Shown here in pieces: positions 1 through 64,000 of a DNA stretch of 64,000 nt (its first letter is position 1; the number at the start of each line of letters is the position of its first letter). The DNA lies in assembly GCF_002077075.2 (NCBI RefSeq), contig NZ_LCWM02000002.1, positions 1 through 64,000 on the forward strand, written 5' to 3'. Source of the DNA: Thermoproteus sp. CP80 (GTDB lineage: Archaea > Thermoproteota > Thermoprotei > Thermoproteales > Thermoproteaceae). The translations under genes were made by a program, and so were the position numbers. Below the pieces are notes generated by a model that worked only from the letters and a program-made list of their open reading frames with translations, was not told the DNA's origin and did no database searches.

Positions 1-1144
1 TGAGCCGTCCGGCCCTGATGGCGGGCGCCAGAGCGCCCAGCATGTTGACTGTGACGACGAGCGCGGCGGTCGCCAGCCCTATATTCCAGGGCACGCTCAG
101 AGAGGGGCTCGCTCGAGAGAAGGCGCCGCGGGGGGCGGCCGTCTGCGGGAAGAAGCTTATCGGGATGAAGCTCAGCAGTATCAGCGCCACGACGCCCGCC
201 GCTATGCCTATAGCCGCTATTATTAGGGCCTCGTAGAGCATCATGGCGGTTATCTGCCTTCTCTTGAAGCCAACGGCCCTCAGTATGCCGAACTCCTTGG
301 TTCTCTGCAGCACCGATATCGTCATCGTGTCGTAGAGCCAAAGCGCCGTTATGACGGTAGAGACGCCCGACACTATGCCCAGGAACAGCTCCAGCCCTGT
401 GAAGAACTGGTTGACCGTCTGAACTAGGGACTGGAGGTTGAGTACCTCGGCGTTGGGGTACACCGCCTTGAGCAGATTCTGCACCTCGTCGAGGTATTGG
501 GCGCTCTTCAGCGACACGACGATCACTCGGTATGTCGAATCTCCCGTGATGGCCCGGAACTGGGACTCGTCTAGGATCACGGAGGTGGTCGTGTCGATGG
601 GGCCTGGATGCTGGGCGGACAGTATGCCGGATATCGCCAAGGTGTAGGATCTCCCGCGGTAGTTCAACGGCAACGGGTCTCCCACGTTGAGCAGCTGGGC
701 TCCGGTGTTTTCATCGAAGGCGACGAAATAGCCGACCAGGGCCAGGCCGCCTCCGACGTTGTTGGACCCGTCGTACACGGCCGACTCCGGCACGATGACC
801 CCTATGCCGTCGCTCGGTATGCCGTAGAGCGTGACCCCTTCGACGACGCCGCTGGGGAGCCTGACCGACGCTATAGCTGATGAGATGGGCACCACGGCGG
901 TGGCGTACGGGGCCACGTAGGTCTTCACCAGCGCGACGTCGGCGTCGGTGAAGCTCCCCAGGACGAACACGTTGTTGACGCCCAGCCCCTCGAAGAGGTT
1001 CAACGCGGAGGATCTGAAGGCGTTGCCCAGGGCCAGGGCTTCGGTGAGCGCCACGAAGGCTATAAACACGCCGACGATCGCGCCGATGGTTCTGCCCTTC
1101 CTCTCCCTCAAGGAGCCCCAGGCCAGCCTCGCCTCGACCAGCAC
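1..1144 (-). CDS. FtsX/MacB-type ABC permease, 3' end cut by window edge
   Basis: Membrane permease of the FtsX/MacB kind, which normally works with a dedicated ATPase; none is visible here, so the substrate is unknown. Read on the minus strand it has an N-terminal membrane helix just after ARLAWGSLRERKGR, a large extracytoplasmic domain, then the family's typical KEFGILRAVGFKRR stretch followed by further membrane helices. It reaches ALAPAIRAGRL at the window edge, so only about ten residues are missing. I chose the GTG at 1144 because a TATA-like AATTTAAGG lies about 22 nt upstream, the spacing seen all through this window. It starts 34 nt after the stop of the upstream flavoprotein gene. 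The family is clear; the role is not. Confidence 0.85.
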   Translation of the reverse strand, partial: MLVEARLAWGSLRERKGRTIGAIVGVFIAFVALTEALALGNAFRSSALNLFEGLGVNNVFVLGSFTDADVALVKTYVAPYATAVVPISSAIASVRLPSGVVEGVTLYGIPSDGIGVIVPESAVYDGSNNVGGGLALVGYFVAFDENTGAQLLNVGDPLPLNYRGRSYTLAISGILSAQHPGPIDTTTSVILDESQFRAITGDSTYRVIVVSLKSAQYLDEVQNLLKAVYPNAEVLNLQSLVQTVNQFFTGLELFLGIVSGVSTVITALWLYDTMTISVLQRTKEFGILRAVGFKRRQITAMMLYEALIIAAIGIAAGVVALILLSFIPISFFPQTAAPRGAFSRASPSLSVPWNIGLATAALVVTVNMLGALAPAIRAGRL

Positions 1145-1177
1145 GAGGCCGGTTGCGGCCCACCTTAAATTCTTTGC

Positions 1178-2128
1178 TCACAACGAGGATACGACGTCGC
1201 GGGCCCAGATATGGTAGAGGCCCTTCAGGTGCACGAGCGGCGTGCCGGTGACCATCCTGTAGGTCAGCCACCTCTTGAAGGAGTCGGCGTCGGTCTGGGA
1301 GCTCCACTCGTCGGGAGATATGTCGATATACCCCCTGCTGATCTCCGACGCTATGGCCTGCGCCACGATCGAGGCCTGCCAGAGGGATCCCCAGCCGATG
1401 GGCGGAAGGCCCAGCTTCAGCAGGGCCGAGTCGCCTATTAGGTACACGCGGTCGTACTGCGTCTCCAAGGTCTCCGGCCTTAAGTCGAGGCCTGCGGCGA
1501 GGGGGTGGGGCCTGACCGCCGGCACGGAGATGTGCAGCTCGTCGACGGCCTTATGGGACGGCGGGTCGTCGGTCACCTCGACGCCCGCCTCCTTGGCCTT
1601 GGCCTTCCAGGGCTCCAGCAGGAATTGATAGTCGTCGGAGACGTAGACCAGGTGGATCGACACCTCCTTGTCGGGGAATCTGGTCTTTACGGCGTAGGCC
1701 ATCTCCTGGAACCCTATCACCGGCGTGAACTCGCTCACCACGAACCGCACCGCCTTGGCCTTCTTCATGAGCCCGTACAGCTTCTCGGAGCCCTCGACGC
1801 TCCAGTACTCAGCCGTCCCCAGCTTGTAGGAGCCGGGAGCCAGCACCACGTAGTCGCCGCACGCCGACTGCGAGCTGGACAGCCTGACGCACCCCCCGTC
1901 CAGAGCCACCGCGTGGTCCCAGACGTGCTTAACCCTCCTCATCTGCGTCAAGGGAAATATCAAGTCCTTGAAGTCCACCAGGCCGCCGTACGCCATAGGT
2001 ATGCCTATGACGAATTCGTGCACTGGCTTGGGCTCCACGAGCAGCACCTCGGCCTCAGTCGCCTGGAGGAGCCTATACGCGAAGTAGATCCCGGCTATCC
2101 CTCCGCCCACCACGACAACCCTCCGCAT
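1178..2128 (-). CDS. FAD/NAD(P)-binding oxidoreductase, NDH-2/SQR-like
   Basis: 316-residue flavoprotein related to type II NADH dehydrogenases and sulfide:quinone reductases. The N-terminus VVVVGGGIAGIYFAYRL is a GxGxxG FAD-binding fold followed about 20 residues later by an acidic strand end (VEPKP); YLIGDSALLKLGLPPIGWG near residue 240 is the second FAD contact (GD) region. True SQRs need redox cysteines; this protein has only one Cys (SACGD), so a quinone-linked or other electron-transfer role is likelier than sulfide oxidation. It is also shorter than the usual 370-430 residues. A paralogue lacking the first 20 residues lies at 18738-19625. The ATG is 25 nt downstream of a TATA box. Family sure, substrate unknown. 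Confidence 0.82.
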   Translation of the reverse strand: MRRVVVVGGGIAGIYFAYRLLQATEAEVLLVEPKPVHEFVIGIPMAYGGLVDFKDLIFPLTQMRRVKHVWDHAVALDGGCVRLSSSQSACGDYVVLAPGSYKLGTAEYWSVEGSEKLYGLMKKAKAVRFVVSEFTPVIGFQEMAYAVKTRFPDKEVSIHLVYVSDDYQFLLEPWKAKAKEAGVEVTDDPPSHKAVDELHISVPAVRPHPLAAGLDLRPETLETQYDRVYLIGDSALLKLGLPPIGWGSLWQASIVAQAIASEISRGYIDISPDEWSSQTDADSFKRWLTYRMVTGTPLVHLKGLYHIWARDVVSSL

Positions 2129-2148
2129 TCAATGTTAAGACCCTAGAG

Positions 2149-2158
2149 GATATAAAAC
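2149..2158 (-). promoter_or_regulatory. TATA box of the flavoprotein gene
   Basis: On the minus strand GTTTTATATC, centred 25 nt before the ATG at 2128. Together with the box at 2174-2182 on the other strand it forms a compact divergent promoter in a 73-nt gap. Confidence 0.7.
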
Positions 2159-2173
2159 TTGTGTAGGGAAAGG

Positions 2174-2182
2174 CTCAAATAG
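2174..2182 (+). promoter_or_regulatory. TATA-like box of the DsbA-like gene
   Basis: CTCAAATAG centred about 24 nt before the ATG at 2202, the usual spacing for leaderless genes in this window. Confidence 0.5.
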
Positions 2183-2201
2183 CGCCTCCATCTCCCGACA
2201 C

Positions 2202-2783
2202 ATGGAGGCTCTGGTCACCCGCGTGGGCGAGAAGGAGAATCCCTACCTGGTGGAGTTCTACGACGTGAACTGCCCGTTCTGCGCCAGGGCCGCTCTGGAT
2301 GTCTGGGGCGACCTCATGTCCTCCGGGGCCTACTTCGAGCTGGTGTATCTGCCGGTCCACTACGCCATCTGGAAGGACGCCGGCTCTCCGAGGACCGCCG
2401 AGGGGTCCTATCTGGCGAACCTCTCCGCGTTCTGCGTGGACGACCCCGTCCAGCGGGTTAAATACATCCTGGAGCTGTTCAAGATAACAGCCTCGGTCCG
2501 AAACGAGCCCAAGGCCATAGAGGAGCAGCTGGAGTACGCCGGAGGCAGATTCGGCGAGTTGAGAAGCTGCGTGAGGGAGAAGGTCGGACGCCTCGCAGAC
2601 GACCCGGAGCTGGCCTACGAGCTCGCCCACGAGTACGCCCTCTCCATAGACGCAGTGGTGACCGGCGTCCCCACCGCCGCCGTGGTGGACCGCGGCAGGG
2701 CCGTGGAGGTGAGGGACGGCTTGGGCGAAGTGGAGGAGCTAATCAAGAAGTATCTCTCCGGCAGGAGGCGAGCGCCTTCCTGA
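2202..2783 (+). CDS. DsbA-like thioredoxin-fold protein with CPFC motif
   Basis: 193-residue protein with a thioredoxin-like start (NPYLVEFYDVNCPFCARA): the CPFC dithiol at about residues 26-29 is the DsbA/thioredoxin-type active site, and TGVPTAAVVD near residue 155 supplies the cis-proline region. No signal peptide is visible, so it is probably a cytosolic disulfide oxidoreductase, in keeping with disulfide-rich proteins of hyperthermophilic crenarchaea. The last codons (KKYLSGRRRAPS) and the downstream sequence are a near-perfect copy of the antisense of the galT 3' end at 8684-8776, so the natural C-terminus may have been replaced. The start is fixed by the TATA-like box 24 nt upstream. 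Confidence 0.8.
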   Translation: MEALVTRVGEKENPYLVEFYDVNCPFCARAALDVWGDLMSSGAYFELVYLPVHYAIWKDAGSPRTAEGSYLANLSAFCVDDPVQRVKYILELFKITASVRNEPKAIEEQLEYAGGRFGELRSCVREKVGRLADDPELAYELAHEYALSIDAVVTGVPTAAVVDRGRAVEVRDGLGEVEELIKKYLSGRRRAPS

Positions 2784-2834
2784 GCCTCTCGGCGGCGTCC
2801 TCCGGCGCGGCGTCCAGAGCGTATGCCCCCGCCC
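2742..2834 (-). pseudogene. galT 3'-end fragment, copy A of a 93-bp direct repeat
   Basis: Positions 2742-2834 match 8684-8776 at 87 of 93 bases, the first 54 being identical. In the galT frame (minus strand) this copy reads AYALDAAPEDAAERLRK and ends ASCRRDTS-stop, against IYTLDTTPEDTAERLRK in the intact galT. It is therefore a detached piece of a galT C-terminus lying antisense across the end of the DsbA-like gene. Both copies point the same way and lie 5.9 kb apart, bracketing the region 2.8-8.7 kb. Confidence 0.85.
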
Positions 2835-2880
2835 GCCTCGCCGTTGCGCGTCCCGCATTTTTATACGCGGATGAAATGTC

Positions 2881-3270
2881 ATGGAGGCCATGGGCTTCGG
2901 CCTTGCCAGGGAGATCCTCAAATACGCCGAGGAGGAGCTCGGAAAGGCCTTGAGGCTCAACGACGCCTTTCTGTACAGAAACGCCGCCGATAAGGCCTTC
3001 CTAGCCCTCGTGGTGGCGGTCAACGCCTACATAGGCGTCGTCGAGGGCGTCGAGCCGGTCAGCCACGGCGAGAGGAGGAAGATCTTGAGGAAGATCGGCA
3101 GGGAGGATCTGAGGGCCCTCTACAGCGACCTCATGAAGACCCTACACGAGGAGGCCTTCTACCAAGGCGTCTACCAGCCGGACGAAGTGGAGTACGCCGT
3201 GAGGAAAGTCGAAGAGGTCGTGGCGCAGCTCGAGGAGGAGGCCAAGAGGAAAGCCGCCGGACAGCGCTAG
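2881..3270 (+). CDS. PaREP1/HEPN-like helical protein
   Basis: Small all-helical protein of up to 129 residues (AREILKYAEEELGKAL, then RNAADKAFLALVVAVNAY), a pattern typical of the PaREP1 and HEPN-type proteins that are numerous in Thermoproteales. I see no clear HEPN RNase motif (R followed by 4-6 residues and H), so a catalytic role is not supported. A TATA-like TTTTATAC at about 2859-2866 sits 27 nt before the second ATG (2890), which may be the real start (MGFGLAREI). No nucleotidyltransferase partner follows; the next 466 bases hold no recognisable gene. Confidence 0.7.
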   Translation: MEAMGFGLAREILKYAEEELGKALRLNDAFLYRNAADKAFLALVVAVNAYIGVVEGVEPVSHGERRKILRKIGREDLRALYSDLMKTLHEEAFYQGVYQPDEVEYAVRKVEEVVAQLEEEAKRKAAGQR

Positions 3271-3736
3271 GCTCGCCCGCCGCGTCGTGGATGCGAAGGC
3301 CGTCTGACGGACGCCCCCCGCCAGCTGAGCGGTCACGTCGATGGACTCCTGCGCCATCCGCCAACGCGCGCCGCCGTACTCCGGGGCTCGGCGGCATCTT
3401 AACGCGGGGGGCAGTAGCCGTAGACCCGCTCTGGCTGGCGTATGCGGCGACTGCTTTTATCCCTCAAGACGCGGGGATCTTCTGCGGTATAGGCGGAGCG
3501 ACTCGTATCGGCCCCATGTCGAGAGGCCCTCGCCGACTCGGGCTCGGCTGAACGCATAGCCGAGGGGGATATGGCGACATACGTGATTCCTTCGATCGAC
3601 TATAGCCGTCTGTCCGTACCGAGCCGCTCCATAGGGAGGTCCTTGAAGGGGCCGAGGGATGTCTGCGACGTGTTGGCTGGTCGCCGTCAAAGACGGCGGC
3701 CGTCTGCGTCGGTGGCCGGCGCCATCGGCGGCTCGG
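3271..3736. other. 466-bp stretch without a recognisable gene
   Basis: Short ORFs occur in several frames but none shows family-like sequence or a TATA box at the usual spacing. It lies between the PaREP1-like gene and an orphan membrane protein inside the interval bracketed by the galT-tail repeats, and may be decayed coding DNA. Confidence 0.5.
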
Positions 3737-4657
3737 CTAGAGCGGCGCCTCGGCCACAGCGCCGCGCCTCCAGGGCCTGTCTATGACGAGCCTCGCCTTG
3801 TAGTTGCCGAGGCCCAGGCCCCATATCTGGCCCTGCTCTATGCCTATCTTTCTAGCCGCCGAGGGACTGACGGCGCCCCTGAGCACGTAGACGCCGGGTC
3901 TGCCGGCCACGGGGACGGCCCCTGTGGACAGCCCGCCTCTGCTCTCGGCCAATCTGGTCTTGAGCTTCTTCGGGCCCAGATCGGCGGCCATCTCCACGCG
4001 GGCCGACCTGGCCCTCACGGGCCGGAACTCGAGCGCGGCCTCGACCGCGCCGCCTCTCACCCGCACCTCCGCCTTGGCGTAGTCTCCCTCCTCAGTATGG
4101 AGGCTGAGCTCCGCCGGCCCTCTGTCGCGGACCAGGCTGGGCGTTACGGCGGCGATGTGGTAGCCCGGGCAACAGCCGTCCCGTATCTCGTAGGCCGGAA
4201 GCCAGAGGAGGAGCCAGTCGTGCCCCGCGGCGGCGAGATACCCCGAGGCGTGGCCCCAGTCGAACGCCTCGAACATCCGCGCGTCGCCGCTAGGCTCGAA
4301 TCGGTAGTCTTGTCTGCTGTATTCCCCAGCCAAGTCGAAGTAGGAGTACACGTAGCCAGGCGCGGCGAGGAGAGGCCTCCTCAGCACCCCGTCGCATCCA
4401 ACCGAGTCGAGCAACGCCGTCAACCGCCTCCTGTCTCTGTCGTAGAGCAGGGCGCTGGCCGCCGCGGCTGCCGCGACCGCGGCGAAGCCGGCCGGGATAG
4501 ACAGCGCGGAGATCATCAGACCGACGATGGCCGAGACCGGCAGTATGGACGCCGGCAGGCTGGCGGGGTGGGTCAGCAGCTTGATGCACGTCGCGCCTCC
4601 TGCCTCCGACACGCCGTTGCCATCGGCGCCAGGGGCATCGGCCTGGAGGGCCTCCAT
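3737..4657 (-). CDS. Orphan membrane-anchored protein
   Basis: I do not recognise this protein. From the ATG at 4657 it has 306 residues: a soluble N-terminal tail, two hydrophobic helices (about residues 30-75, SILPVSAIVGLMISALSIPA and an alanine-rich segment), then a charged link (DRDRRR) and a largely beta-type domain of some 220 residues. The open frame continues to 5062, but the upstream part lies in a different, decayed ATPase gene and is low-complexity, so I do not include it. No TATA box is placed well for 4657; a start at the internal ATG of LMISALSIP is possible. Codon use resembles the neighbours. Low certainty on the start, moderate that it is a gene. Confidence 0.55.
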   Translation of the reverse strand: MEALQADAPGADGNGVSEAGGATCIKLLTHPASLPASILPVSAIVGLMISALSIPAGFAAVAAAAAASALLYDRDRRRLTALLDSVGCDGVLRRPLLAAPGYVYSYFDLAGEYSRQDYRFEPSGDARMFEAFDWGHASGYLAAAGHDWLLLWLPAYEIRDGCCPGYHIAAVTPSLVRDRGPAELSLHTEEGDYAKAEVRVRGGAVEAALEFRPVRARSARVEMAADLGPKKLKTRLAESRGGLSTGAVPVAGRPGVYVLRGAVSPSAARKIGIEQGQIWGLGLGNYKARLVIDRPWRRGAVAEAPL

Positions 4658-4899
4658 AAAGGGCCCGAGCCCGGCCAGGCGCGGCCGACCTGCGGCAGAG
4701 GCGGCGCGCCCCTCGGCGTCTAGACGAGGCCGGGATGCATAACGCCGATCCGTCCGCGCCGAAGCGTCGGACGTAGGCTCGCCGGTCCCGACTCTACGAT
4801 GCGGGCTGGACAGCGCGATGGGGCCCGCGATGTCCAGGCGACCCGGCCTCACGGACGCTCCGATCCGGCTGTTTAAGACATTGACGCCAGCGGCAGAGA

Positions 4900-5118
4900 A
4901 CCGCTGGGCCTTGCGATTGCTCCTCTTCATCAGATCTGACTTCCTCAACACGGAGGTCTTCCCAACTCTCCTCACGCCGAGGCGCGGAATTAACGGCGGC
5001 ATCCCCTCACATAGCGGCCTACCGCCTCCAGCCCGGCGGATCCATCGAACAGCTCGGCCCACCTCTCCCTAAGCCTCGGGTCGAAAAACGCGCGCCCACA
5101 TGCGTTGCCCACGTCCAT
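4900..5118 (-). pseudogene. Frameshifted 5' remnant of an archaeal AAA-type ATPase
   Basis: On the minus strand the frame from 5118 reads FFDPRLRERWAELFDG and EAVGRYVRG, then hits a stop at 4990. A neighbouring frame continues with LIPRLGVRRVGKTSVLRK, a Walker A motif (GVRRVGKTS). Archaeal ATPases of the DExx/MJ-type family have exactly this order (FDPRPKERREELFDRE, then GVRRVGKTSL), so this is one gene broken by a frameshift. Nothing of the Walker B or sensor regions follows. A TATA-like AATTTATTATC at 5130-5140 sits 24 nt before the GTG at 5112, so the promoter survived the gene. Confidence 0.72.
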
Positions 5119-5154
5119 ATGCGTCGGCGGATAATAAATTCAGCGGTCCGCCTT

Positions 5155-5973
5155 CTAGGCCTTGCCGCCTGTGCCGAGCGCCAATAGGCCTCTTATGAAG
5201 TAGCGGCCCAACGCCACGAAGACGAGGAGGGGCGGTAGCGACGCTATAAGCGCCGCGGCGTACATCTGGTTGTAGACGTTGCCCGTCTGGCCCGTGAAGC
5301 TGAAGAGGGTCAACATGACGTGTTTCCCGTAGCCTCTGGTGAGCACCAGAGGTATGAACAGGTTGTTCCAGCCCTGTATCGTCAGGAATATGGCTGTGGA
5401 GACGTAGCCGGGGCCCATAAGGGGCAGAACCACGCTTCTGAATAGCGTGAAGTCCGAGGCGCCGTCTATCTCGGCGGCCTCCACCACTTGTCTGGGGAGG
5501 GCCGTCATGAAGATAAACATCATCAATGTGGCGAATGGGATGTAGAAGATCGAGAACGCCAGGGCTAGGCCCGGCAACGTGTTGTATAGGCCTAATGTCT
5601 TCATGAAGTCGACGAGGGGGACCAAGGCCACTTGGTAGGGCAGATAGGTCGCCACGGCGATCCCGGTGATCAGCCCATCGCGGATGGACCCCGCAAGCCG
5701 CATCAACGCGTAGGCCCCCATGGCCCCTACGAACGCCGCCGCCAACGCCACCGGGATCACCACGATCGCGGTGTTCAACAGGGGCACGGCCAGGCGACCC
5801 GCCGCCGACGCTAGGTTGCTGGGGTCGATGGCGGTGGGCGGGGACAGGACTGAGGACGTCATCACCTCGGACAAGTTCTTGAGGGAGCCGACCACCATGG
5901 CGTAGAGCGGAATCGCCCAGACGGCCCCCATGGCTATTATGATTAGATACGAGACGACTACGCGGGCCTTCAT
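5155..5973 (-). CDS. Sugar ABC transporter permease, MalG-like
   Basis: Inner subunit of a carbohydrate uptake (CUT1) ABC transporter: about six membrane helices and the cytoplasmic EAA loop EAAEIDGASDFTLFRS followed by LPLMGP, which contacts the ATPase. 272 residues from the ATG at 5973, a normal length for the family. The start overlaps the stop of the MalF-like gene (ATGA), which suggests translational coupling; an upstream GTG at 5985 is also open. It is the last gene of the binding protein-permease-permease operon; the ATPase is probably the one at 10777-11886, about 2.5 kb beyond the binding-protein gene. Confidence 0.93.
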   Translation of the reverse strand: MKARVVVSYLIIIAMGAVWAIPLYAMVVGSLKNLSEVMTSSVLSPPTAIDPSNLASAAGRLAVPLLNTAIVVIPVALAAAFVGAMGAYALMRLAGSIRDGLITGIAVATYLPYQVALVPLVDFMKTLGLYNTLPGLALAFSIFYIPFATLMMFIFMTALPRQVVEAAEIDGASDFTLFRSVVLPLMGPGYVSTAIFLTIQGWNNLFIPLVLTRGYGKHVMLTLFSFTGQTGNVYNQMYAAALIASLPPLLVFVALGRYFIRGLLALGTGGKA

Positions 5974-6803
5974 ATCCTCAGCCACTTCCTGAAGCCGAAC
6001 ATGGAATACGGTATGACTATGGCCGCCGATAGGGCCAGGATCACGACGGCCGTGGCGCTGGCCGTGGCGAAATACAGCGTCGCGAACTTAAAGAAGGTAT
6101 ATATCACTAGGGTGGACACGAAGGGGTTGAGGAAGAGCATGGTGTAGGGCAGGTCGAACATCTGCAGGGCGAAGAGCGTGTAGAACACGGTGGCTATTAT
6201 CAGAGCTTGTCTCGACTGGGGCAGCACGACCCGCAGCATCACGGAGAGGGTGCCGGCCCCGTCTATATAGGCGCTCTCTATCTGGGACCTATCCACGTTG
6301 TAGAACATGGCGAGGTAGAAGAGGACGCCCAATCCGGCGTACACCCAGACGGAGACCAGCGCCGCGCTCCAAAACGCGTTGTCGCCCTGTAGCCAGAGTA
6401 TCTTGGCCCCCAGCGCCGCGTCTATACCCCTATCGGGGTCGAAGAGCCAACGCCAGATTATGCCGGACGCCGCGAGCGAGACCGCGAGGGGGTATATGAA
6501 GAAGGCCGTGGCCGCGTTTCTGGCCCGCAGGCTCTCGATGTTGTATATGGCCGACGCCACCAATATAGCGATGAGGTTCCCGGCCGCGACCAGCACGACC
6601 ACCCACAACAGAGTCCTCGCCAACGCCGACACGAAGTCCGGGTCCGAGAACAGGGAGGCGAAGGTCTCCAGGCCCACGAGCTGGGGGCGAGGATGCAGTA
6701 TGGAGTAGTTGGTTATGGAGATATAGACGTTCCAGAGCATGAAATAGTAAAGGACGCCCGCGAAGAAAAGGGCTGGGATCAAGAAAAAAAGTTGTGTTTT
6801 CAT
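5970..6803 (-). CDS. Sugar ABC transporter permease, MalF-like
   Basis: 277-residue CUT1-type permease with about six membrane helices starting from LFFLIPALFFAGVLYYFML and an EAA-type loop ESAYIDGAGTLSVMLRV followed by LPQSR. It pairs with the MalG-like subunit, whose gene overlaps its 3' end by four bases, and starts right at the stop of the solute-binding protein gene (ATG at 6803, previous stop at 6805). Short for a MalF (which often carries an extra periplasmic loop) but typical for archaeal and Gram-positive sugar permeases. Confidence 0.93.
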   Translation of the reverse strand: MKTQLFFLIPALFFAGVLYYFMLWNVYISITNYSILHPRPQLVGLETFASLFSDPDFVSALARTLLWVVVLVAAGNLIAILVASAIYNIESLRARNAATAFFIYPLAVSLAASGIIWRWLFDPDRGIDAALGAKILWLQGDNAFWSAALVSVWVYAGLGVLFYLAMFYNVDRSQIESAYIDGAGTLSVMLRVVLPQSRQALIIATVFYTLFALQMFDLPYTMLFLNPFVSTLVIYTFFKFATLYFATASATAVVILALSAAIVIPYSMFGFRKWLRI

Positions 6804-6804
6804 G

Positions 6805-8289
6805 CTAGGAGGTGGCGTTGCCCCAGAACTTGTTGTTGGGGAAGCCCATGTACCAGCCGCTCCACTCCTGCCTCTCGGTGGAGAGCGCTTTCGCCACGGT
6901 CGAGTACCACAGATCCGCCCTCCCTGTCTGCGTCAACACGACCACCTGCTGCAGTAGGTTCTGCCATACGTCGGAGAACAAGCCGCCGTGGGTCAACGAG
7001 AAGACGTAGAACCTCGCGTCGCGGTACTGCTGGGCCTCCCACTGCTGCACAGTGGTCGGGTAGATAGATGCGCTGATGTTCTTGTAGGTGGCTATGGAGC
7101 CCTTTATTGGGTTGAATATGGCCTGTCCTCTAGGCCCGGCGAAGAACGTGGCGAACTCTATGCCGTACTGAGCCTCGGGCCCTACGGGCACGGCCACCGA
7201 GTCTATGACGAGGCTGTAGACGCCCTGCGTGCCGGGGAACGGGGCGAACACTATGTCGCAGTTGGGCGTTATGTTGTCGACCGGACACATGGTGACGTTA
7301 GGATACACGTTGTGTATCAAGCCGACCGCCCAGTCGCCGTCGACATGGGCGATGGCCTTGCCCTGCACCACGTCGGCGACGGCGCCCGTCCAGTCGACGC
7401 CGGCCCAGTCAGGCGAGAGGTACTTGGTCAGGTTGAGGTAGAGCTGGGTGGCTTGGACTATGGAGGGGTCGTTCGGCGGCAACGTGCCGTATAGGAATTG
7501 CATGAACTTGTAGGGGCCTGCCACGGCGAGGAATACGTTCTCCCATGTCTGCAACAGAGTGAACTGGTCGGCGCCGCCCAAGACTAGGCAAGGTATGCCG
7601 GCGGCGGCCGCCTTCTGACACATCGCTATGAGGTCCTGGACCGTCGTAGGCACGGATGCGCCGATTTTGTCGAGTAGATGTTTGTTGTACATTATCAAGT
7701 TGGCCCTATGTACATCCACGGGAAGGGAGTACATGGCCCCGTTGAGGGAGCAGGACCAGGCTACGCCGGGGCCCTGCTGTATCAGCCCTATCTGTTGGGC
7801 GTAGGAGGTCATGTTGACGAAGCTATTGGCGCCGTTGGGGGCGGCGTATATGTAGCTTATCATCTCGGGGCCGCAGTGCACTTGGAAAGCGGCCGGCGGC
7901 TTGCCCGCCTGTATCAACGTGAGTATCGCTATCTTCGCGTTGACGCCGGCCCCGCCCGGCACAGCAGTCTTCTCGACGTTTATGCCGTAGAGTTTGGTGA
8001 AGTTGCCTATGACCGCGTCTATGGCGAACCTCTCCAAGCCAGCCCACCAGGTATAGAAAGTTATCGTAGCAGGGGCGGTAGTCGTAGCGGTGGTGGCAGT
8101 CGCCGGCTGGGTAACTGTGACCGTCACCGTCGTGGGTTGGCCGCTTACGGTCACCACCGAGGTCGTGATGAGGGATGTGGTCACCGTGGTCGCCGGCGGG
8201 GCGGGGGCTGGTGGCCTCGCCAGGAGGGCGGCGATTATGGCCACAATTATTACTACCACCACAATGCCTACAACTAGACCTGTGCGCAT
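6805..8289 (-). CDS. Extracellular sugar-binding protein of ABC transporter
   Basis: Membrane-anchored substrate-binding protein of the MalE/family 1 type, 494 residues from the ATG at 8289. The N-terminus is a hydrophobic anchor (TGLVVGIVVVVIIVAIIAAL) followed by a Pro/Thr/Val-rich linker (VTTSLITTSVVTVSG and similar) that probably holds the protein off the membrane and may be glycosylated. The binding domain starts at ITFYTWWAGLERFAID. A TATA box (CTTAATAA, 8311-8318) lies 25 nt upstream of this ATG, which is why I prefer it to the TTG 15 nt upstream. The sugar is not readable, but GalK and GalT nearby make a galactoside plausible. Confidence 0.92.
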   Translation of the reverse strand: MRTGLVVGIVVVVIIVAIIAALLARPPAPAPPATTVTTSLITTSVVTVSGQPTTVTVTVTQPATATTATTTAPATITFYTWWAGLERFAIDAVIGNFTKLYGINVEKTAVPGGAGVNAKIAILTLIQAGKPPAAFQVHCGPEMISYIYAAPNGANSFVNMTSYAQQIGLIQQGPGVAWSCSLNGAMYSLPVDVHRANLIMYNKHLLDKIGASVPTTVQDLIAMCQKAAAAGIPCLVLGGADQFTLLQTWENVFLAVAGPYKFMQFLYGTLPPNDPSIVQATQLYLNLTKYLSPDWAGVDWTGAVADVVQGKAIAHVDGDWAVGLIHNVYPNVTMCPVDNITPNCDIVFAPFPGTQGVYSLVIDSVAVPVGPEAQYGIEFATFFAGPRGQAIFNPIKGSIATYKNISASIYPTTVQQWEAQQYRDARFYVFSLTHGGLFSDVWQNLLQQVVVLTQTGRADLWYSTVAKALSTERQEWSGWYMGFPNNKFWGNATS

Positions 8290-8310
8290 AGGGTTTATAA
8301 CCAAAATGAC

Positions 8311-8318
8311 TTATTAAG
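8311..8318 (-). promoter_or_regulatory. TATA box of the sugar-transport operon
   Basis: CTTAATAA on the minus strand, centred 25 nt before the ATG of the sugar-binding protein. Confidence 0.65.
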
Positions 8319-8581
8319 ATTGTTGTCGACGCTAGCCTAGTTTAGACCCCATAGGATCGTTCTGTATACAGACGGAAGTTGGGACAACCGGCGAATATAA
8401 AAGTGTTTTCAGAGACTAATCGGTTCTTATACATTTTGAAGTGGTGGGAAAAAGACTACTATGTCTGGGTCCTTGTTGGGGGTCTTCATGATGAGGAGTC
8501 TATGCCCGCTACGGCCATCAGTATGAGGCTGACGCCCCGGCGCTTTGTACCTCAATATACTTTTCCCATACATGGACTTGA
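8319..8581. other. Intergenic stretch between sugar operons
   Basis: About 260 AT-richer bases. A 71-codon frame (8379-8594, plus) has no recognisable similarity and no usable promoter. ATGATGA at about 8488 and CTGA at about 8529 resemble C and D boxes, but the inner C'/D' pair is missing, so I do not call an sRNA. Confidence 0.4.
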
Positions 8582-8605
8582 GAAAATTAAATAAAAATTA
8601 TAAAG
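8582..8605 (-). terminator. T-rich terminator of the galK-galT operon
   Basis: Downstream of galT on the minus strand the sequence becomes TTTATAATTTTTATTTAATT, a run of T tracts of the kind that ends transcription in archaea. It lies about 80-100 nt after the galT stop, and no gene continues past it on that strand for about 290 nt. Confidence 0.6.
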
Positions 8606-8683
8606 ATCTACTTCTCTCGGCGTGTGGCCCAGGGCGGCACGAGGCGGTGACGGCGAGGAGGGCTCTCGAGGTTGCTGTCCCCG

Positions 8684-8776
8684 ATCAAGAAGTATCTCTC
8701 CGGCAGGAGGCGAGCGCCTTCCTGAGCCTCTCGGCGGTGTCCTCCGGCGTGGTGTCCAGAGTGTATATCCCCGCCC
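8684..8776 (-). repeat. Copy B of the 93-bp direct repeat (inside galT)
   Basis: The last 30 codons of the intact galT; 87 of 93 bases match 2742-2834. The six differences all lie in the part farther from the galT stop and change the protein (ITTT to AAAA type exchanges), so the copies have been apart for some time or come from different galT alleles. Confidence 0.85.
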
Positions 8777-9647
8777 CCGTCTCGGCGCTGGCGGCATATT
8801 TCAGCCTCCCGTCCGGTCTATACATGCCGTAGATCTCGAAGTGCAGGTGGTAGTACCGATGGTCGCCCCTCAGGGGGGCCTGGTGCAGGACCATCATGTA
8901 GGGCATCGGCCTCCCCACCGCCCTCTTCAAGGCGCAGAGGACCGCCTTGAGGACGCGGGCGAGCTCCGCGAGCTCCTCGTCGTCCAACTGGGTCAAGAGC
9001 TGGACGTGGCGTAGGGGATAGACGTGGACTTCATGCGGCCATCTGGCGTAGTACGGCACGAAGGCGGTCCAGCGGGTTCCCCTCAGCAGGGACCTGCCTG
9101 AGGGGGACTCCCTGGCCACCACGTCGCAGTGGAGACAACGCCCGCGGCTGCGCCAGTACTCCTCAGCCCTCTCGAGCTCTCTCGCTATGCGCTCCGGCAC
9201 TACGGGCAGCTCGTATATCTGGCTGTGCGGATGGGTGAGCGACACGCCTATCTCCCTCCCCTTGTTCCTGAAGTAGAGCAGGTACAGGACGCCGGGATCT
9301 GACGCGGCCCTGGCGGCCTCGTCCCTCACCATCCGCAGGACCTTCTCTATCTGCTCCACGGGCAGATCGCTGAGGTCGTCCAGGTCGTGGCTCGGCGTCT
9401 CGACGACGACCAAGGCCCTGCCGTAGGCCCTCGCCGTCTCGTAGAATCCGTCGGGCCGGGGCGGCAGCGTGTCGGCGGAGACGACGGGATATCTGTTGGG
9501 CAGGATCAAGACGTCCCACCCATGGCCTGTCTCGGGCGCGCCTGGGTCGAACGGGCAGAAGGACTCGGGCTGCCAAGGCCGCTCCAGCCTCCTCGGCGCG
9601 ACCACTATCCAGTCGCCGGTGGTGGGATCCCGCCTTATCTCGCTCAT
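8685..9647 (-). CDS. galT: Galactose-1-phosphate uridylyltransferase
   Basis: 320-residue GalT of the HIT superfamily, transferring UMP from UDP-glucose to galactose-1-phosphate in the Leloir pathway. The active site is THPHSQIYELP (HPHxQ, about residues 140-145); RRDPTTGDWIVVAP at the start and LHFEIYGMYR near the end (H-x-H region HYYHLHFE) are typical. The CxxC-type zinc site may be served by CPFDP and CLHCD. The start ATG overlaps the galK stop (ATGA), so the two are co-translated. The final 30 codons also occur as a loose copy at 2742-2834. galE is not in the window. Confidence 0.93.
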   Translation of the reverse strand: MSEIRRDPTTGDWIVVAPRRLERPWQPESFCPFDPGAPETGHGWDVLILPNRYPVVSADTLPPRPDGFYETARAYGRALVVVETPSHDLDDLSDLPVEQIEKVLRMVRDEAARAASDPGVLYLLYFRNKGREIGVSLTHPHSQIYELPVVPERIARELERAEEYWRSRGRCLHCDVVARESPSGRSLLRGTRWTAFVPYYARWPHEVHVYPLRHVQLLTQLDDEELAELARVLKAVLCALKRAVGRPMPYMMVLHQAPLRGDHRYYHLHFEIYGMYRPDGRLKYAASAETGAGIYTLDTTPEDTAERLRKALASCRRDTS

Positions 9648-10780
9648 AGATACTCCACGCGGAGGCCGTCGTCGACCTTCAAGACCCAGCTCCGAGCCTC
9701 GCCGATTCCCCTCACGGCGTCTGCCGCCGGCTCGGGCGCCAGAGCCATGACGATGCCGCCTAGGCCTGCGCCCGACAGCTTGGCGCCGTACGCGCCTCTG
9801 GCCAAGGCGCCCTCGACCAATCTGTCCAGCTGAGGAATGCTGACATCGTACAGATCGCGCAGAAGGCCGTGTTGATACGTCATGACGGCCCCCACCCCCC
9901 TCGCCCTCCAGTCCTCGCCGTCCAGCGGCGGCAGATACGGCGCCTCGGCCCTCCTGCCCCTCAATATCTCCAGGGCGACCATGGTCGATCTGTGCATCCT
10001 GATCGTGAAGAGGATGCGGTTGGCGTACACGCGCGGGATCCTCCCGAGATATGGCTCTAGCTCATCTTCGTCCAACTCCTCCCATTTGACTTCCCAATGC
10101 CGCTCCGACAGCTTCTCCCTTATGCCGGGCGGCGCCACGGCGAGCAGCGCCCTCAGCCCCTCGTCGAGCTCCCTCTGCCTCTGGGGATGCACCTCGGCCG
10201 TCGAGTGGCGCACCCCGCTGTCCAGCGCCACGAAGACGCCCTCGCCCAGCTCAAGCCGCTCCACGTCGTAGGGAGGCCTCGTGTTGATCAGGGAGATCCT
10301 TCCGAAGGCGGATCCGTACTGGTCCAGCCTGCCGCACGGTATGCCCATCACCTCCCTCTCCGCGCGATAGGCCGCCTCGGCCACGAAGGCGGGATCCGTG
10401 GGCCCTCCCCATAGGGCCGATAGGGCGCCGACGGTCGCCACGAGGAGCGCGGCGCTTGAGGCCATGCCGGAGGCTATGGGGATCTCGCTGACAACCTCCA
10501 GCTCGCATCCGCCCACATCGACGCCGGAGCTACGCAGCGAGGCGACAGCGGCCTTCACGTAGTCCGCAAAGCCCCTCCCCGCCGGCGGCTCGCCAGGCCT
10601 AAACTCCGCGGGCTCGCCCGTGTTGAGGGACCTGGCCCTACACGTCCCGCGCAGGCGCCGGGCCTTGACGCGCGTCCGTAGGTTGACCGCTACGGACACG
10701 ACCGGCAGTCCCTTGTAGTCTTGGTGCGTGTTCAGAAAGTCGAGACGGCCCGGCGCGGAGGCCAGTACCTCGTAGCTCAC
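9644..10780 (-). CDS. galK: Galactokinase (GHMP kinase)
   Basis: GHMP-family kinase of 378 residues. Motif 1 is APGRLDFLNTHQDYKGLPV, matching galactokinase PGRVNLIGEHTDYN with the sugar-binding Asp of DY; motif 2 (phosphate loop) is PIASGMASSAALLVA; motif 3 is AKLSGAGLGGIVMAL. The substitution of the usual GEH by NTH is seen in archaeal galactokinases, but related sugar-1-kinases cannot be excluded; galT directly after it supports galactose. I start it at GTG 10780, which overlaps the ATPase stop as GTGA; the longer frame to 10903 is only the antisense-free extension inside the ATPase gene. Confidence 0.88.
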   Translation of the reverse strand: MSYEVLASAPGRLDFLNTHQDYKGLPVVSVAVNLRTRVKARRLRGTCRARSLNTGEPAEFRPGEPPAGRGFADYVKAAVASLRSSGVDVGGCELEVVSEIPIASGMASSAALLVATVGALSALWGGPTDPAFVAEAAYRAEREVMGIPCGRLDQYGSAFGRISLINTRPPYDVERLELGEGVFVALDSGVRHSTAEVHPQRQRELDEGLRALLAVAPPGIREKLSERHWEVKWEELDEDELEPYLGRIPRVYANRILFTIRMHRSTMVALEILRGRRAEAPYLPPLDGEDWRARGVGAVMTYQHGLLRDLYDVSIPQLDRLVEGALARGAYGAKLSGAGLGGIVMALAPEPAADAVRGIGEARSWVLKVDDGLRVEYL

Positions 10781-11886
10781 AGCACGGCCCTCTCGTCTTC
10801 GCCGAATACCTTGATCTTCTGGGGCCTCACGTACACCGCGGTCTCGGCCCCCTCGGGCGGAGGCCTGCCCACCACCTCGACCCTGGCCTCCAGACCGTCC
10901 CACTCGATCAAGGCCGTCGTGACGAAACCCGTCACCTCCACTATCTTCACTCTGCCCTTGGGTATCGCGACGTCGTCTTCGCTCTGCGGGGCCTCGGCCA
11001 CGTACATGTCGGCGGGTCTAATACCCACGTACACCTTCTTCCCCACGTTCTCGGCCAACGCGGGGGAGCTCGGCAGAGGTATCTTCAACGGGCCGGCGTC
11101 GGCCAGATAGCCGCCGGCCTCCTTCACGAGCTTGGCCTCGAAGACGTTCATGGGCGGATCGCCGAGGAAGGTCGCCACGAAGAGGTTTGCGGGCCTGTCC
11201 AGAAGGTCCTCAACGTTGCCCACCTGCTGTATCACGCCCCGCCTCAAGACCGCGAGCCTATCGGCGACCGAATAGGCGTCTTGCTGGTCGTGGGTCACCA
11301 ATATGGTGGTTATCTTCAACTCCCTCTGCAGCCTCTTCACGAAGGCCCTGGCGCTTATGCGTATTCTGGCGTCCAGGTTCGAGAAGGGCTCGTCCAGGAG
11401 CAGGAGACGCGGGCGTTTGACGAGGGCGCGCGCTATGGCCACCCTCTGCTGCTGGCCGCCCGAGAGCTGGCGGGGGTAGCGGTCCAAGAGCTCCCCTATG
11501 CCCAATATCTCGGCGACATCCTTCACCCTGGCCTCTATCTCCTTCTTGGGCATCTTCTTTATCTTTAGGGGAAACGCGATGTTGTCGAAGACCTTCATGT
11601 GGGGGTAGAGGGCCCAGTTCTGGAACACCATGCCGACGTTTCTCTTGGGCGGCTCCACGAATATCTTCCTCTCGGTGTCCACTATCACGTCGTCGTCGAA
11701 GAGAATCCTGCCCCTCGTCGGCACCTCCAAGCCGGCGAGCACCCTCAGGAAGGTCGTCTTCCCGTGGCCGGAGGGGCCCAATACTACGAAGAACTCGCCG
11801 TCGTTTATCTTGAGGTTGACGTCCTTAAGGGCTACGACGTTCGGCGGAAATATCTTGTCCACGCGCTCCAAGGCGACCACTACCAT
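10777..11886 (-). CDS. Sugar ABC transporter ATPase, MalK/MsmX-like
   Basis: 369-residue ATP-binding subunit: Walker A GPSGHGKTTFLR (about residue 37), Q-loop MVFQNWALYPHM, signature LSGGQQQRVAIARAL, Walker B LLLLDEPFSNLDAR, and a C-terminal MalK-type OB/regulatory domain of some 130 residues. It probably powers the permeases at 5155-6803 although it is encoded with tricorn, galK and galT. The start is ATG 11886, 29 nt after the tricorn stop; the open frame upstream of it overlaps tricorn and is not used. GHGKT replaces the more common GSGKS, which is tolerated. Confidence 0.92.
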   Translation of the reverse strand: MVVVALERVDKIFPPNVVALKDVNLKINDGEFFVVLGPSGHGKTTFLRVLAGLEVPTRGRILFDDDVIVDTERKIFVEPPKRNVGMVFQNWALYPHMKVFDNIAFPLKIKKMPKKEIEARVKDVAEILGIGELLDRYPRQLSGGQQQRVAIARALVKRPRLLLLDEPFSNLDARIRISARAFVKRLQRELKITTILVTHDQQDAYSVADRLAVLRRGVIQQVGNVEDLLDRPANLFVATFLGDPPMNVFEAKLVKEAGGYLADAGPLKIPLPSSPALAENVGKKVYVGIRPADMYVAEAPQSEDDVAIPKGRVKIVEVTGFVTTALIEWDGLEARVEVVGRPPPEGAETAVYVRPQKIKVFGEDERAVL

Positions 11887-11914
11887 GGTCTTACGTACTA
11901 TTCGGATTTTAAAT

Positions 11915-14900
11915 TTAGGTGTTGATCGATTCAAGGTGGAGCGAGCCGCCCAGCCGCCTGAGGGCCTCCTCCACCGCCCTCTCCAGCTGCGGGTCAACGC
12001 CCTCTCTGTAGTGGTGGGGGGCTATCTCCACATATATGTCGGGCTCCACGCCGTATCCCTCTATCCCCGTCCCTACGCCCTCGGCCCAGAATGCGTATTT
12101 GGGCTGCGTAATTATGGTGCCGTCGGCCAGCTTATACCTGGTGTCTATCCCCACGGTGCCGCCCCAGGTCCTAGTCCCGACGACGGGCCCCAGCCCCAGC
12201 GACTTGAAGTCGTAGGTGAATATATCGCCGTCGGAGCCGGCGTATTCGTTGGCTATGAGGACGAGGGCTCTGGGCATCACCAGCTCGGGATACGGCATGG
12301 GCTTGAAATATCTGGTTAGAAACGCCCCGAAGACCCTGGCGGCTAGGCGTTGTATCAGCATGCCCGACGTATGTCCGCCTCTGTTGAACCTGACGTCCAC
12401 CACGAACGCCTCTCTGTAGCCCTCCGCTATGAGCGACTTGAAGAACTCCGAATAGCCGTAGGGACCCATGTCGGGTATGTGCACGTAGCCGACCCTCCCG
12501 CCCGTCCTCTCGTGGACGTAGCGCCGGTTCCGCTCGACCCAAGCCCTATATATCAAGTGCCTCTCGTCCCTCAGCGTCTTGACCAAGAAGCGCCTGGCCT
12601 CCCCGCCTCTACCCGCCTCTATCCACACCAGATCGCCGGCTCTGTTCAGCAAGGCGGCCTCCGGCGGGGTCTCCGGCCCCAGCTCGACGCCCCCTATCGA
12701 CAGCAGACAGTCGCCCTCCTTGACGTCAACTCCGGGCGCCGCCAGCGGGCTGCGCTCGCCCTCGTTGGCCGGATCTCCGACGAATATCCTCTCGACGCGC
12801 CAGCACCTGCCGTCCCAGCGGAACTCCGCGCCGAGGCCGCCCACCGGATACGGCTTGTCTACCTCGAAGTCGGGCACTATCTCGTAGGCGTGGCTGTTGC
12901 CGAGCTCGCCCTGCATCTCGTTGATCAAGTCGCTCAGCTCGTAGCGGGTGCCGATCCTGTCCAGAAGCCGCTCGTACCTCCCATAGACGGCGTCCCAGTC
13001 GACCCCGCTCATGTCGGCCCTCCAGAAGTTCTCCCGCATCAAGAGCCAAGCCTCTCTGAACATCTGCCTCCACTCCTTGGCCGGCTCCACGTAGATCTTG
13101 ACGCGGCTTAGGTCCAACACGCCGCTCTTCCTGCCCGGATCTCTCGACTGGAGGTCTGGCTTCCTCTCCACGTCGATCAGCCTCAATCTCCCCTCCTCCT
13201 TCACCAAGAGGTACCTCCCGTCCTGCGAGGCCCTAACGGCGGAGACGCCGCCCGCGAGCTGGTCCTTGGTCTTGGTCTCGAGGTCGTATATCTCGACGAC
13301 GCCCCTCCTCTCCTGGGCGAACCAGAGGTAGTACTTCAAGGCGCCCTCCACCTCGTATCTAAGCCACGCCACCTTGCCGCCCCTCAGCCCCACGACGGCG
13401 GCGTGGATCCCCTCCTCGACTGGGAACGGCTCGGCCCTGGTCTGTATCCCCTCTACGTCTATATCCTGGACAGGCCCCTCGCGCCTTCTGTACTCGATGA
13501 AGGGGGACACGTCGTCTTTGCTCAGCGGGATCAGATAGGGCCGCGAATGCCTGGCGAAGACGTAGTAGAACTGGACGGGGTCCATGGCCGGGTTGAACGC
13601 CCTCCTCGACAGGAAGTAGAGATACCTCCCCTCGGGGTCGAAGGCGGGGCTGTAGTCGAAATTCGTCGGAGGTGTTGCGTCGTAGACTCTGCCGGACCTC
13701 GCGTCGAGAAGCCTTATGTTCTGGGTGTAGGGGCCCGACGGCCGGGAGTACGCCAGCCAGAGGCCCGAGGGATGCCAGGCGAGCTCGAGTATGAGCCCGT
13801 AGTCGCTTCTATCCACAAGGCTCTTGGCGCCCGTCTCCACGTCCACGAGCCAGAGCTCGCCCCTGTGGTTGGACACGGCCAGCCTCGCGCCGCTCAGCGC
13901 CAGGGCCTCTATCAAGCCTATGCCGAGCTCGAGCCGCCTCTGCCTAACGCCGTCCCTTCCGTAGATCTCCACCACGCCGTCGTACGTCGCGACGGCCACC
14001 CTGTTGCCGTCGGCGGACGCGCGCCTGTACCTAACCGAGCCGCCCCTCTCGCCCAGCTGGACCACGGCCCCCTCCCACGCCGGCATGTAGAAGGCCTGTC
14101 CCCTGGAGATCAGGAGGACGGCTTCGCCGGAGTATGTGGAGAAGTCCTCGAGGTACTTGAACGGCTCCACGAACTTGGGCGCCCTCTGCTTCCGCGAGAG
14201 GGGGATGTCTATCTCGAGGAGCGCCGTCGAGCCGCTGGCCGGGTCGAACACATATATGTCGCCCCCCGCCTGGAAGACGACCCTGCGCCCGTCCGAGCTT
14301 GCGTTCCTCACGTGGTACTCCCTGAAGTCCGTATGCCTCCTGAGGCCTCCGCCCGAGGGGTCGACGGAGTAGATGTTGCCGACCCCCTCGTGGTCCGACA
14401 CGAAGAATATGCGGCCCCCCACCACCATGGGGGAGGTCACGTTGCCGGGGAGATCCACGAGCTTCTCGAACGTCCTCCCGCCGTCCCTGCTTATCCAGAG
14501 GACTCCCCTCATCCCCCCTCTATACCTCTTCCAGTAGGGCAGGTCGTAGTTGTTTCTGCCCAAGACGATGAACCCTTCGCCGTAGAGCAGAGCCGTCGCG
14601 GGGCCTAGGCCCAGCCTCTCGTACCTACCGTCGAGAGAGACGGCGTATAGCTCCCTCCACTGGGTGAAGGGCATCTTGAAGTCGCTGTACACCAACACCC
14701 TCCCGTCCGGCGTCCAACCCGCGACGCGCGTGAAGGGAGAGCCGAAGTAGGTCAGCCTCCTGGGCTCTCCGCCCTCCGCCGGGATCACGTAGGCCTCGGC
14801 CAAGGTGCCCTGGTCCGTCTGTTGCAGCCTCGTGAACGCTATGTAGCGGCCGTCGGGGGAGTATCTGGGCCTTAAAACCACGCCGAAGTCCGAGGTCAGC

Positions 14901-14998
14901 CTCGCCGCGGAGCTGCCCGAGTATCTCCAGAGGTCGTCCTCGGTCACGAACACGACCTCGTCGCCGTATATGTCGGGATGCATGTAGTAGCCCCTCAC
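11915..14998 (-). CDS. tri: Tricorn protease
   Basis: Large cytosolic protease that degrades peptides left by the proteasome. 1027 residues, close to the 1071 of Thermoplasma tricorn. The start HPDIYGDEVVFVTEDDLW matches the first blade of the propeller; repeated YSPDGRYIAF-like strands form the two beta-propellers; the catalytic half has GNSHAYE (about residue 700, the Ser-His pair), a PDZ domain, and EYAGSDGDIF (about 920, nucleophile Ser) followed by GTRTWGGT. I choose GTG 14998: a TATA box CATAAAAAA lies 24 nt upstream and the first residues then line up with tricorn from Thermoplasma; the frame to 15322 is low-complexity. It heads an operon with sugar genes. Confidence 0.92.
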   Translation of the reverse strand: MRGYYMHPDIYGDEVVFVTEDDLWRYSGSSAARLTSDFGVVLRPRYSPDGRYIAFTRLQQTDQGTLAEAYVIPAEGGEPRRLTYFGSPFTRVAGWTPDGRVLVYSDFKMPFTQWRELYAVSLDGRYERLGLGPATALLYGEGFIVLGRNNYDLPYWKRYRGGMRGVLWISRDGGRTFEKLVDLPGNVTSPMVVGGRIFFVSDHEGVGNIYSVDPSGGGLRRHTDFREYHVRNASSDGRRVVFQAGGDIYVFDPASGSTALLEIDIPLSRKQRAPKFVEPFKYLEDFSTYSGEAVLLISRGQAFYMPAWEGAVVQLGERGGSVRYRRASADGNRVAVATYDGVVEIYGRDGVRQRRLELGIGLIEALALSGARLAVSNHRGELWLVDVETGAKSLVDRSDYGLILELAWHPSGLWLAYSRPSGPYTQNIRLLDARSGRVYDATPPTNFDYSPAFDPEGRYLYFLSRRAFNPAMDPVQFYYVFARHSRPYLIPLSKDDVSPFIEYRRREGPVQDIDVEGIQTRAEPFPVEEGIHAAVVGLRGGKVAWLRYEVEGALKYYLWFAQERRGVVEIYDLETKTKDQLAGGVSAVRASQDGRYLLVKEEGRLRLIDVERKPDLQSRDPGRKSGVLDLSRVKIYVEPAKEWRQMFREAWLLMRENFWRADMSGVDWDAVYGRYERLLDRIGTRYELSDLINEMQGELGNSHAYEIVPDFEVDKPYPVGGLGAEFRWDGRCWRVERIFVGDPANEGERSPLAAPGVDVKEGDCLLSIGGVELGPETPPEAALLNRAGDLVWIEAGRGGEARRFLVKTLRDERHLIYRAWVERNRRYVHERTGGRVGYVHIPDMGPYGYSEFFKSLIAEGYREAFVVDVRFNRGGHTSGMLIQRLAARVFGAFLTRYFKPMPYPELVMPRALVLIANEYAGSDGDIFTYDFKSLGLGPVVGTRTWGGTVGIDTRYKLADGTIITQPKYAFWAEGVGTGIEGYGVEPDIYVEIAPHHYREGVDPQLERAVEEALRRLGGSLHLESINT

Positions 14999-15017
14999 GG
15001 AGCCGAGCAAGGGCCGG

Positions 15018-15026
15018 TTTTTTATG
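15018..15026 (-). promoter_or_regulatory. TATA box of the tricorn-galT operon
   Basis: CATAAAAAA on the minus strand, centred 24 nt before GTG 14998; it decides the start of tricorn. Confidence 0.65.
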
Positions 15027-15177
15027 TTATGACGGGCGGCCGCGAGGTCGGGCCGGCCTCTGGGCTCAGCCCGAGGGCCCTCGATAGAGGGGCGGCGTCT
15101 GCGCGGCCTCGGGGAGGGCCCAGCTCGGCGGCGCGGCCGCCCCGCGCCGAATCGCGGCGGCCGCGGATGGGAGGGGG

Positions 15178-15415
15178 CTAGGCCGTATCTGGAGCCGGCT
15201 GGGGGCCGGAGTCCAGCAGTTGGGCTACGCCGTAGTCGTCCACGATGACTACTCTGTGCCTGAGGGCCTCGCGCCACCAGGGCTTGCGCAGCGCCTTGGC
15301 GGCCTCCTCGGGCGTCCAGCATATCGGCTCGAGCCTCGGCGGCGCGTCGTGCGTGGAGAGCATCGACGTGACGCGCGAGGAATACCGCGGCGAGTTCGAC
15401 GACTTCAAGATACTG
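15178..15415 (-). pseudogene. C-terminal remnant of a minimal nucleotidyltransferase
   Basis: The minus frame reads RLEPICWTPEEAAKALRK, then WWREALRHRVVIVDDYG. Minimal (MNT-type) nucleotidyltransferases that pair with HEPN proteins end in just this way: a 'P...TPEE' segment, a helix, then a buried 'EALxxGVVLYD' strand. The N-terminal catalytic half (GSRARG...D-x-D) is absent, because the methyltransferase gene and its promoter occupy that place. I read it as a 5'-truncated pseudogene; a short start at the ATG of SMLSTHD cannot be ruled out. Confidence 0.5.
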
Positions 15416-15450
15416 CCGACGCCCAAAAATATTTAGGGCATATACGACAC

Positions 15451-16014
15451 ATGGAGGATTTCTACTTCGAACGTTTCGACGAGAGGGGGGCCGCGTTCTA
15501 CGAACTCCTGGTGAAGCTGCACGTATTCGACTGGGCCTATTCGGCGACGGCGAAGCTGGTGGAGGCCGCCGTAGATAGGGGGTCCCGCCTCCTCGAGGTG
15601 GGTCCCGGCGTAGGGAAGCTGGCCGGCTTGTTGGAGCGGAGAGGCTACAGGGTGGTCGGCGTAGACGTCTCGCCGGCTATGTTGCGCAGAGCGCGTAGGA
15701 GGACGTCGGCGGATCTAGTGGCCGGCGCCAGCTGGGCGCTGCCGGTGCGGCCCGGCGCGTTTGACGGGGCGGTGGCCCTCTTCACGCTCCACCACTGGGG
15801 CCCCCACAGGGAGTCGGCCGAGGGGGTTGCGAGGGCCTTAAGCCCCGGCGGGCGGTTCGTGGCGGTCGAGGTGGACAAGGACCGCCTTCCGCTGGTGGGC
15901 GACCACAGCTGCTCGGAGAGATGTCTGAGGGACGTCCTGGGCGCTCTGTTCGACGTAAAGATAATACGTAGGTATCCCCTCATAGCGGCCGTCGCGGAAC
16001 GGAAAAATAGGTGA
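15451..16014 (+). CDS. Class I SAM-dependent methyltransferase
   Basis: 187-residue methyltransferase of the UbiE/Methyltransf_11 kind. LLEVGPGVGKLAGLLERRG is motif I (SAM glycine loop), VVGVDVSPAMLRRARR motif II, and FDGAVALFTLHHW motif IV, followed by LSPGGRFVAVEV. The substrate cannot be told from the sequence; small-molecule methylation is usual for this shape. ATG 15451 follows a TATA-like AAAATATTTAG by about 21 nt. The next gene starts 13 nt after its stop with its own TATA-like box inside the last codons. Confidence 0.85.
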   Translation: MEDFYFERFDERGAAFYELLVKLHVFDWAYSATAKLVEAAVDRGSRLLEVGPGVGKLAGLLERRGYRVVGVDVSPAMLRRARRRTSADLVAGASWALPVRPGAFDGAVALFTLHHWGPHRESAEGVARALSPGGRFVAVEVDKDRLPLVGDHSCSERCLRDVLGALFDVKIIRRYPLIAAVAERKNR

Positions 16015-16026
16015 CGTTGTCGCTTC

Positions 16027-16497
16027 ATGGACCTAGATAGGGATATAGAGCGTTGGGTCAAGAAGCTGGGCCTCAACGTGGTGGTTCCGCCGAACGCCCC
16101 GGAGCCCTTCCATATATCCACGGCGCCTCCGACGGGCATGCCGGTCGTCGACGTTGTGAGGCCCAAGGACGCCGAGTTCTACGTAATAGCCATGGGCATA
16201 GCAGTCCATCCGGACCACAGATCCGCGTTGGCGTCCATGAAGGAGCAGGACAGGAGGAGATTCCTCCTGGAGCTCAAGAGGGCCGTGGCCTCCATGGGGG
16301 TGGACTTCGCCTTCCTTCCGCCTGACGCCGAGATCCCCGACGCCGTCCAGGTCTCGCGGCCCGTCCTCGCGGAGGGGCTCGACGCGCAGAGATTCGTCGA
16401 CGAGTACTACAGGGTCAGGAACGCCGGCCTCCTCGTCATAATCTCCTTCGCCGAGACGTTCAGAAGAGCCGCCGGCCAGACGTCCCTCTACGCATGA
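16027..16497 (+). CDS. Archaeal conserved protein, DUF2299-like
   Basis: 156-residue soluble protein that I place, without certainty, in the archaeal DUF2299 group: an N-terminal helix (DIERWVKKLGLNVV), a hydrophobic sheet (FYVIAMGIAVHPDH), and a long central helix (RRRFLLELKRAVASMGVDF) ending in a C-terminal sheet. No catalytic motif is evident and the function is unknown. It overlaps the zinc dehydrogenase start by four bases (ATGA), so the two are probably expressed together. Confidence 0.7.
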   Translation: MDLDRDIERWVKKLGLNVVVPPNAPEPFHISTAPPTGMPVVDVVRPKDAEFYVIAMGIAVHPDHRSALASMKEQDRRRFLLELKRAVASMGVDFAFLPPDAEIPDAVQVSRPVLAEGLDAQRFVDEYYRVRNAGLLVIISFAETFRRAAGQTSLYA

Positions 16498-17441
16498 AGG
16501 CGCTCCTTCTCAGAGGCCCGCGCGAGGTCGAGGTGGCGGATCTGCCGGAGCCGGAGCCGCCGGCCGGCTGGAGCCTCGTGAGGACCGAGCTGGCCGGCAT
16601 ATGCGGCACGGACAAGGCCTTCTATCGGGGGACCTACCCCCTCTTCAAGAGGCCGTTGGTGCCCGGCCACGAGGTGGTGGGCGTCGTAGAGGAGGGGCCC
16701 CTAAAGGGGCTGAGGGTTGTGTCGGAGATAAACTTCGCCGACCTGACCTGCGACTACTGCAGATCCGGCCTCTACACGCACTGCCCCTACAAGAAGACGC
16801 TGGGCATAGACTTCGACGGGGGGATGGCCGAGTACTTCGCTGCGCCCAACTACGCGCTCCATCCGTTCGACGGGCCGCCCGAGCTGGGCGTCTTCGTGGA
16901 GCCGTTGGCGGCTGTGCTGAACGCGTTCGCCATACGCCCTCTGAGGCCCGGCGAAAGGGTCGCCGTGATAGGCGTCGGCAACATGGCCCTCCTCGCGGTC
17001 CAGGTGTTGAGGCTTCTCGGCGCCTCGGAGGTGGCCGTGGTCGCGAGGCGGGAGAGCAGAAGGCTTAAAGCCCTCGAGAGGCTCGCCGACGCGACGTACA
17101 TAGGCGAGGCGCCCGCATCCCGCTTCGACCTGGTCTTCGAGGCGTCCGGCGACCCCAGGGCCCTCGACGTTGCGGTGTCCGCCGCGAGGCCCCGCGGAGC
17201 GGTGCATCTTAAGTCCACGCCTGGCTCGCCTGCCGCCTTCAACTCCACTCTGGCGGTCGTCAAAGAGGTGGCGATAGTGGGCAGCCGCTGCGGCACCTTC
17301 AGGGAGTTCAGGGAGGCGATGGCCCCCCTCCTCTCGGGCAAAGTCAAGCCGGCGCTGGACGCCGTATATCCCCTGGAGGAGGGGCGGAGGGCCTTCGAGG
17401 AGTCGCAGGGCGACGTCTTCAAGATCGCCGTGAGGCCTTGA
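16494..17441 (+). CDS. Zinc-containing medium-chain alcohol dehydrogenase
   Basis: 315-residue MDR dehydrogenase. ELAGICGTDKAFYRG carries the catalytic zinc Cys, VPGHEVVGVVEEG the catalytic His-Glu, and VAVIGVGNMALLAVQVLRLLG is the Rossmann GxGxxG for NAD(P). The structural zinc lobe is reduced to three Cys (CDYCRSGLYTHC), so that zinc may be bound by another residue or missing. Short for the family (usually 340-350) but open from start to end. Candidate substrates are sugars or polyols such as those used by glucose or threonine dehydrogenases; a second member of the family lies at 56407-57447. Confidence 0.88.
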   Translation: MKALLLRGPREVEVADLPEPEPPAGWSLVRTELAGICGTDKAFYRGTYPLFKRPLVPGHEVVGVVEEGPLKGLRVVSEINFADLTCDYCRSGLYTHCPYKKTLGIDFDGGMAEYFAAPNYALHPFDGPPELGVFVEPLAAVLNAFAIRPLRPGERVAVIGVGNMALLAVQVLRLLGASEVAVVARRESRRLKALERLADATYIGEAPASRFDLVFEASGDPRALDVAVSAARPRGAVHLKSTPGSPAAFNSTLAVVKEVAIVGSRCGTFREFREAMAPLLSGKVKPALDAVYPLEEGRRAFEESQGDVFKIAVRP

Positions 17442-17477
17442 GGCGAAACCTAGATAAATCCGGACCCAGATCGCAGA

Positions 17478-18788
17478 ATGCGCCCCTGGCTTCCGCTCCT
17501 GTTGCTGTCGGCGTTGGCGCTTGCGGCCTCCGTACAGATCCAGGTGGTTGACGGCTCCACGGGCCGCCTGTTGAACGGCTCCATGGTGATGGTCTGGCAA
17601 GGCGGCGAGCTGGTCTACGTCGGCTACGGAAGCCCCACCCTGGATCTAGCCCCCGGCACCTACCTGGTGGAGATATACGCCTTCAACGCCTGGTTTAACC
17701 AGACCATATCGGTGCCCGGCGCGAACCCCATACGGATAGTGATCCCCACGGCGCTCCTCTACGCGAGGGCTTGGGACATGGCGGCTGGGAAATACGCCGA
17801 CAGCTGGACCGTGGAGATCCTGGGCCCCGACAACGCGACGCTGGCCGCAGGCCGCGGTGTCGCCGAGGCCGAGGTCGTGGCGACCGGAGCTCAGTACAGA
17901 GCGGCCGCCGTCACGCCCTACGGAGTCCTCTACGGCGATTGGACGACGCCGCAGCCGGGACAGAACTTGACGCTGGTGGTGCAGGTGCCCACGGCCTTCC
18001 TGCAGCTGGAGGCCTACGACGTAGCCCTGGGGAAGCCGGCCAACTTCACCGTACGGATCAGCGGAAACGGCGTGGAGGCCTACGGCGTCGGCGCCGTCCG
18101 GCGGGAGCTCCTGGCGGGCCGATACGACGTCTCGGTGGTCGCGAATCTGAGCGGAGGCGTCTTCAGCTACGACACGACCGTGTCGCTGGAGCCCGGCGAG
18201 AACCGCTCTGAAGTCCTGCGGGTGCCCACGGCGGTCCTCTACCTGTACGCGCAGACGCCGACGGGCTCGCCGATCCCGAACGCCACGATACTTCTCTACG
18301 GAGGCGGGCGGTTGCTGGTCAACGCCACCGGCCCCTCGGTCGCGGCCGAGGTGTTGGGCGGGCAGACGTACACCGCCGTCGCCCGCTACCGCAACATGAC
18401 CGCGACGGTCGACGTGGCCGTCGAGCCCGGCGCCAGATTGCCCGTATATCTCAACCTATCCGCCGCGGTCGGGGCTACGATCAGAGTGACGCCGCAGCCC
18501 GCCACGTCGACGTCCGCATCCAGCGCGGCGACAAGCACGGCGAGCGCGACAGCAGGGCCGCGGACGGCGGCCGCAAAGGCTACCACAGCGGCGCCCGCCG
18601 CAACGACCACCGCCGCGGCGCCTCGGCCCCCTCCCGCCGCGTCGTCGCTCTGGGCCTTGTTCATGGCGGCCGCGGGGGCCTTGGCGTTGGCTCTGGCGCT
18701 GGCCCTGCTCGCCTTGGTCGCGATGGCGGGGAGGAGGTTAAAGGCTTCCGAAGATCTTGGTCCTCCAGAGGTCGTAGAGGCCGCGTAG
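17478..18788 (+). CDS. Secreted, membrane-anchored repeat protein
   Basis: 436-residue surface protein: signal peptide (PWLPLLLLSALALAAS), then about four repeats of a carboxypeptidase-regulatory/PEGA-like beta sandwich, each with a 'VPTAxLxLxAxD' strand (IPTALLYARAWD, VPTAFLQLEAYD, VPTAVLYLYAQT), many N-x-S/T sites, a Thr/Ala-rich stalk (about residues 340-390), and a C-terminal membrane helix with basic stop (MAGRRLK). This is the build of archaeal cell-surface or S-layer-associated proteins; the ligand is unknown. A TATA-like box at about 17450-17459 fixes ATG 17478. The last 51 nt overlap the convergent flavoprotein fragment. Confidence 0.8.
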   Translation: MRPWLPLLLLSALALAASVQIQVVDGSTGRLLNGSMVMVWQGGELVYVGYGSPTLDLAPGTYLVEIYAFNAWFNQTISVPGANPIRIVIPTALLYARAWDMAAGKYADSWTVEILGPDNATLAAGRGVAEAEVVATGAQYRAAAVTPYGVLYGDWTTPQPGQNLTLVVQVPTAFLQLEAYDVALGKPANFTVRISGNGVEAYGVGAVRRELLAGRYDVSVVANLSGGVFSYDTTVSLEPGENRSEVLRVPTAVLYLYAQTPTGSPIPNATILLYGGGRLLVNATGPSVAAEVLGGQTYTAVARYRNMTATVDVAVEPGARLPVYLNLSAAVGATIRVTPQPATSTSASSAATSTASATAGPRTAAAKATTAAPAATTTAAAPRPPPAASSLWALFMAAAGALALALALALLALVAMAGRRLKASEDLGPPEVVEAA

Positions 18789-19625
18789 ATGCACTAGAGG
18801 CACGCCTTTGGTCATCCTGTAGGTTAGATACTGCTTGAACTTATCGGGGTCCTTCATGTAGGTCCATTCGTCTATCTCCACCTCGGCCGCGCCCTCCTTT
18901 ATGTCGCTCACTATGGCCTGGGCCAGCACCGACGCCTGCCATATGGCGCCCCAGCCCAGGGGCGGGAGCCCCAGCTTCATGAGGGAGGTGTCGCCTATGA
19001 GGTAGGTGCGGTCGTACTGTGTCTCGAACAGCGGGCCGACCTTGAGGCCTTTCGTCAGCGGATGGGGGTTGAGCTCGGGCACCACCACGTGTATCTCCGC
19101 CTTGTCTTCGGTGGGCGGCGGCTCCTCGCTCAATGATATGCCCAGTTTAGCCATCTGGGCGCTGAAGGTCTCGAACAGCCACTTGTAGTCGGGGTGGACG
19201 TAGACCAGATGTATCGACACCTCCTTCTGGGGCCAGAGGGATTTCACGGCCATCGCGACCTCGCCGAACCCCATGACCGGGTAGAGCTCGTCGATTACGA
19301 ACCTCACGGCGGGCGCCGTCTCGGCGGCTCTGTAGAGGGCCTCGGCGCCCTCCACCGAGTAGAAATCGTCGCCTATCTTGAACGCGCCGACAGCCAGCAC
19401 GTTGTAGTCGCCTCTGATCACCTCGCCGCTGGCCAGCTTCAGCCCGCTTTCCCTGACGTCGGCGACCTCGTCCCTTACGTGCTCCACGCGCTTTAAGGAG
19501 TCCAGCGACATGCGTAGATCGTCGAACTTGACCAAGCCCGCGAAGGCCATGGGTATGCCCATCACGAACTCGTGATAGGGCTTGGGGTCGACGAGATAGA
19601 CCTTGACGTCGTCTAGAGCCGTCAC
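18738..19625 (-). pseudogene. NDH-2/SQR-like flavoprotein missing its N-terminus
   Basis: Paralogue of the gene at 1178-2128, aligned over its full remaining length (for example YLIGDTSLMKLGLPPLGWG against YLIGDSALLKLGLPPIGWG). It begins only at VKVYLVDPKPYHEF, that is, after the position of the GxGxxG FAD loop, which is absent. Upstream in frame there is a stop (TGA) within 25 nt, and that DNA belongs to the equally truncated EamA gene on the other strand. Without the dinucleotide loop the product should not bind FAD, so I treat it as a pseudogene, though the rest of the frame (295 codons) is intact, which points to a recent loss. Confidence 0.75.
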
Positions 19626-19631
19626 TATCTT

Positions 19632-20278
19632 GTGTATATGCCGCGCTCAGCGGCGTCCTCTCGCTCGCGTTGGGCGACTCGCTCTACCTCAAGGCGCTCA
19701 GGACGGCGGGCGTCTCGCTGGCGGTTCCCGCCGCCTACAGCTACGTGATCTTGGAGCAGTTTGTCGCCGTGTTGCTGGGCGAGCCCCTGAAGGCCGCATA
19801 CCTGGCGGCGGCCGGCCTGACGGTCGCCGGCGTCTACCTCCTCGTGGCTGGGCACGACAGGGGGAGCCTCGGCGGCGTCCTCTACGCTCTGGGCGCCGCG
19901 GCGGCCTGGTCGGCGGGATACGCGGCGGTGAAGGTGGCGGGGGTGGGGGGCCTGAGCCCCATATCCATAGCCTTCGTCCGCGTGGCGGCCGCGCTCCCCG
20001 TCCTGGCGTCCCTCGCCGGATCTGGGGTCGTCAGGGGGATGAGGTCCACCTGGAGGACCGCCCTGCCCGCGATAGCGGTGCTGGACCTCGGGGGCGGCTC
20101 CGCCCTATTCGCCTACTCGGCCGTCGAGGCGGGCCTCGACCTTACGGTCATAGTGCTGGGCGTGACGCCCACAGCGTCTCAGCTCATGTCGAGGGCTCTG
20201 GGCAGAGAGAGGCCGGCGGCGAGGGAGTACTCGGCCGCCGCGTTGATCCTTCTGGCCATAGCCATATCGTTTATATAG
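19632..20278 (+). pseudogene. EamA/DMT-family transporter missing its N-terminus
   Basis: The frame reads YAALSGVLSLALGDSLYLKA, AYSYVILEQFVAVLLGEPL and a second EamA repeat starting GGVLYALGAAAAWSAGYAA. Intact DMT transporters have ten helices and about 290 residues; here the first two or more helices are lost and homology begins right at the junction with the truncated flavoprotein (about 19630). No TATA box or good start precedes it; TTG 19670 is the first plausible start and would give 202 residues. The remaining frame is undamaged. Confidence 0.72.
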
Positions 20279-20294
20279 CCTGGACGGCCCGCCC

Positions 20295-21128
20295 GTGTTG
20301 ATCGAGAGGCTTTATAGGGACCTGCCCCGCAACCTCCGCCTGTTCGAGCGGGCTCTCTCCCTGGAGAAGGAGATCTACGGAGATACGTACGTATCATCTA
20401 GGGCGGTGGCCGAGGCCCTCCTGTGCCCCAGAGCCGCCGCATTTCGAGCCGCCGAGGAGGAGGTGGAGGTCTTCGCAAGGGCCCTGAGGGACAGGGTCAA
20501 ATACGCCGCCATGCTGGGCGTGGCCGACGCGGGCTACGTCGACGCTCTGGCCAGGAGGGCGATGCGCGGCGACCGGAACGCCGTTAAGGCTCTGCTGCGC
20601 GTGGGCAGGGATCTCGGGCCCGGCGACATATCGGCTGTCCTGCCTAAGCTCAAGGAGGAGTTCGAGGCGGCGAGGAGAGCCGCCGGGAAGGTGATAGTCT
20701 CTGCCGCCAGAGGGCCCGTGAGGAGGGCGGCGGCCTACGTGAAATATGCCGAGGTCTACCCGTACGCCGGGATGGGCCATAGATATGGAGACCACGTGTT
20801 CTACGCGGTGGCCGGCGTGGGTCCGGACCACGTCTACCTCTTCAGGCTTGCGAGAAGCCGAGATAGAGGCAGGAGGCTCGCGTTGGCAGAAGGCGACGTG
20901 GCCGCAGCGGCCTTTAGGAAAAACAACATAAAGCTTCATATATATGTGCCGGAGGAGGCTATATACTCCTTCTCCGAGAGGCCGTCGGACCCCACGCCTA
21001 GGTATAGGGCCTTGATCGAAGGCGTATGTAGACCCGGCGCAACCTGCGCGTTCTGCAGATATAGGGAGGTGTGCGAATGCGTCGGAGATATCCCGCGGCG
21101 TCGTCACGCCGGCTCACAGAAGCCGTGA
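20295..21128 (+). CDS. Cas4-like (RecB-family) protein with Fe-S cysteines
   Basis: 277 residues with the cysteine layout of Cas4/Csa1 nucleases: a single early Cys (SSRAVAEALLCPRAAAFRA) and a C-terminal cluster CRPGATCAFCRYREVCEC that would hold a 4Fe-4S cluster. The nuclease core is unconvincing: after GHRYGDHVFYAV the expected E-x-K strand reads VYLFRLARS, so activity may be lost or very diverged. There are no other cas genes or repeats in the window. GTG 20295 lies 22 nt after TTTATATAG (about 20269-20277). It could be a stand-alone Cas4-like repair nuclease; the family link rests on the cysteines. Confidence 0.62.
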   Translation: MLIERLYRDLPRNLRLFERALSLEKEIYGDTYVSSRAVAEALLCPRAAAFRAAEEEVEVFARALRDRVKYAAMLGVADAGYVDALARRAMRGDRNAVKALLRVGRDLGPGDISAVLPKLKEEFEAARRAAGKVIVSAARGPVRRAAAYVKYAEVYPYAGMGHRYGDHVFYAVAGVGPDHVYLFRLARSRDRGRRLALAEGDVAAAAFRKNNIKLHIYVPEEAIYSFSERPSDPTPRYRALIEGVCRPGATCAFCRYREVCECVGDIPRRRHAGSQKP

Positions 21129-21240
21129 CGGCCCCTCCCGGCGCGTCGCTGTAAGTCCGGCGGCGGGGCTATTTATCTATTTCCGGCGGCAGGCCGCCGT
21201 CCGTGTTGCGGACGAAAAACCTAGCCCCTCAGGGCGGGCG

Positions 21241-22386
21241 TCAGTCTACCTCCCTTAGGTACTTGAGGAATATATAGCCTGCGGCGGCGACGAATGCGCC
21301 GGCTATCGGCATCAGTAGAGCAGGCCCCGCCTCTATCAAGTAGCCGGCCGCGGCGGCGCTGGGCGTGGCGGCCATGCGCATAGATATGCTTGCGAGCGCG
21401 GGCGTCGTCGCCTCGCCCCCCTCGGCAGCGGCCCCCGATATGTAGGAGGATCGGGCCGTGCCCCCTATGCCGACCATGGCGTTATAAAGGGCGTAGATCG
21501 CGGCGAACGCGGCAGGGTGGGGGATGAGGGGCAGGACGGCCAGGAGGGCGCCTGAGGCGAATCTGCTGGCCGCGGAGGCCTTGACCAAGCCGAGCAGTCT
21601 AACGAAGACGTGGGCGAATAGGGCTGATAGAGAGAACGCGGCGTTGCCTATCGCGTATATCACAGCTATTAGCGCCGGCCCCATCCCGAGGTATGTATTC
21701 ATCCAGAGGGAGAGGAGGGAGTTTGACAGACCGATCCCCACCCCCGCCACCAGCTGGCTTAGGGAATAGGCCAGGACCGTGGCGCCCCTCTTCTTCACTG
21801 CCCTGAACGGATTCGCCCGCCGGACGGTCTCGCCGCGGCCTAGGGACAGCAGGACCAGCGCGGCGGCCGTGGAGACGGAGAGGACGAAGAAGAGGGAGGC
21901 CTCCCGCAGGGCCGTGAAGGCGACGAGCAGAGACCCGGCGATTCCGCCGGCGGTGGACAGGAGGTTTACAATCCCCAGATCGCGCGTCCTCTCCACCGCG
22001 TTTGACGTATGGCGGCGTACCAAGGCCATTATCAGGGGGACGAAGCTGCCCCGCGTAGAGCCGGGGCCCAGCATGCCGACCCCGCCGATCCCCAGGGCGA
22101 TGCCGACGGCCCAGGGGTTTCTGTACGCCGCTATGGCCACAAGCGCGGACGCGAAGGCGACCTCGCTGACGGCGAGGCCTCTCGCATGCCCTATCACGTC
22201 GCCGAGGGCCGCGTAGAGGATGGACGTGCCCAGGGATATGAGGCCGGCCGCGGTGACCACCAGCCCGGCCGCAAGCGCGCTGCCGGTGAGCTCCTTGAGG
22301 TACAACGGCACGACGACGGCCAGATAGCCCGTGGCCAAATTCCTCAGGAACCTCTCCAGGCCTATGGCCAAAAGGTACCTCTTCAC
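21241..22386 (-). CDS. MFS transporter
   Basis: 381-residue permease with about twelve hydrophobic helices and the MFS organisation: LERFLRNLATGYLAVVVPLY at the start, a loop-2 motif GDVIGHARG of the GxxxDRxGRR class, and a central break at VRRANPFRAVKKRG between the two halves. The substrate is not evident; drug or sugar export are usual guesses. The GTG start is 25 nt after a TATA-like TTTTTAAAACG at about 22406-22416. Confidence 0.88.
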   Translation of the reverse strand: MKRYLLAIGLERFLRNLATGYLAVVVPLYLKELTGSALAAGLVVTAAGLISLGTSILYAALGDVIGHARGLAVSEVAFASALVAIAAYRNPWAVGIALGIGGVGMLGPGSTRGSFVPLIMALVRRHTSNAVERTRDLGIVNLLSTAGGIAGSLLVAFTALREASLFFVLSVSTAAALVLLSLGRGETVRRANPFRAVKKRGATVLAYSLSQLVAGVGIGLSNSLLSLWMNTYLGMGPALIAVIYAIGNAAFSLSALFAHVFVRLLGLVKASAASRFASGALLAVLPLIPHPAAFAAIYALYNAMVGIGGTARSSYISGAAAEGGEATTPALASISMRMAATPSAAAAGYLIEAGPALLMPIAGAFVAAAGYIFLKYLREVD

Positions 22387-22463
22387 GTCCCGATATGTCG
22401 GTACGTTTTAAAAATGTTGAGCCGCGCCGGCCAACGTATTTATCCTCCGGATACCGGCGGCTT

Positions 22464-22538
22464 GTGGACAGTGGGGACGCGGCCGCCGATATCTTCGCCT
22501 GCGCGTTGGGCATAGCTCGTAGGTCCTCGACCGCATGA
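22464..22538 (+). CDS. Tiny leaderless upstream ORF coupled to trm14
   Basis: GTG-started frame of 24 codons (VDSGDAADIFACALGIARR and four more residues) whose stop overlaps the ATG of the next gene as ATGA. A TATA-like GTATTTAT (about 22436-22443) is centred 24 nt before the GTG, so the transcript would begin at this codon, not at trm14 itself, which has no TATA box at the usual spacing. I infer a small protein or a translational entry point; similarity is unknown. Confidence 0.45.
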   Translation: MDSGDAAADIFACALGIARRSSTA

Positions 22539-23524
22539 GGTACCTGCTGACGACGGTACAGGGGCTGGAGGACGTCGTCGTGGAGGAGGTGGTCGAGAGG
22601 CTCGGGGCGTCGTCGGCGCGTTCGGCCTACATGAGCGGCCGGGTGGTGGTGGAGGCCGACGTGGCTCCCTCCGCTCTGCTCGCGCTCCGCTCCGTGGAGA
22701 GATTCGGCGTTTTCCTAACCTCCGGCGCGTTCTCGGCGCTGGGGGATATAGCGGATGGGGTGAGGGCAGTCCTGCCCGAGGTGCTCTCCTACGTATCGCC
22801 CCACGTGACGGCCGGCGTCGCCTGCGAGAGGGCTGGGTCGCATCCGTTCACCTCCAGGGATGTGGAGTCGGCGGTGGGGTCCCTGCTGAAGGAGGCCGGG
22901 GTCGCCATAAGCCTGGTGGACCCCGACATCGAGCTCAACGTCGACGTGATAGGAGACGCCTACTACGTCTGGCTGACCTCGGCGAGGAGGTCCCTCAAGG
23001 ATAGGCCCTACCGTAGGTATCAGCACTACGCGTCCCTCAACCCGGTGGTGGCCTACGCCATGGCCAGGCTGGCGCGGCTGAAGGACGGCGAGACGTTGTG
23101 CGACTTGACCTGCGGAGGGGGGACCATATGCCTGGAGGCCTCGTCGGTAGCCCGCGTCAGATGCATCTGCGTCGACGTGGCGCTAAGGCACGTCAAAGGC
23201 GCCCTCGAGAACCTCTCGGCGGCTGGCGCCGACGCGGACGTCCTGTGGTTCGACTCCACCAAGCTCCACAGGGCGCTCCGCCCAGTCTGCGACGCCTTCA
23301 TCTTCAATCCCCCCTACGGCGTCCGCATCCCCGCCGATATCCACAAGCTTTATAGAGGGCTGGTGAGGACGATGGAGCTCCTGGCGAGGCCGGGGGCCCG
23401 GCTGGCGGTCGTGACCCCCAGGTGGCGGGCCTTCCTCAAGTATTTCCGCGGCGAGATCCTGGAGAGGCGGGTTATATACCAAGGAGGCATCTACAGCTCC
23501 ATAATACTGGGAAGAGTTAAATAG
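22535..23524 (+). CDS. trm14: tRNA guanine-N2 methyltransferase, Trm14-like (THUMP)
   Basis: 329-residue RNA methyltransferase: an N-terminal ferredoxin-like plus THUMP region (LLTTVQGLEDVVVEEVVERL; about residues 1-150) and a Rossmann methylase (LCDLTCGGGTICLEASSV, motif I; FIFNPPYGVRI, motif IV with the NPPY of N-methylases). This combination is that of Trm14/TrmN, which makes N2-methylguanosine at position 6 of tRNA; the related Trm11 (position 10) is the main alternative. Its start overlaps a 24-codon upstream ORF. The next gene begins 18 nt after its stop and takes its TATA box from its last codons. Confidence 0.85.
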   Translation: MRYLLTTVQGLEDVVVEEVVERLGASSARSAYMSGRVVVEADVAPSALLALRSVERFGVFLTSGAFSALGDIADGVRAVLPEVLSYVSPHVTAGVACERAGSHPFTSRDVESAVGSLLKEAGVAISLVDPDIELNVDVIGDAYYVWLTSARRSLKDRPYRRYQHYASLNPVVAYAMARLARLKDGETLCDLTCGGGTICLEASSVARVRCICVDVALRHVKGALENLSAAGADADVLWFDSTKLHRALRPVCDAFIFNPPYGVRIPADIHKLYRGLVRTMELLARPGARLAVVTPRWRAFLKYFRGEILERRVIYQGGIYSSIILGRVK

Positions 23525-23542
23525 GGGCCCGGCCGCCGTGGC

Positions 23543-24688
23543 GTGCTGGCGCTGGCGGCCTTCCTGGCGGCTGTAGCGCTGGTCATCTGGGGCACCTTGA
23601 CGAGGAGGCTGGACGTGTCGATAACTCTGCCGCTGGGCGCTGTCCTCTACGGGGCGCTGGCCCTCGGCCCCTCGGCCGGCCGGGCCGCGCTGGCTGCGTT
23701 CAACTACTCCATGTTCGAGGTCCTCGCGTCGCTGGTGTTGGCCATGGCGCTCGGCTATCTGATGAGGTCCAGGAGGGAGGCGATAGCCAGCGGGTTGACT
23801 GCCGTTGGGCCTAGATTTGCGGCATTCGCGATTCCGGCCGCAATAGGCCTCCTCCCCATGCCCGGCGGCGCCTACGTATCGGCCGTCGTCGCGGATCCCC
23901 TCTACAGATATATGGGTCTGGAGAGCGACGAAAGGACGTTCCTGAACTACTGGATGCGCCATATATGGGTGCCCGTGTGGCCCCTATTCCAGGGCGTGTT
24001 GATAACGTCGGCAGTCCTCTCCGAGCCCGTGACGAGGGTCGTATCGTGGTCTTGGCCAGCCAGCGTCGCGGCAGTCGCCGCCGGCGTTGCCATCGGCGCC
24101 TCCCGCGTGAGGCGGACGCAGATGGGCGGAAGGCTGAGAGATGCGGCGGCGCTCTGGCCTCTCGCGGCAGTCGCCGCGTTGTCGCTCCTCTTGCCCATAT
24201 ATGCCGCCGTCGCCGTCACCCTCGCCGCGTTCACGCTGGCGTACAGAACGCCCGCGCGGGATGTGGCCGCCGCCTTCAGATATGCGCTGACGCCGCGGAT
24301 AATCGCCATAATAATATCCTCCCTCGTCTTCTCCGAGTACATCAGGGAGAGCGGCTTTGGGCAAGCCCTCGCGGGTTATCTAGGCGGGGCCGCTCTGTTG
24401 GCGGTCTTCGCGGTGCCTCTGCTCATTGGGATAGCCACCGGCCTGGAGTTCACCTTCGCCGGGCTTGCGTTCCCCCCGCTGAGCCCGTTGCTTCACGGCT
24501 ATAACCTATCCCTTGCGTTTATGGGGGGCTTCCTGGGGGTCATGTTGAGCCCGGCCCACAGCTGCTTGGTGCTGACGCTCGACTACTACAAATCGGACGC
24601 GCGCAAGGTCTACGGACTTCTGGCGAGGGCCGCTGCCGTCGCGGCCGCGGTCGCCGCATCGCTGTACGCGGCGTTGGCCCCATTCTGA
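23543..24688 (+). CDS. DUF401-family membrane protein
   Basis: 381 residues, about ten membrane helices. The motifs GLLPMPGGAYVSAVVADPL and MLSPAHSCLVLTLDYY are those of the DUF401 family, anion-permease-like proteins found in archaea and some bacteria; the transported compound is not known. GTG 23543 is 24 nt after AGTTAAATAGG, a box that lies over the last codons of trm14. Confidence 0.85.
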   Translation: MLALAAFLAAVALVIWGTLTRRLDVSITLPLGAVLYGALALGPSAGRAALAAFNYSMFEVLASLVLAMALGYLMRSRREAIASGLTAVGPRFAAFAIPAAIGLLPMPGGAYVSAVVADPLYRYMGLESDERTFLNYWMRHIWVPVWPLFQGVLITSAVLSEPVTRVVSWSWPASVAAVAAGVAIGASRVRRTQMGGRLRDAAALWPLAAVAALSLLLPIYAAVAVTLAAFTLAYRTPARDVAAAFRYALTPRIIAIIISSLVFSEYIRESGFGQALAGYLGGAALLAVFAVPLLIGIATGLEFTFAGLAFPPLSPLLHGYNLSLAFMGGFLGVMLSPAHSCLVLTLDYYKSDARKVYGLLARAAAVAAAVAASLYAALAPF

Positions 24689-24713
24689 GAAAAGATTATA
24701 TACACATGCCCGG

Positions 24714-26279
24714 ATGCGTGCGGTGGGGAAATATGTAGCCGATATCTCCGTCATCCTGGACGGCTCGCTTAAGGAGGCCGTCATCTCCGGCAACATCAGG
24801 GGGACCCTCTTCCTCCTGGAGGAGGCCGTCGACTACCTGGAGCGGCTCGCCAGGCAAGGCGACGGCGTCGGGCTGGTGGGGGTCGAGGAGCTCAAGGACC
24901 TCAGGACCTCCCTGGAGAAGCTGGGGCTGTCGGAGCTGGTCCGCGTCGAGTACGTCCAGGCCGGGCGCCGCCAGGCCGAGCCGGAGGAGATGCCCTCCCT
25001 GGTCAGGAAGTTCGCGAGGGAGAACGGCGCCGTGGTGGTGACCAGCGACCCCTTCCTCAGGGACTCGGCCGCGGTTATGGGCTTGGACGTGATGTATCTG
25101 GGGCGGGAGCGGGGGCCGCTTCAGATCGAGCGCTTCTTCGAGAGGGACATAATGTCGGTGCACCTCAAGGAGGGGGCGCCGCCTCAAGCCAAGGCGGGGA
25201 GGCCCGGCAGCTGGCGTCTCGTCAAGCTCTCGGACGAGCCCATGTCGCGGGGGCAGCTGGAGTCCATCGTGCGCGAGCTCATCTCGGAGGCCGCCAAGGG
25301 CGGCGGAGGCACCAAGCTGGAGATAAGGAGGCCCCACTCACTCATAGTGCAGCACAAGGATCTGCGCATAGTGGTCGCCTTTCCGCCCGTCTCGGACGGC
25401 CTGGAGATCACCGCCGTCAAGCCTCTGGTTAGGAGGTCCCTGGAGGACTACAACCTCGACCCCAAGGTGGTGGAGCGTCTGGAGAAGAGCGCAGAGGGTA
25501 TACTCATATCGGGCCCGCCGGGCGCCGGCAAGACCACCTTCGCGCAAGCCCTCGCCGAGTTCTATCTGTCCAAGGGCAAGATCGTGAAGACCGTGGAGTC
25601 GCCTAGGGAGATGATCCTAAGCAGATCCATCACCCAGCTCTCCAAGAACTACGCCACCTCGGAGGAGATCCACGACCTCCTCCTCTTGTCGAGGCCCGAC
25701 TACACCATATTCGATGAGATGAGGGACACGGCCGACTTCCAGCTGTACGTGGACCTCCGCCTGGCCGGCGTGGGGATGGTCGGCGTGGTCCACTCGACGT
25801 CGCCCATAGACGCCGTGCAGAGGTTCGTGAGGAGGGTAGAGCTCGGCATGATACCGTCTATAATAGACACCGTGATCTACATGAAGGACGGAGAGGTCAA
25901 GAAGGTCTACTCCCTCTCCATGACCGTCAAGGTGCCGGCGGGCATGAGGGAGGAGGACCTCTCCAGGCCGGTGGTCGTGGTCAAGGACTTCCTGACGGGC
26001 GAGCCTGAATATGAAATCTACGTATTCGGCGAGGAGACGTTCGTGGTGCCGTTGAGGCGCGGCGAGGGGAGGGCTCCCAGCAAGAAGTTGCTGTCGGCGG
26101 TGGTGTCGGCGCTCAAGCGCTACGTGCCGCCGCAGGAGATAAGGGTTGAGGAGGTCGACGGCGTGGTGGTGGTCAAGGTGCCCGAGGAGTACCTGGCTGT
26201 GGTGGCGTCCCGCGGCGCCGGCAAGCTCGACCGTCTGAGGAGAAGGTTTTCGGTGGACTTCAGAGTCGAGCCTCTGTGA
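24714..26279 (+). CDS. PIN-domain ATPase, PINA-like
   Basis: 521 residues in three parts: an N-terminal PIN domain (YVADISVILDGS, with acidic residues at D-x-S-V and VVVTSDPFLRDSAAV), a VirB11/PilT-like ATPase (GPPGAGKTTFAQ at about residue 266; FDEMRDTADFQLY, Walker B), and a C-terminal KH-type domain (VSALKRYVPPQEIRVEEV). The layout is that of Sulfolobus PINA, a hexameric Holliday-junction branch-migration ATPase that works with the resolvase Hjc. It opens a block of repair genes. GATTATATAC at 24694-24703 would suit the in-frame GTG 24723 better than ATG 24714; both leave the PIN domain whole. Confidence 0.88.
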   Translation: MRAVGKYVADISVILDGSLKEAVISGNIRGTLFLLEEAVDYLERLARQGDGVGLVGVEELKDLRTSLEKLGLSELVRVEYVQAGRRQAEPEEMPSLVRKFARENGAVVVTSDPFLRDSAAVMGLDVMYLGRERGPLQIERFFERDIMSVHLKEGAPPQAKAGRPGSWRLVKLSDEPMSRGQLESIVRELISEAAKGGGGTKLEIRRPHSLIVQHKDLRIVVAFPPVSDGLEITAVKPLVRRSLEDYNLDPKVVERLEKSAEGILISGPPGAGKTTFAQALAEFYLSKGKIVKTVESPREMILSRSITQLSKNYATSEEIHDLLLLSRPDYTIFDEMRDTADFQLYVDLRLAGVGMVGVVHSTSPIDAVQRFVRRVELGMIPSIIDTVIYMKDGEVKKVYSLSMTVKVPAGMREEDLSRPVVVVKDFLTGEPEYEIYVFGEETFVVPLRRGEGRAPSKKLLSAVVSALKRYVPPQEIRVEEVDGVVVVKVPEEYLAVVASRGAGKLDRLRRRFSVDFRVEPL

Positions 26280-26329
26280 GGCGGGCTTGTATGATCGAAA
26301 CCAATATATAATACCCCGCACTCCCCCAT

Positions 26330-27169
26330 GTGGCCGCCGACCAGTATTATCAATACTACGAGGAGAGGACCCCCACGGGCGTCTGGTACATCGATCAGCT
26401 CCTCGGGGGCGGCTTCAAGAGGGGCGAGATCTACCTGATAGCCGGCGAGGCGGGTCAGGGCAAGACCATCTTCAGCCTTCAATTCCTCAAGACAGGCGCC
26501 GAGCTTTACGACGAGCCCGGCCTCTATATCACTGTGGATGAACCCTCCGAGGATGTCAAGAGGGGGGTCAAGTCCTCCTTGGGCTGGGACCTCGACGCGT
26601 TCGAGGAGCAGCAGAAGCTCATCTTCGTGGATCTCAGGACCCACTTCAAGGCCTATTCCCAAAGCGAGAAGGTCGTGGCGGACCCGCGGGAGATAGCGAA
26701 GGTCATCATGGACAACGTGAAGAAGTTCGGCATCAGGAGGCTCGTGGTGGATCCCATAGCGCCTCTTTTGATAACTTCCCACACGGACGTCCTCTGGGTC
26801 AGGGAATACATGAGGGAGCTGGTGTTCCAGCTCAGGAGGCTCAGGGACGTCACGACGGTCATGACCTCCGAGATCCCCACCGGCGAGAACAAGATAAGCA
26901 GATTCGGCGTGGAGGAGTATCTGGCCGGCGGAGTCATCAAGCTGGAGCTACAGGAGTATAGGGGCTTCGTCTTCAGGGTTATGTTCATAAGGAAGATGCG
27001 GTGGACGGCCGTAAGGCCCCAGAAGCTCGTCTTCGAGATATATCCCCAGTACGGCATCTACGTCATAGACCGCCTGGAGAACTTCATGAAGTCCATAGAC
27101 AGGTTCTACTTGGACGTAACGCAGCAATACGGACAACAGGAATACCAGCAGTACGCCCTCGCCAAATAG
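26330..27169 (+). CDS. Single-domain KaiC/RadA-like ATPase
   Basis: 279-residue RecA-superfamily ATPase: LLGGGFKRGEIYLIAGEAGQ precedes GKT of Walker A (about residue 39), and RRLVVDPIAPLL is the Walker B strand. It has one KaiC domain and a Gln/Tyr-rich tail (QQYGQQEYQQYALAK). Archaeal single-domain KaiC proteins have been linked to signalling, motility and, as aRadC, to recombination; its place between PINA and HerA favours a DNA-repair role, which is inference. GTG 26330 follows CAATATATAATA (26302-26313) by 22 nt; the ATG two bases earlier is out of frame. Confidence 0.85.
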   Translation: MAADQYYQYYEERTPTGVWYIDQLLGGGFKRGEIYLIAGEAGQGKTIFSLQFLKTGAELYDEPGLYITVDEPSEDVKRGVKSSLGWDLDAFEEQQKLIFVDLRTHFKAYSQSEKVVADPREIAKVIMDNVKKFGIRRLVVDPIAPLLITSHTDVLWVREYMRELVFQLRRLRDVTTVMTSEIPTGENKISRFGVEEYLAGGVIKLELQEYRGFVFRVMFIRKMRWTAVRPQKLVFEIYPQYGIYVIDRLENFMKSIDRFYLDVTQQYGQQEYQQYALAK

Positions 27170-27310
27170 CCGGGACGCGGACCGCCCGCCGACGGGGCCT
27201 ATAAATCCACGCCAGTCCGGAGGACGCTGGACGCCGGAGGATCCGACGTATATCGTCGCGGCGCGATCGAACACGGCGCTGTCTGCAGACTGAAACAGTA
27301 TAGCCCATGG
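27170..27310. other. Intergenic DNA with an orphan TATA box
   Basis: CTATAAAT at about 27199-27206 (plus) has the quality of the other promoters here, but no start codon or frame follows at 22-27 nt. A transcript from about 27224 would run toward the tRNA 3' end and contains a CTGT...ACAG pairing and a CTGA at 27288-27291. A small RNA is possible; I cannot assign a class. Confidence 0.3.
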
Positions 27311-27424
27311 CGCCGGGGGTGGGATTTCTGGGCGGCTCGGCCTGAACCCACGCCCCCTTGCGGGGACGGACTCTCCGCCGCGCGATAGCAGGCCCGCGCC
27401 TTGGACCAGCTCGGCCACCCCGGC
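27311..27424 (-). tRNA. tRNA-Ser(GCU) with two introns, one in the T-loop
   Basis: Acceptor GCCGGGG pairs with CCCCGGC, discriminator G73. D-arm GCC/GGC. Anticodon stem CGGGC pairs with GTCCG (one G-U) only after removal of a 13-nt intron at 27373-27385, directly after A37 (canonical 37/38). Anticodon GCT is at 27387-27389. Class II variable arm CCCC-GCAA-GGGG. T-stem GTGGG/CCCAC encloses TTCA, then a 16-nt insertion (27327-27342), then AAT: removing it leaves the normal seven-base loop TTCAAAT. Mature length 85 nt; CCA is not encoded. Non-canonical introns of this kind are a hallmark of Thermoproteales. The exact T-loop junction has a one-base ambiguity. Confidence 0.9.
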
Positions 27425-27444
27425 TGGGCCACGCCAGCGCCGAG

Positions 27445-27453
27445 GTATTTAAC
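27445..27453 (-). promoter_or_regulatory. TATA box of tRNA-Ser(GCU)
   Basis: GTTAAATAC on the minus strand, centred 25 nt before the first base of the mature tRNA (27424). At the usual spacing transcription would begin at the tRNA's own 5' end, leaving little or no leader for RNase P. Confidence 0.65.
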
Positions 27454-27611
27454 GTTTTCTCTGCCGGCTTGCGTCGAAGCCGGACGTCGCCTCTCAGCGA
27501 CGGCGTCCAGGCGCGCGGATCGGCCTTGTCGCCACAGGATAAAAACTTTCGCCAACCCCCACTGAGCCTCCCGTGAGCTGACTCTATTTAAATTCTGGAG
27601 ATAATCTTCCC

Positions 27612-27662
27612 GTGTTCGGTCTCGCTTTTTCCCCTAATGGCCTGGCCTCTGCCGAGGTATGA
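27612..27662 (+). CDS. Tiny leaderless upstream ORF coupled to herA
   Basis: GTG-started frame of 16 codons (MFGLAFSPNGLASAEV, reading GTG as Met) whose TGA overlaps the herA ATG as ATGA. CTATTTAAATT (27582-27592) is centred 24-25 nt before the GTG, so the mRNA would begin exactly here. herA itself has no TATA box at the normal distance. Either a micropeptide or a translational lead-in; see the matching case before trm14. Confidence 0.45.
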   Translation: MFGLAFSPNGLASAEV

Positions 27663-29491
27663 AGATAGGGTACGTGATAGCTGGTTCGACCCCCACGGAG
27701 TTTCTTGCGACCCTAGACCCCGAGCGGCCCATAAGGCTGTACGAATACGTGGCTGTGGACAGCGTGGAGATCCCGCCCGACGTGGAGGAGGCGGTCCAGG
27801 TTAGGCTTGTGGGCCAGATAGTTAAGATGATCCGGGACCCCTACCAGCTCAAGAGGGACATCCCTCTCTACAACGTGGTGGAGGGGGTTTCCCACGACCT
27901 GCTGGAGGTCCAGATCGCCAAGGTCAAGATCTTGGGCTATTTCTGGAACGGCGAGATACATATGCCGAAACTGCCGCCGCGGATCGGCGCCCCGGTCTAT
28001 CTGGCCCGGGACGACGAGGTGGCCGAGCTCTACGGCTCCGGCGAGCTCTGCGTCGGGCGCCTCTCGGCGAGGCCCCTCGACATCTGCCTAGACGTCGAGG
28101 GGCTGAAGCGGCACGTGGCGGTCATAGCCGCCACGGGTAGCGGCAAGACGTGGTTCTCCGTGGTGCTGATAGAGGAGCTCCTCAAGAGGGGCGCCTCAGT
28201 GGTCGTCCTGGATCCCCACGGCGAGTACGTGGCCGCTAGAGACACGGCGCAACGGCTCGGCGGCGTCGGCGCCTTGACCGTCAAGGTGTCCGGCCACCAC
28301 GCCGGCGACGTCATGTACAGAATAGGCGTGCTCGACATGGACCCCGACGACCTGGCCGACGCGGCCGGGGTTCCGCCTAAGGCCACCAAGATAAGGTACT
28401 CCATATACCTCGCCCACGCGCTCGCCAAGGCCGCCTACGAGGCCGGCGCGAGGAGGATGGGGCCTAGGGGTCTCACCGCCATACTCTCGGCGGCTCTGCG
28501 CGGCGACCAGAACCTGAGGAGGTCGTTGAAGCAGTGGGGAGTCGACGGCGAGAAGATCGACGAGAAGGTAAACGAGCTGGCGGAGCTGGCCAAGAAGGAC
28601 CAGCACTCTATCTTCAGCGCGGCGGCCTACCTGAGGAGGCTCGCGAGGCTCGGCGTATTCGCCGCCAAGACCACGCCGCTGGGCAAAATAATGGCCGACC
28701 TCACGGTGGTGAACCTCGCGGGCGTTGGCGACGAGATCCAGGACTACGTCGCGTGGCACATGTTGACGCGGATCTTCAGGGCCAGGGTGAGGCACGTGAG
28801 GGGTCTGCCGGGCGTGAAGCTCGAGAAGCCCGTGGTCGTCGTGGTCGAGGAGGCCCATAGGTTCGCCCCGCCCAAATCGGCCAGGAGGACTAGGTCCTAC
28901 GAGGCGGTCTCGCGGATAGCCGCCGAGGGCAGAAAATTCGGCGTCTACCTCGTGGTGGTGACCCAGAGGCCCTCCAGGGTCGACCCCGACGTGATGAGCC
29001 AGATGCAGTCCCAAGTGATCATGAGGATCGTCAACCCGAAGGACCAAGAGGCGGTGAGGGACAGCAGCGAGCAACTGGCGCAGGACTATCTGGACAACCT
29101 CCCGGGCCTCGACAGAGGAGAGGCGGTCGTGCTGGGGCCCATCGTCAAGCTGCCCGCCGTGATTAGGCTTAGGGACAGGCTGCTGGACTACGGCGGCGCC
29201 GACATATCTCTGGTCGAGGCCTGGCGCAGACAGGATGTCGACGTAGCTACAATCTGGACGCGGATATTCAGATCTCCGCCGCCCCCTTCGGCGGCGCTTG
29301 CGGCGTCCAGAATATCGGTGAAGTCCGCGGAGCAAGACGGCGGCGTGTGGAAGGCTGTTACCTCAGACGGCGCGCACGTGGAGCTCTCCATAGAGTCAGG
29401 CTACGCCAAGTGCAGTCTCTGCGGCTCCTCCGGCTGCGCCCACGTCTATAGGGTCCTCTCCGAGGTGGTCAAGGTGAGGAGGGCGGCATGA
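27659..29491 (+). CDS. herA: HerA bipolar DNA helicase/translocase
   Basis: 610-residue HerA: an N-terminal HAS beta-barrel (KIGYVIAGSTPTEFLATLD), a FtsK/HerA ATPase with Walker A AATGSGKTW (about residue 160) and VVLDPHGEY, Walker B VVVVEEAHRFAPP, and the RIAAEGRKFGVYLVVVTQRP segment with its sensor Gln-Arg. It drives 5' end resection with NurA and Mre11-Rad50. It is about 100 residues longer than usual; the extra tail ends with CSLCGSSGCAH (residues 585-595), a C-x2-C-x4-C-x-H set that could bind zinc, somewhat like a SWIM finger. The stop overlaps the mre11 start (ATGA). NurA is not found in this window. Confidence 0.94.
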   Translation: MKIGYVIAGSTPTEFLATLDPERPIRLYEYVAVDSVEIPPDVEEAVQVRLVGQIVKMIRDPYQLKRDIPLYNVVEGVSHDLLEVQIAKVKILGYFWNGEIHMPKLPPRIGAPVYLARDDEVAELYGSGELCVGRLSARPLDICLDVEGLKRHVAVIAATGSGKTWFSVVLIEELLKRGASVVVLDPHGEYVAARDTAQRLGGVGALTVKVSGHHAGDVMYRIGVLDMDPDDLADAAGVPPKATKIRYSIYLAHALAKAAYEAGARRMGPRGLTAILSAALRGDQNLRRSLKQWGVDGEKIDEKVNELAELAKKDQHSIFSAAAYLRRLARLGVFAAKTTPLGKIMADLTVVNLAGVGDEIQDYVAWHMLTRIFRARVRHVRGLPGVKLEKPVVVVVEEAHRFAPPKSARRTRSYEAVSRIAAEGRKFGVYLVVVTQRPSRVDPDVMSQMQSQVIMRIVNPKDQEAVRDSSEQLAQDYLDNLPGLDRGEAVVLGPIVKLPAVIRLRDRLLDYGGADISLVEAWRRQDVDVATIWTRIFRSPPPPSAALAASRISVKSAEQDGGVWKAVTSDGAHVELSIESGYAKCSLCGSSGCAHVYRVLSEVVKVRRAA

Positions 29492-30624
29492 GGATAGCCC
29501 ACATAAGCGACGCGCACCTGGGCCGACAGCAGTACCACCTGCCCGAGAGGGAGGAGGACTACTTCCAGGCCTTCGCCGAGGCCCTCAGACTGGCCAAGGG
29601 CGCAGACGCCGTGGTGATCACGGGCGACCTCATGGACACGAGGAGGCCCTCCACGAGAACCCTCCTGAGGCTCCTCGACATACTCGGCGAGTCCGGCCTC
29701 GCGGTATACGCCGTCGGGGGCAACCACGACTACAGCCACCTGAGGCCCGAGGAGACGCCGCTCCGCATATTGGACAAAGTAGGCGCCGTGAGGCTGCTCT
29801 GCTTCCAGGAGGCCGATCTGGGGGGCGTCTGGCTCTACGGGGCCTGCGCTACCCCGAGGTCCAGGGCTGAGGAATACAGGGAGAGGGTGCTCTCGGCGAG
29901 GCCCGGCTCGGTCCTGGCCATACATCAAGCCATCGAGGGCGTCAAGGCGAGGTACCCCTCGGCCGTGGACGAATACACCATGCCGTCAGCCGTCTTCTCA
30001 GGCGTCAAGGCGTTGCACATAGCCGCCGGCCACGTGCACGACCACGGGGTCAGACATCCGATAGGCGCGCTCTGGGCCGGCTCGCTCGAGATATGGGACT
30101 CCGCAGAGTTCGAGACCTGGGACTGGAGGAGGGGCAGATGGGACCTCTACCAGGAGGCGGCCCCGAAGGGCTTCTACGTCATAGACGTCGCGGGCCGGTC
30201 GGCCTCTGCCAGGGAGGTGTTGCTGAGGCCTAGGCGCAGGATGGTCAAGCTGAGGATATTCCTGGAGGAGGAGAAAGACGTCGAGGCGGCTCTGGAGGAG
30301 GCCTCGGCGAGGTTCGACGCGCCCGGCGCCGTGGTGAAGGTGGAGCTCTACGGCGAGCTGCGGGACGACTTGAGGCCGTCGCGCCACGCGGCGGCGTTCT
30401 CCCGGGCCCTGTACGTGGACGTGGTGGATAGGACCAGGAAGCCCGGCCGCGCCGTGGTTAGGGTCGGCTCGGCCTACGAGACCATAGAGCGGCTTCTGCG
30501 GGAGAGGCTAGGGGCCGGGGCAGACGCCGTGGTGAAGGCTCTGGCGTACGCGAGGGATGGGGACCGAGCCGCCGCGAGGAAGGTGCTGGAGGAGTGGCTC
30601 TATGCTGAGGTCGATCGAGCTTAG
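29488..30624 (+). CDS. mre11: Mre11 DNA repair nuclease
   Basis: 378-residue Mre11 with the calcineurin-type motifs in order: ISDAHLG, VITGDLMD, GGNHDYSH (about residue 78), AIHQAIEG, and AAGHVHDHG. These residues bind two Mn ions for 3'-5' exonuclease and endonuclease action on DNA ends. The C-terminal third lacks catalytic motifs and should carry the Rad50-binding helices. It overlaps herA by 4 nt and rad50 by 23 nt, so the three are one operon. Confidence 0.94.
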   Translation: MRIAHISDAHLGRQQYHLPEREEDYFQAFAEALRLAKGADAVVITGDLMDTRRPSTRTLLRLLDILGESGLAVYAVGGNHDYSHLRPEETPLRILDKVGAVRLLCFQEADLGGVWLYGACATPRSRAEEYRERVLSARPGSVLAIHQAIEGVKARYPSAVDEYTMPSAVFSGVKALHIAAGHVHDHGVRHPIGALWAGSLEIWDSAEFETWDWRRGRWDLYQEAAPKGFYVIDVAGRSASAREVLLRPRRRMVKLRIFLEEEKDVEAALEEASARFDAPGAVVKVELYGELRDDLRPSRHAAAFSRALYVDVVDRTRKPGRAVVRVGSAYETIERLLRERLGAGADAVVKALAYARDGDRAAARKVLEEWLYAEVDRA

Positions 30625-32722
30625 GAACTTCAAGGCGCACGAGGAGCTGGCGGCGGACTTCGTGGAGGGCGTCAACTTCATATACGGCCCCAACGGCGCG
30701 GGCAAGAGCAGCCTCCTCGAGGCTATCGCCGTGGCCCTCTACGGCTCCAAGTGGATCCAGAAGGTCAAGGCGCGATGGGCCGATCTGGTCAGGCGGGGGG
30801 CCGCCGAGGCCTCGATCCAGCTGGCCTTCGTGGGGATCGACGGCGTGGAGTACGTCGTGGCGCGGAGGTTCGGGCAGTCCGGCTCCATATCCTCCGGCAC
30901 CTATCTGCTCGCCGACGGGAAGCCGGCCGCCAGAGGGGACCAGGACGTCACGGCGGCTGTCGCCAAGGCCCTAGGGCTGGGCGTCGAGGAGTTCGCCAAC
31001 CTGGCCTACATAAGGCAGGGGGAGCTTAGGAGGATACTGGCGGAGCCCGACTACATAGACAGGCTGTTTCGCCTCGACGAGTTCGACTGGCTGGACGAGG
31101 TATTGAGGGACGTCCTGTCCGACGTGTCCAGAAGGAGGGAGAGGGCCTCCGGCAGGCTGGAGGAGCTGGGGAGGAGGGCCGAGGATCTGTCCAAGAGGGC
31201 GGTTGAGCTCGAGGCGCAGTCGGCGGAGGCGAGGAGGGAGGCGGAGGGCCTGGCCCAGTACTTCCAGCTCTACAAGAAGGCCGAGGAGGAGCTCGGCGGC
31301 TTGAGGGAGCGCGCGGCCGCCCTGGAGCAGGAGGCCAAATCCCTCAACTCCCTCGTGGAGCGGCTCGAGGAGGAGCTCGTGGAGCTCGACGTGGAGCTGG
31401 ACAGGAAGTCTGAGGAGTTGAAGGAGCTGGAGAGGCTCGAGGGGGAGCTGGCCTCGTTGCCCCGGCCGGACCCCGCCGTGGAGGCCAAATACTACGAGGC
31501 CAAGAGGGTGGTCGACCTGCTGGCCGCCGCCGATCTGAAGAGGGCCAGGTCGTTCAGGCCGGAGGAGCTGGAGGCGGCCCGCAGAGAGGTGGAGGAGCTG
31601 AAGGCCAGGAGGGCCGACGTTCTGGCTAAGCTCGGGCTCGCCAGGGAGGTCCTGAAGGTGGCCGGCAGAGCATCCGGCGGGAGGTGCCCCGTCTGCGGAG
31701 GCTCGCTCACCGAGGAGACCGTCAGGAGGCATGAGGAGGAGGCCAAGGCGCTCGAGGAGGAGCTCAGGAGGGTCGAGGCGAGGATCTACGAGGCCGAGTC
31801 GGCGGTGAGGAGGCTCGAGAGGGATAGAGAGGAGTATCTCAAGGTCAAGGACTACCTGTCGGTGGACTTGGCCGAGGCCAGGCGGAGGCTGGAGGAGCTC
31901 AAGAGGCTCTACGAGGCGCAGAGAGACCTCGAGAGGAGGAGGGCCGAGATCTCGGCGAGGCTGGCCGCCAGGGATAGGATCGAGCGCGAGCTGAGGGGGC
32001 TCGAGGCCAGGAGGGCCGAGGTCGAGAGGAGGCTCGGCGAGGCCAGGCGGAGGCTGGAGGAGGTAGAGGGCCAGCTCTCCGCCTTGAGGCCCAGGCTGGC
32101 TGAGCTGGGCAAGTCGTACGAGGAGCTGAGGGCCAAGGCGGAGGCGTACCTAAAGGCGGCGTCGAGGGCTGAGGAGCTCGCGAGGCAGCTGGGCTCCGTC
32201 AAGGCGGAGCTCGAGCGGGTCTCCAAGGAGCTCGAGGCCGCCAGGGCCGAGGCCGAGAGGCACGGGAGGGCCGAGGAGAGGGGGAAGGCCGCAAGATCCG
32301 CGTTGAGGGACGTCAAGCCTGTGGCGAGACGCATATTGATAGAGTCGGTCAACGCCGAGCTCAACGGGGTTTTCCTCAAGCTTAGACACAATGAGTCCCT
32401 CCGCTCCGCGGAGCTTGCCCAGATAGACGACAGGTACTACGTCGTCGTGTCGAGATCCGACGGGCAGAGGTTCCGCCACACCGAGCTCTCGCTCGGCGAG
32501 GCCAACCTGGCCGCCCTCGCGCTTAGGGTCGCGCTTGCGAGGGCCCTGCTGGGAAGGCCGCCGTTCTTAATACTCGACGAGCCCACGGAACATCTAGACG
32601 AAACCCACAGGAGGAGGATAGTGGAGCTCGTCAGGGATCTCGCCATAGACGTCAAGACGGTCCTCGTGACCTCGCACCTAGGCGAGTTCGAGGAGGTCGC
32701 CGACAGGCGCATAGACCTCTGA
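30602..32722 (+). CDS. rad50: Rad50 ATPase
   Basis: 706-residue SMC-like ATPase that bridges DNA ends with Mre11. Walker A is YGPNGAGKSSLLEA (about residue 33); two long Glu/Arg/Leu-rich coiled coils flank the zinc hook RCPVCGGSL (Cys 362 and 365); the signature is LSLGEANLAALALRVALARA and Walker B LILDEPTEHLDE. The signature has LSLGE where LSGGE is usual for ABC ATPases. It is shorter than the 850-890 residues of many archaeal Rad50s, mainly in the coils. ATG 30602 is preferred over the upstream frame because LRSIELRNFKAHEE is the normal N-terminus. Confidence 0.93.
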   Translation: MLRSIELRNFKAHEELAADFVEGVNFIYGPNGAGKSSLLEAIAVALYGSKWIQKVKARWADLVRRGAAEASIQLAFVGIDGVEYVVARRFGQSGSISSGTYLLADGKPAARGDQDVTAAVAKALGLGVEEFANLAYIRQGELRRILAEPDYIDRLFRLDEFDWLDEVLRDVLSDVSRRRERASGRLEELGRRAEDLSKRAVELEAQSAEARREAEGLAQYFQLYKKAEEELGGLRERAAALEQEAKSLNSLVERLEEELVELDVELDRKSEELKELERLEGELASLPRPDPAVEAKYYEAKRVVDLLAAADLKRARSFRPEELEAARREVEELKARRADVLAKLGLAREVLKVAGRASGGRCPVCGGSLTEETVRRHEEEAKALEEELRRVEARIYEAESAVRRLERDREEYLKVKDYLSVDLAEARRRLEELKRLYEAQRDLERRRAEISARLAARDRIERELRGLEARRAEVERRLGEARRRLEEVEGQLSALRPRLAELGKSYEELRAKAEAYLKAASRAEELARQLGSVKAELERVSKELEAARAEAERHGRAEERGKAARSALRDVKPVARRILIESVNAELNGVFLKLRHNESLRSAELAQIDDRYYVVVSRSDGQRFRHTELSLGEANLAALALRVALARALLGRPPFLILDEPTEHLDETHRRRIVELVRDLAIDVKTVLVTSHLGEFEEVADRRIDL

Positions 32723-33322
32723 CCGTGCAAGGCCTCCCACCTCCTCTCGCCCCAGGGGCTCCTTTAGGGTAGCTCATCGGCGCCCTCCCGCGGCCGAGCT
32801 CATGGAGCCGCCTAGGCCGGCACCACAGCCGTACGAGCACATGGGGGCTGAAGATGCGCCGAAATACAGGCCTAAGGGCCCCCTATCCACCAGGGGCGAG
32901 GCCTTTGAAGGCCCTGTAGCTAAGGGCGCCCCACCGTTGCGGAGGAGGCGAGGCGGGCTCCGCTGGAGCATCCGAAGACACTTGTCGAGGTGCTGACCGC
33001 CGGACCCCAGATAATGCGGTTGTTGAACACCATAGCTACGCCAGACCGCCCATTGCGGCCGTCCTAGGCCGGCCGGTGGTCGCGGAGGCTTAGGGGCATG
33101 CTAAGGCGTTGTCTAAGCCTTCGTGTATTACATAGCGTCTGCACCTCCGCAAATGGAGCTGTGTCCCATCTGAGGCCCTTACCACGTGATTCTGATTAGA
33201 CCTCCTCCCAGCTTCAGGGGCGTGGACTCGGCGGAGAAGCCGCGTCGGTTATGGCCCTGCCGCGGACTGTCGAGACATTCCTTTGCTATTAACTATTTAA
33301 AGGGATTCCGCACCTCTTCGTC
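32723..33322. other. 600-bp gene-poor gap with a stranded promoter
   Basis: No frame shows family-like sequence on either strand. GTATTACATAG (33124-33134, plus) is centred 24 nt before an ATG at 33153 that opens a frame of only six codons (MELCPI-stop), as if the promoter and first codons of a lost gene remain. I looked for SRP RNA (GGAAGG-type loop) and RNase P RNA cores and found neither. The last 35 bases hold the aRF1 promoter (TATTAACTATTTAAAGG). Confidence 0.45.
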
Positions 33323-34477
33323 ATGAGCTTCGGCAGGCCGCCCAACGGCGTCTACTTCCTCAAGACAGGAGTGGAGCTGAGGGCCTTCATCAACTTGCTT
33401 AGGAAGTTCAGGGGATACGCCACGACGCTCATAACGCTCTACATCAACGGCGAGAGGCCGATGCCTGACGTCCTGACTCTGCTGAGGAGCGAGTGGTCGA
33501 CCGCCTCCAACATAAAGGACAAGACCACGCGGACGCACGTGCAGGACACCCTCGAGAGGATCGTCAACAACTTGAAGGGGGAGGCCAAGGCGCCTGAGAA
33601 CGGCATGGCCGTGTTCGCCGGGTTCCACATGATCAACCCCGGCAACTACGAGTGGGTGTACTACGTCGTCGTGCCGCCGCAGCCCGTCTACACCTTCAAG
33701 TACATATGCGACACGGCGTTCCACACGGAGCTCCTCGAGGACATGATAAAATCGAGCGTGGCCTACGGCATAATAGTCGTCGAGAGGGGGGAGGCGGTGC
33801 TGGCGGTGCTGAGGGGCGGCCAGTACGAGGTGCTCAAGACCGTCCAGTTCTTCGTCCCCGGGAAGCACAGCGCCGGCGGCCAGTCGGCCAACCGCTACAA
33901 GCGACAGACGGAGCATCTGGCCGAGGTGTTCTACAAGCTGGTGGCGGAGGAGGCCAACAGGGCCTTTCTCTCCATGCCAGGCCTCAAGGGCCTGATCGTG
34001 GCGGGGCCCGGCCCGACCAAGGAGGACTTCCTGGAGGAGGGGGGGCTCGACTACCGGCTACGCGACAAGGTGCTGGCCGTGGTCTCGGCCTGTTGCGCCA
34101 ACGAGTACGGCGTCAAGGAGGCCATTATGAACTCGCAGGAGCAGCTGAAGGAGACAGAGTACGTCAAGGCCAAGGAGCTCATGGACAGGGTGATGTACTA
34201 TGCGGTGAAGAAGAGCGAGTACATGGTCTACGGCAAGGAGAACGTCGTCAGGGCTATGGACATGGGCATAGCTGAGGTCGTCGTCGTGGCCGAGGAGCTC
34301 GGGGAGGACGAGGTGCTCGACATAGTCATGAGGGGCGACTCGAAGGGGGTGAAGGTCGAGATCGTGCCGAGGGGCGTGGAGGAGGGGAAAACCCTAGTGC
34401 AAGCCTTCGGCGGGTACGTGGCCCTCCTCAACACGCCGGCCTGGGTCCTCGAACAGCAGACCGTCGCCGCCCGCTGA
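33323..34477 (+). CDS. prf1: Peptide chain release factor aRF1
   Basis: 384-residue aRF1, which reads all three stop codons and triggers peptide release. Domain 1 has TASNIKDKTTRTHV (N63-D66), where nearly all a/eRF1 proteins have NIKS, and YICDTAF, the YxCxxxF motif. Domain 2 has the catalytic GGQSANRYKRQTEH (GGQ at 185-187). Domain 3 follows to the end. Length is normal (about 370-420). A strong TATA-like CTATTTAAAGG lies 22-27 nt before the ATG. Its last 84 nt overlap the convergent membrane-protein gene. Confidence 0.95.
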   Translation: MSFGRPPNGVYFLKTGVELRAFINLLRKFRGYATTLITLYINGERPMPDVLTLLRSEWSTASNIKDKTTRTHVQDTLERIVNNLKGEAKAPENGMAVFAGFHMINPGNYEWVYYVVVPPQPVYTFKYICDTAFHTELLEDMIKSSVAYGIIVVERGEAVLAVLRGGQYEVLKTVQFFVPGKHSAGGQSANRYKRQTEHLAEVFYKLVAEEANRAFLSMPGLKGLIVAGPGPTKEDFLEEGGLDYRLRDKVLAVVSACCANEYGVKEAIMNSQEQLKETEYVKAKELMDRVMYYAVKKSEYMVYGKENVVRAMDMGIAEVVVVAEELGEDEVLDIVMRGDSKGVKVEIVPRGVEEGKTLVQAFGGYVALLNTPAWVLEQQTVAAR

Positions 34478-35125
34478 GCCCGCCGGAGGGGGCTGAGAGG
34501 GGGCGCCTGCCCGCGAGGCGGCCCTATACGCAGACATCTCGGCCACGTATTCGGCCGACAGCACGGCTAGGCCTACGTACTCGACCGGCGGAAGGAGGGA
34601 CAGCACGTAGCCTACGGCGAACAGGGCGAGCGCCACTCTGAACAGGCCGAGGGATGTGCGCCTGTGGAGATCTCTCAAGGTGAGGGCCTTGGCCGCGGCC
34701 AGGATGAGCTCGAGCGCGAGGACCACCGCGACGATGCCCAGCAGGGCGGGCTCGCGGCCTATGGCGACGTACAGCGCGGCCGGGCTCGCCAGGGCGCGGA
34801 CGGCAAGGGCCGGACGGCCGGCGAGGTAGGCCGCCACCGACGCGGCGAATATCAGAGCCACGGCGACCAGCGCCACGGGCCCCCACGCCAGCCACCAAGC
34901 CCACTTGAAGCCGAGCCTGTGGAGCGCCCTATACCCCCTGAAGACGTAGAGGAAGAACACGGCGATGAGCCCAACGGCCAGGACGGCGAGGGCGGCGGAG
35001 GCGGCGAGCAGCGCGGATCTCGGCCCCAGGAGCCCTACGGCGAGCACGACGAGGCCTACTAGAATCAACGCCAGTTGGTACAGGAACCCTCTGTAGAGAA
35101 CCTCCATGGCCTCTCTGAAGTCCAC
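34394..35125 (-). CDS. Multi-helix membrane protein (copy 1 of a pair)
   Basis: 243 residues with about six hydrophobic helices and a central conserved LIAVFFLYVFRGYRALHRL followed by GFKWAWWLAWGP. It resembles archaeal DUF996/DUF973-type membrane proteins; no function is known. Its paralogue lies at 55451-56191. Over the central 93 bases the two genes are 97% identical in DNA, while the rest of the proteins is far apart. The C-terminal 28 codons are antisense to aRF1 and look unconstrained. The start follows a TATA-like stretch at about 35143-35152 (TTTATTAATG on the minus strand). Confidence 0.75.
   Translation of the reverse strand: MDFREAMEVLYRGFLYQLALILVGLVVLAVGLLGPRSALLAASAALAVLAVGLIAVFFLYVFRGYRALHRLGFKWAWWLAWGPVALVAVALIFAASVAAYLAGRPALAVRALASPAALYVAIGREPALLGIVAVVLALELILAAAKALTLRDLHRRTSLGLFRVALALFAVGYVLSLLPPVEYVGLAVLSAEYVAEMSAYRAASRAGAPSQPPPAGSAGGDGLLFEDPGRRVEEGHVPAEGLH
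34877..34969 (-). repeat. 93-bp tract shared with 55694-55786
   Basis: Ninety of 93 bases match the other copy, including silent positions, and the homology at the DNA level fades sharply on both sides. It codes for the conserved core of the two membrane proteins. Confidence 0.85.
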
Positions 35126-35171
35126 GAGGCCGGAAACGCCGACATTAATAAATATTCAGCGGAGACGGCCC

Positions 35172-35624
35172 ATGGGCTCCGCCAGGCCCGACGCGGCCGA
35201 GGTCCCCGTCGAAGCGCCCGAGGGCCTCCACGCCCTCTTCCTGAGGGGCCGCTTCCCCGAGGAGCTCAACGTGGAGCTCTTCGGCGGCTGGGGCAGGCTC
35301 GCCGTCGTCAAGATCTTCAGGGGGCGGCCGCCCCACTACGCCCCCTGGGCGGAGCTGTTCGGCGCGTCGCCGCATCTCTACGGATCGCCGGCCGAGCTCG
35401 CCATATTTAGATGGATACACCGCGCGCTGCCCTCAGGCTCCAACCTCTACGCCGAATACGTCGGAGACGCCGAGACGGAGAGGCAGCTGAGATCCGGCGT
35501 CCCGCCCCCAGCGACTAGGCTGGGCGCAGTGCTTCTGAGGTCCGGCTTCCTGGCCACGGCGGATATGTACTTCCCTGAGGGCGGCAGAGAGGGCGGGCAG
35601 AAGATCAGAGCGGTCAGGCTCTAG
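35172..35624 (+). CDS. DUF1122-like archaeal protein
   Basis: 150-residue soluble protein. The start of its domain, EGLHALFLRGRFPEELNVEL, followed by GRLAVVKIFRGRPP, and the later AIFRWIHRALPSGSNLYAEY and LGAVLLRSGFLATADMYFPE fit my memory of the crenarchaeal DUF1122 family, which has an acetyltransferase-like fold. No activity is established from the sequence. ATG 35172 lies about 22 nt after ATTAATAAATATTC, which is shared with the divergent membrane-protein gene. Confidence 0.68.
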   Translation: MGSARPDAAEVPVEAPEGLHALFLRGRFPEELNVELFGGWGRLAVVKIFRGRPPHYAPWAELFGASPHLYGSPAELAIFRWIHRALPSGSNLYAEYVGDAETERQLRSGVPPPATRLGAVLLRSGFLATADMYFPEGGREGGQKIRAVRL

Positions 35625-35738
35625 GGCCAGTCGGCGTGCCTACCCCGAGGAGTCCTCTGGCCCGATGGCGCGAGGCGCCGTCCCGGCCCATCCTCCGTAG
35701 GGCTCGGGCGGCCGGTCGGAATCGGCCTACCCCACGTC

Positions 35739-36548
35739 TCAGCCGGCGTCCAGCTCCCTCACGTGCTCGTCGGGGAGCTTCCAGCCGTAGGCGCCGGCGA
35801 ACTCGAGGACGCCCTCGGGCCTGGTGGTCCTCGGTATGGGCACCACAGCCGGCTTGTCCATGAGCCAGCGCAGAGCCACCTGGACGGGCGTCTTTCCGAG
35901 CCTCTCGGCTATGCGCCGTATCCTGTAGTTCTCGACGACCGCGCCTCTGGCCAGAGGGCTGGCGGCCAGGTAGAGCAAGCCCTCGCGTTGGGCGTAGGGC
36001 AGGACCCCATGCTCGTCGAGCCTGTTGATGTAGCTATAGACATTCTCCAACGCCGCCAGGTCGTATTTCTTGGCGCATTTCCTCGCCCGCTCGGCCGTAT
36101 CCACATCGACGTTGCTGAGACCCCAGAACCTTATGACGCCCCTATCGATCAGCTCCTCGAAGGCCCTCACGGCCCTACATATGTCGGGGAGCGGGCCGTG
36201 CGGCATATATACATCGATGTAGGTGCCGAGCCTCCTCGCGCTCGCCTTAGCCGCCAGCGTTATCTTCTCCACGTCGTCCGGCCAGAACTTGGCGATGACC
36301 ATTACCTTATCCCTATCCTCCCTCGCGAAGGTCGAGAGGGCCCTCCCCACCAGCTCCTCGGCGTGGCCCCCGCCGTATATCTCCGACGTGTCTATAACAA
36401 AAATGCCGTTGGCCAAGGCGTTGGCGAGGACCGCGAGATGCCGCTCGTCCCTCGACGTGTCGGCCCGCCAGAGGTCGCCGCCGAGGCCAGAGGTCCCTAG
36501 GCCCAACGCCGAGACGCACCCCACCGCCTTGAAACACTTCTTCTCCAT
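35739..36548 (-). CDS. Aldo/keto reductase
   Basis: 269-residue TIM-barrel NAD(P)H-dependent oxidoreductase. The catalytic tetrad is visible: Asp and Tyr in VIDTSEIYGGG, Lys in VMVIAKFW, His in DVYMPHGPL. WGLSNVD and the C-terminal VVPIPRTTRPEGV (the phosphate-binding 'IPGT..'-like loop) are also standard. The natural substrate is not predictable. ATG 36548 is 24 nt after CTTATTAAATC (36567-36577); the long upstream frame to 36944 is antisense to the ATP-cone gene and is not used. Confidence 0.9.
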   Translation of the reverse strand: MEKKCFKAVGCVSALGLGTSGLGGDLWRADTSRDERHLAVLANALANGIFVIDTSEIYGGGHAEELVGRALSTFAREDRDKVMVIAKFWPDDVEKITLAAKASARRLGTYIDVYMPHGPLPDICRAVRAFEELIDRGVIRFWGLSNVDVDTAERARKCAKKYDLAALENVYSYINRLDEHGVLPYAQREGLLYLAASPLARGAVVENYRIRRIAERLGKTPVQVALRWLMDKPAVVPIPRTTRPEGVLEFAGAYGWKLPDEHVRELDAG

Positions 36549-36671
36549 GTACCCCATCTGCCGTTGATTTAATAAGATTCCCAGCCCAGATCCAGGGCCG
36601 GCCTCCGCCGAGGGAAAGGCGCGGTGGAGGTCGGGAGGCCGAAACATAAATAAATAGATGCCGTGTCTGGC

Positions 36672-36950
36672 ATGGTCAAGGTGGTCAAGAGGGACGGGAG
36701 AGAGGAGGAGTTCATCCCCGAGAAGATAGTGGTCAGCGTGTTGAAGGCCGGCGCGCCTCTGGACGTGGCGAGGAGGATAGCCAGGAAGGTGGAATGCGCC
36801 GTCTCCGACAGCGAGACCGTCACGGCCAGGGACATAGCCAAGGTGATCCTCGCCGAGCTCAAGAAGGCCAACGAGGAGTGGTACAGAAACTGGGTGATCT
36901 TCGACAAGGCGGTGAAGCGGAGACATACCGACAAGGAGCTCCAAATCTAG
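36672..36950 (+). CDS. Stand-alone ATP-cone domain protein
   Basis: 92 residues that are essentially one ATP-cone: VKVVKRDGREEEFIPEKIVVSV at the start, the nucleotide-sensing region known from NrdR repressors and the N-terminus of ribonucleotide reductases, then TARDIAKVILAELKK and a basic tail. There is no zinc ribbon (so it is not a full NrdR) and no reductase attached. A dATP/ATP-responsive regulator is a reasonable guess. ATG 36672 is 22 nt after ACATAAATAAATAG. Confidence 0.85.
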   Translation: MVKVVKRDGREEEFIPEKIVVSVLKAGAPLDVARRIARKVECAVSDSETVTARDIAKVILAELKKANEEWYRNWVIFDKAVKRRHTDKELQI

Positions 36951-37020
36951 CCTTTTCTGGCCTTATACGGCTCCGGCCGGGCGCCCGTTGGGTAGGCGCC
37001 GAAGACGCCGGGAAAAACGG

Positions 37021-39657
37021 CTATTTCTGTAGGAGCCTCTTCAGCACGTAGGGCAGTATCCCGCCGTGCTTTATGTACTCGACCTCAGCCCAGGTATAGA
37101 CCGCGGCCTTCGCCTTGACCTCGTCCACACGCCCGTCCCTTCTGTGTATCCTCAGGGTGACCTCCTTGCCGGGCGCCAGATCCTCGAGGCCCAGCACGTC
37201 CACGGTCTCAGACCCGTCCATACCCAGGCTGTCGGCCGTCACGCCGGGCGGAAGCTGTATGGGCACTATCCCGACCATGGTGAGGTTGGAGCGGTGTATC
37301 CTCTCGAAGCTCTCGGCTATCACGGCCTTTATGCCCAGGAGCTTCGGCCCCTTGGCCGCCCAGTCCCTGCTCGAGCCGGCGCCGTAGGTCTTCCCGGCGA
37401 GCACCACTAGCGGCGTGCCCTCCTGTCTGTACCTCTCGGCCGCCTCGAAGACTGTGGTCCTGATCCCCTCGGGGTATTTGATGGTGTACCCGCCCTCGAG
37501 GCCCCCGCCCATCTTGTTGGTGTAGCCCTTGCTCCAGAACGTGCCTCTGACCATCACCATCCAGTTGCCCCTCCTGGCGCCGAATGTGTTGAAGTCCTTG
37601 GGCTGCACGCCCATGGACTCCAGGAACTTGCCGGCGGGGCTGTCCCTGGGTATCGAGCCGGCGGGCGATATGTGGTCCGTGGTTATGCTGTCGCCCAGTA
37701 TCAAGAGGGGCCTTGCGTTAACTATATCTCCGGAGATCGGCCTCCCCTCGAAGAGAGGCGACGGCTGTATGTACGTGTCGTCGGGTCTCCACTGGTAGAG
37801 GTCGCCCGAAGGCGCCTTGAGCTCGCCCCACTCTGGGACCAGCTCACCCGCCTTGGAGTACTTCTCGACGTATACCTTCGGGTCCATGGCTCTGGACACG
37901 GCGTCGTTGACCTCCTCGGGCGAGGGCCATATGTCCCTCAGATAGACGGGCCTCCCGTCCCTGCCGTGCCCGAGGGGCTCCCTGGAGAGGTCCTTCAGCA
38001 CCGTGCCGGCCAGCGCGTAGGCCACCACCAGCGGGGGCGAGGCCAGATAGGCCGCCTTGACGTCCGGATGTACCCTCCCCTCGAAGTTGCGGTTGCCCGA
38101 CAGAACGGCGGCGGGCATCACGTCGCCCTCCCTAATCGCCTTGGCCACGGGCTCGGGCAACGGGCCCGAGTTGCCTATACAGGTGGTGCAGCCGTACGCC
38201 ACAACGTGGAAGCCCAGCCTCTCGAGATGCTGCAGAAGGCCGGCGCGCCTCAAGATCTCCTCGACGGCGCGGGAGCCCGGCGCGAAGCTGGTCTTGACGT
38301 AGGGCGGCACCTCCAGCCCGGCCTCCACGGCCTTCTTGGCCAAGAGGCCCGCCGCCGCGAGCAGATAGGGATTTGAGGTGTTGGTGCAGCTGGTGATGGC
38401 CGCTATGGCGACGTCGCCGTCGCCGAACTCCACCCTCCTCCCGCCTATCTCCACCTCCACGGCCTTCCTCTTCTCCCGCCTCTTCCTCTGGACCAGGAAC
38501 TCCAGAAAGCTCTTGGGCACGTCGGCCAGGCCGCGCCTCTGCCACGGGAGGGTCGGGCCGGCCGCCGACGGCTCGACCGCGGAGAGGTCGAAGTCCACGA
38601 CCTGGCTGTACTCGGCCCCCTCGACGCCGCCGAAGACCCCCTGCTCCTCGTAGTACCTCTTCACGAGGGCCGCGAGGTCCTCGGGCCTGCCTGTCGCCGC
38701 GAGGTAGTCTAGGGTGTTGCCGTCGACGGGGAACAGGCCGGTCGTGGAGCCGTATTCGGGCGCCATGTTGGCTACGGTGGCCCTATCGGGGACGGACAGC
38801 TTGCGTACCCCCTCGCCGAAGAACTCGACGAAGGCGTCCACGACGTTGACCTTCCTCAAGGCCTCGGTGACCGCGAGGACTATGTCGGTGGCGGTGACGC
38901 CGGGCTTGGGCTCGCCGTAGAGCCTCACGCCCACGACCCTCGGCACCTTTATGGTTATGGGCTCGCCCAACATGGCGGCCTCGGCCTCCACTCCCCCGAC
39001 TCCCCAGCCGACGACCCCCAGCCCGTTTATCATGGTCGTGTGGCTGTCCATGCCCACCAACGTCTCGAAGAAGGCGGAGTCGCCCTCGGTCCAGACGACC
39101 CTGGCCAAGTACTCCAGATTCACCTGGTGGATTATGCCGGTGCCCGGCGGGAAGACGCGGAAGTTCCTGAAGGCGTTTTGGGCCCACTTGAGGAAGACGT
39201 ACCGGTCCCTATTCCTCTCTATCTCCAGGCGGATATTCATGGACAGGGCCTGCGGAGAGGCCCAGTGGTCCACCTGCACCGAGTGGTCTATGATCAGGTC
39301 GACGGGGACCCGCGGGTTTATCAGCTTGGGGTCCGCCCCCGACTTGACCGCTATATCCCTCATGGTGGCGAGATCCACGACGGCCGGCACGCCGGTGTAG
39401 TCCTGCATCACGACTCTGGTCACCTTGAGCGCCACCTCGCCCGCGGGGTTCTTGGGGTTCCAGCGGGCCAGAGCCTCGAGATGCTCCATGTTTATATCCC
39501 TCCCGTCGAAATTGCGGAGGACGTTCTCCAGGAGGACCCTTATGCTGTAGGGAAGTCTCTCCACGTCGTAGCCCTCCGCCTCGAGGGCCCTCACCCTATA
39601 GATCTTATACGACCTGCCGCCGACGGACAGCTTGGCCTCGGCCCTTGTATACGGCAT
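37021..39657 (-). CDS. acnA: Aconitate hydratase (aconitase A)
   Basis: 878-residue 4Fe-4S aconitase/IRP1-type hydratase converting citrate to isocitrate. Fe-S ligands are Cys in SCTNTSNPYLL (about residue 423) and the pair in YGCTTCIGNSG (about 488 and 491). DSHTTMINGLGVVGWGVGG, NMAPEYGSTTGLFPVD and the swivel-domain AGKTYGAGSSRDWAAKG are all canonical. Length and domain order are those of bacterial AcnA. The ATG is 24 nt after TTAAATATATTA (39675-39686). Confidence 0.95.
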   Translation of the reverse strand: MPYTRAEAKLSVGGRSYKIYRVRALEAEGYDVERLPYSIRVLLENVLRNFDGRDINMEHLEALARWNPKNPAGEVALKVTRVVMQDYTGVPAVVDLATMRDIAVKSGADPKLINPRVPVDLIIDHSVQVDHWASPQALSMNIRLEIERNRDRYVFLKWAQNAFRNFRVFPPGTGIIHQVNLEYLARVVWTEGDSAFFETLVGMDSHTTMINGLGVVGWGVGGVEAEAAMLGEPITIKVPRVVGVRLYGEPKPGVTATDIVLAVTEALRKVNVVDAFVEFFGEGVRKLSVPDRATVANMAPEYGSTTGLFPVDGNTLDYLAATGRPEDLAALVKRYYEEQGVFGGVEGAEYSQVVDFDLSAVEPSAAGPTLPWQRRGLADVPKSFLEFLVQRKRREKRKAVEVEIGGRRVEFGDGDVAIAAITSCTNTSNPYLLAAAGLLAKKAVEAGLEVPPYVKTSFAPGSRAVEEILRRAGLLQHLERLGFHVVAYGCTTCIGNSGPLPEPVAKAIREGDVMPAAVLSGNRNFEGRVHPDVKAAYLASPPLVVAYALAGTVLKDLSREPLGHGRDGRPVYLRDIWPSPEEVNDAVSRAMDPKVYVEKYSKAGELVPEWGELKAPSGDLYQWRPDDTYIQPSPLFEGRPISGDIVNARPLLILGDSITTDHISPAGSIPRDSPAGKFLESMGVQPKDFNTFGARRGNWMVMVRGTFWSKGYTNKMGGGLEGGYTIKYPEGIRTTVFEAAERYRQEGTPLVVLAGKTYGAGSSRDWAAKGPKLLGIKAVIAESFERIHRSNLTMVGIVPIQLPPGVTADSLGMDGSETVDVLGLEDLAPGKEVTLRIHRRDGRVDEVKAKAAVYTWAEVEYIKHGGILPYVLKRLLQK

Positions 39658-39860
39658 AGGATAGACTCTAGACGTAATATATTTAACTCATCCCTTCTCC
39701 ATCTGCCCTCTTGACGGCTCGACAAAGAGAGAACGACGAGCCTCGCCGTAGGGCAGTGGATCGGTGTCGGCGATCGACCCGACCGCGTGTTCCTAGCAAT
39801 CGCTTCGGCTATCGCGAGCGCCTACAGAAGTTCGGCCAGTAATTGATAATATCTTGGAAT

Positions 39861-40703
39861 CTATTTAATTAAGTCCATATTCATATCGATTGATTTATAA
39901 CTATGGGTCAACGACCCTATCGATATTACGTCTACATACTTGGCGTAATCTGCTATATTTTTCTCATCGATATTGCCCGACGCCTCTAGGACGACCCTCT
40001 TCCTCAAGCCTCTCCTCATCAACTCCCCATGTACTTTGGCCACATCGCTTGGGCCCATGTTGTCCAGCATCACTATGTCGGCGCCGAGCTCGGCGGCCTT
40101 TACGGCATCCTCCACGTTCTCAACCTCAACCTCTATCTTAGCGATAAACGGCGCTCTCTCCCTAGCTAGCACCAACGCCCTCTCGAGCCCTCCAACGGCC
40201 CTTATGTGGTTGTCCTTGATCAAGATCGCATCGCCTAGGCCGAACCTATGCGGGTCGCCGCCGCCTATCGCAACGGCCTTCTTCTCCAGATATCTGAGGA
40301 ACGGTGTCGTCTTCCTGGTAGCCGCAACCCTTACTTTTGGGTTAATTTCCCTAGCCTTGTCGAGGATTCTTTTCGTCATTGTGGCTATGCCCGAGGCCCT
40401 CATTAGGACGTTTAACACGACTCTCTCGACCTTTAACAGCTCGGGCTTTTGTCCCCTGATGATTAATATACAATCGCCTGCCTTCGCCGTCTCGCCGTCT
40501 CCTCTAAGCACCATAAAGTCGAGCCCGAGCAACTTCAGGAGCTCGGTCACCTCCTCCATGCCGGCAACTATGCAGTCCTCTTTGACTCTAATGCAAGCCT
40601 CGCCATACTCCCTCGGCACTATCGTGCTGGTTAAGTCCCAGAATGGGTTGTCTTCCCTCAAGGCGTCGAGTAGTTTATATGCAAATAGTCTAGCCTCGAT
40701 CAT
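39861..40703 (-). CDS. nadC: Quinolinate phosphoribosyltransferase
   Basis: 280 residues; makes nicotinate mononucleotide from quinolinate and PRPP, the last step of the de novo NAD branch. ATRKTTPFLRYLEKKAVAIG carries the quinolinate-binding Arg/Lys set (usually TRKTTPGLR, here TPFLR), GDPHRFGLGDAILIKDNH follows, and IVMLDNMGP and LEASGNID complete the active site. The ATG at 40703 overlaps the nadB stop (ATGA); an in-frame ATG at 40715 is less likely. Composition is AT-richer than the surrounding genes. Confidence 0.95.
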   Translation of the reverse strand: MIEARLFAYKLLDALREDNPFWDLTSTIVPREYGEACIRVKEDCIVAGMEEVTELLKLLGLDFMVLRGDGETAKAGDCILIIRGQKPELLKVERVVLNVLMRASGIATMTKRILDKAREINPKVRVAATRKTTPFLRYLEKKAVAIGGGDPHRFGLGDAILIKDNHIRAVGGLERALVLARERAPFIAKIEVEVENVEDAVKAAELGADIVMLDNMGPSDVAKVHGELMRRGLRKRVVLEASGNIDEKNIADYAKYVDVISIGSLTHSYKSIDMNMDLIK

Positions 40704-42130
40704 GGCGAATGGCATCTGAATAATATATGAAATTTAGTCCCAGACCAATTTGGGCTATCAGCTCTATAATGAACGCCGACGCTCTCCCTCCTGATAATCG
40801 CAGCCCTAGCGACGAGGCTCGGCAACAGCGAACCTTCAAGTTCATCAATAGCCCTCCTGAGCCCCTCCTCGCTCCTAACTATCCCGACGTATCTCCACAT
40901 CAAATCTCTAGCCATGTTTAAATCCACGCCATCCGCCTCCCGGCACTCCGCGTCCACGACTAAGTCGTATCTGCCGATCGCCGGCGTGTTCCAGACGCCG
41001 CCGTTGACGTAGGCCTTAAATGCCCTAACGACTAGGTAGCTCTGGACTAAGGCCTCCAGCAAGCTATTACTGGCCAGCCTATTGGCGCCGTGAAAGAGAC
41101 TCGACGACGTCTCGCCTATTGCGAAAAGACCCTTAACGTTCGATCGGCCTAGTGCATCCACCGCAATGCCGCCGATAGTGTAATGGGCTGCCGGCGTTAT
41201 TGGCACCAAGTCCCTATCCGGCCTAACGCCGCGAGCCCGAAGGAAGTCGTTTATAGTGGGGAACTTGTCCTCGAGGTCTATCGACGAGATATCTAGGTAA
41301 ACGCCGCCGGTCCTTATAAGCTCTGCATATACAGCCCTGCTGACAATGTCGCGGGTCGCCAACTCGGCCCTTTCATCGTATTTACTCATGAAGTACTCAC
41401 CATCCTTATTCACAAGCCTAGCGCCCTCGCCCCTAACGGCCTCAGACACTAGGAACAAGTCCCCATTAATCATAGCCACGGTTGGGTGGAATTGCACGAA
41501 CTCCAAGTCCCTAACCAACGCGCCAGCCCTTAGAGCCGCCTCGATGCCGGACCCATCACCATCATTGGTGCTGTATAGGTATAAACCCGAATAGCCGCCG
41601 GTGGCGAGGATAACGGCATCAGCTCGCACGACATCCCCATCCTCAAGAACCACACCCATAACCCTATCACCATTAACTTCAACACCACCCAACCTACCCT
41701 CGACTACCTGGACGCCTAACTCCTCGACAGCCTTAGTTAAGATACTCATAACCGCCTCACCAATTTTATCACCACCAATCCTGGCCCTAACAACCCTAGC
41801 CCTACTGTGACCGCCCTCCAAGGATCTCCTCGCACAAGGCTCGAAACCATGCTTAACTAACCAATTAAGGGATTCGCGGGCAAACCCAATATAGCCCCAC
41901 ACAACCCATCCATCGTTTAGATGCCTACCGGCCGCCAACGTGTCGTTGACGTGGGATTCAACGTCTGAGCTATCAATGGGTACAGCGATCCCGCCTTGAG
42001 CCTTCCAGGAACTACCGCCACGTAAGTCCCTCGTCACCACAACAACGTCGTTCAACCCCTCTTCCCTGGCCCTTATCGCGGCGCTCAAACCGGCTATCCC
42101 AGAGCCAATTATTACTAACTTCGCATGCAT
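40700..42130 (-). CDS. nadB: L-aspartate oxidase
   Basis: 476-residue FAD flavoprotein oxidising aspartate to iminoaspartate. KLVIIGSGIAGLSAAI is the FAD loop; TPAAHYTIGGIAVDALGRS and GLFAIGETSSSLFHGANRLA are the succinate dehydrogenase/NadB signatures; GVHYRADSP near the end holds the substrate Arg. It overlaps nadA at the 5' end (TGATG) and nadC at the 3' end (ATGA). A sampled 60 bases (41641-41700) is 48% GC, well below neighbouring operons. Confidence 0.95.
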   Translation of the reverse strand: MHAKLVIIGSGIAGLSAAIRAREEGLNDVVVVTRDLRGGSSWKAQGGIAVPIDSSDVESHVNDTLAAGRHLNDGWVVWGYIGFARESLNWLVKHGFEPCARRSLEGGHSRARVVRARIGGDKIGEAVMSILTKAVEELGVQVVEGRLGGVEVNGDRVMGVVLEDGDVVRADAVILATGGYSGLYLYSTNDGDGSGIEAALRAGALVRDLEFVQFHPTVAMINGDLFLVSEAVRGEGARLVNKDGEYFMSKYDERAELATRDIVSRAVYAELIRTGGVYLDISSIDLEDKFPTINDFLRARGVRPDRDLVPITPAAHYTIGGIAVDALGRSNVKGLFAIGETSSSLFHGANRLASNSLLEALVQSYLVVRAFKAYVNGGVWNTPAIGRYDLVVDAECREADGVDLNMARDLMWRYVGIVRSEEGLRRAIDELEGSLLPSLVARAAIIRRESVGVHYRADSPNWSGTKFHILFRCHSP

Positions 42131-43062
42131 CACCTAAACTCGAGCATCCTCGTTATCGAAACCCTAGCCCTCCTTGCAATATCCTCAGGAACCCTCACGG
42201 GATAGACGAGATCTCTCAACGACCTATAGACCTTGTCCAAGGTTATCAATTTCATGAAACCGCAGACAGCACTCCTAAGGGCTGGTGCAACCTTGGCATC
42301 AGGGATCTCCCTCAGCACCCTATCTATCAGACCGGTCTCAGTGGCTATCACGAAACTATCGCCCCTCGACTCCTCGACAGCCCTAACCATGCCCTGCGTT
42401 GACGAGACCTTAACCCTAACCCCCAGTTTTCCCGCATCCTTGAGTATGTCAACAGTACCTGAACACTCGGGGTGTACGAGCAATACTGAATTCCCATTCT
42501 CCATAGCAACCCTGGCGAGGACATCATACGTGATCCTATCATGCACGTAACAGGCGCCGTTCCAGATGTACAAGTCGTCCCTACCGGTGACATACCTTAT
42601 GTAATTACCTAGGTTCCTATCAGGCACGAAAAGCACAGGCCTATCTCTCGGTATTGACTCGACTATCTTGTGGCAGTTGGCTGAGGTGCAGACGTAGTCG
42701 GAGACCGCCTTCACCTCGATCGATGAATTTATGTAGGCTACAACGACGCCGTTTGGGTGTTCCCTCTTCCACTTGACGACGTCCTCAGCTCTAATCGAAT
42801 CAACTAACGTACAACCCGCCTTGACGTCGGGTATCAAAACGAGCTTATCTGGATTGAGCACCGCCGCAGTCTCCGCCATGAAGTACACGCCGGCGAATAC
42901 TACGACCCTAGCGTCGGTATTAGCCGCTTCAAGCGATAGGTCCAGCGAGTCGCCCAAGAAATCGGCCACGGCTTGGACCTCACGTCTTTGGTAATTATGG
43001 GCGAGAATCACCGCGCCCCTCTCGCGTTTAAGTCTCAAGACCTCCTCGACCAAATCCGGCAT
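42130..43062 (-). CDS. nadA: Quinolinate synthase
   Basis: 310-residue 4Fe-4S enzyme condensing iminoaspartate with dihydroxyacetone phosphate. PDLVEEVLRLKRERGAVILA, then HNYQRREVQAVADFLGDSL, are typical; the cluster Cys are in DVKAGCTLVD (about 90), VHPECSGTVD and SAVCGFMKL; TSANCHK and FVPDRNLGNY are substrate-binding. Archaeal homologues begin close to ATG 43062, but the frame is open to an ATG at 43152, giving 30 more residues, and the TATA box at 43209-43217 would allow either with a leader. First gene of nadABC. Confidence 0.93.
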   Translation of the reverse strand: MPDLVEEVLRLKRERGAVILAHNYQRREVQAVADFLGDSLDLSLEAANTDARVVVFAGVYFMAETAAVLNPDKLVLIPDVKAGCTLVDSIRAEDVVKWKREHPNGVVVAYINSSIEVKAVSDYVCTSANCHKIVESIPRDRPVLFVPDRNLGNYIRYVTGRDDLYIWNGACYVHDRITYDVLARVAMENGNSVLLVHPECSGTVDILKDAGKLGVRVKVSSTQGMVRAVEESRGDSFVIATETGLIDRVLREIPDAKVAPALRSAVCGFMKLITLDKVYRSLRDLVYPVRVPEDIARRARVSITRMLEFR

Positions 43063-43421
43063 TAAGCGGCCTTGGGCTCGTTTAGGAAATATGCGTATGG
43101 CGTAAAAGTTCGGATCCATCCGCGATCTGAGCCTCAGCATCAATAGGTCCATCGGGCAAACCTTGCTCCGCCTAACGACAGAGGGCCGACCCCCTCGGCC
43201 CCTTGGCGGTATATAGATACGTCGTCCCGTACGTGACCCTCGCCGAGGGGCGGGCGAAGTTAAGTCCGTTTTCCCTAGGCGCCCCGCGGGCGCGATGAGC
43301 CGCGGCCCAGTAGCTCCCCTCCCGAGACCTCGAGGGCCGCGCAGAGGCGCCCATGCCCCGAGAGGAACCTCCAAGGATCGGCGTTGTCGACAGCTATATT
43401 TATGGGGATTTTATCTGGGCC
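43063..43421. other. Divergent promoter region between nadA and the HtrA gene
   Basis: Holds a TATA box for nadABC (TCTATATAC on the minus strand, 43209-43217) and one for the HtrA-like gene (CTATATTTA, 43394-43402, plus). The nad box has no start codon 22-27 nt downstream, so the nadABC mRNA should have a 5' leader of about 35-125 nt, unlike most genes here. Open frames across this gap on both strands look like extensions of the flanking genes, not separate genes. Confidence 0.5.
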
Positions 43422-44303
43422 ATGGACCTCTCGAGCCTCGTGGAGAAGGCGTCGCGGTCTGTCGTGGGGGTGGTCACCAAGCTGTCGGACGTCTGGGGCC
43501 TCGAGGAGGGCCGCTCCTTCGGGACTGCGTTCTCGGCCGGCGGCGGCCTCTTCCTGACCGCCTTCCACGTGGTGGCGGGGGCAGACGCCGTCCTTCTGGT
43601 GACGCCCGAGGGCGAGACCGCCGAGGCGCGGCCGATCGCTGGCGACCCCAACGACGACTTGGCCCTCCTCGCCTCCGACCTCTCGGCCCCGCCGATACCC
43701 CTCGGCTCCGCCTTGAGGCTGAAGGTCGGCGAGCCCGTCCTCGCCCTGGGCTACCCCCTGGCCATGCTCGACAAGCCAACCGCTACTTTCGGCATAGTGA
43801 GCGCCGTGGGGCGGAGCCTGAGCGTGGGGGATAGGGTCTTCGAGTTCCTTATCCAGACGGACGCGGCGATAAATCCGGGCAACTCCGGCGGCCCCCTGAT
43901 AAACTCGGCGGGGGAGGCCGTGGGGATCAACTCGTCCATAATAGCGGGGGCGCAGGGAATAGGCTTCGCCGTCCCCATAGACCTGGCCAAGGTCATGATC
44001 GACATGGTGAAGAGGTACGGGCGTTACGTGAGGCCGGCGCTCGGCGTATACGTGGCCGCGGTGAACAGGGCCATGGCGGCTGTGTACAGACTCCCGGCGG
44101 ATCGGGGACTCCTGGTAGTGGCAGTCCAGCCGGGCTCCTACGCCGAGGAGGCGGGGCTGAGGCGCGGCGATATAATAGTCTCGGTCGACGGCAAGCCCGT
44201 GGAGAACGTGTTCCAGCTACGGCTCGCGGTCTCGGAGGCGTTCGCCGAGGGGAGGACCCCGAGGCTGGGGGTCCTAAGAGGCGGGAGGCGCGTAAACTTG
44301 TAG
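43422..44303 (+). CDS. HtrA/DegP-like serine protease with one PDZ domain
   Basis: 293 residues. The trypsin-type triad is His in LTAFHVVAGAD, Asp in DPNDDLALLASD and Ser in NPGNSGGPLINSAG. A single PDZ domain follows (GLLVVAVQPGSYAEEAGLRR, then GDIIVSVDGKPVENV). I see no signal peptide after the ATG at 43422, so it is probably a cytosolic quality-control protease. That ATG is 24 nt after the TATA box at 43394-43402; the longer frame from 43353 is not needed. Confidence 0.92.
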   Translation: MDLSSLVEKASRSVVGVVTKLSDVWGLEEGRSFGTAFSAGGGLFLTAFHVVAGADAVLLVTPEGETAEARPIAGDPNDDLALLASDLSAPPIPLGSALRLKVGEPVLALGYPLAMLDKPTATFGIVSAVGRSLSVGDRVFEFLIQTDAAINPGNSGGPLINSAGEAVGINSSIIAGAQGIGFAVPIDLAKVMIDMVKRYGRYVRPALGVYVAAVNRAMAAVYRLPADRGLLVVAVQPGSYAEEAGLRRGDIIVSVDGKPVENVFQLRLAVSEAFAEGRTPRLGVLRGGRRVNL

Positions 44304-44396
44304 CGGCCCCGCCGCCAGCCGTCCCTAGGCCCCTAGAGGCCTACGGGCGGCTGTGCTCCACGCGTTAGGGTTTTATAGAGCTGGATGCGCCAAGCC

Positions 44397-44708
44397 ATGT
44401 ACGCGGCGGTGTTGATCACGGCCCCGGACCGCGAGAGCGGGAGGAAGATCGCGAGGCATCTCCTCGAGAGGAGGCTGGCGGCCTGTGTGAACATAACGCC
44501 CGTATCTTCGATGTACTGGTGGGAGGGGAAAATCGAGGAGGCGGAGGAGGTGATGCTCGTGGTGAAGACCACCAGCGACAAGATCAACGACGTCGTGAGG
44601 GAGGTGAGGTCCATCCATCCCTACCAGTTGCCGGAAATCGCGGCGTTGCCCATCGTGGCCGGCCACGCCGAATATCTGGAATGGGTCAAGCGGGAGACCC
44701 ACGCTTGA
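44397..44708 (+). CDS. cutA: CutA1-family protein
   Basis: 103-residue trimeric CutA1 protein: AAVLITAPDRESGRKIARHL, ACVNITPVSSMYWWEGKIEE and HPYQLPEIAALPIVAGHAEY are the family hallmarks (the divalent-metal tolerance fold, PII-like). Its cellular role is unsettled. ATG 44397 fits the TATA-like TTTTATAG at 44371-44378 and the normal N-terminus; ATG 44385 in the same frame is too near the box. Confidence 0.93.
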   Translation: MYAAVLITAPDRESGRKIARHLLERRLAACVNITPVSSMYWWEGKIEEAEEVMLVVKTTSDKINDVVREVRSIHPYQLPEIAALPIVAGHAEYLEWVKRETHA

Positions 44709-45054
44709 TCGGCTCGACTCGGCGCGAGGGACGCCGACCCGCAAGCCCCCTTGAGTCTTTACAGCGCTGTCCCGCCCGGCGGACGTGCCGAGACCCAGTC
44801 AATAGACCCACGGCGCATATTGATGAGGGACGCCCATACGCTGGGCCTCAACGAGCACGTTAGGCCCATCTGCCGGCCCCTCCTTGAAGGGGGTGGGAAC
44901 CCGCGGCAGTCCGCATCGTCGTAGGCGCAACGCCGATGCCTGCCCTTCAGCTGGGTCGAGGCTTCAGTAGCGGCAACCGCGTGGAGGCGCGGCGCCGCGT
45001 CTGGAGGCGACCTGCCGACCTGTTAAGCTTTTAACTTTAGGCCTCCTTTGCCGT
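44709..45054. other. 346-bp gap without a recognisable gene
   Basis: GC-rich; an inverted stretch CCCCTCCTTGAAGGGGG lies at about 44877-44893 and could form a hairpin. TTAAGCTTTTAAC (45023-45035) near the end serves the next gene. No coding or RNA family seen. Confidence 0.45.
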
Positions 45055-45828
45055 GTGTCCGTCTGCGACATGTTCAAGGTGCTCGACCTAGCGGCTAGGC
45101 GGGGCGAGGCGGCGGTCGTCGTGAGGGTTCTCGACGGCGGGCGGGCCTACGTCGACGCCGTGGTGGGCGGCAGGCCCCTTCTGGGCTTGGTGCCGGACGC
45201 GGTTGTCAGGGCTGTGGCCGGGCTGAGGCCCGGCGAGAGGGCTCAGCTGGAGGTCGGCGGCATGTCGATCTCGGCCGAGGCCGTGTTGGTGAGGCCGACC
45301 GTGATAGTGGTGGGTTTCGGCGAGGTGGCGCGCCGCGTGTCGGAGGTGGCGGCCGCGGCGGGGTACTACGTGGCGGCCATAGGCCACGAGGCGGAGGGCG
45401 CCTTCTATAGGGGCGATCTGCCCGATCTGGAGCGGCTCGTCTCCGAGGGCTCTATCGTCGTGGTCGCCAACGAGGGGGGCCACCCCAGCGACGTGGACGT
45501 CGTGGAGCTTGCCGTCAGGCGGGGCGCCGGCTACGTTGCGCTTCTGGCAAGCCAGAGGAGGGCCGCGCTGGTCGTCAGGGAGCTGGAGAGGAGGGGGTTG
45601 CCGAGGGAGGCCGTGGCGTCGAGGCTCAGATCCCCCGCGGGGCTCGACATAGGCGCCAGGACCGCGGGCGAGATCGCCGTCAGCGTAGTGGCGGAGGTGG
45701 TGATGTATCTGCGCGGAGGCAGCGGGAGGCCCATGAGGGAGATCAAGGACCCCTACAAGGTCGTGGAGGAGGTGGAGGGCGATCTCTCTAGCTATAGGTG
45801 CGAGTGGAGGCCCCAGCCCAGCGCCTAG
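45055..45828 (+). CDS. XdhC/CoxI-family molybdoenzyme maturation factor
   Basis: 257 residues: a short N-terminal domain, then a Rossmann-like part (TVIVVGFGEVARRVSEVAAA) and the XdhC signature VALLASQRRAALVVRELERR with RLRSPAGLDIGARTAGEIAV. XdhC proteins bind and sulfurate the molybdenum cofactor for xanthine dehydrogenase/CO dehydrogenase-type enzymes. The likely client here is the three-subunit oxidase at 57484-60958, 12 kb away. GTG 45055 is about 24 nt after TTAAGCTTTTAAC. Confidence 0.88.
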   Translation: MSVCDMFKVLDLAARRGEAAVVVRVLDGGRAYVDAVVGGRPLLGLVPDAVVRAVAGLRPGERAQLEVGGMSISAEAVLVRPTVIVVGFGEVARRVSEVAAAAGYYVAAIGHEAEGAFYRGDLPDLERLVSEGSIVVVANEGGHPSDVDVVELAVRRGAGYVALLASQRRAALVVRELERRGLPREAVASRLRSPAGLDIGARTAGEIAVSVVAEVVMYLRGGSGRPMREIKDPYKVVEEVEGDLSSYRCEWRPQPSA

Positions 45829-46001
45829 GCGCAGTGGAGGGCCCAAGGCGGGCGGCGCAGTCGGGGAGGAGACCGGCCGGTCCGGGCGACCTCAGCGGAG
45901 CCGGACGGCTCGGCCACCGTCGACGGCCGTCGATGCAGCGGCCTGCGCGGCCGTCGCCTCAGGCGTTGACGCCACCTCTGCCGGCCGTCTGTGTCCGTTG
46001 C

Positions 46002-46009
46002 CTATATAT
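46002..46009 (+). promoter_or_regulatory. Strong TATA box before a 19-codon frame
   Basis: CTATATAT, centred 25 nt before ATG 46030: one of the best-matching promoters in the window, yet followed only by a very short frame. Confidence 0.6.
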
Positions 46010-46029
46010 GCCATAGGGCTCGGCCAGAC

Positions 46030-46089
46030 ATGGACCCGAGGCACAACGTCTGGGTTAAGATAATCAGGGACAGGGCCCCGCGGCCCTAA
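46030..46089 (+). CDS. 19-codon frame: micropeptide or 5' stub of a lost gene
   Basis: Reads MDPRHNVWVKIIRDRAPRP and stops. Spacing from the TATA box is ideal for leaderless expression. It may be a genuine small protein or the surviving first codons of a deleted gene; nothing downstream continues it in any frame. Not recognised. Confidence 0.35.
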   Translation: MDPRHNVWVKIIRDRAPRP

Positions 46090-46354
46090 CAGAGGGCCGG
46101 ACATCGGGATTTAGCCGCGGCCATTACGGCCATCCAGGCGCCTGTTGCCGCAGTATTTCCATCCCAGGAGTCCTCCGTATCGTCGTCTTCGTAGACGTCC
46201 TCGTCGTTGCCGAATTTGAGGCCATGGGGACGTCGGCACGTACCTATCGCCAGCGGCAACCGAGCTCGTCTAAGGTTGGCGTCCCTCCTCATCGTTTGGA
46301 GAGATGCGATACCGCCGGATCTGATTTATGAGGACTATCTGAGCGAATAACTCC

Positions 46355-47008
46355 ATGAAGGTCGTTGAAATATTCAGGTCGAGACAGGGCGAGGGACCCA
46401 ATGCGGGTAAAGAGGCGGTATTTCTCCGTCTAGCTCTCTGCAATCTACGATGCATCTGGTGCGACACCAAGTATTCTTGGCACGGAGGTACCGAGATGAG
46501 CCTTGATAGCGTCTATTCGAGGTTGATAGAGGCGGGAGGCGGCATTAAGCACATGGTTATTACTGGCGGCGAACCACTACTTTGGACCTATGAATTGTTG
46601 CCGCTGGTAAGAATTATAAAGAGTCTCGATTGGTATATCGAAGTTGAAACAAACGGCACAATACCGCCCAATGGGCTCATCGAGCATGTGGATGCGTTTA
46701 ACGTGTCGCCTAAGCTTTCCAACTCTAGGTTGCCGATCAGCGCTAGGATCAATGAGATAGCAGTAAAGGAATTCGTAAAGAGTAATAAAGCTATATTTAA
46801 GCTTGTAGTAGAAAACTGGAGAGATGAAGAGGAGGTGCTCTGGTTTATTGACAAGTTCGGTATATCTAGAGAGAGGATTTACCTGATGTCCCAATGCGTC
46901 TCGCGAGACGAGTGTCTGCGTAAAGACGAGGAAATCACTAAACCCATGGCAGTAAGGCTCGGCGTTAAGTTCACGCCAAGACTCCATATAATTCAGGAGT
47001 TTAAGTAA
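46355..47008 (+). CDS. queE: 7-carboxy-7-deazaguanine synthase (radical SAM)
   Basis: 217 residues. The radical-SAM cluster motif is CNLRCIWCDTKYSW (C-x3-C-x2-C), preceded by IFRSRQGEGPNAGK and followed by VITGGEPLLW; this is the QueE pattern. It makes the 7-deazaguanine core, in archaea for archaeosine in tRNA. Composition is strikingly different: a sampled 60 bases (46621-46680) is 47% GC, with many A/T-ending codons, so recent transfer is likely. A TATA-like TGATTTATG lies about 29 nt upstream. Confidence 0.9.
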   Translation: MKVVEIFRSRQGEGPNAGKEAVFLRLALCNLRCIWCDTKYSWHGGTEMSLDSVYSRLIEAGGGIKHMVITGGEPLLWTYELLPLVRIIKSLDWYIEVETNGTIPPNGLIEHVDAFNVSPKLSNSRLPISARINEIAVKEFVKSNKAIFKLVVENWRDEEEVLWFIDKFGISRERIYLMSQCVSRDECLRKDEEITKPMAVRLGVKFTPRLHIIQEFK

Positions 47009-47089
47009 AGAAGTATTTAAATGAGGCCAACGGCGCTCTCGGCAACTTTCGAGCCGATCGTTCCGTGGCTTAAAAATAAGGGGTTGCGG

Positions 47090-47698
47090 CTATGCCCTAC
47101 CTCTAGCTAGCTCCAGCAAGTATTTATGCATGGCGGCGGTGGTTAGCTCCGGATGGAATGCCGTGGCCAGCATCGAGTCCTCCTGGGCCGCCGCCACGAC
47201 CTCGCCGGCCCTTGGGTGCTTAAGCCTCGCGATAGGCCTGGCCCCTCCCCAGACCCTGACGATCGCAGGCGCCCTTATGAACACAGCCCTCAAGGTGCCG
47301 AACCTCTCGACCTCGACGTCGAGCTCGAACGAGTCCCTCTGTCTGCCGAAGGCGTTTCTCACCACGGCTATGTCCATCACGCCGAGGATGGGCTGGCCCG
47401 TCTCGCCGACGGCCGAATCCCTTACCTCTTTGGCCATAAGTATAGCGCCGGCGCAAGTGCCCAGCGTGGGGAGACCTCCGGCGACTGCATCCCTCAGCTT
47501 CTCCAGATAGCGCCTTGCCAGCAGACCGATGGCGGTGGACTCTCCTCCCGGTATAGCTAGCGCCTTCAGGTCGCCGAGCTGGCGCCCCTCCTTAACCTTC
47601 ACCACGTCGACTCCGACCCCCAGCTCCTCGCCGGCCTTCCTGAAGGCCTGCTCGTGCTCCTCGACGTCGCCTTGCAGTGCGAGGACGCCCACCTTCAT
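47090..47698 (-). CDS. pdxT: Pyridoxal 5'-phosphate synthase glutaminase subunit
   Basis: 202-residue class I glutamine amidotransferase that feeds ammonia to Pdx[15 protein letters not shown] is the oxyanion strand, [12 protein letters not shown] has the nucleophile Cys, and TAFHPELT carries the catalytic His-x-Glu. The ATG overlaps the pdxS stop (ATGA), so both subunits are made together. The frame upstream to 47815 is within pdxS and not used. Confidence 0.95.
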
Positions 47699-48720
47699 AC
47701 CCCCCTCGTCTGGAGGAGCTCCTCCGGCTTGAGCGTTTTCACGTCTATTCCCGCCATGGCGGTCCTCTCGCTTACCATCCTCTGCGCCTCCACCACAGCC
47801 TCGGGGTCGTCCCAACGGGCTGTGGCGAGGACTATTGCCTCGGCTCTCTCCTTGGGGTCCTGCGACTTGAATATGCCGCTCCCCACGAAGATTCCGTCAG
47901 CCCCAAGCCACATCATGAGCGCCGCGTCGGCAGGCGTGGCGATGCCGCCCGCAGCGAAGGTGATCACGGGCAGTCTCCCCATCTCGGCCGTCAACGCGAC
48001 GAGCTCCAGAGGGACTTGGCACTGCCTCGCGTAGTCTCTAAGCCTCTCCTCCTCCCCGGCCCTTCTTGCGGCGTTTAGCTCGTTTATAGCTGTATATAAT
48101 GTCTTGAAGTGCTTGACGGCCTCCGCCACGTTGCCGGTCCCGGCCTCGCCCTTCGATCTGATCATCGAGGCCCCCTCCGATATCCTCCTCAGGGCCTCGC
48201 ATAGCTCCCTACAGCCGTTGACGAAGGGCACCGAGAATACCCACTTGTTTATGTGATGTTGTTCGTCGACCGGCGTCAACACCTCGGACTCGTCTATTAG
48301 GTCGACCCCCGCCTCCTCCAGCAAGAAGGCCTCGTAGTAGTGGCCTATCCTCACCTTGGCCGATACGGGGATCGTGATGTGCGACATGACCTCCTCTATG
48401 ACCTTTAGGTCGGCCATCCTGGCGACTCCGCCCGCCTTCCTCACGTCGTAGGGCAATTTGTCGAGGACCATGACCCCGACCGCGCCCGCGTCCTCCGCTA
48501 TCTGAGCCTGCTCCACGTTGGTGACGTCCATTATCACGCCGTTTCTCAACATCGCGGGGAACCCCACCTTCACCTTGACCGTGCCCGTCCTCACGCCGTC
48601 CGCTGAATAGGGCCTGGGCCATTTGAACCCCCTCTCCTTGAGCCTATCCCTCAACTCGGCTAGGCTGTAGAAGAAATCCCTAAGCCTCTCCAGGTATTCG
48701 AAGCCGTTCGCCACCGACAT
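47695..48720 (-). CDS. pdxS: Pyridoxal 5'-phosphate synthase lyase subunit
   Basis: 341-residue TIM barrel making PLP from ribose 5-phosphate, glyceraldehyde 3-phosphate and ammonia. [51 protein letters not shown] and [18 protein letters not shown] are all typical (active-site Lys in [10 protein letters not shown] and in RSKGEAG). It has an insert of about 30 residues relative to the usual 290-300, partly at YDVRKAGG and near the start. The ATG is 25 nt after CCATAAAG. Confidence 0.95.
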
Positions 48721-48807
48721 GCGGCTGTCGATACGGCTGACTTTATGGTTTATTGAACGTTCAACATATCGGCGATAATGCTTTAATATAATTTGAATAA
48801 GTTAATT

Positions 48808-50100
48808 ATGGCCAAAACGATCGTCGAGGAGGCGCGGGAGGGGAGGATCCCCGAGGAGGTGAAGCTGGCGGCCGTGCGCGAGGGGGTCGACGGCGGCAAG
48901 CTAGCCAGGAGAATCGCCGGAGGCAGGGCCGTGTTGATCCGAAATATCAAGATGCCCGACAAAATGGCCGCGGTGGGCGTCGGCCTGACCACGAAGGTCA
49001 ACGTGAATCTGGGGACCTCCAGCGAGGTCGTGGACCTCAAGGCCGAGCTCGAGAAGGTGAGGATAGCGAATAGGTGGGGCGATACGCTCATGGATCTATC
49101 CGTGGGGGGAGACCTGGACGAGATACGGAGGGCCGTGATCGGCGAGAGCAAACTGCCCGTGGGGACCGTGCCGATCTACCAAGCGTTTATATACTCGTTC
49201 GGGAGGAGGGGAGGAGGCGCCTATTTCGACGAGGACGAGCTGTTTGGGACGGTCGAGAGGCATCTCAAGGACGGCGTGGGGTTCGCGACGATACATGCCG
49301 CGGTGACGAGGGACCTCGCCATCAAGGCCTTGAGGGGCGGGAGGACCATACCGGTTGTCTCCAGGGGAGGAGATATGATCATAGGCTGGATGTTGCACAA
49401 CAACAAGGAGAACCCCTTCCATTCGAGATGGGACTACGTCTTGGAGCTCTTCAAGGAATACGACGCAGTGATATCCATAGGCGATGCGTTGAGGCCTGGC
49501 GCCACTGCCGACAGCCACGACGAATTCCACGTGGCCGAGCTACTGGAGACGGCTAGGCTGGTCAAACGGGCTAGGAAGGCCGGGGTCCAGGTCATGGTGG
49601 AGGGGCCGGGCCACGTCCCCCTCGACGAGATAGTGTGGGACGTCAAGCTCATGAAGAGGCTCACGGACGGCGCCCCCTACTATGTGTTGGGCCCGTTGCC
49701 GACGGATGTGGCGGCTCCCTACGACCATATCGCCGGCGCTATCGGCGCGGCTCTGGCGGGGGCGGCGGGCGCCGACCTTCTATGCTACTTAACGCCGGCC
49801 GAGCACCTGGGCCTTCCCACGCCTGGGCAGGTCGAGGAGGGCGCCGTGGCCTTCAGAATAGCTGCCCATGTGGCCGACGTGGTCAAGTTGGGGAGGAGGG
49901 CTAGGTCTTGGGACGACGAGGTGAGCAGATACAGAGGCGGGCTCATGTGGAGGGAGATGATATCGAAGTTGATATACCCCGAGAGGGCTTGGTCCATCTA
50001 TGCCCAATACGGCGAGCCGAAGGTGAGGGGCTGCACCATGTGCGGAGGATACTGCCCCATGCTCATGGCGTTACAGCAAGCGAGGAGGGCCTCAGATTGA
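48808..50100 (+). CDS. thiC: Phosphomethylpyrimidine synthase
   Basis: 430-residue radical-SAM enzyme converting aminoimidazole ribotide to the thiamine pyrimidine. [66 protein letters not shown] and [10 protein letters not shown] are all conserved ThiC blocks. The C-terminal Fe-S motif is CTMCGGYC (Cys 409, 412, 416), C-x2-C-x3-C, one residue shorter than the C-x2-C-x4-C of bacterial ThiC. ATG 48808 is 22 nt after TTTAATATAAT. Probably co-transcribed with the next gene. Confidence 0.94.
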
Positions 50101-50101
50101 T

Positions 50102-50623
50102 ATGGCCGAGGCCTGGCTCTGGAGCACCTGGGTCAAGGCCGATAGGCTCAAGGACGCCGACGTCGCCGTGGTGGCGGCGTGTCTGCCCTTCGTCAATCCG
50201 AAGCTGTACGAGGAGATCTCCAGGGGGAGGACGGTGCTCTTCGCGTGTCCGGAGAGGGAGCATCCGGCCCTATACGGCAAAATAGTGAGTATGGTGCGGT
50301 CCTCGCGTCCCAGGTCCATCACGGCGGTCTCCATAGACGGAAGTCCCCACTGCTCTCTGCTACACGCCTCGGTCAATGAGGCCGAGTACATAATGGACGA
50401 GGAGATACCTAGGAGGCATTTCGTCGTGGTTGACGGGAGAGAGCTCGTGGAGATATCGCCGGCGGCTGTCAGAGTCGCCAGATATCTCTCCATAGTCGAG
50501 AGGGCTGTCAGAGAGAGGCCGGAGATCCTCAGGGAGCTGGAGGCACATAGCCTAGAGCATAGAACGGCCCTCGCGCGCCGCTTGAGGCGATCTGCCCGAG
50601 ACGAATCGAGGCGAGGGCCTTGA
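50102..50623 (+). CDS. Unrecognised protein downstream of thiC
   Basis: 173 residues, starting one base after the thiC stop. A Rossmann-like first half (DADVAVVAACLPFVNPKLYE, TVLFACPEREHPALYG, SRPRSITAVSIDGSPHCSLL) has four Cys, two of them in ACL and ACPE and one in PHCS, that could bind a metal or Fe-S cluster; the second half is basic and helical. I do not know the family. Position suggests a link with thiamine pyrimidine synthesis or with an Fe-S/radical-SAM step, but this is inference. Confidence 0.65.
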   Translation: MAEAWLWSTWVKADRLKDADVAVVAACLPFVNPKLYEEISRGRTVLFACPEREHPALYGKIVSMVRSSRPRSITAVSIDGSPHCSLLHASVNEAEYIMDEEIPRRHFVVVDGRELVEISPAAVRVARYLSIVERAVRERPEILRELEAHSLEHRTALARRLRRSARDESRRGP

Positions 50624-50835
50624 GGCGTATCTCTGTCCGTTGAGGCGGGCCGGGGCGCGGGCCTCTTCGCCAGACCGCGAGGGTTTGTCTGCCCAATCGA
50701 TGCGTCTGTCTTTAGTCGGACAGCCGACTATTCGAATGGACGTGGGCCCTCGCCTAAACGAGAGGCCGAGACCTCCATCTAGGAGATCGCCTTAGCCCTG
50801 TCGATGCGCTTACAGCGGTTCGCACGCCTCTCGTC

Positions 50836-52089
50836 CTAGGCCTCCTCCAGCCCTCTTATCAACTGCACCTCGACCTCGTCCCCCTCGTCGTAGCCCTCCC
50901 GGTTCTCCGGCACCACCAGGATGGCGTTTCCCCTCGTGAGCGTCGAGAGGACGCCGCTGCCGGTCACCGCGAGAGGCTCCACGTATATCCTCCCGTCCCT
51001 GACGTAGGCCCTCGCCCTTGCGTAGGTCCTCACGTTTATCGGCGTAGTTATCCTTCTGGTCAAGACGCCTCTGGCCGTGGGCGCGGGCTCCGGCCTCCCG
51101 CCGACCATCTTCAAGACGGCAGGCCTCGCGAATATCTCGAAGCCGACGATCGCCGCCACGGGGAAGCCCGACAGGACGACTACGGGCTTTCCGCCCACCA
51201 CGGCCGCCCCGTTGGGGCGCCCCGGCCTAGCGGCAACCCCCCTCACGTAGAAGTCGGCCATGGAGGAAACGGCCCTATGGGTCGCGTCGGGCCCCCCGAC
51301 GGACGCGCCGCCGGTGGTGGCGACCACGTCGAAGTCGGCGAGCGCCCTCTCCAGCGCCCTCCTTATGGCCTCCTCGTCGTCGGGGACGAGGCCTAGATAG
51401 TGGGCGTCCGCGCCTGCCTCTCGGAAGAGGCCGATCAGGGCGAACCTGGTCGAGTTCACCACTTTGCCGGGCGGCGGAGGGCCGCCGCGCACGTCGTCCA
51501 CCTCGACCAGCTCGTCCCCTGTGGATATCACGGCGGCTCTGACGGAGTATATCGGCACGCGCGACATGCCGAGCGACGCGAGGACCCCCAGGTCCCAGGG
51601 CCTCAGCCGCGTCCCGGCCCTAAGGACGAGCTCGCCCCTGGAGAGGTCCTCCCCCCTCCTCGAGACGTAGTAATACTGGGGCACCGGCCGATATATCTCC
51701 ACGGACCCTCCCCTCTCGGCCGCCTCCTCGTAGGGCACCACGGCGTCGGCCCCCTCGGGCAGAGGGGCCCCCGTCGCCACCTCCACCGCCTCCCCCGCTC
51801 CCACCACGCCCTGGTAGGGCCTCCCCGGCCCGGCGCGCCCTACCACCTTCAGCACGACGGGGTTGGTCCTGGCGGCCCCTAGCGTGTCTACGGACCTGAC
51901 CGCATACCCGTCGAAGGCCGCGCGGTCGAAGGGAGGGACGTCCACCTCGGCGACCACGTCCCTGGCCAGATACCTCCCCAGCGCCTCGCCCAGCGGCACG
52001 TCGACGACGGGAGGCCTGTGCGATACCTTGGAGAGGAACTCGGCAACAGCCTTGTCGACCGGAGTTAGGCTCTTGAAGCCTCTGGACAC
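50836..52089 (-). CDS. moeA: Molybdopterin molybdenumtransferase MoeA
   Basis: 417 residues; inserts molybdenum into adenylated molybdopterin. PPFDRAAFDGYAVRS near the start, ATGAPLPEGADAVVPYE, VLASLGMSRVPIYSVRAAVI, TTGGASVGGPD and VVLSGFPVAAIVGFEI follow the MoeA order (domains I-IV). The usual 'SGNP' of the fourth motif reads SGFP. I start at GTG 52089, 24 nt after CTAAATAG (the box lies inside the next upstream gene); the frame above it is that gene's antisense-free extension. It serves the molybdoenzyme at 57484-60958 and others. Confidence 0.92.
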   Translation of the reverse strand: MSRGFKSLTPVDKAVAEFLSKVSHRPPVVDVPLGEALGRYLARDVVAEVDVPPFDRAAFDGYAVRSVDTLGAARTNPVVLKVVGRAGPGRPYQGVVGAGEAVEVATGAPLPEGADAVVPYEEAAERGGSVEIYRPVPQYYYVSRRGEDLSRGELVLRAGTRLRPWDLGVLASLGMSRVPIYSVRAAVISTGDELVEVDDVRGGPPPPGKVVNSTRFALIGLFREAGADAHYLGLVPDDEEAIRRALERALADFDVVATTGGASVGGPDATHRAVSSMADFYVRGVAARPGRPNGAAVVGGKPVVVLSGFPVAAIVGFEIFARPAVLKMVGGRPEPAPTARGVLTRRITTPINVRTYARARAYVRDGRIYVEPLAVTGSGVLSTLTRGNAILVVPENREGYDEGDEVEVQLIRGLEEA

Positions 52090-52108
52090 GTGGCGGGATG
52101 CGAAGGCA

Positions 52109-52954
52109 CTATTTAGCCTTTCTGCCCAACACGAGGAGGTAGCCGGCCTCCCCGGCCTTGGCCTGCAGGTAGCGCGCCACCTCTTCAGGCGCGGTCTCGA
52201 CGGCAAGAACCGCGGCGTATATCCGCGTCCTGGCAAACTTCTCGGCGGCCTCCGCGGCCCTCCTCAGTTGCTCCAAGGCCCTGTCGGCCTCGTCTACGGT
52301 GGGCACCGCCGACTTGACCTCGGCCACCACCAGCGGATCCGGACAGAAGACGTCGACCTCCTTAATGCCGTCGATCAACAGAGCCGCATGCACGATCGGG
52401 TTGCAGGTAAACCCCTCAGCCGCGAGCCACTCCCTAATCCACTGGGCCGTGTAGAACTCCAGAGACACCCCGAGAGCCTCCTGTATCTGCGTCAACGCAG
52501 ACCTTATCCAGCGGAACTCCTCAAAGGCCCTCTCCCACCTCTTGTCGTTCTCCTGCCAACGCCTCTCGTTCTCTTCCCACCGCCTTGTATTCTCTTCCCA
52601 GCGCTTCCAATTTTCCTCCCAGCGGCGTTGGTTTTCCTCCCAACGTTTCGCGTTCTCTTCCCACCGCCGCCAATTCTCCTGCCACCTCTTCTCGTTCTCC
52701 TCCCATCTTCTCCAGTTCTCCTGCCACTGCCTTGCGTTTTCCTCCCAGCGTTTCCAGTTTTCCTCCCACCTCTTCTCGTTTTCCTTCCAGCGTTCCTCCT
52801 CCATCTGGACGAATTTGTGGAAGTCCTCCCTAAGCCTCCTCAGCTCGTCCAGAACCTCCCTAAGGCCTAGAAGGCCGGCTACGGCCAGCCGGAACTCCTC
52901 ATCCTCCTCCAAGGCCTTAAGAAACCTAAGCCTCTCCTCACGGGAAAGAGCCAC
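52109..52954 (-). CDS. Coiled-coil heptad-repeat protein with PD-(D/E)XK-like domain
   Basis: 281 residues. After a helical start come about twelve tandem heptads of the type RWEENxK (about residues 58-144), which should form a long rigid coiled coil. The C-terminal domain has KEVDVFCPDPLVVAEVKS, a D-x(n)-E-x-K nuclease-type core, followed by a helical and sheet part. Proteins with this build are common in crenarchaea (DUF3782-like) and are thought to be PD-(D/E)XK nucleases; the target is unknown. GTG 52954 is 24 nt after ATTAATATTTC. Confidence 0.8.
   Translation of the reverse strand: MALSREERLRFLKALEEDEEFRLAVAGLLGLREVLDELRRLREDFHKFVQMEEERWKENEKRWEENWKRWEENARQWQENWRRWEENEKRWQENWRRWEENAKRWEENQRRWEENWKRWEENTRRWEENERRWQENDKRWERAFEEFRWIRSALTQIQEALGVSLEFYTAQWIREWLAAEGFTCNPIVHAALLIDGIKEVDVFCPDPLVVAEVKSAVPTVDEADRALEQLRRAAEAAEKFARTRIYAAVLAVETAPEEVARYLQAKAGEAGYLLVLGRKAK
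52526..52783 (-). repeat. 21-bp tandem repeat coding for RWEENxK heptads
   Basis: About twelve in-frame 21-base units; the coded heptads differ mainly at one position (E, A, W, Q, T or D) with Q for E in some units. Unit sequences have drifted at silent sites, so the array is old enough to be under protein-level selection. Confidence 0.85.
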
Positions 52955-53343
52955 GTGGTGTGACGGGCTAGTTGAAATATTAATCTTTCGGGCGGCCGCC
53001 CGAACGGCCTCATACTTACGGCGGCTTCGGGTATGTGCGGTTCTTTAAAGCGTCGATCCTCAGACGGCCTTCTTGTTCGCTCCCGCATCTCGACGCCGGT
53101 CTGCTCCGGCGGTCGGCACGCCCTCAGTCGAAGTTCGACGCTCGGCATCCCCAGGGATGGCGGCTGGAGGGATCCGTCGGCCGGCGACTTCGGCATCCTG
53201 CGTCGGCGGGTCTGCGGGGAGGCTCTCGTAGAGGGCTGAACGGGCGTTCCCTGGAGGGCCTCCGCGCCGCGTCGACGCTTCGCCGCCTCGTCGAGCCGTT
53301 CGACGAGGGCGCGAGCTATATAAAGTGGCCTTTACTTATCTAT
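52955..53343. other. 389-bp gap with promoters at both ends
   Basis: A TATA box for the minus gene (about 52973-52983) and one for nadM (CTATATAAAG, 53316-53325, centred 24 nt before its ATG). Between them I see no gene; the open plus frame through it is an upstream extension of nadM without family-like sequence. Confidence 0.5.
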
Positions 53344-53877
53344 ATGCGCGCGTTGTTCCCCGGGAGGTTCCAGCCGCCGCACTGGGGCCACGTCAAGGCC
53401 GTCAGGGCGATATTGGACGAGGTCGACGAGCTCGTGATATCGGTGGGGTCGGCCCAGTTCAACTACATACCGAAGGACCCCTTCACGGCCGGCGAGAGGA
53501 TCTGGATGCTGAGGGAGGGGCTCAGGGAGGGGGGCGTCGACCTCTCGAGGGTGGTGATAATACCTATACCCAACGTGGAGAACAACGCGGAGTGGCTGGG
53601 GCGCGTGAGGTCCTACGCGCCTCCCTTCGATGCGGTCTACACCGGCAATCCCTTCGTGGCCATGTTGTTCAGAGACGCGGGCTACGAGGTGCGGCGGCAG
53701 CCCATGTTCGACAGGGAGAGGTACACCTCGACGAGGGTCCGCGAGCTCATGCTGGCCGGCGACCCTGGCTGGGAGGAGCTGGTGCCGAGGTCTGTGGCCG
53801 AGATAGTCAAGAGGGTCGGCGGCGTTGAGCGGCTGAGGATAGCCGCGAGGGGGGAGGCGGAGCCGCACATGTGGTGA
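53344..53877 (+). CDS. nadM: Nicotinamide-nucleotide adenylyltransferase
   Basis: 177-residue archaeal NMN adenylyltransferase forming NAD from NMN and ATP. RALFPGRFQPPHWGHVKAV has the nucleotidyltransferase HxGH (here HWGH), and YTSTRVRELML is the ISSTxxR-type ATP site; VIIPIPNVENNAEWLGRV and VYTGNPFVAMLF bind the nicotinamide nucleotide. It completes the pathway started by nadABC 10 kb away. The stop overlaps the next start by one base (TGATG). Confidence 0.93.
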   Translation: MRALFPGRFQPPHWGHVKAVRAILDEVDELVISVGSAQFNYIPKDPFTAGERIWMLREGLREGGVDLSRVVIIPIPNVENNAEWLGRVRSYAPPFDAVYTGNPFVAMLFRDAGYEVRRQPMFDRERYTSTRVRELMLAGDPGWEELVPRSVAEIVKRVGGVERLRIAARGEAEPHMW

Positions 53878-55427
53878 TGAAGGCCGCGGCGGTCCTCCTG
53901 CCCCTCCTGGCGGCGCTTGCGCTCGCTACGGCCACGCCCATAGGCCACGTGGTCATCGTAGTCGAGGAGAATAGAGCGTTCGACAACCTCTTCGGCATCT
54001 ACCCCTTCGGATGCCCGCCGATAGTCAACAACGTCACCCTGTCCGTCATGTGGCCCTACGGCCTATACGACAACTACTCCCAGCTGGAGCGCAGCTGCGC
54101 CGAGATCCCGTGGATATCCGTCCCCAACGTCCCGTGGGCGCCCTGGCTGGGCTCGAGCCACCCCTACTACGTCGGGTCGGCCGTCGAGGAGAACCCGTCG
54201 GAGGGCTGGACGCAGTACCACGGCGACTATTGGTTCGGGAAGCCCGTGGGATTCGCGTTCTACTCGGGGCGGCAGTCCCTGGCGTATCTCTCCTACCAGC
54301 AGGCCTGGCCCCTCTGGGACCTCGCGGAGGAGTACGTCCTCGCCGACGACTTCTTCGCGCCCGTGCTGGGCCTGACCGAGCCCAACAGGGTGGCCGACCT
54401 GATGGGGAGGCCGCCCGGCTTCTACACCGACAGCGCCGTGGCCGCGGTGCCCTTCAACGAGTCCGTCATGTACCAGCTGGAGGAGGCCGGCGTGTCCTGG
54501 GGCTACTACGTGTACGGCTACGGAGGAGGCGTGCCCTACCCTCTGACCGCCTTCTCGGGCGCAGAGAAGTACGAGAGCCACTACGGCGACTACCGCGACT
54601 TCATTGCGAAGCTCGGCAACTGCTCCATACCGGCGGTATCCTGGGTCATGTTCTTCGGCGGCTCCGACGACTCCTACGACATGCATCCGCCTCACAACGC
54701 CACCGCGGGCGCCCTCGCCGTCTTGAAGCTCGTGGATGCCGTCGAGCGCAGTCCCTGCTGGAACTCCACAGCTGTATTCATAACCTTCGACGAAGGCGGA
54801 GGCTTCTACGACCAGGTCGCGCCGCCCGCCGTCGACGTGTTCGGCCTGGGCCAAAGGGTGCCGTTGATAGTGGTCTCGCCGTACGCCAAGGAGGGCTACG
54901 TGGACAACGACACTATCAGCGACTACACGATACTGGCGTTCGTGGACTACAACTGGGGCCTGCCCTACCTCACGCAGGAGGTGGCCAACAGCGACCTGCC
55001 CGGCCTGCTGGCCGCCTTCAACTTCTCGGCGCCGCCGAGACCCCCGCTGGACGTCGACAACTGGACGTACCCGTTGCCCCTCCAGTACCCCGTACATTAC
55101 GGCTACATGGCGACGGTCCCCAGATACGCCAGCTACGCCGACGTCTACAGGGCGCCTGGGCTGGGCGTCCTGCCCTGGCTGGCGGCGCTCTCCATAGCGG
55201 CTCTGGCGGTGGCGGCGGCGCTCCGCAGAAAGGCCGCGCTGTATGCGTCCGCCGGCATATCGGCCGCGTCGACAGCCCTCTCGGCCTACGTGCACTACGC
55301 GTGGCCCATGTACCAATTCGTCACGCAGTACTACCTAGCGGCATCGGCCCTGGCGCTAGGCGCCGCGGCCCTCTGGGTCGCGGTAGCCCGGCGGAGGCGG
55401 CCGGCTACGTTTAAGCATAAACCTTAA
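53877..55427 (+). CDS. Secreted phosphoesterase (phospholipase C/acid phosphatase type)
   Basis: 516 residues with a signal peptide (AAAVLLPLLAALALATA). IGHVVIVVEENRAFDNLFG is the metal-binding start of the PF04185 phosphoesterases; TEPNRVADL and VFITFDEGGGFYDQVAPP and RVPLIVVSPYAKEGYV are the other active-site blocks. It ends with about three membrane helices (residues 430-505), so it is held on the outside of the membrane, perhaps releasing phosphate from polar phosphoesters. Several N-x-S/T sites. One-base overlap with nadM suggests co-translation, though the roles seem unrelated. Confidence 0.9.
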   Translation: MKAAAVLLPLLAALALATATPIGHVVIVVEENRAFDNLFGIYPFGCPPIVNNVTLSVMWPYGLYDNYSQLERSCAEIPWISVPNVPWAPWLGSSHPYYVGSAVEENPSEGWTQYHGDYWFGKPVGFAFYSGRQSLAYLSYQQAWPLWDLAEEYVLADDFFAPVLGLTEPNRVADLMGRPPGFYTDSAVAAVPFNESVMYQLEEAGVSWGYYVYGYGGGVPYPLTAFSGAEKYESHYGDYRDFIAKLGNCSIPAVSWVMFFGGSDDSYDMHPPHNATAGALAVLKLVDAVERSPCWNSTAVFITFDEGGGFYDQVAPPAVDVFGLGQRVPLIVVSPYAKEGYVDNDTISDYTILAFVDYNWGLPYLTQEVANSDLPGLLAAFNFSAPPRPPLDVDNWTYPLPLQYPVHYGYMATVPRYASYADVYRAPGLGVLPWLAALSIAALAVAAALRRKAALYASAGISAASTALSAYVHYAWPMYQFVTQYYLAASALALGAAALWVAVARRRRPATFKHKP

Positions 55428-55450
55428 AAAGATATAGTTCCAAAATATAT

Positions 55451-56191
55451 ATGAACTTCCAAGAGGCCAATAGAGCCCTCTATAAGGGCTATCTATATTC
55501 ATTGATTTTGACTATAGCCCTGGTCGTGGCGGTGACCGTCGCCGCGCTTCTAATCCTCGCGCCGGCGCATTTCGTAGCGGAGCCTCCGCCGTATCACGTA
55601 ACGGGGTCTCAGCCGCCGCCCGCCGGACAGGAGGAGGTCGCGATCGGTGCGTTTTTCGCGCTTCTGGCGGTCGTCATCGCTATAGCGATAGTGCTCATCG
55701 CCGTGTTCTTCCTCTACATATTCAGGGGATATAGGGCGCTCCACAGGCTCGGCTTCAAGTGGGCTTGGTGGCTGGCGTGGGGGCCCATCGTGGAGATCGT
55801 GCTGGCCCTAGTCGCCGTACCCATCGCCGTAATATCCATCCCTTCCGCTGTATATTACGATATGGGCTATCCAGCGGAATACCCCGCCTGGCTGGGCATG
55901 ATCACGGCGGCCGCGCCGTTGCTTGTGTTGTTCGCAATAGCTGTAATAATTGGGCTTATCATTGATATTGCTCGTATAATATTTCTCTACGATATGCATA
56001 AATATACAAAGATTGGATACTTTCATATCTCATTTATACTATATATTATAGGCCTCGTCCTCTCGCTCATCATCTTTTCGGTCGCGGCAGGCGTGCTGGC
56101 GGCCCTCGTGCTGTTCGCAGAATATATCACGGAGATGCTGGCCTACCGGGAAGCCTCTCGGTGGACGCCGCCGGCGGCGCCGAGCCAGTAG
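55451..56191 (+). CDS. Multi-helix membrane protein (copy 2 of a pair)
   Basis: 246 residues, about six helices, paralogue of 34394-35125: both start M-x-F-x-EA and share VLIAVFFLYIFRGYRALHRL. Outside that core the match is weak. The gene's 5' and 3' parts are AT-rich (for example 55930-56050), while the central 93 bases (55694-55786) are GC-rich and almost identical to copy 1. It has a TATA-like CAAAATATATATG stretch just before its ATG and another AAAAAGATATAG about 20 nt upstream. Function unknown. Confidence 0.75.
   Translation: MNFQEANRALYKGYLYSLILTIALVVAVTVAALLILAPAHFVAEPPPYHVTGSQPPPAGQEEVAIGAFFALLAVVIAIAIVLIAVFFLYIFRGYRALHRLGFKWAWWLAWGPIVEIVLALVAVPIAVISIPSAVYYDMGYPAEYPAWLGMITAAAPLLVLFAIAVIIGLIIDIARIIFLYDMHKYTKIGYFHISFILYIIGLVLSLIIFSVAAGVLAALVLFAEYITEMLAYREASRWTPPAAPSQ
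55694..55786 (+). repeat. 93-bp tract shared with 34877-34969
   Basis: Three differences in 93 bases from the other copy, in reverse orientation and 21 kb away. The tract is GC-rich inside an AT-rich gene, which suggests it was copied in from the GC-rich paralogue. Confidence 0.85.
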
Positions 56192-56406
56192 CGGCTCCCG
56201 CGGCCAGCCGTTTCTCCTGGGCCTCCACCGGCCCAGAACTCCCTCCTCACGGCGGCCAGACCTCCTCGGATTCCCTCACGGCCGACCTGCCGTCCTCGAC
56301 CGGCCGCGGGAGGCCTGTTACGGCTACGGGCCGTATGCGGACGGCGCGTGTCCGTCCGGGAGGGCGGCGCGGCGGAGCATAATTTATATTGGGGGTGTGT
56401 TGGGGC

Positions 56407-57447
56407 ATGAAGGCGGTCACCGTGATCCCCGGGGTCCCCGAGTCCCTGAGGCTTAGGGAGGTCCCTAAGCCCTCTCCGGGGCCCGGGCAGGTCCTCCTCA
56501 AGCCGCTTAAGGTCGGCGTGTGCGGGACCGACAAGGAGATTATAGAGGGGAAGTACGGCAAGGCGCCCGAGGGCAGCGACTACTTGATTCTGGGGCACGA
56601 GGCGCTGGCCGAGGTGGCCGAGCTGGGGCCGGGCGTGGACAACGTGTCGGTTGGCGATTTGGTCGTCCCCACGGTCAGGAGGCCTCTGAACTGCGGCTTG
56701 CCGGTGGACTACTGCCCCGTGGGTCGGTATCTGGAGCACGGCATATGGGGCCTCCACGGCCACGCGGCCGAGTTCTCCGTGACTGACGCCGCCTATCTCG
56801 TCAAGGTGCCCAAGGAGGCGGCGGACGTGGCGGTGCTGACTGAGCCGCTCTCCGTGGTCGAGAAGGGCGTCGAGCTGGGGCTGGGCCTATACCAGTCGAG
56901 GCTCGGCAGAAGGCCCGAGACGGCGCTGGTGCTGGGCGCAGGCCCGGTGGGACTTCTGGCGTCCATGGTCTTGAGGCTCGCCGGGCTGTCCGTGACCGCG
57001 GTCGCGACGAGACCTCCCGACAGCTTGAAGGCGAGGCTCGTCAAGGAGCTAGGCGGGACCTACGTGGACGCGGCCCACGAGAAGATCTCGGGGACGTACG
57101 ATCTGGTCATCGAGGCGACGGGGGCCCCGGCGATGGCGCTGGAGGGCGTGGAGGTGCTCGGCCCCGGCGGGGTCGAGGTGCTCCTGGGGGTCTACCCGCC
57201 CGGCGGCCGGCTCGACGACGTGGGCCGGCTCCTCACCGAGGCGGTCCTCAACAACAAGCTGGTGGTGGGCTCCGTCAACGCCGGGCTTAGGCACTTCGAG
57301 GCGGCCTTGAGGCACCTCAGGGAGGCCGACGAGCGCTTCGGCGGCTGGCCCAGGAGGCTGATAACCAAGACGGCCTCTCTGGGGAACTACCAGGAGGCCT
57401 ACAGCTGGACCCACGACGACGTAAAGACGGTTCTGTCCATGGAGTAG
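56407..57447 (+). CDS. gdh: Glucose 1-dehydrogenase (zinc MDR family)
   Basis: 346-residue zinc dehydrogenase close to the Thermoproteus/Sulfolobus/Thermoplasma glucose dehydrogenases: VGVCGTDKEIIEGKYGKAPE (catalytic Cys, then the GDH-specific stretch), LILGHEALAEVAELG (His-Glu), ALVLGAGPVGLLASMVLRL (NADP Rossmann), and KLVVGSVNAGLRHFEAALRH near the end. The lobe cysteines are reduced (NCGLPVDYCPVGRY), as in archaeal GDH. It starts the Entner-Doudoroff route by oxidising glucose to gluconolactone. A TATA box ATAATTTATAT sits 22 nt upstream; the molybdoenzyme genes follow 36 nt on. Confidence 0.9.
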   Translation: MKAVTVIPGVPESLRLREVPKPSPGPGQVLLKPLKVGVCGTDKEIIEGKYGKAPEGSDYLILGHEALAEVAELGPGVDNVSVGDLVVPTVRRPLNCGLPVDYCPVGRYLEHGIWGLHGHAAEFSVTDAAYLVKVPKEAADVAVLTEPLSVVEKGVELGLGLYQSRLGRRPETALVLGAGPVGLLASMVLRLAGLSVTAVATRPPDSLKARLVKELGGTYVDAAHEKISGTYDLVIEATGAPAMALEGVEVLGPGGVEVLLGVYPPGGRLDDVGRLLTEAVLNNKLVVGSVNAGLRHFEAALRHLREADERFGGWPRRLITKTASLGNYQEAYSWTHDDVKTVLSME

Positions 57448-57483
57448 CGAAACGCTTAAAAGCGGATAGCCGGCCGTGGCCCA

Positions 57484-58323
57484 ATGATACCGCCCCAGTT
57501 CGACTACATCCGCGCCTCCTCTATAGATGAGGCCGTCGATATCCTGTCGGAGGACCCCAACGCCAAGGCCCTCGCGGGCGGGCAGAGCTTGATACCGCTC
57601 CTCAAGCTGCGCGCGGCGGCTCCCAGCAAGCTTGTCGACATCGGGAGGCTCAAGGAGCTCCGATACGTCAGGCAGGCCGGGGACGGCTTGGCCGTGGGGG
57701 CTCTGGCCACGCACGCCGAGCTGGAGAGGTGGGCGGGCCCCTGCGGGGTCCTCCCGGAGGCGGCGAGGCAGATAGGGGATCCCCAGATAAGGTCCATGGG
57801 CACCATAGGCGGTAGCCTCGCACACGCGGATCCGGCCGCGGACTGGCCCGCCGTCGTGTTGGCCCTAGGCGCCGTCGTCAAGGCCAGAGGCCCGTCGGGC
57901 CTCCGAGAGGTGCCGGCCGAGGAGTTCTTCCAAGGGCCCTACTCCACGGCGTTGCAGCAGGGCGAATTGATAGTGGAGGTGTCCATACCCCGATGTCCCC
58001 CCAGGGCTTCCTACGTCAAGATAGCCAAGACCCACAACGACTTCGCCATAGCCGGCGTCGCCGCGGCCGTCTGGGCCAAAGACGGCGTGGTGGAGGAGGT
58101 TAGGCTCGCCGCCACCGGCGTGGGGCTCAAGCCGGTCAGGCTCAGGAAGGCGGAGGAGGCAATCCGGGGGAGGAAGATCGCCGGGGATCTCCTGGCGGAG
58201 GTCGCCGAGGCGGCCTCGAGGGAGGTCGAGCCGGTGTCGGACGTAAGGGCTTCGGCCGAGTACAGAAGGGCCATGGCCGGCGTTGCGGCCAGAAGGGCGT
58301 TGAGGAGGGCGTTGGGGCTATGA
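57484..58323 (+). CDS. Molybdenum aldehyde oxidase, FAD subunit (CoxM/CutB-like)
   Basis: 279 residues; carries electrons between the Fe-S clusters and the acceptor. ALAGGQSLIPLLKLR and GTIGGSLAHADPAADWPAV are the two FAD contacts of the CO dehydrogenase M-subunit family, followed by the small C-terminal domain. Part of a trimeric enzyme with the next two genes (ATGA overlap). Beside glucose dehydrogenase the likeliest function is glyceraldehyde oxidoreductase of the non-phosphorylating Entner-Doudoroff pathway; CO oxidation is unlikely (see the large subunit). Confidence 0.92.
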   Translation: MIPPQFDYIRASSIDEAVDILSEDPNAKALAGGQSLIPLLKLRAAAPSKLVDIGRLKELRYVRQAGDGLAVGALATHAELERWAGPCGVLPEAARQIGDPQIRSMGTIGGSLAHADPAADWPAVVLALGAVVKARGPSGLREVPAEEFFQGPYSTALQQGELIVEVSIPRCPPRASYVKIAKTHNDFAIAGVAAAVWAKDGVVEEVRLAATGVGLKPVRLRKAEEAIRGRKIAGDLLAEVAEAASREVEPVSDVRASAEYRRAMAGVAARRALRRALGL

Positions 58324-58766
58324 GGATCAAGGTCAAGGTCAACGGGGTGTGGTACGAGCGCGACGTGGAGCCGCGGAGGCTCCTTGTCCACTTCCTGAGG
58401 GACGACCTGGGCATAAAGAGCGTGAGGGTTGGATGCGACACCGGCCACTGCGGCGCGTGCACCGTGCTGCTCGACGGGAGGCCGGTCAAGAGCTGCAACC
58501 TGCTCGCCGTGCAGGTCGACGGCTCCGAGATAATAACGGCCGACCACAGCGACGACCTCATGGAGAGGCTCAAGCGGGCCTTCCACGAACGCCACGCGCT
58601 CCAATGCGGCTACTGCACATCGGGCATGTTGATGGCCTCCTACGCCCTCCTGAGGGAGAGGCCGAGGCCCACTGAGGAGGAGATACGCGAAGGGATCAGC
58701 GGCGTCCTCTGCAGATGCACCGGGTACCAGAACATAGTGGAGGCCGTCAGGTCGGCGGGGCCATGA
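58320..58766 (+). CDS. Molybdenum aldehyde oxidase, 2Fe-2S subunit (CoxS/CutC-like)
   Basis: 148 residues with two 2Fe-2S clusters: GCDTGHCGACTVLLDG plus SCNLLAV (plant-type) and QCGYCTSGMLMASY with LCRCTGYQNIVEAV (the xanthine-oxidase-type cluster). Overlaps both neighbours by four bases (ATGA and ATGA), so the three subunits are co-translated. Confidence 0.95.
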   Translation: MRIKVKVNGVWYERDVEPRRLLVHFLRDDLGIKSVRVGCDTGHCGACTVLLDGRPVKSCNLLAVQVDGSEIITADHSDDLMERLKRAFHERHALQCGYCTSGMLMASYALLRERPRPTEEEIREGISGVLCRCTGYQNIVEAVRSAGP

Positions 58767-60958
58767 GGCACGTCGGCAGACCGCTGGCGAGGCTGGAGGA
58801 CTACCACCTGCTGTACGGACAGGCCCGCTATGTCGACGACATAGAGCTGCCCGGGATGCTCCACGCGGGCTTCGTCAGGTCGCCCTACGCCCACGCCAGG
58901 GTGAGGCGGGTGGACGCGTCCGAGGCGTCCTCGATGCCCGGCGTCGTGGCGGTCTTCACGCCGCAGTCGGGCAAGCCCTTCGACTTCGCGCCAGGCGGCA
59001 AGGTCAGATACCAGGGGGAGGCCGTCGCCATGGTTGTGGCCGCGGACAGATACGCCCTCTACGACGCCCTGGAGAGGGTGTACGTGGACTACGAGCCGCT
59101 TCCGGCCGTCGTGGACCCGATAAAGGCCATGGAGCCGGGGGCGCCCCTAGTCGACGAGTCTCTGGGCACCAACGTGTCGCATAGGGAGAAATACGCCTCG
59201 GGCGACGTCGAGCGGGCCCTCGCATCCTCGGACAGGTTGGTCGAGGAGGAGCTCTCCACGGGCAGAGTGGTGCCCTCGGCCATGGAGCCCCACGGAGTCG
59301 TGGCGGCCCACGACGGCAGGACCCTTCTGATATACGACTCGACCCAGAAGCCGCATGTGGTCAGGCGCGAGGTGGCCAGAAGCCTCGACGTGCCGCTGGC
59401 CGCCGTCCGCGTGGTCCAGCCCGACGTCGGCGGCGCCTTCGGCTCCAAGATACAGGTATATCCGGAGGAGGTCAGAGTGGCCGCGGCGGCCATGGCCCTG
59501 AGGAGGCCCGTCAAGTGGATAGCCACGAGGAGCGAGGACTTCAAGGTGACGACGTACGGCAGGGGGCTTGTGCTTAGGTACAAGGCCGGCTTCACGAGGG
59601 ACGGCGTGCTCAAGGCCGTGAAGGGGGAGGTCATAGCCGACGCCGGCGCATACGACTGGTTCGGCTTCGACCTGGCCTCCACAGCCGCCACTATGTTGCC
59701 GGGAGCCTACAAGGTCGTGGACCTCGACGTAGACGCCGTGTCCGTCTTGACCAACAAGCCGCCGTTGGGGCCCTACAGAGGCGCCGGGCGGCCTGAGGCG
59801 ACCTTATTCATAGAGAGGATAATGGACCTGATAGCCGACGAGACGGGGCTCGACCCCGTCGAGGTGAGGAGGAGGAACTTGGTGCCCGCCGGCCCCTACG
59901 ACAACCCGCTCGGCCTGCATTACGATTCCGGCGAATATCTGGCCGGGCTGGAGAGAGGGGTGGCGGCCACGGGCTACTACGATCTAGTTAGAAGGGCGGA
60001 GGCGGCGAGGGCGGAGGGCAGAGTTCTGGGCGTCGGCATGTCGTTCTACATAGAGATTACGACCTACGGACACGAGGTGGCGATAGTCAGGGCCGAGAGG
60101 GACGGGAGCTTCACCGTGGCTGTGGGCATCGCGCCCCACGGCCAGGGGGACGCCACAGGCATAGCGCAGCTCGTCGCCGACGAGCTCCAGATACCTATAG
60201 AGCGCGTGAGGGTGGTCTGGGGCGACACGGACGTGGTGCCCGACGGCGTGGGCACAGACGGGAGCAGGTCCCTCACGGCCGGCGGCTCCGCCGCCGTGCT
60301 GGCCGCGAGGCGCCTGTTGGACGAGCTCAGGAAGGCCGCCGAGGAGCTTCTGGGAGGCCCCGCGACCTATTCCGAGGGAGTGTTCAGATCTGGCGACAAG
60401 TCCGCGACGGTTGGGGAGATCGTGGAGGCGGTCTACAGGGGCAAGGTCAAGGCCCAGCTGGAGGCCATGGAGGTGTATAGGGCCAGGCCGACGTTTCCCT
60501 ACGGCGTCGGCGTCGTCGAGGTGGAGCTGGATCCTGAGACCGGCATCGCCAGGCCCCTTCTGTACAGGTCCTACGACGACATAGGGGTCGTGGTGAACCC
60601 GCTGCTGGCGGAGGGCCAGATACATGGAGGGGCGCTTCAGGGGATCTCCCAAGTGCTCTACGAGCAGGTCGTCTACGATCAAGACGGCAGTCTGGCCACT
60701 CCCAACTTCGCGTTCTACCACGTGCCCAAGGCTGTCGAGGCCCCGAGATACGAACCGCACTTCGCCGAGACGCCCCACAGATCGGACCACCCGACGGGCA
60801 CCAAGGGCGTAGGCGAGGCGCCTACAGTCGCCTCGGCAGCCGCGACGATAAGGGCGCTGGAGGACGCCATAAGGAGGGCCGCCGGAAGGCGGGTGAGGCT
60901 GAGGTCGACGCCGGTGACGCCCGAGGAGATATACCGTTTGATCCACGGCGGCGCGTAG
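58763..60958 (+). CDS. Molybdenum aldehyde oxidase, catalytic subunit (CoxL/CutA-like)
   Basis: 731 residues; binds molybdopterin. RPLARLEDYHLLYGQARYVD is the family start; VGGAFGSKIQVYPEEV, APHGQGDATGIAQLVADEL and TKGVGEAPTVASAAATI (catalytic Glu) are the cofactor motifs. The CO dehydrogenase loop AYRCSFR is absent; PYRGAGRPEATLF is present instead, as in aldehyde oxidases. Normal archaeal length (700-780). With glucose dehydrogenase upstream, oxidation of glyceraldehyde to glycerate is a good hypothesis; other aldehydes are possible. XdhC and MoeA for its cofactor are encoded in this window. Confidence 0.94.
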   Translation: MRHVGRPLARLEDYHLLYGQARYVDDIELPGMLHAGFVRSPYAHARVRRVDASEASSMPGVVAVFTPQSGKPFDFAPGGKVRYQGEAVAMVVAADRYALYDALERVYVDYEPLPAVVDPIKAMEPGAPLVDESLGTNVSHREKYASGDVERALASSDRLVEEELSTGRVVPSAMEPHGVVAAHDGRTLLIYDSTQKPHVVRREVARSLDVPLAAVRVVQPDVGGAFGSKIQVYPEEVRVAAAAMALRRPVKWIATRSEDFKVTTYGRGLVLRYKAGFTRDGVLKAVKGEVIADAGAYDWFGFDLASTAATMLPGAYKVVDLDVDAVSVLTNKPPLGPYRGAGRPEATLFIERIMDLIADETGLDPVEVRRRNLVPAGPYDNPLGLHYDSGEYLAGLERGVAATGYYDLVRRAEAARAEGRVLGVGMSFYIEITTYGHEVAIVRAERDGSFTVAVGIAPHGQGDATGIAQLVADELQIPIERVRVVWGDTDVVPDGVGTDGSRSLTAGGSAAVLAARRLLDELRKAAEELLGGPATYSEGVFRSGDKSATVGEIVEAVYRGKVKAQLEAMEVYRARPTFPYGVGVVEVELDPETGIARPLLYRSYDDIGVVVNPLLAEGQIHGGALQGISQVLYEQVVYDQDGSLATPNFAFYHVPKAVEAPRYEPHFAETPHRSDHPTGTKGVGEAPTVASAAATIRALEDAIRRAAGRRVRLRSTPVTPEEIYRLIHGGA

Positions 60959-61035
60959 CCGCGGGCTCCAGGCGCCGCAGACGCGGCGGCGGGCCTATTT
61001 CCTCCATGTCTGCCGGCGGGGCTCCGCGGGGAGGC

Positions 61036-61572
61036 TCAGCGCGCCGCTCTGCGGGGCTCCAGCGTCCCCATCAGGAGGCCTCCGATTATGCCTCCCAGGT
61101 GGGCGACGTAGTTCGCGTTGGGCAGTATCGAGGAGGTGAGGAATACTGCGGCCAGAAACGCCAGCCCCACCCAGCTGATCTCGCGCGTGGTCGCCATCCC
61201 TCTGGCTATATAGAAGGCGAGGATGCCGAAGATGCCGCCCGAGGCGCCCGCCGACATCGTGTACGGCGGATATAGGAGAACCGTCAGGACGTTGCCCAGG
61301 ACGCCCGACGCGAGGAAGACGGCGTATTCGTAGTTGCCGGCCTCGCTGCCGAAGATAATATATATGGCGTAGAGCGACACGGCGTTCAGAAGGAAGTCGA
61401 TGAAAGACGGCGTGACGAACATGCCGGTCACCAGCTCGTAGTAGTAGCCGGAGAGCACCGCCCTGTTGTAGAGGACTAGGTACGGGAGCAACGTCGGGTC
61501 CGTCGCGTAGACGGCGAGGCCGACGGCGTAGCCGAGGGCGGTCAGGGCCAATATGCCGAGGGTGGCCCTCAT
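61036..61572 (-). CDS. Rhomboid-family intramembrane serine protease
   Basis: 178 residues, about six membrane helices. The catalytic Ser is in [14 protein letters not shown] (GxSG, about residue 110) and the His in [14 protein letters not shown] (about 157); the [17 protein letters not shown] segment replaces the usual 'F.H....H..fN' helix and keeps its Asn. It cleaves membrane proteins within the bilayer; its substrates are unknown. ATG 61572 overlaps the thioesterase stop as ATGA, so the frame upstream to 61608 is not used. Confidence 0.9.
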
Positions 61573-61997
61573 CTGCCGGCGCCCACCTCGCGCCTCAAGA
61601 TGTACCAAGTCCCCAGGGCCTTCGCTATGAGCCTCCCCGAGGCGTCCCTCACCTCGCCCTCGGCCGCGACGAGCCTCCCGCCCCTCCTAACCACCTGTCC
61701 GCAGACCCTGTAGGGCCCCTCCCTCCCGACCTCCAGGAAGTTGACCTTGAGCTCCACCGTGACCTGATCCGTCCCGTCGTTGACCGTGAGGACGGCCATG
61801 CCGAGAGTCTCGTCGAGCACGGCCGCTATAACGCCGCCGTGGAGCACCCCGCCCAGCCTCTGGACGTTCCTGCCGTGGCCGAACTCGGCGCAGGCCCTGC
61901 CCTGCGACACCTCGGTTATTCTGTACCCGATGAACGCCATCAAGGGCTCCGACTCCCAGATGACAGAGTTGGCCTTCTCGACGTCCAGCGGATACAT
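61569..61997 (-). CDS. PaaI-type hotdog-fold thioesterase
   Basis: 142 residues. [20 protein letters not shown] is the hotdog helix with the HGG...D/E catalytic set of PaaI/YbgC-like acyl-CoA thioesterases; the sheets [19 protein letters not shown] and [20 protein letters not shown] follow. Acyl-CoA specificity cannot be read. Coupled to the rhomboid gene. Confidence 0.92.
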
Positions 61998-62025
61998 TGC
62001 CGGAGAAGACGCGCCTCTTAAATAG

Positions 62026-62832
62026 CTATATCTCGAAGACGGCGCCGGCTCCCCCCGCCCTGGCCGCCCCGGGCAAAGCCGCCTGCAACGCGGCTATCCC
62101 GGACACGCCGGTGCAGTGGGTGCCTACGACCAGGCCGGGGCCTCTGGCCTTGAGGTACTCCGCGGCCTCCCTAACCCTGGCCTCGGGCAGCCCCATGAAG
62201 TGGAGCCCGCCGATGACTGCGTGGAGCTTGTCGGCGCCCGTTACCCTCAAGCCGTACTCCACTATGTTCTCCACGCCGGCGTGGCCGCAACCGGTGAGGG
62301 CGACGAGCCCCTTGGGGTGCCTTATGTAGAGAGCCATGTCGTCGGGCACGAGATCCGAGACGGCCCCGGTGTGCGAGGGCCCCCAGCTCCTCGGTATTTC
62401 GCCCGAGGCCCATACGCCTTCGGCGATCTCGTAGGGCTCCCTCACCAAGACCAGCTTCGCGCCCTTGGACTCTAGGAAGGCGCGGGTGAAGTCCACCCCT
62501 ATCTCCACCTCCCCCACCTCGTCCTTTGCGTAGGCCTTCGCGAAGAGGTTCTCGTGGGCCACGACGGTCAGCGGCCTGGACCTCGCGTCGAGGAGCTTCC
62601 TGACTCCTCCGGTGTGGTCTATGTGCCTGTGGCTGAGCACCAAGACGTCGGGATCGTCTGGAGATATGCCGAGAGCCCTCATGTTGTTGAGCAAGGCGGT
62701 TCCCGAGAGCCCGGCGTCGTAGAGTATCCTCCAGTCGTAGACGTAGGCCGAGAAGCCCCACTCGCCGAGGAGCCTCAGCCTGAGGGAAGAGAGCTGGGTT
62801 AGGTAGTTGTCCACCAGTATCGCTATCCTCAT
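62026..62832 (-). CDS. Metallo-beta-lactamase-fold hydrolase, DHPS-like
   Basis: 268 residues with [20 protein letters not shown] (HxHxDH metal motif), [18 protein letters not shown] (third His) and LHFMGL and VGTHCTGV further on. This is the pattern of the MJ0301-type proteins, one of which makes 7,8-dihydropterin-6-methyl ribofuranosylaminobenzene 5'-phosphate in methanopterin synthesis. Thermoproteales lack methanogenesis, so the reaction here may be another phosphate or pterin chemistry. Confidence 0.87.
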
Positions 62833-62852
62833 GTCCTCGCAACCGCCGGAGT

Positions 62853-63761
62853 TTATATAGGTTCACAGCCGATCTCCACGTGGGCCTTCGCCGCGGCGAG
62901 CTCCACCGCCCTGCGGTCGGCCTTCAGCCACCGCGCCAGCTCGTCGGCCAGCGCCGGGTCGACGCAACGGCCGGCCCTCTGGAACTCCCTCATCAGCCTG
63001 TACACCTTGTCCCTCCTGGCCTGCGCCGCTATCACGGCCTCCTCGAGGGACAGGCCCGCGAACCTCACGGCGAGCACGATCTCTATTATCTTGTTGAGCC
63101 TGTCGGGGACCCCCACCGTGGAGCCCCTCAGCTCTATCCGGCAACGCCTGCCGTCGGGCACGCCTATCTCGGCGGCTATACGCGCCGTGGCGCCCTTGTA
63201 GATCCGCTCCTTGTCCACGACGCCGCCCACGACGATCTCGTCGGCGCCTCTCAGGAGCGCCTCGTCGGCGACGCAGGGGCCCTCGGGGTCCAGCACCAAG
63301 CCGTCCTGCGGAGGCGGGCCGCCGGCTATCGCCACTGCGTGCCTCATGCCCCTCATGGCTCTGCCGAACCTCTCGAGGAACTCGGCCGGCGCCCGCGTCA
63401 AGACCAGGTTGCCGTCCCACAGCTCCCTCCTCACCGAGGCGATCGCGGCGGCTATCTGCTCCACGAGCTCGTTCTTCTCGGAGTCCGTGTGTATGCTCCA
63501 GAGGCCTAGATCTATATAGATCTTGGGGAACTCGGGCGGCTTGAGCTCGACATGTACGGGCTCTGGACACGGCATGCCGGACCCCACGAGGGCCACGCCG
63601 TCGGGGAACCTGCAGAGCTTGTAGCGTCCCAGAAGCAGCCCGACGGCGGCGCATTGCTCCGGCTGGTGTCCGCATTTGAACCTACGCGGGTAGGCGAGCC
63701 GCTGGACGCCCATGCGCTCAAGCTCTCTGCGTAGCATATCGCCGAGTACGCCCACGGCCAT
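62853..63761 (-). CDS. trm10: tRNA (position 9) N1-methyltransferase, Trm10-like
   Basis: 302 residues: an N-terminal zinc/RNA-binding-like part with CGHQPEQC and RFKC Cys, a SPOUT methylase core (KIYIDLGLWSIHTDSEKNEL, DEIVVGGVVDKERIYKGAT, DRLNKIIEIVLAVRF), and a C-terminal helical tail. These are marks of archaeal Trm10, which methylates A9 and/or G9 of tRNA. In the window it is one of two tRNA methylases. The initial ATG at 63761 has no clear TATA box at 24 nt; TTATTAACG at about 63770-63778 is close, so a slightly later start is possible. Confidence 0.82.
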   Translation of the reverse strand: MAVGVLGDMLRRELERMGVQRLAYPRRFKCGHQPEQCAAVGLLLGRYKLCRFPDGVALVGSGMPCPEPVHVELKPPEFPKIYIDLGLWSIHTDSEKNELVEQIAAAIASVRRELWDGNLVLTRAPAEFLERFGRAMRGMRHAVAIAGGPPPQDGLVLDPEGPCVADEALLRGADEIVVGGVVDKERIYKGATARIAAEIGVPDGRRCRIELRGSTVGVPDRLNKIIEIVLAVRFAGLSLEEAVIAAQARRDKVYRLMREFQRAGRCVDPALADELARWLKADRRAVELAAAKAHVEIGCEPI

Positions 63762-63885
63762 CCCGACGCGTTAATAAATCATCTCTGGGGCGAGGCGCCG
63801 ACCCCTCTTGAGGGGGCCGCCACGACCCAGCCTGGGCCCCTCGCCGCCGCTGTGAAAATTTATTAATGAGAATTCCATAAGCTAT

Positions 63886-64000
63886 ATGTCTCTGACGGAG
63901 AAACTTAGGCGTTCTGTCGACGACGTGTGGAGCGCCATATTGGGCCATCCCTTCGTGCTGGGCATATACAGGGGAGATCTCCCTCTGGAGAGGTTCAGAT
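63886..64000 (+). CDS. TenA/thiaminase II family protein, 5' part only
   Basis: Only 38 codons are in the window: SLTEKLRRSVDDVWSAILGH followed by PFVLGIYRGDLPLERFR. The 'HPFV..I..G.LP...F' pattern is typical of the TenA helical family, which salvages thiamine pyrimidine or degrades thiamine; ThiC is also in the window. ATG 63886 is about 24 nt after AATTTATTAATG (63857-63868). Confidence 0.8.
   Translation, partial: MSLTEKLRRSVDDVWSAILGHPFVLGIYRGDLPLERFR

Follow-up and report, generated by a model that had tools for sequence, protein, structure and literature searches.

Complete EamA transporters consist of two EamA repeats of five helices each, and members of the sulfide:quinone reductase (SQR)/NDH-2 group, which share a two-dinucleotide-binding fold, are 390–430 aa long. 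We analysed a locus in the Thermoproteus assembly G000 (1.56 Mb, 80 contigs, about 77% complete) at which a gene related to each of these families has lost its 5′ end. The window, the whole stretch of DNA that was analysed, comprises 64,000 bases (positions 1–64,000) of contig C7, which is 79,568 bases long. It was compared with five sister genomes of the same genus (G001–G005), of which G005 (1,936,063 bases) is the closest and G002 is assembled as one contig of 1,841,542 bases. A minus-strand SQR/NDH-2-like flavoprotein frame and a plus-strand EamA frame meet head to head at 19634/19635, and the starts of both are gone (Table 1). Comparison with the sister genomes makes it likely that a single non-homologous deletion turned both genes into pseudogenes, and it probably removed a regulator gene as well.

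The flavoprotein stub encodes 295 residues and its frame, which follows a stop, reads ARHIHKIVTALDDVKVY. It aligns with the full-length sister proteins from sister residue 18 on; the G005 orthologue begins with MKSVVIAGGGISGVYLAHKIVSALDDVKVY. Homology starts at HK, residue 18, so that the loss coincides exactly with the FAD beta-strand and the glycine loop: the first 17 codons, MKSVVIAGGGISGVYLA, hold this strand and the whole GxGxxG FAD-binding loop. This loop is present in the orthologues of G005, G002 and G001 and in an intact paralogue elsewhere in the window, so the sequence-only reading was right that the flavoprotein lacks exactly its FAD loop and that the paralogue displays what is missing. 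A protein tree separates two groups: one unites the stub with its orthologues G005a, G001a and G002a, the other contains the paralogue together with G005b, G001b and G002b. No Pfam match was found for the stub, and a full-length orthologue (L029:29-976) matches Pfam NAD_binding_9 and, by sequence, the solved sulfide-quinone reductase 3hyv. For the full-length G002 protein it is the N-terminal FAD domain that resembles known structures, both 3hyv (E=1.4e-11; residues 2–126 only) and the NDH-2-like 5na1/5na4 (E=2e-5). Judged by these matches, the full-length flavoprotein is a short relative of the SQR/NDH-2 group, from which it differs in length (about 316 aa in the sister); the G000 stub differs further in lacking the FAD loop.

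The full-length sister transporter matches two EamA repeats (PF00892), but the G000 copy, whose frame reads VYAALSGVLSLALGDSLYLK, is short of 58–60 N-terminal residues relative to the G005 protein, or about the first two helices, as had been claimed from the sequence. Its first repeat is therefore incomplete, and the best Pfam stretch, residues 80–212, is the second repeat. An IMG/VR search with the transporter stub returned no match. Neither stub contains an internal stop or a frameshift, which agrees with the earlier description of the remaining frames as intact.

Table 1 Features of the locus and the flavoprotein paralogue, in window positions
Feature	Position	Strand	Basis
5′-truncated flavoprotein (SQR/NDH-2-like) gene	18738..19625	-	Sister alignment; first available start GTG 19625
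Deletion junction	19634..19635		BLASTN blocks abut here; lacks 819 bp present in G005; interval lengths from four sister genomes
5′-truncated EamA (DMT) transporter gene	19635..20278	+	Sister alignment (homology from 19634/19635); first available start TTG 19670
Complete flavoprotein paralogue (second orthologous group)	1178..2128	-	Pfam/sequence comparison; protein tree

BLASTN alignment of contig C7 with G005 yields two collinear blocks that abut at the junction, with 16015–19634 corresponding to 653310–656910 and 19634–27176 to 657730–665246. Gene order and orientation on either side are those of G005, and the sole difference is the missing 819 bp. On the left side the G005 match runs to CACTATCTTGTG, and on the right it begins at about GTATATGCC (G005 counterpart, GTGTACGCC). 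The same divergent flavoprotein/EamA pair is present at full length at this locus in G005, G002, G004 and G001, where 819, 572, 268 and 589 bp (the last including an N run), respectively, stand in place of the junction. The full-length copies thus occupy the same locus and are not differently placed, in line with the earlier proposal that one deletion had spanned the divergent promoter. With 268–819 bp in the different sisters, it is uncertain how much DNA was lost. One end of an inversion or translocation that had carried both missing gene heads together to another place would likewise leave two genes broken at a single position, and about 23% of the genome lies outside the assembly. The flanks, however, are collinear with G005 and lack only the gap, and neither the missing DNA nor either gene head has a copy elsewhere in the approximately 77% complete assembly, which leaves such a rearrangement scarcely credible.

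The junction itself points to how a deletion would have arisen. Microhomology amounts to about one base (at most 3 nt), and no direct repeat borders the lost interval, either at its G005 ends or at the G000 junction, and a repeat-mediated deletion was rejected on this ground. With so little overlap and no flanking repeat, the junction type fits a deletion by end joining. The DNA fold of the lost interval reveals no special structure (z-score −0.98).

An assembly artefact would also bring the two frames together, if the full locus were real and the assembler or gap closing had joined two ends over an AT-rich stretch with poor coverage. The interval is indeed strongly AT-rich near EamA in G005, G001 and G003, and the G001 assembly carries a 57-base N run in the same intergenic region, a sign that assembly can be difficult here. 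A second N run on C7, at 73593–74456, suggests that scaffolding was probably done; this run lies beyond the window, within repeated coding sequence similar to G005 711.6–713.8 kb. The undamaged stub frames would also be expected of an artefact, and the deletion is known from one assembled genome of the species, itself incomplete. Against this, no assembly break is visible near 19630: the G000 assembly has no N bases at the junction and no second good match of the junction flanks, the two ends share no word beyond 1–3 nt on which an assembly graph could have collapsed, and the lost DNA is not on another contig. Of about 40 orthologous frames compared between G005 and C7, none but the flavoprotein and EamA genes are cut at a common point, which argues against general misassembly but does not amount to proof. 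A few others of these orthologues are also partly covered relative to G005, which we attribute, without having traced each one, to poorly conserved ends, an N run or unreliable shadow frames. On balance we regard an artefact as unlikely, and infer a genuine deletion that has become fixed in the cells.

The sister genomes also show what lay between the two genes. Besides the promoters of both genes, the 819-bp G005 interval contains the first 17 flavoprotein codons, about 60 EamA codons and a complete gene for a ribbon-helix-helix (RHH/CopG) regulator. The RHH gene lies on the minus strand and encodes 65 aa in G005 (Pfam RHH_1, E=1.6e-9) and 53 aa in G002 (E=9.9e-9), and an RHH-like frame, read from the sequence, adjoins EamA in G003. 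Given these occurrences, the G000 ancestor probably had an RHH gene and lost it in the same deletion. This gene, visible only by sister comparison, probably extends the single-deletion reading to a third gene. Within G000, the closest RHH relative is encoded on a different contig and shares 52% identity. The 268-bp interval of G004 has no room for an RHH gene, and that of G001 holds an apparent remnant only, beside the N run. G003 has no flavoprotein gene at this locus (G003:C1:1361034-1364672, L028), where the RHH-like frame and EamA flank a very AT-rich spacer. Gene loss thus recurs here, with G003 lacking the flavoprotein and G004 the regulator.

The flavoprotein family has itself suffered repeated loss: elsewhere in G003 it comprises one intact copy and two broken ones. 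One of the latter (G003:C1:50072-50949, L089) is split by a frameshift, and the other (G003:C1:1514565-1515413, L091) is decayed, with five stops. This decayed relative also seems to lack the FAD loop region.

Upstream of the flavoprotein start in G005, in the promoter that is lost from G000, GGGATGTGTTCCCTCGGCGCTCCGCAAG lies just 5′ of an AT-rich TATA-like stretch. A near-identical element, spaced similarly from the start codon, precedes the flavoprotein in G001 and, in G000 (contig C34), G001 and G003, an orphan gene of about 87 aa for which no Pfam match was found. On C34, 80 bp match the lost interval; these were considered as a relocated piece and rejected, as they represent this similar upstream element before another gene. 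The element, 28 bp long (GGGATRTGTTCCCTCGGCGCTYCGYAAG), sits directly upstream of the TATA-like stretch (L058:1500-1580 on G000 C34; L083, L080, L081, L084). The element is rare: each of the six genomes has at most one copy of its strict form, and the reversed control does not occur. The flavoprotein and the orphan gene may be listed as a candidate small regulon in several Thermoproteus genomes. A half-element, ATCCCGCATATAAATTTTACGAAGCG, recurs with 81% identity before the G005 RHH gene (L027:782-807 and 1171-1196), and this recurrence suggests a common regulator or autoregulation of the RHH gene. Control of the flavoprotein through this element, whether by the RHH protein or by a different factor, would be a guess. 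A variant of the element is also found in near-identical copies (1 and 3 mismatches) at G005:C1:721794 and 1103380 and at G002:C1:454580, 874990 and 1152398, and these may constitute a repeat family.

To place the deletion in time, we compared both stubs with their G005 orthologues. The dN/dS is 0.103 for the flavoprotein stub and 0.150 for the EamA stub, next to 0.040–0.146 for 14 other genes on the contig, at a dS of about 0.5–0.9. Polarisation with an outgroup places slightly and inconsistently more amino-acid changes on the G000 side of the stubs, and likewise in neighbouring genes, with no clear excess, a pattern to be expected of a recent event. The neighbour-like dN/dS and the undamaged frames support a deletion that is recent relative to the species divergence, most of the divergence having arisen under normal constraint. 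For the same reason these ratios are no proof that the stubs are in use at present, since they mostly record the time before the deletion. The sequence-only reading had left two choices, a recent event or stubs that are still used; the first is upheld by these data, and the second fares poorly with the FAD site, the promoters and the normal starts gone.

Continued use would entail expression from the new starts GTG 19625 and TTG 19670, with changed function. Open frames and the neighbour-like dN/dS would be in keeping with it, as would the TATA-like TGTATATG about 30 nt before TTG 19670. The loss of the fold-defining FAD loop, about two transporter helices and both native promoters weighs against it, as does the age of the dN/dS signal, and we consider it very unlikely. 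That the loop-less flavoprotein has been retained as a non-enzymatic protein, for example in a scaffold or regulatory role, is similarly far-fetched; the decayed G003 relative, seemingly loop-less too, could be a hint that loop loss is a repeated first step. Reasoning from the two families and the lost promoters, we take both stubs to be inactive and any function unlikely.

We therefore favour a single deletion in the following form. The ancestral Thermoproteus locus would have been divergent, with the flavoprotein and a small RHH/CopG-type regulator on the minus strand and the EamA transporter on the plus strand. In the G000 lineage one deletion, probably of 0.5–0.8 kb and made by repeat-free end joining, would have fused flavoprotein codon 18 to about transporter codon 60. 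Neither gene would have kept its start codon or its promoter, and the regulator and the FAD-binding loop would have gone in the same event. The remnants would most likely be untranslated or non-functional pseudogenes, too young to have decayed.

The locus clearly captures gene loss in a hyperthermophilic archaeon at an early stage, at which two genes and a likely regulator have been removed by one repeat-free deletion before decay set in; the event is otherwise ordinary gene loss. Sister species lose different members of the locus, which could help to infer the roles of the flavoprotein, the RHH protein and the transporter. Like prokaryotic pseudogenes made by one short-homology or illegitimate deletion, it has two neighbours truncated at one junction, with at most slight microhomology and otherwise undamaged frames. 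It differs from them in the divergent orientation of the two genes, so that one event has cost both of them their 5′ ends and the regulatory region they shared, probably together with a regulator gene.
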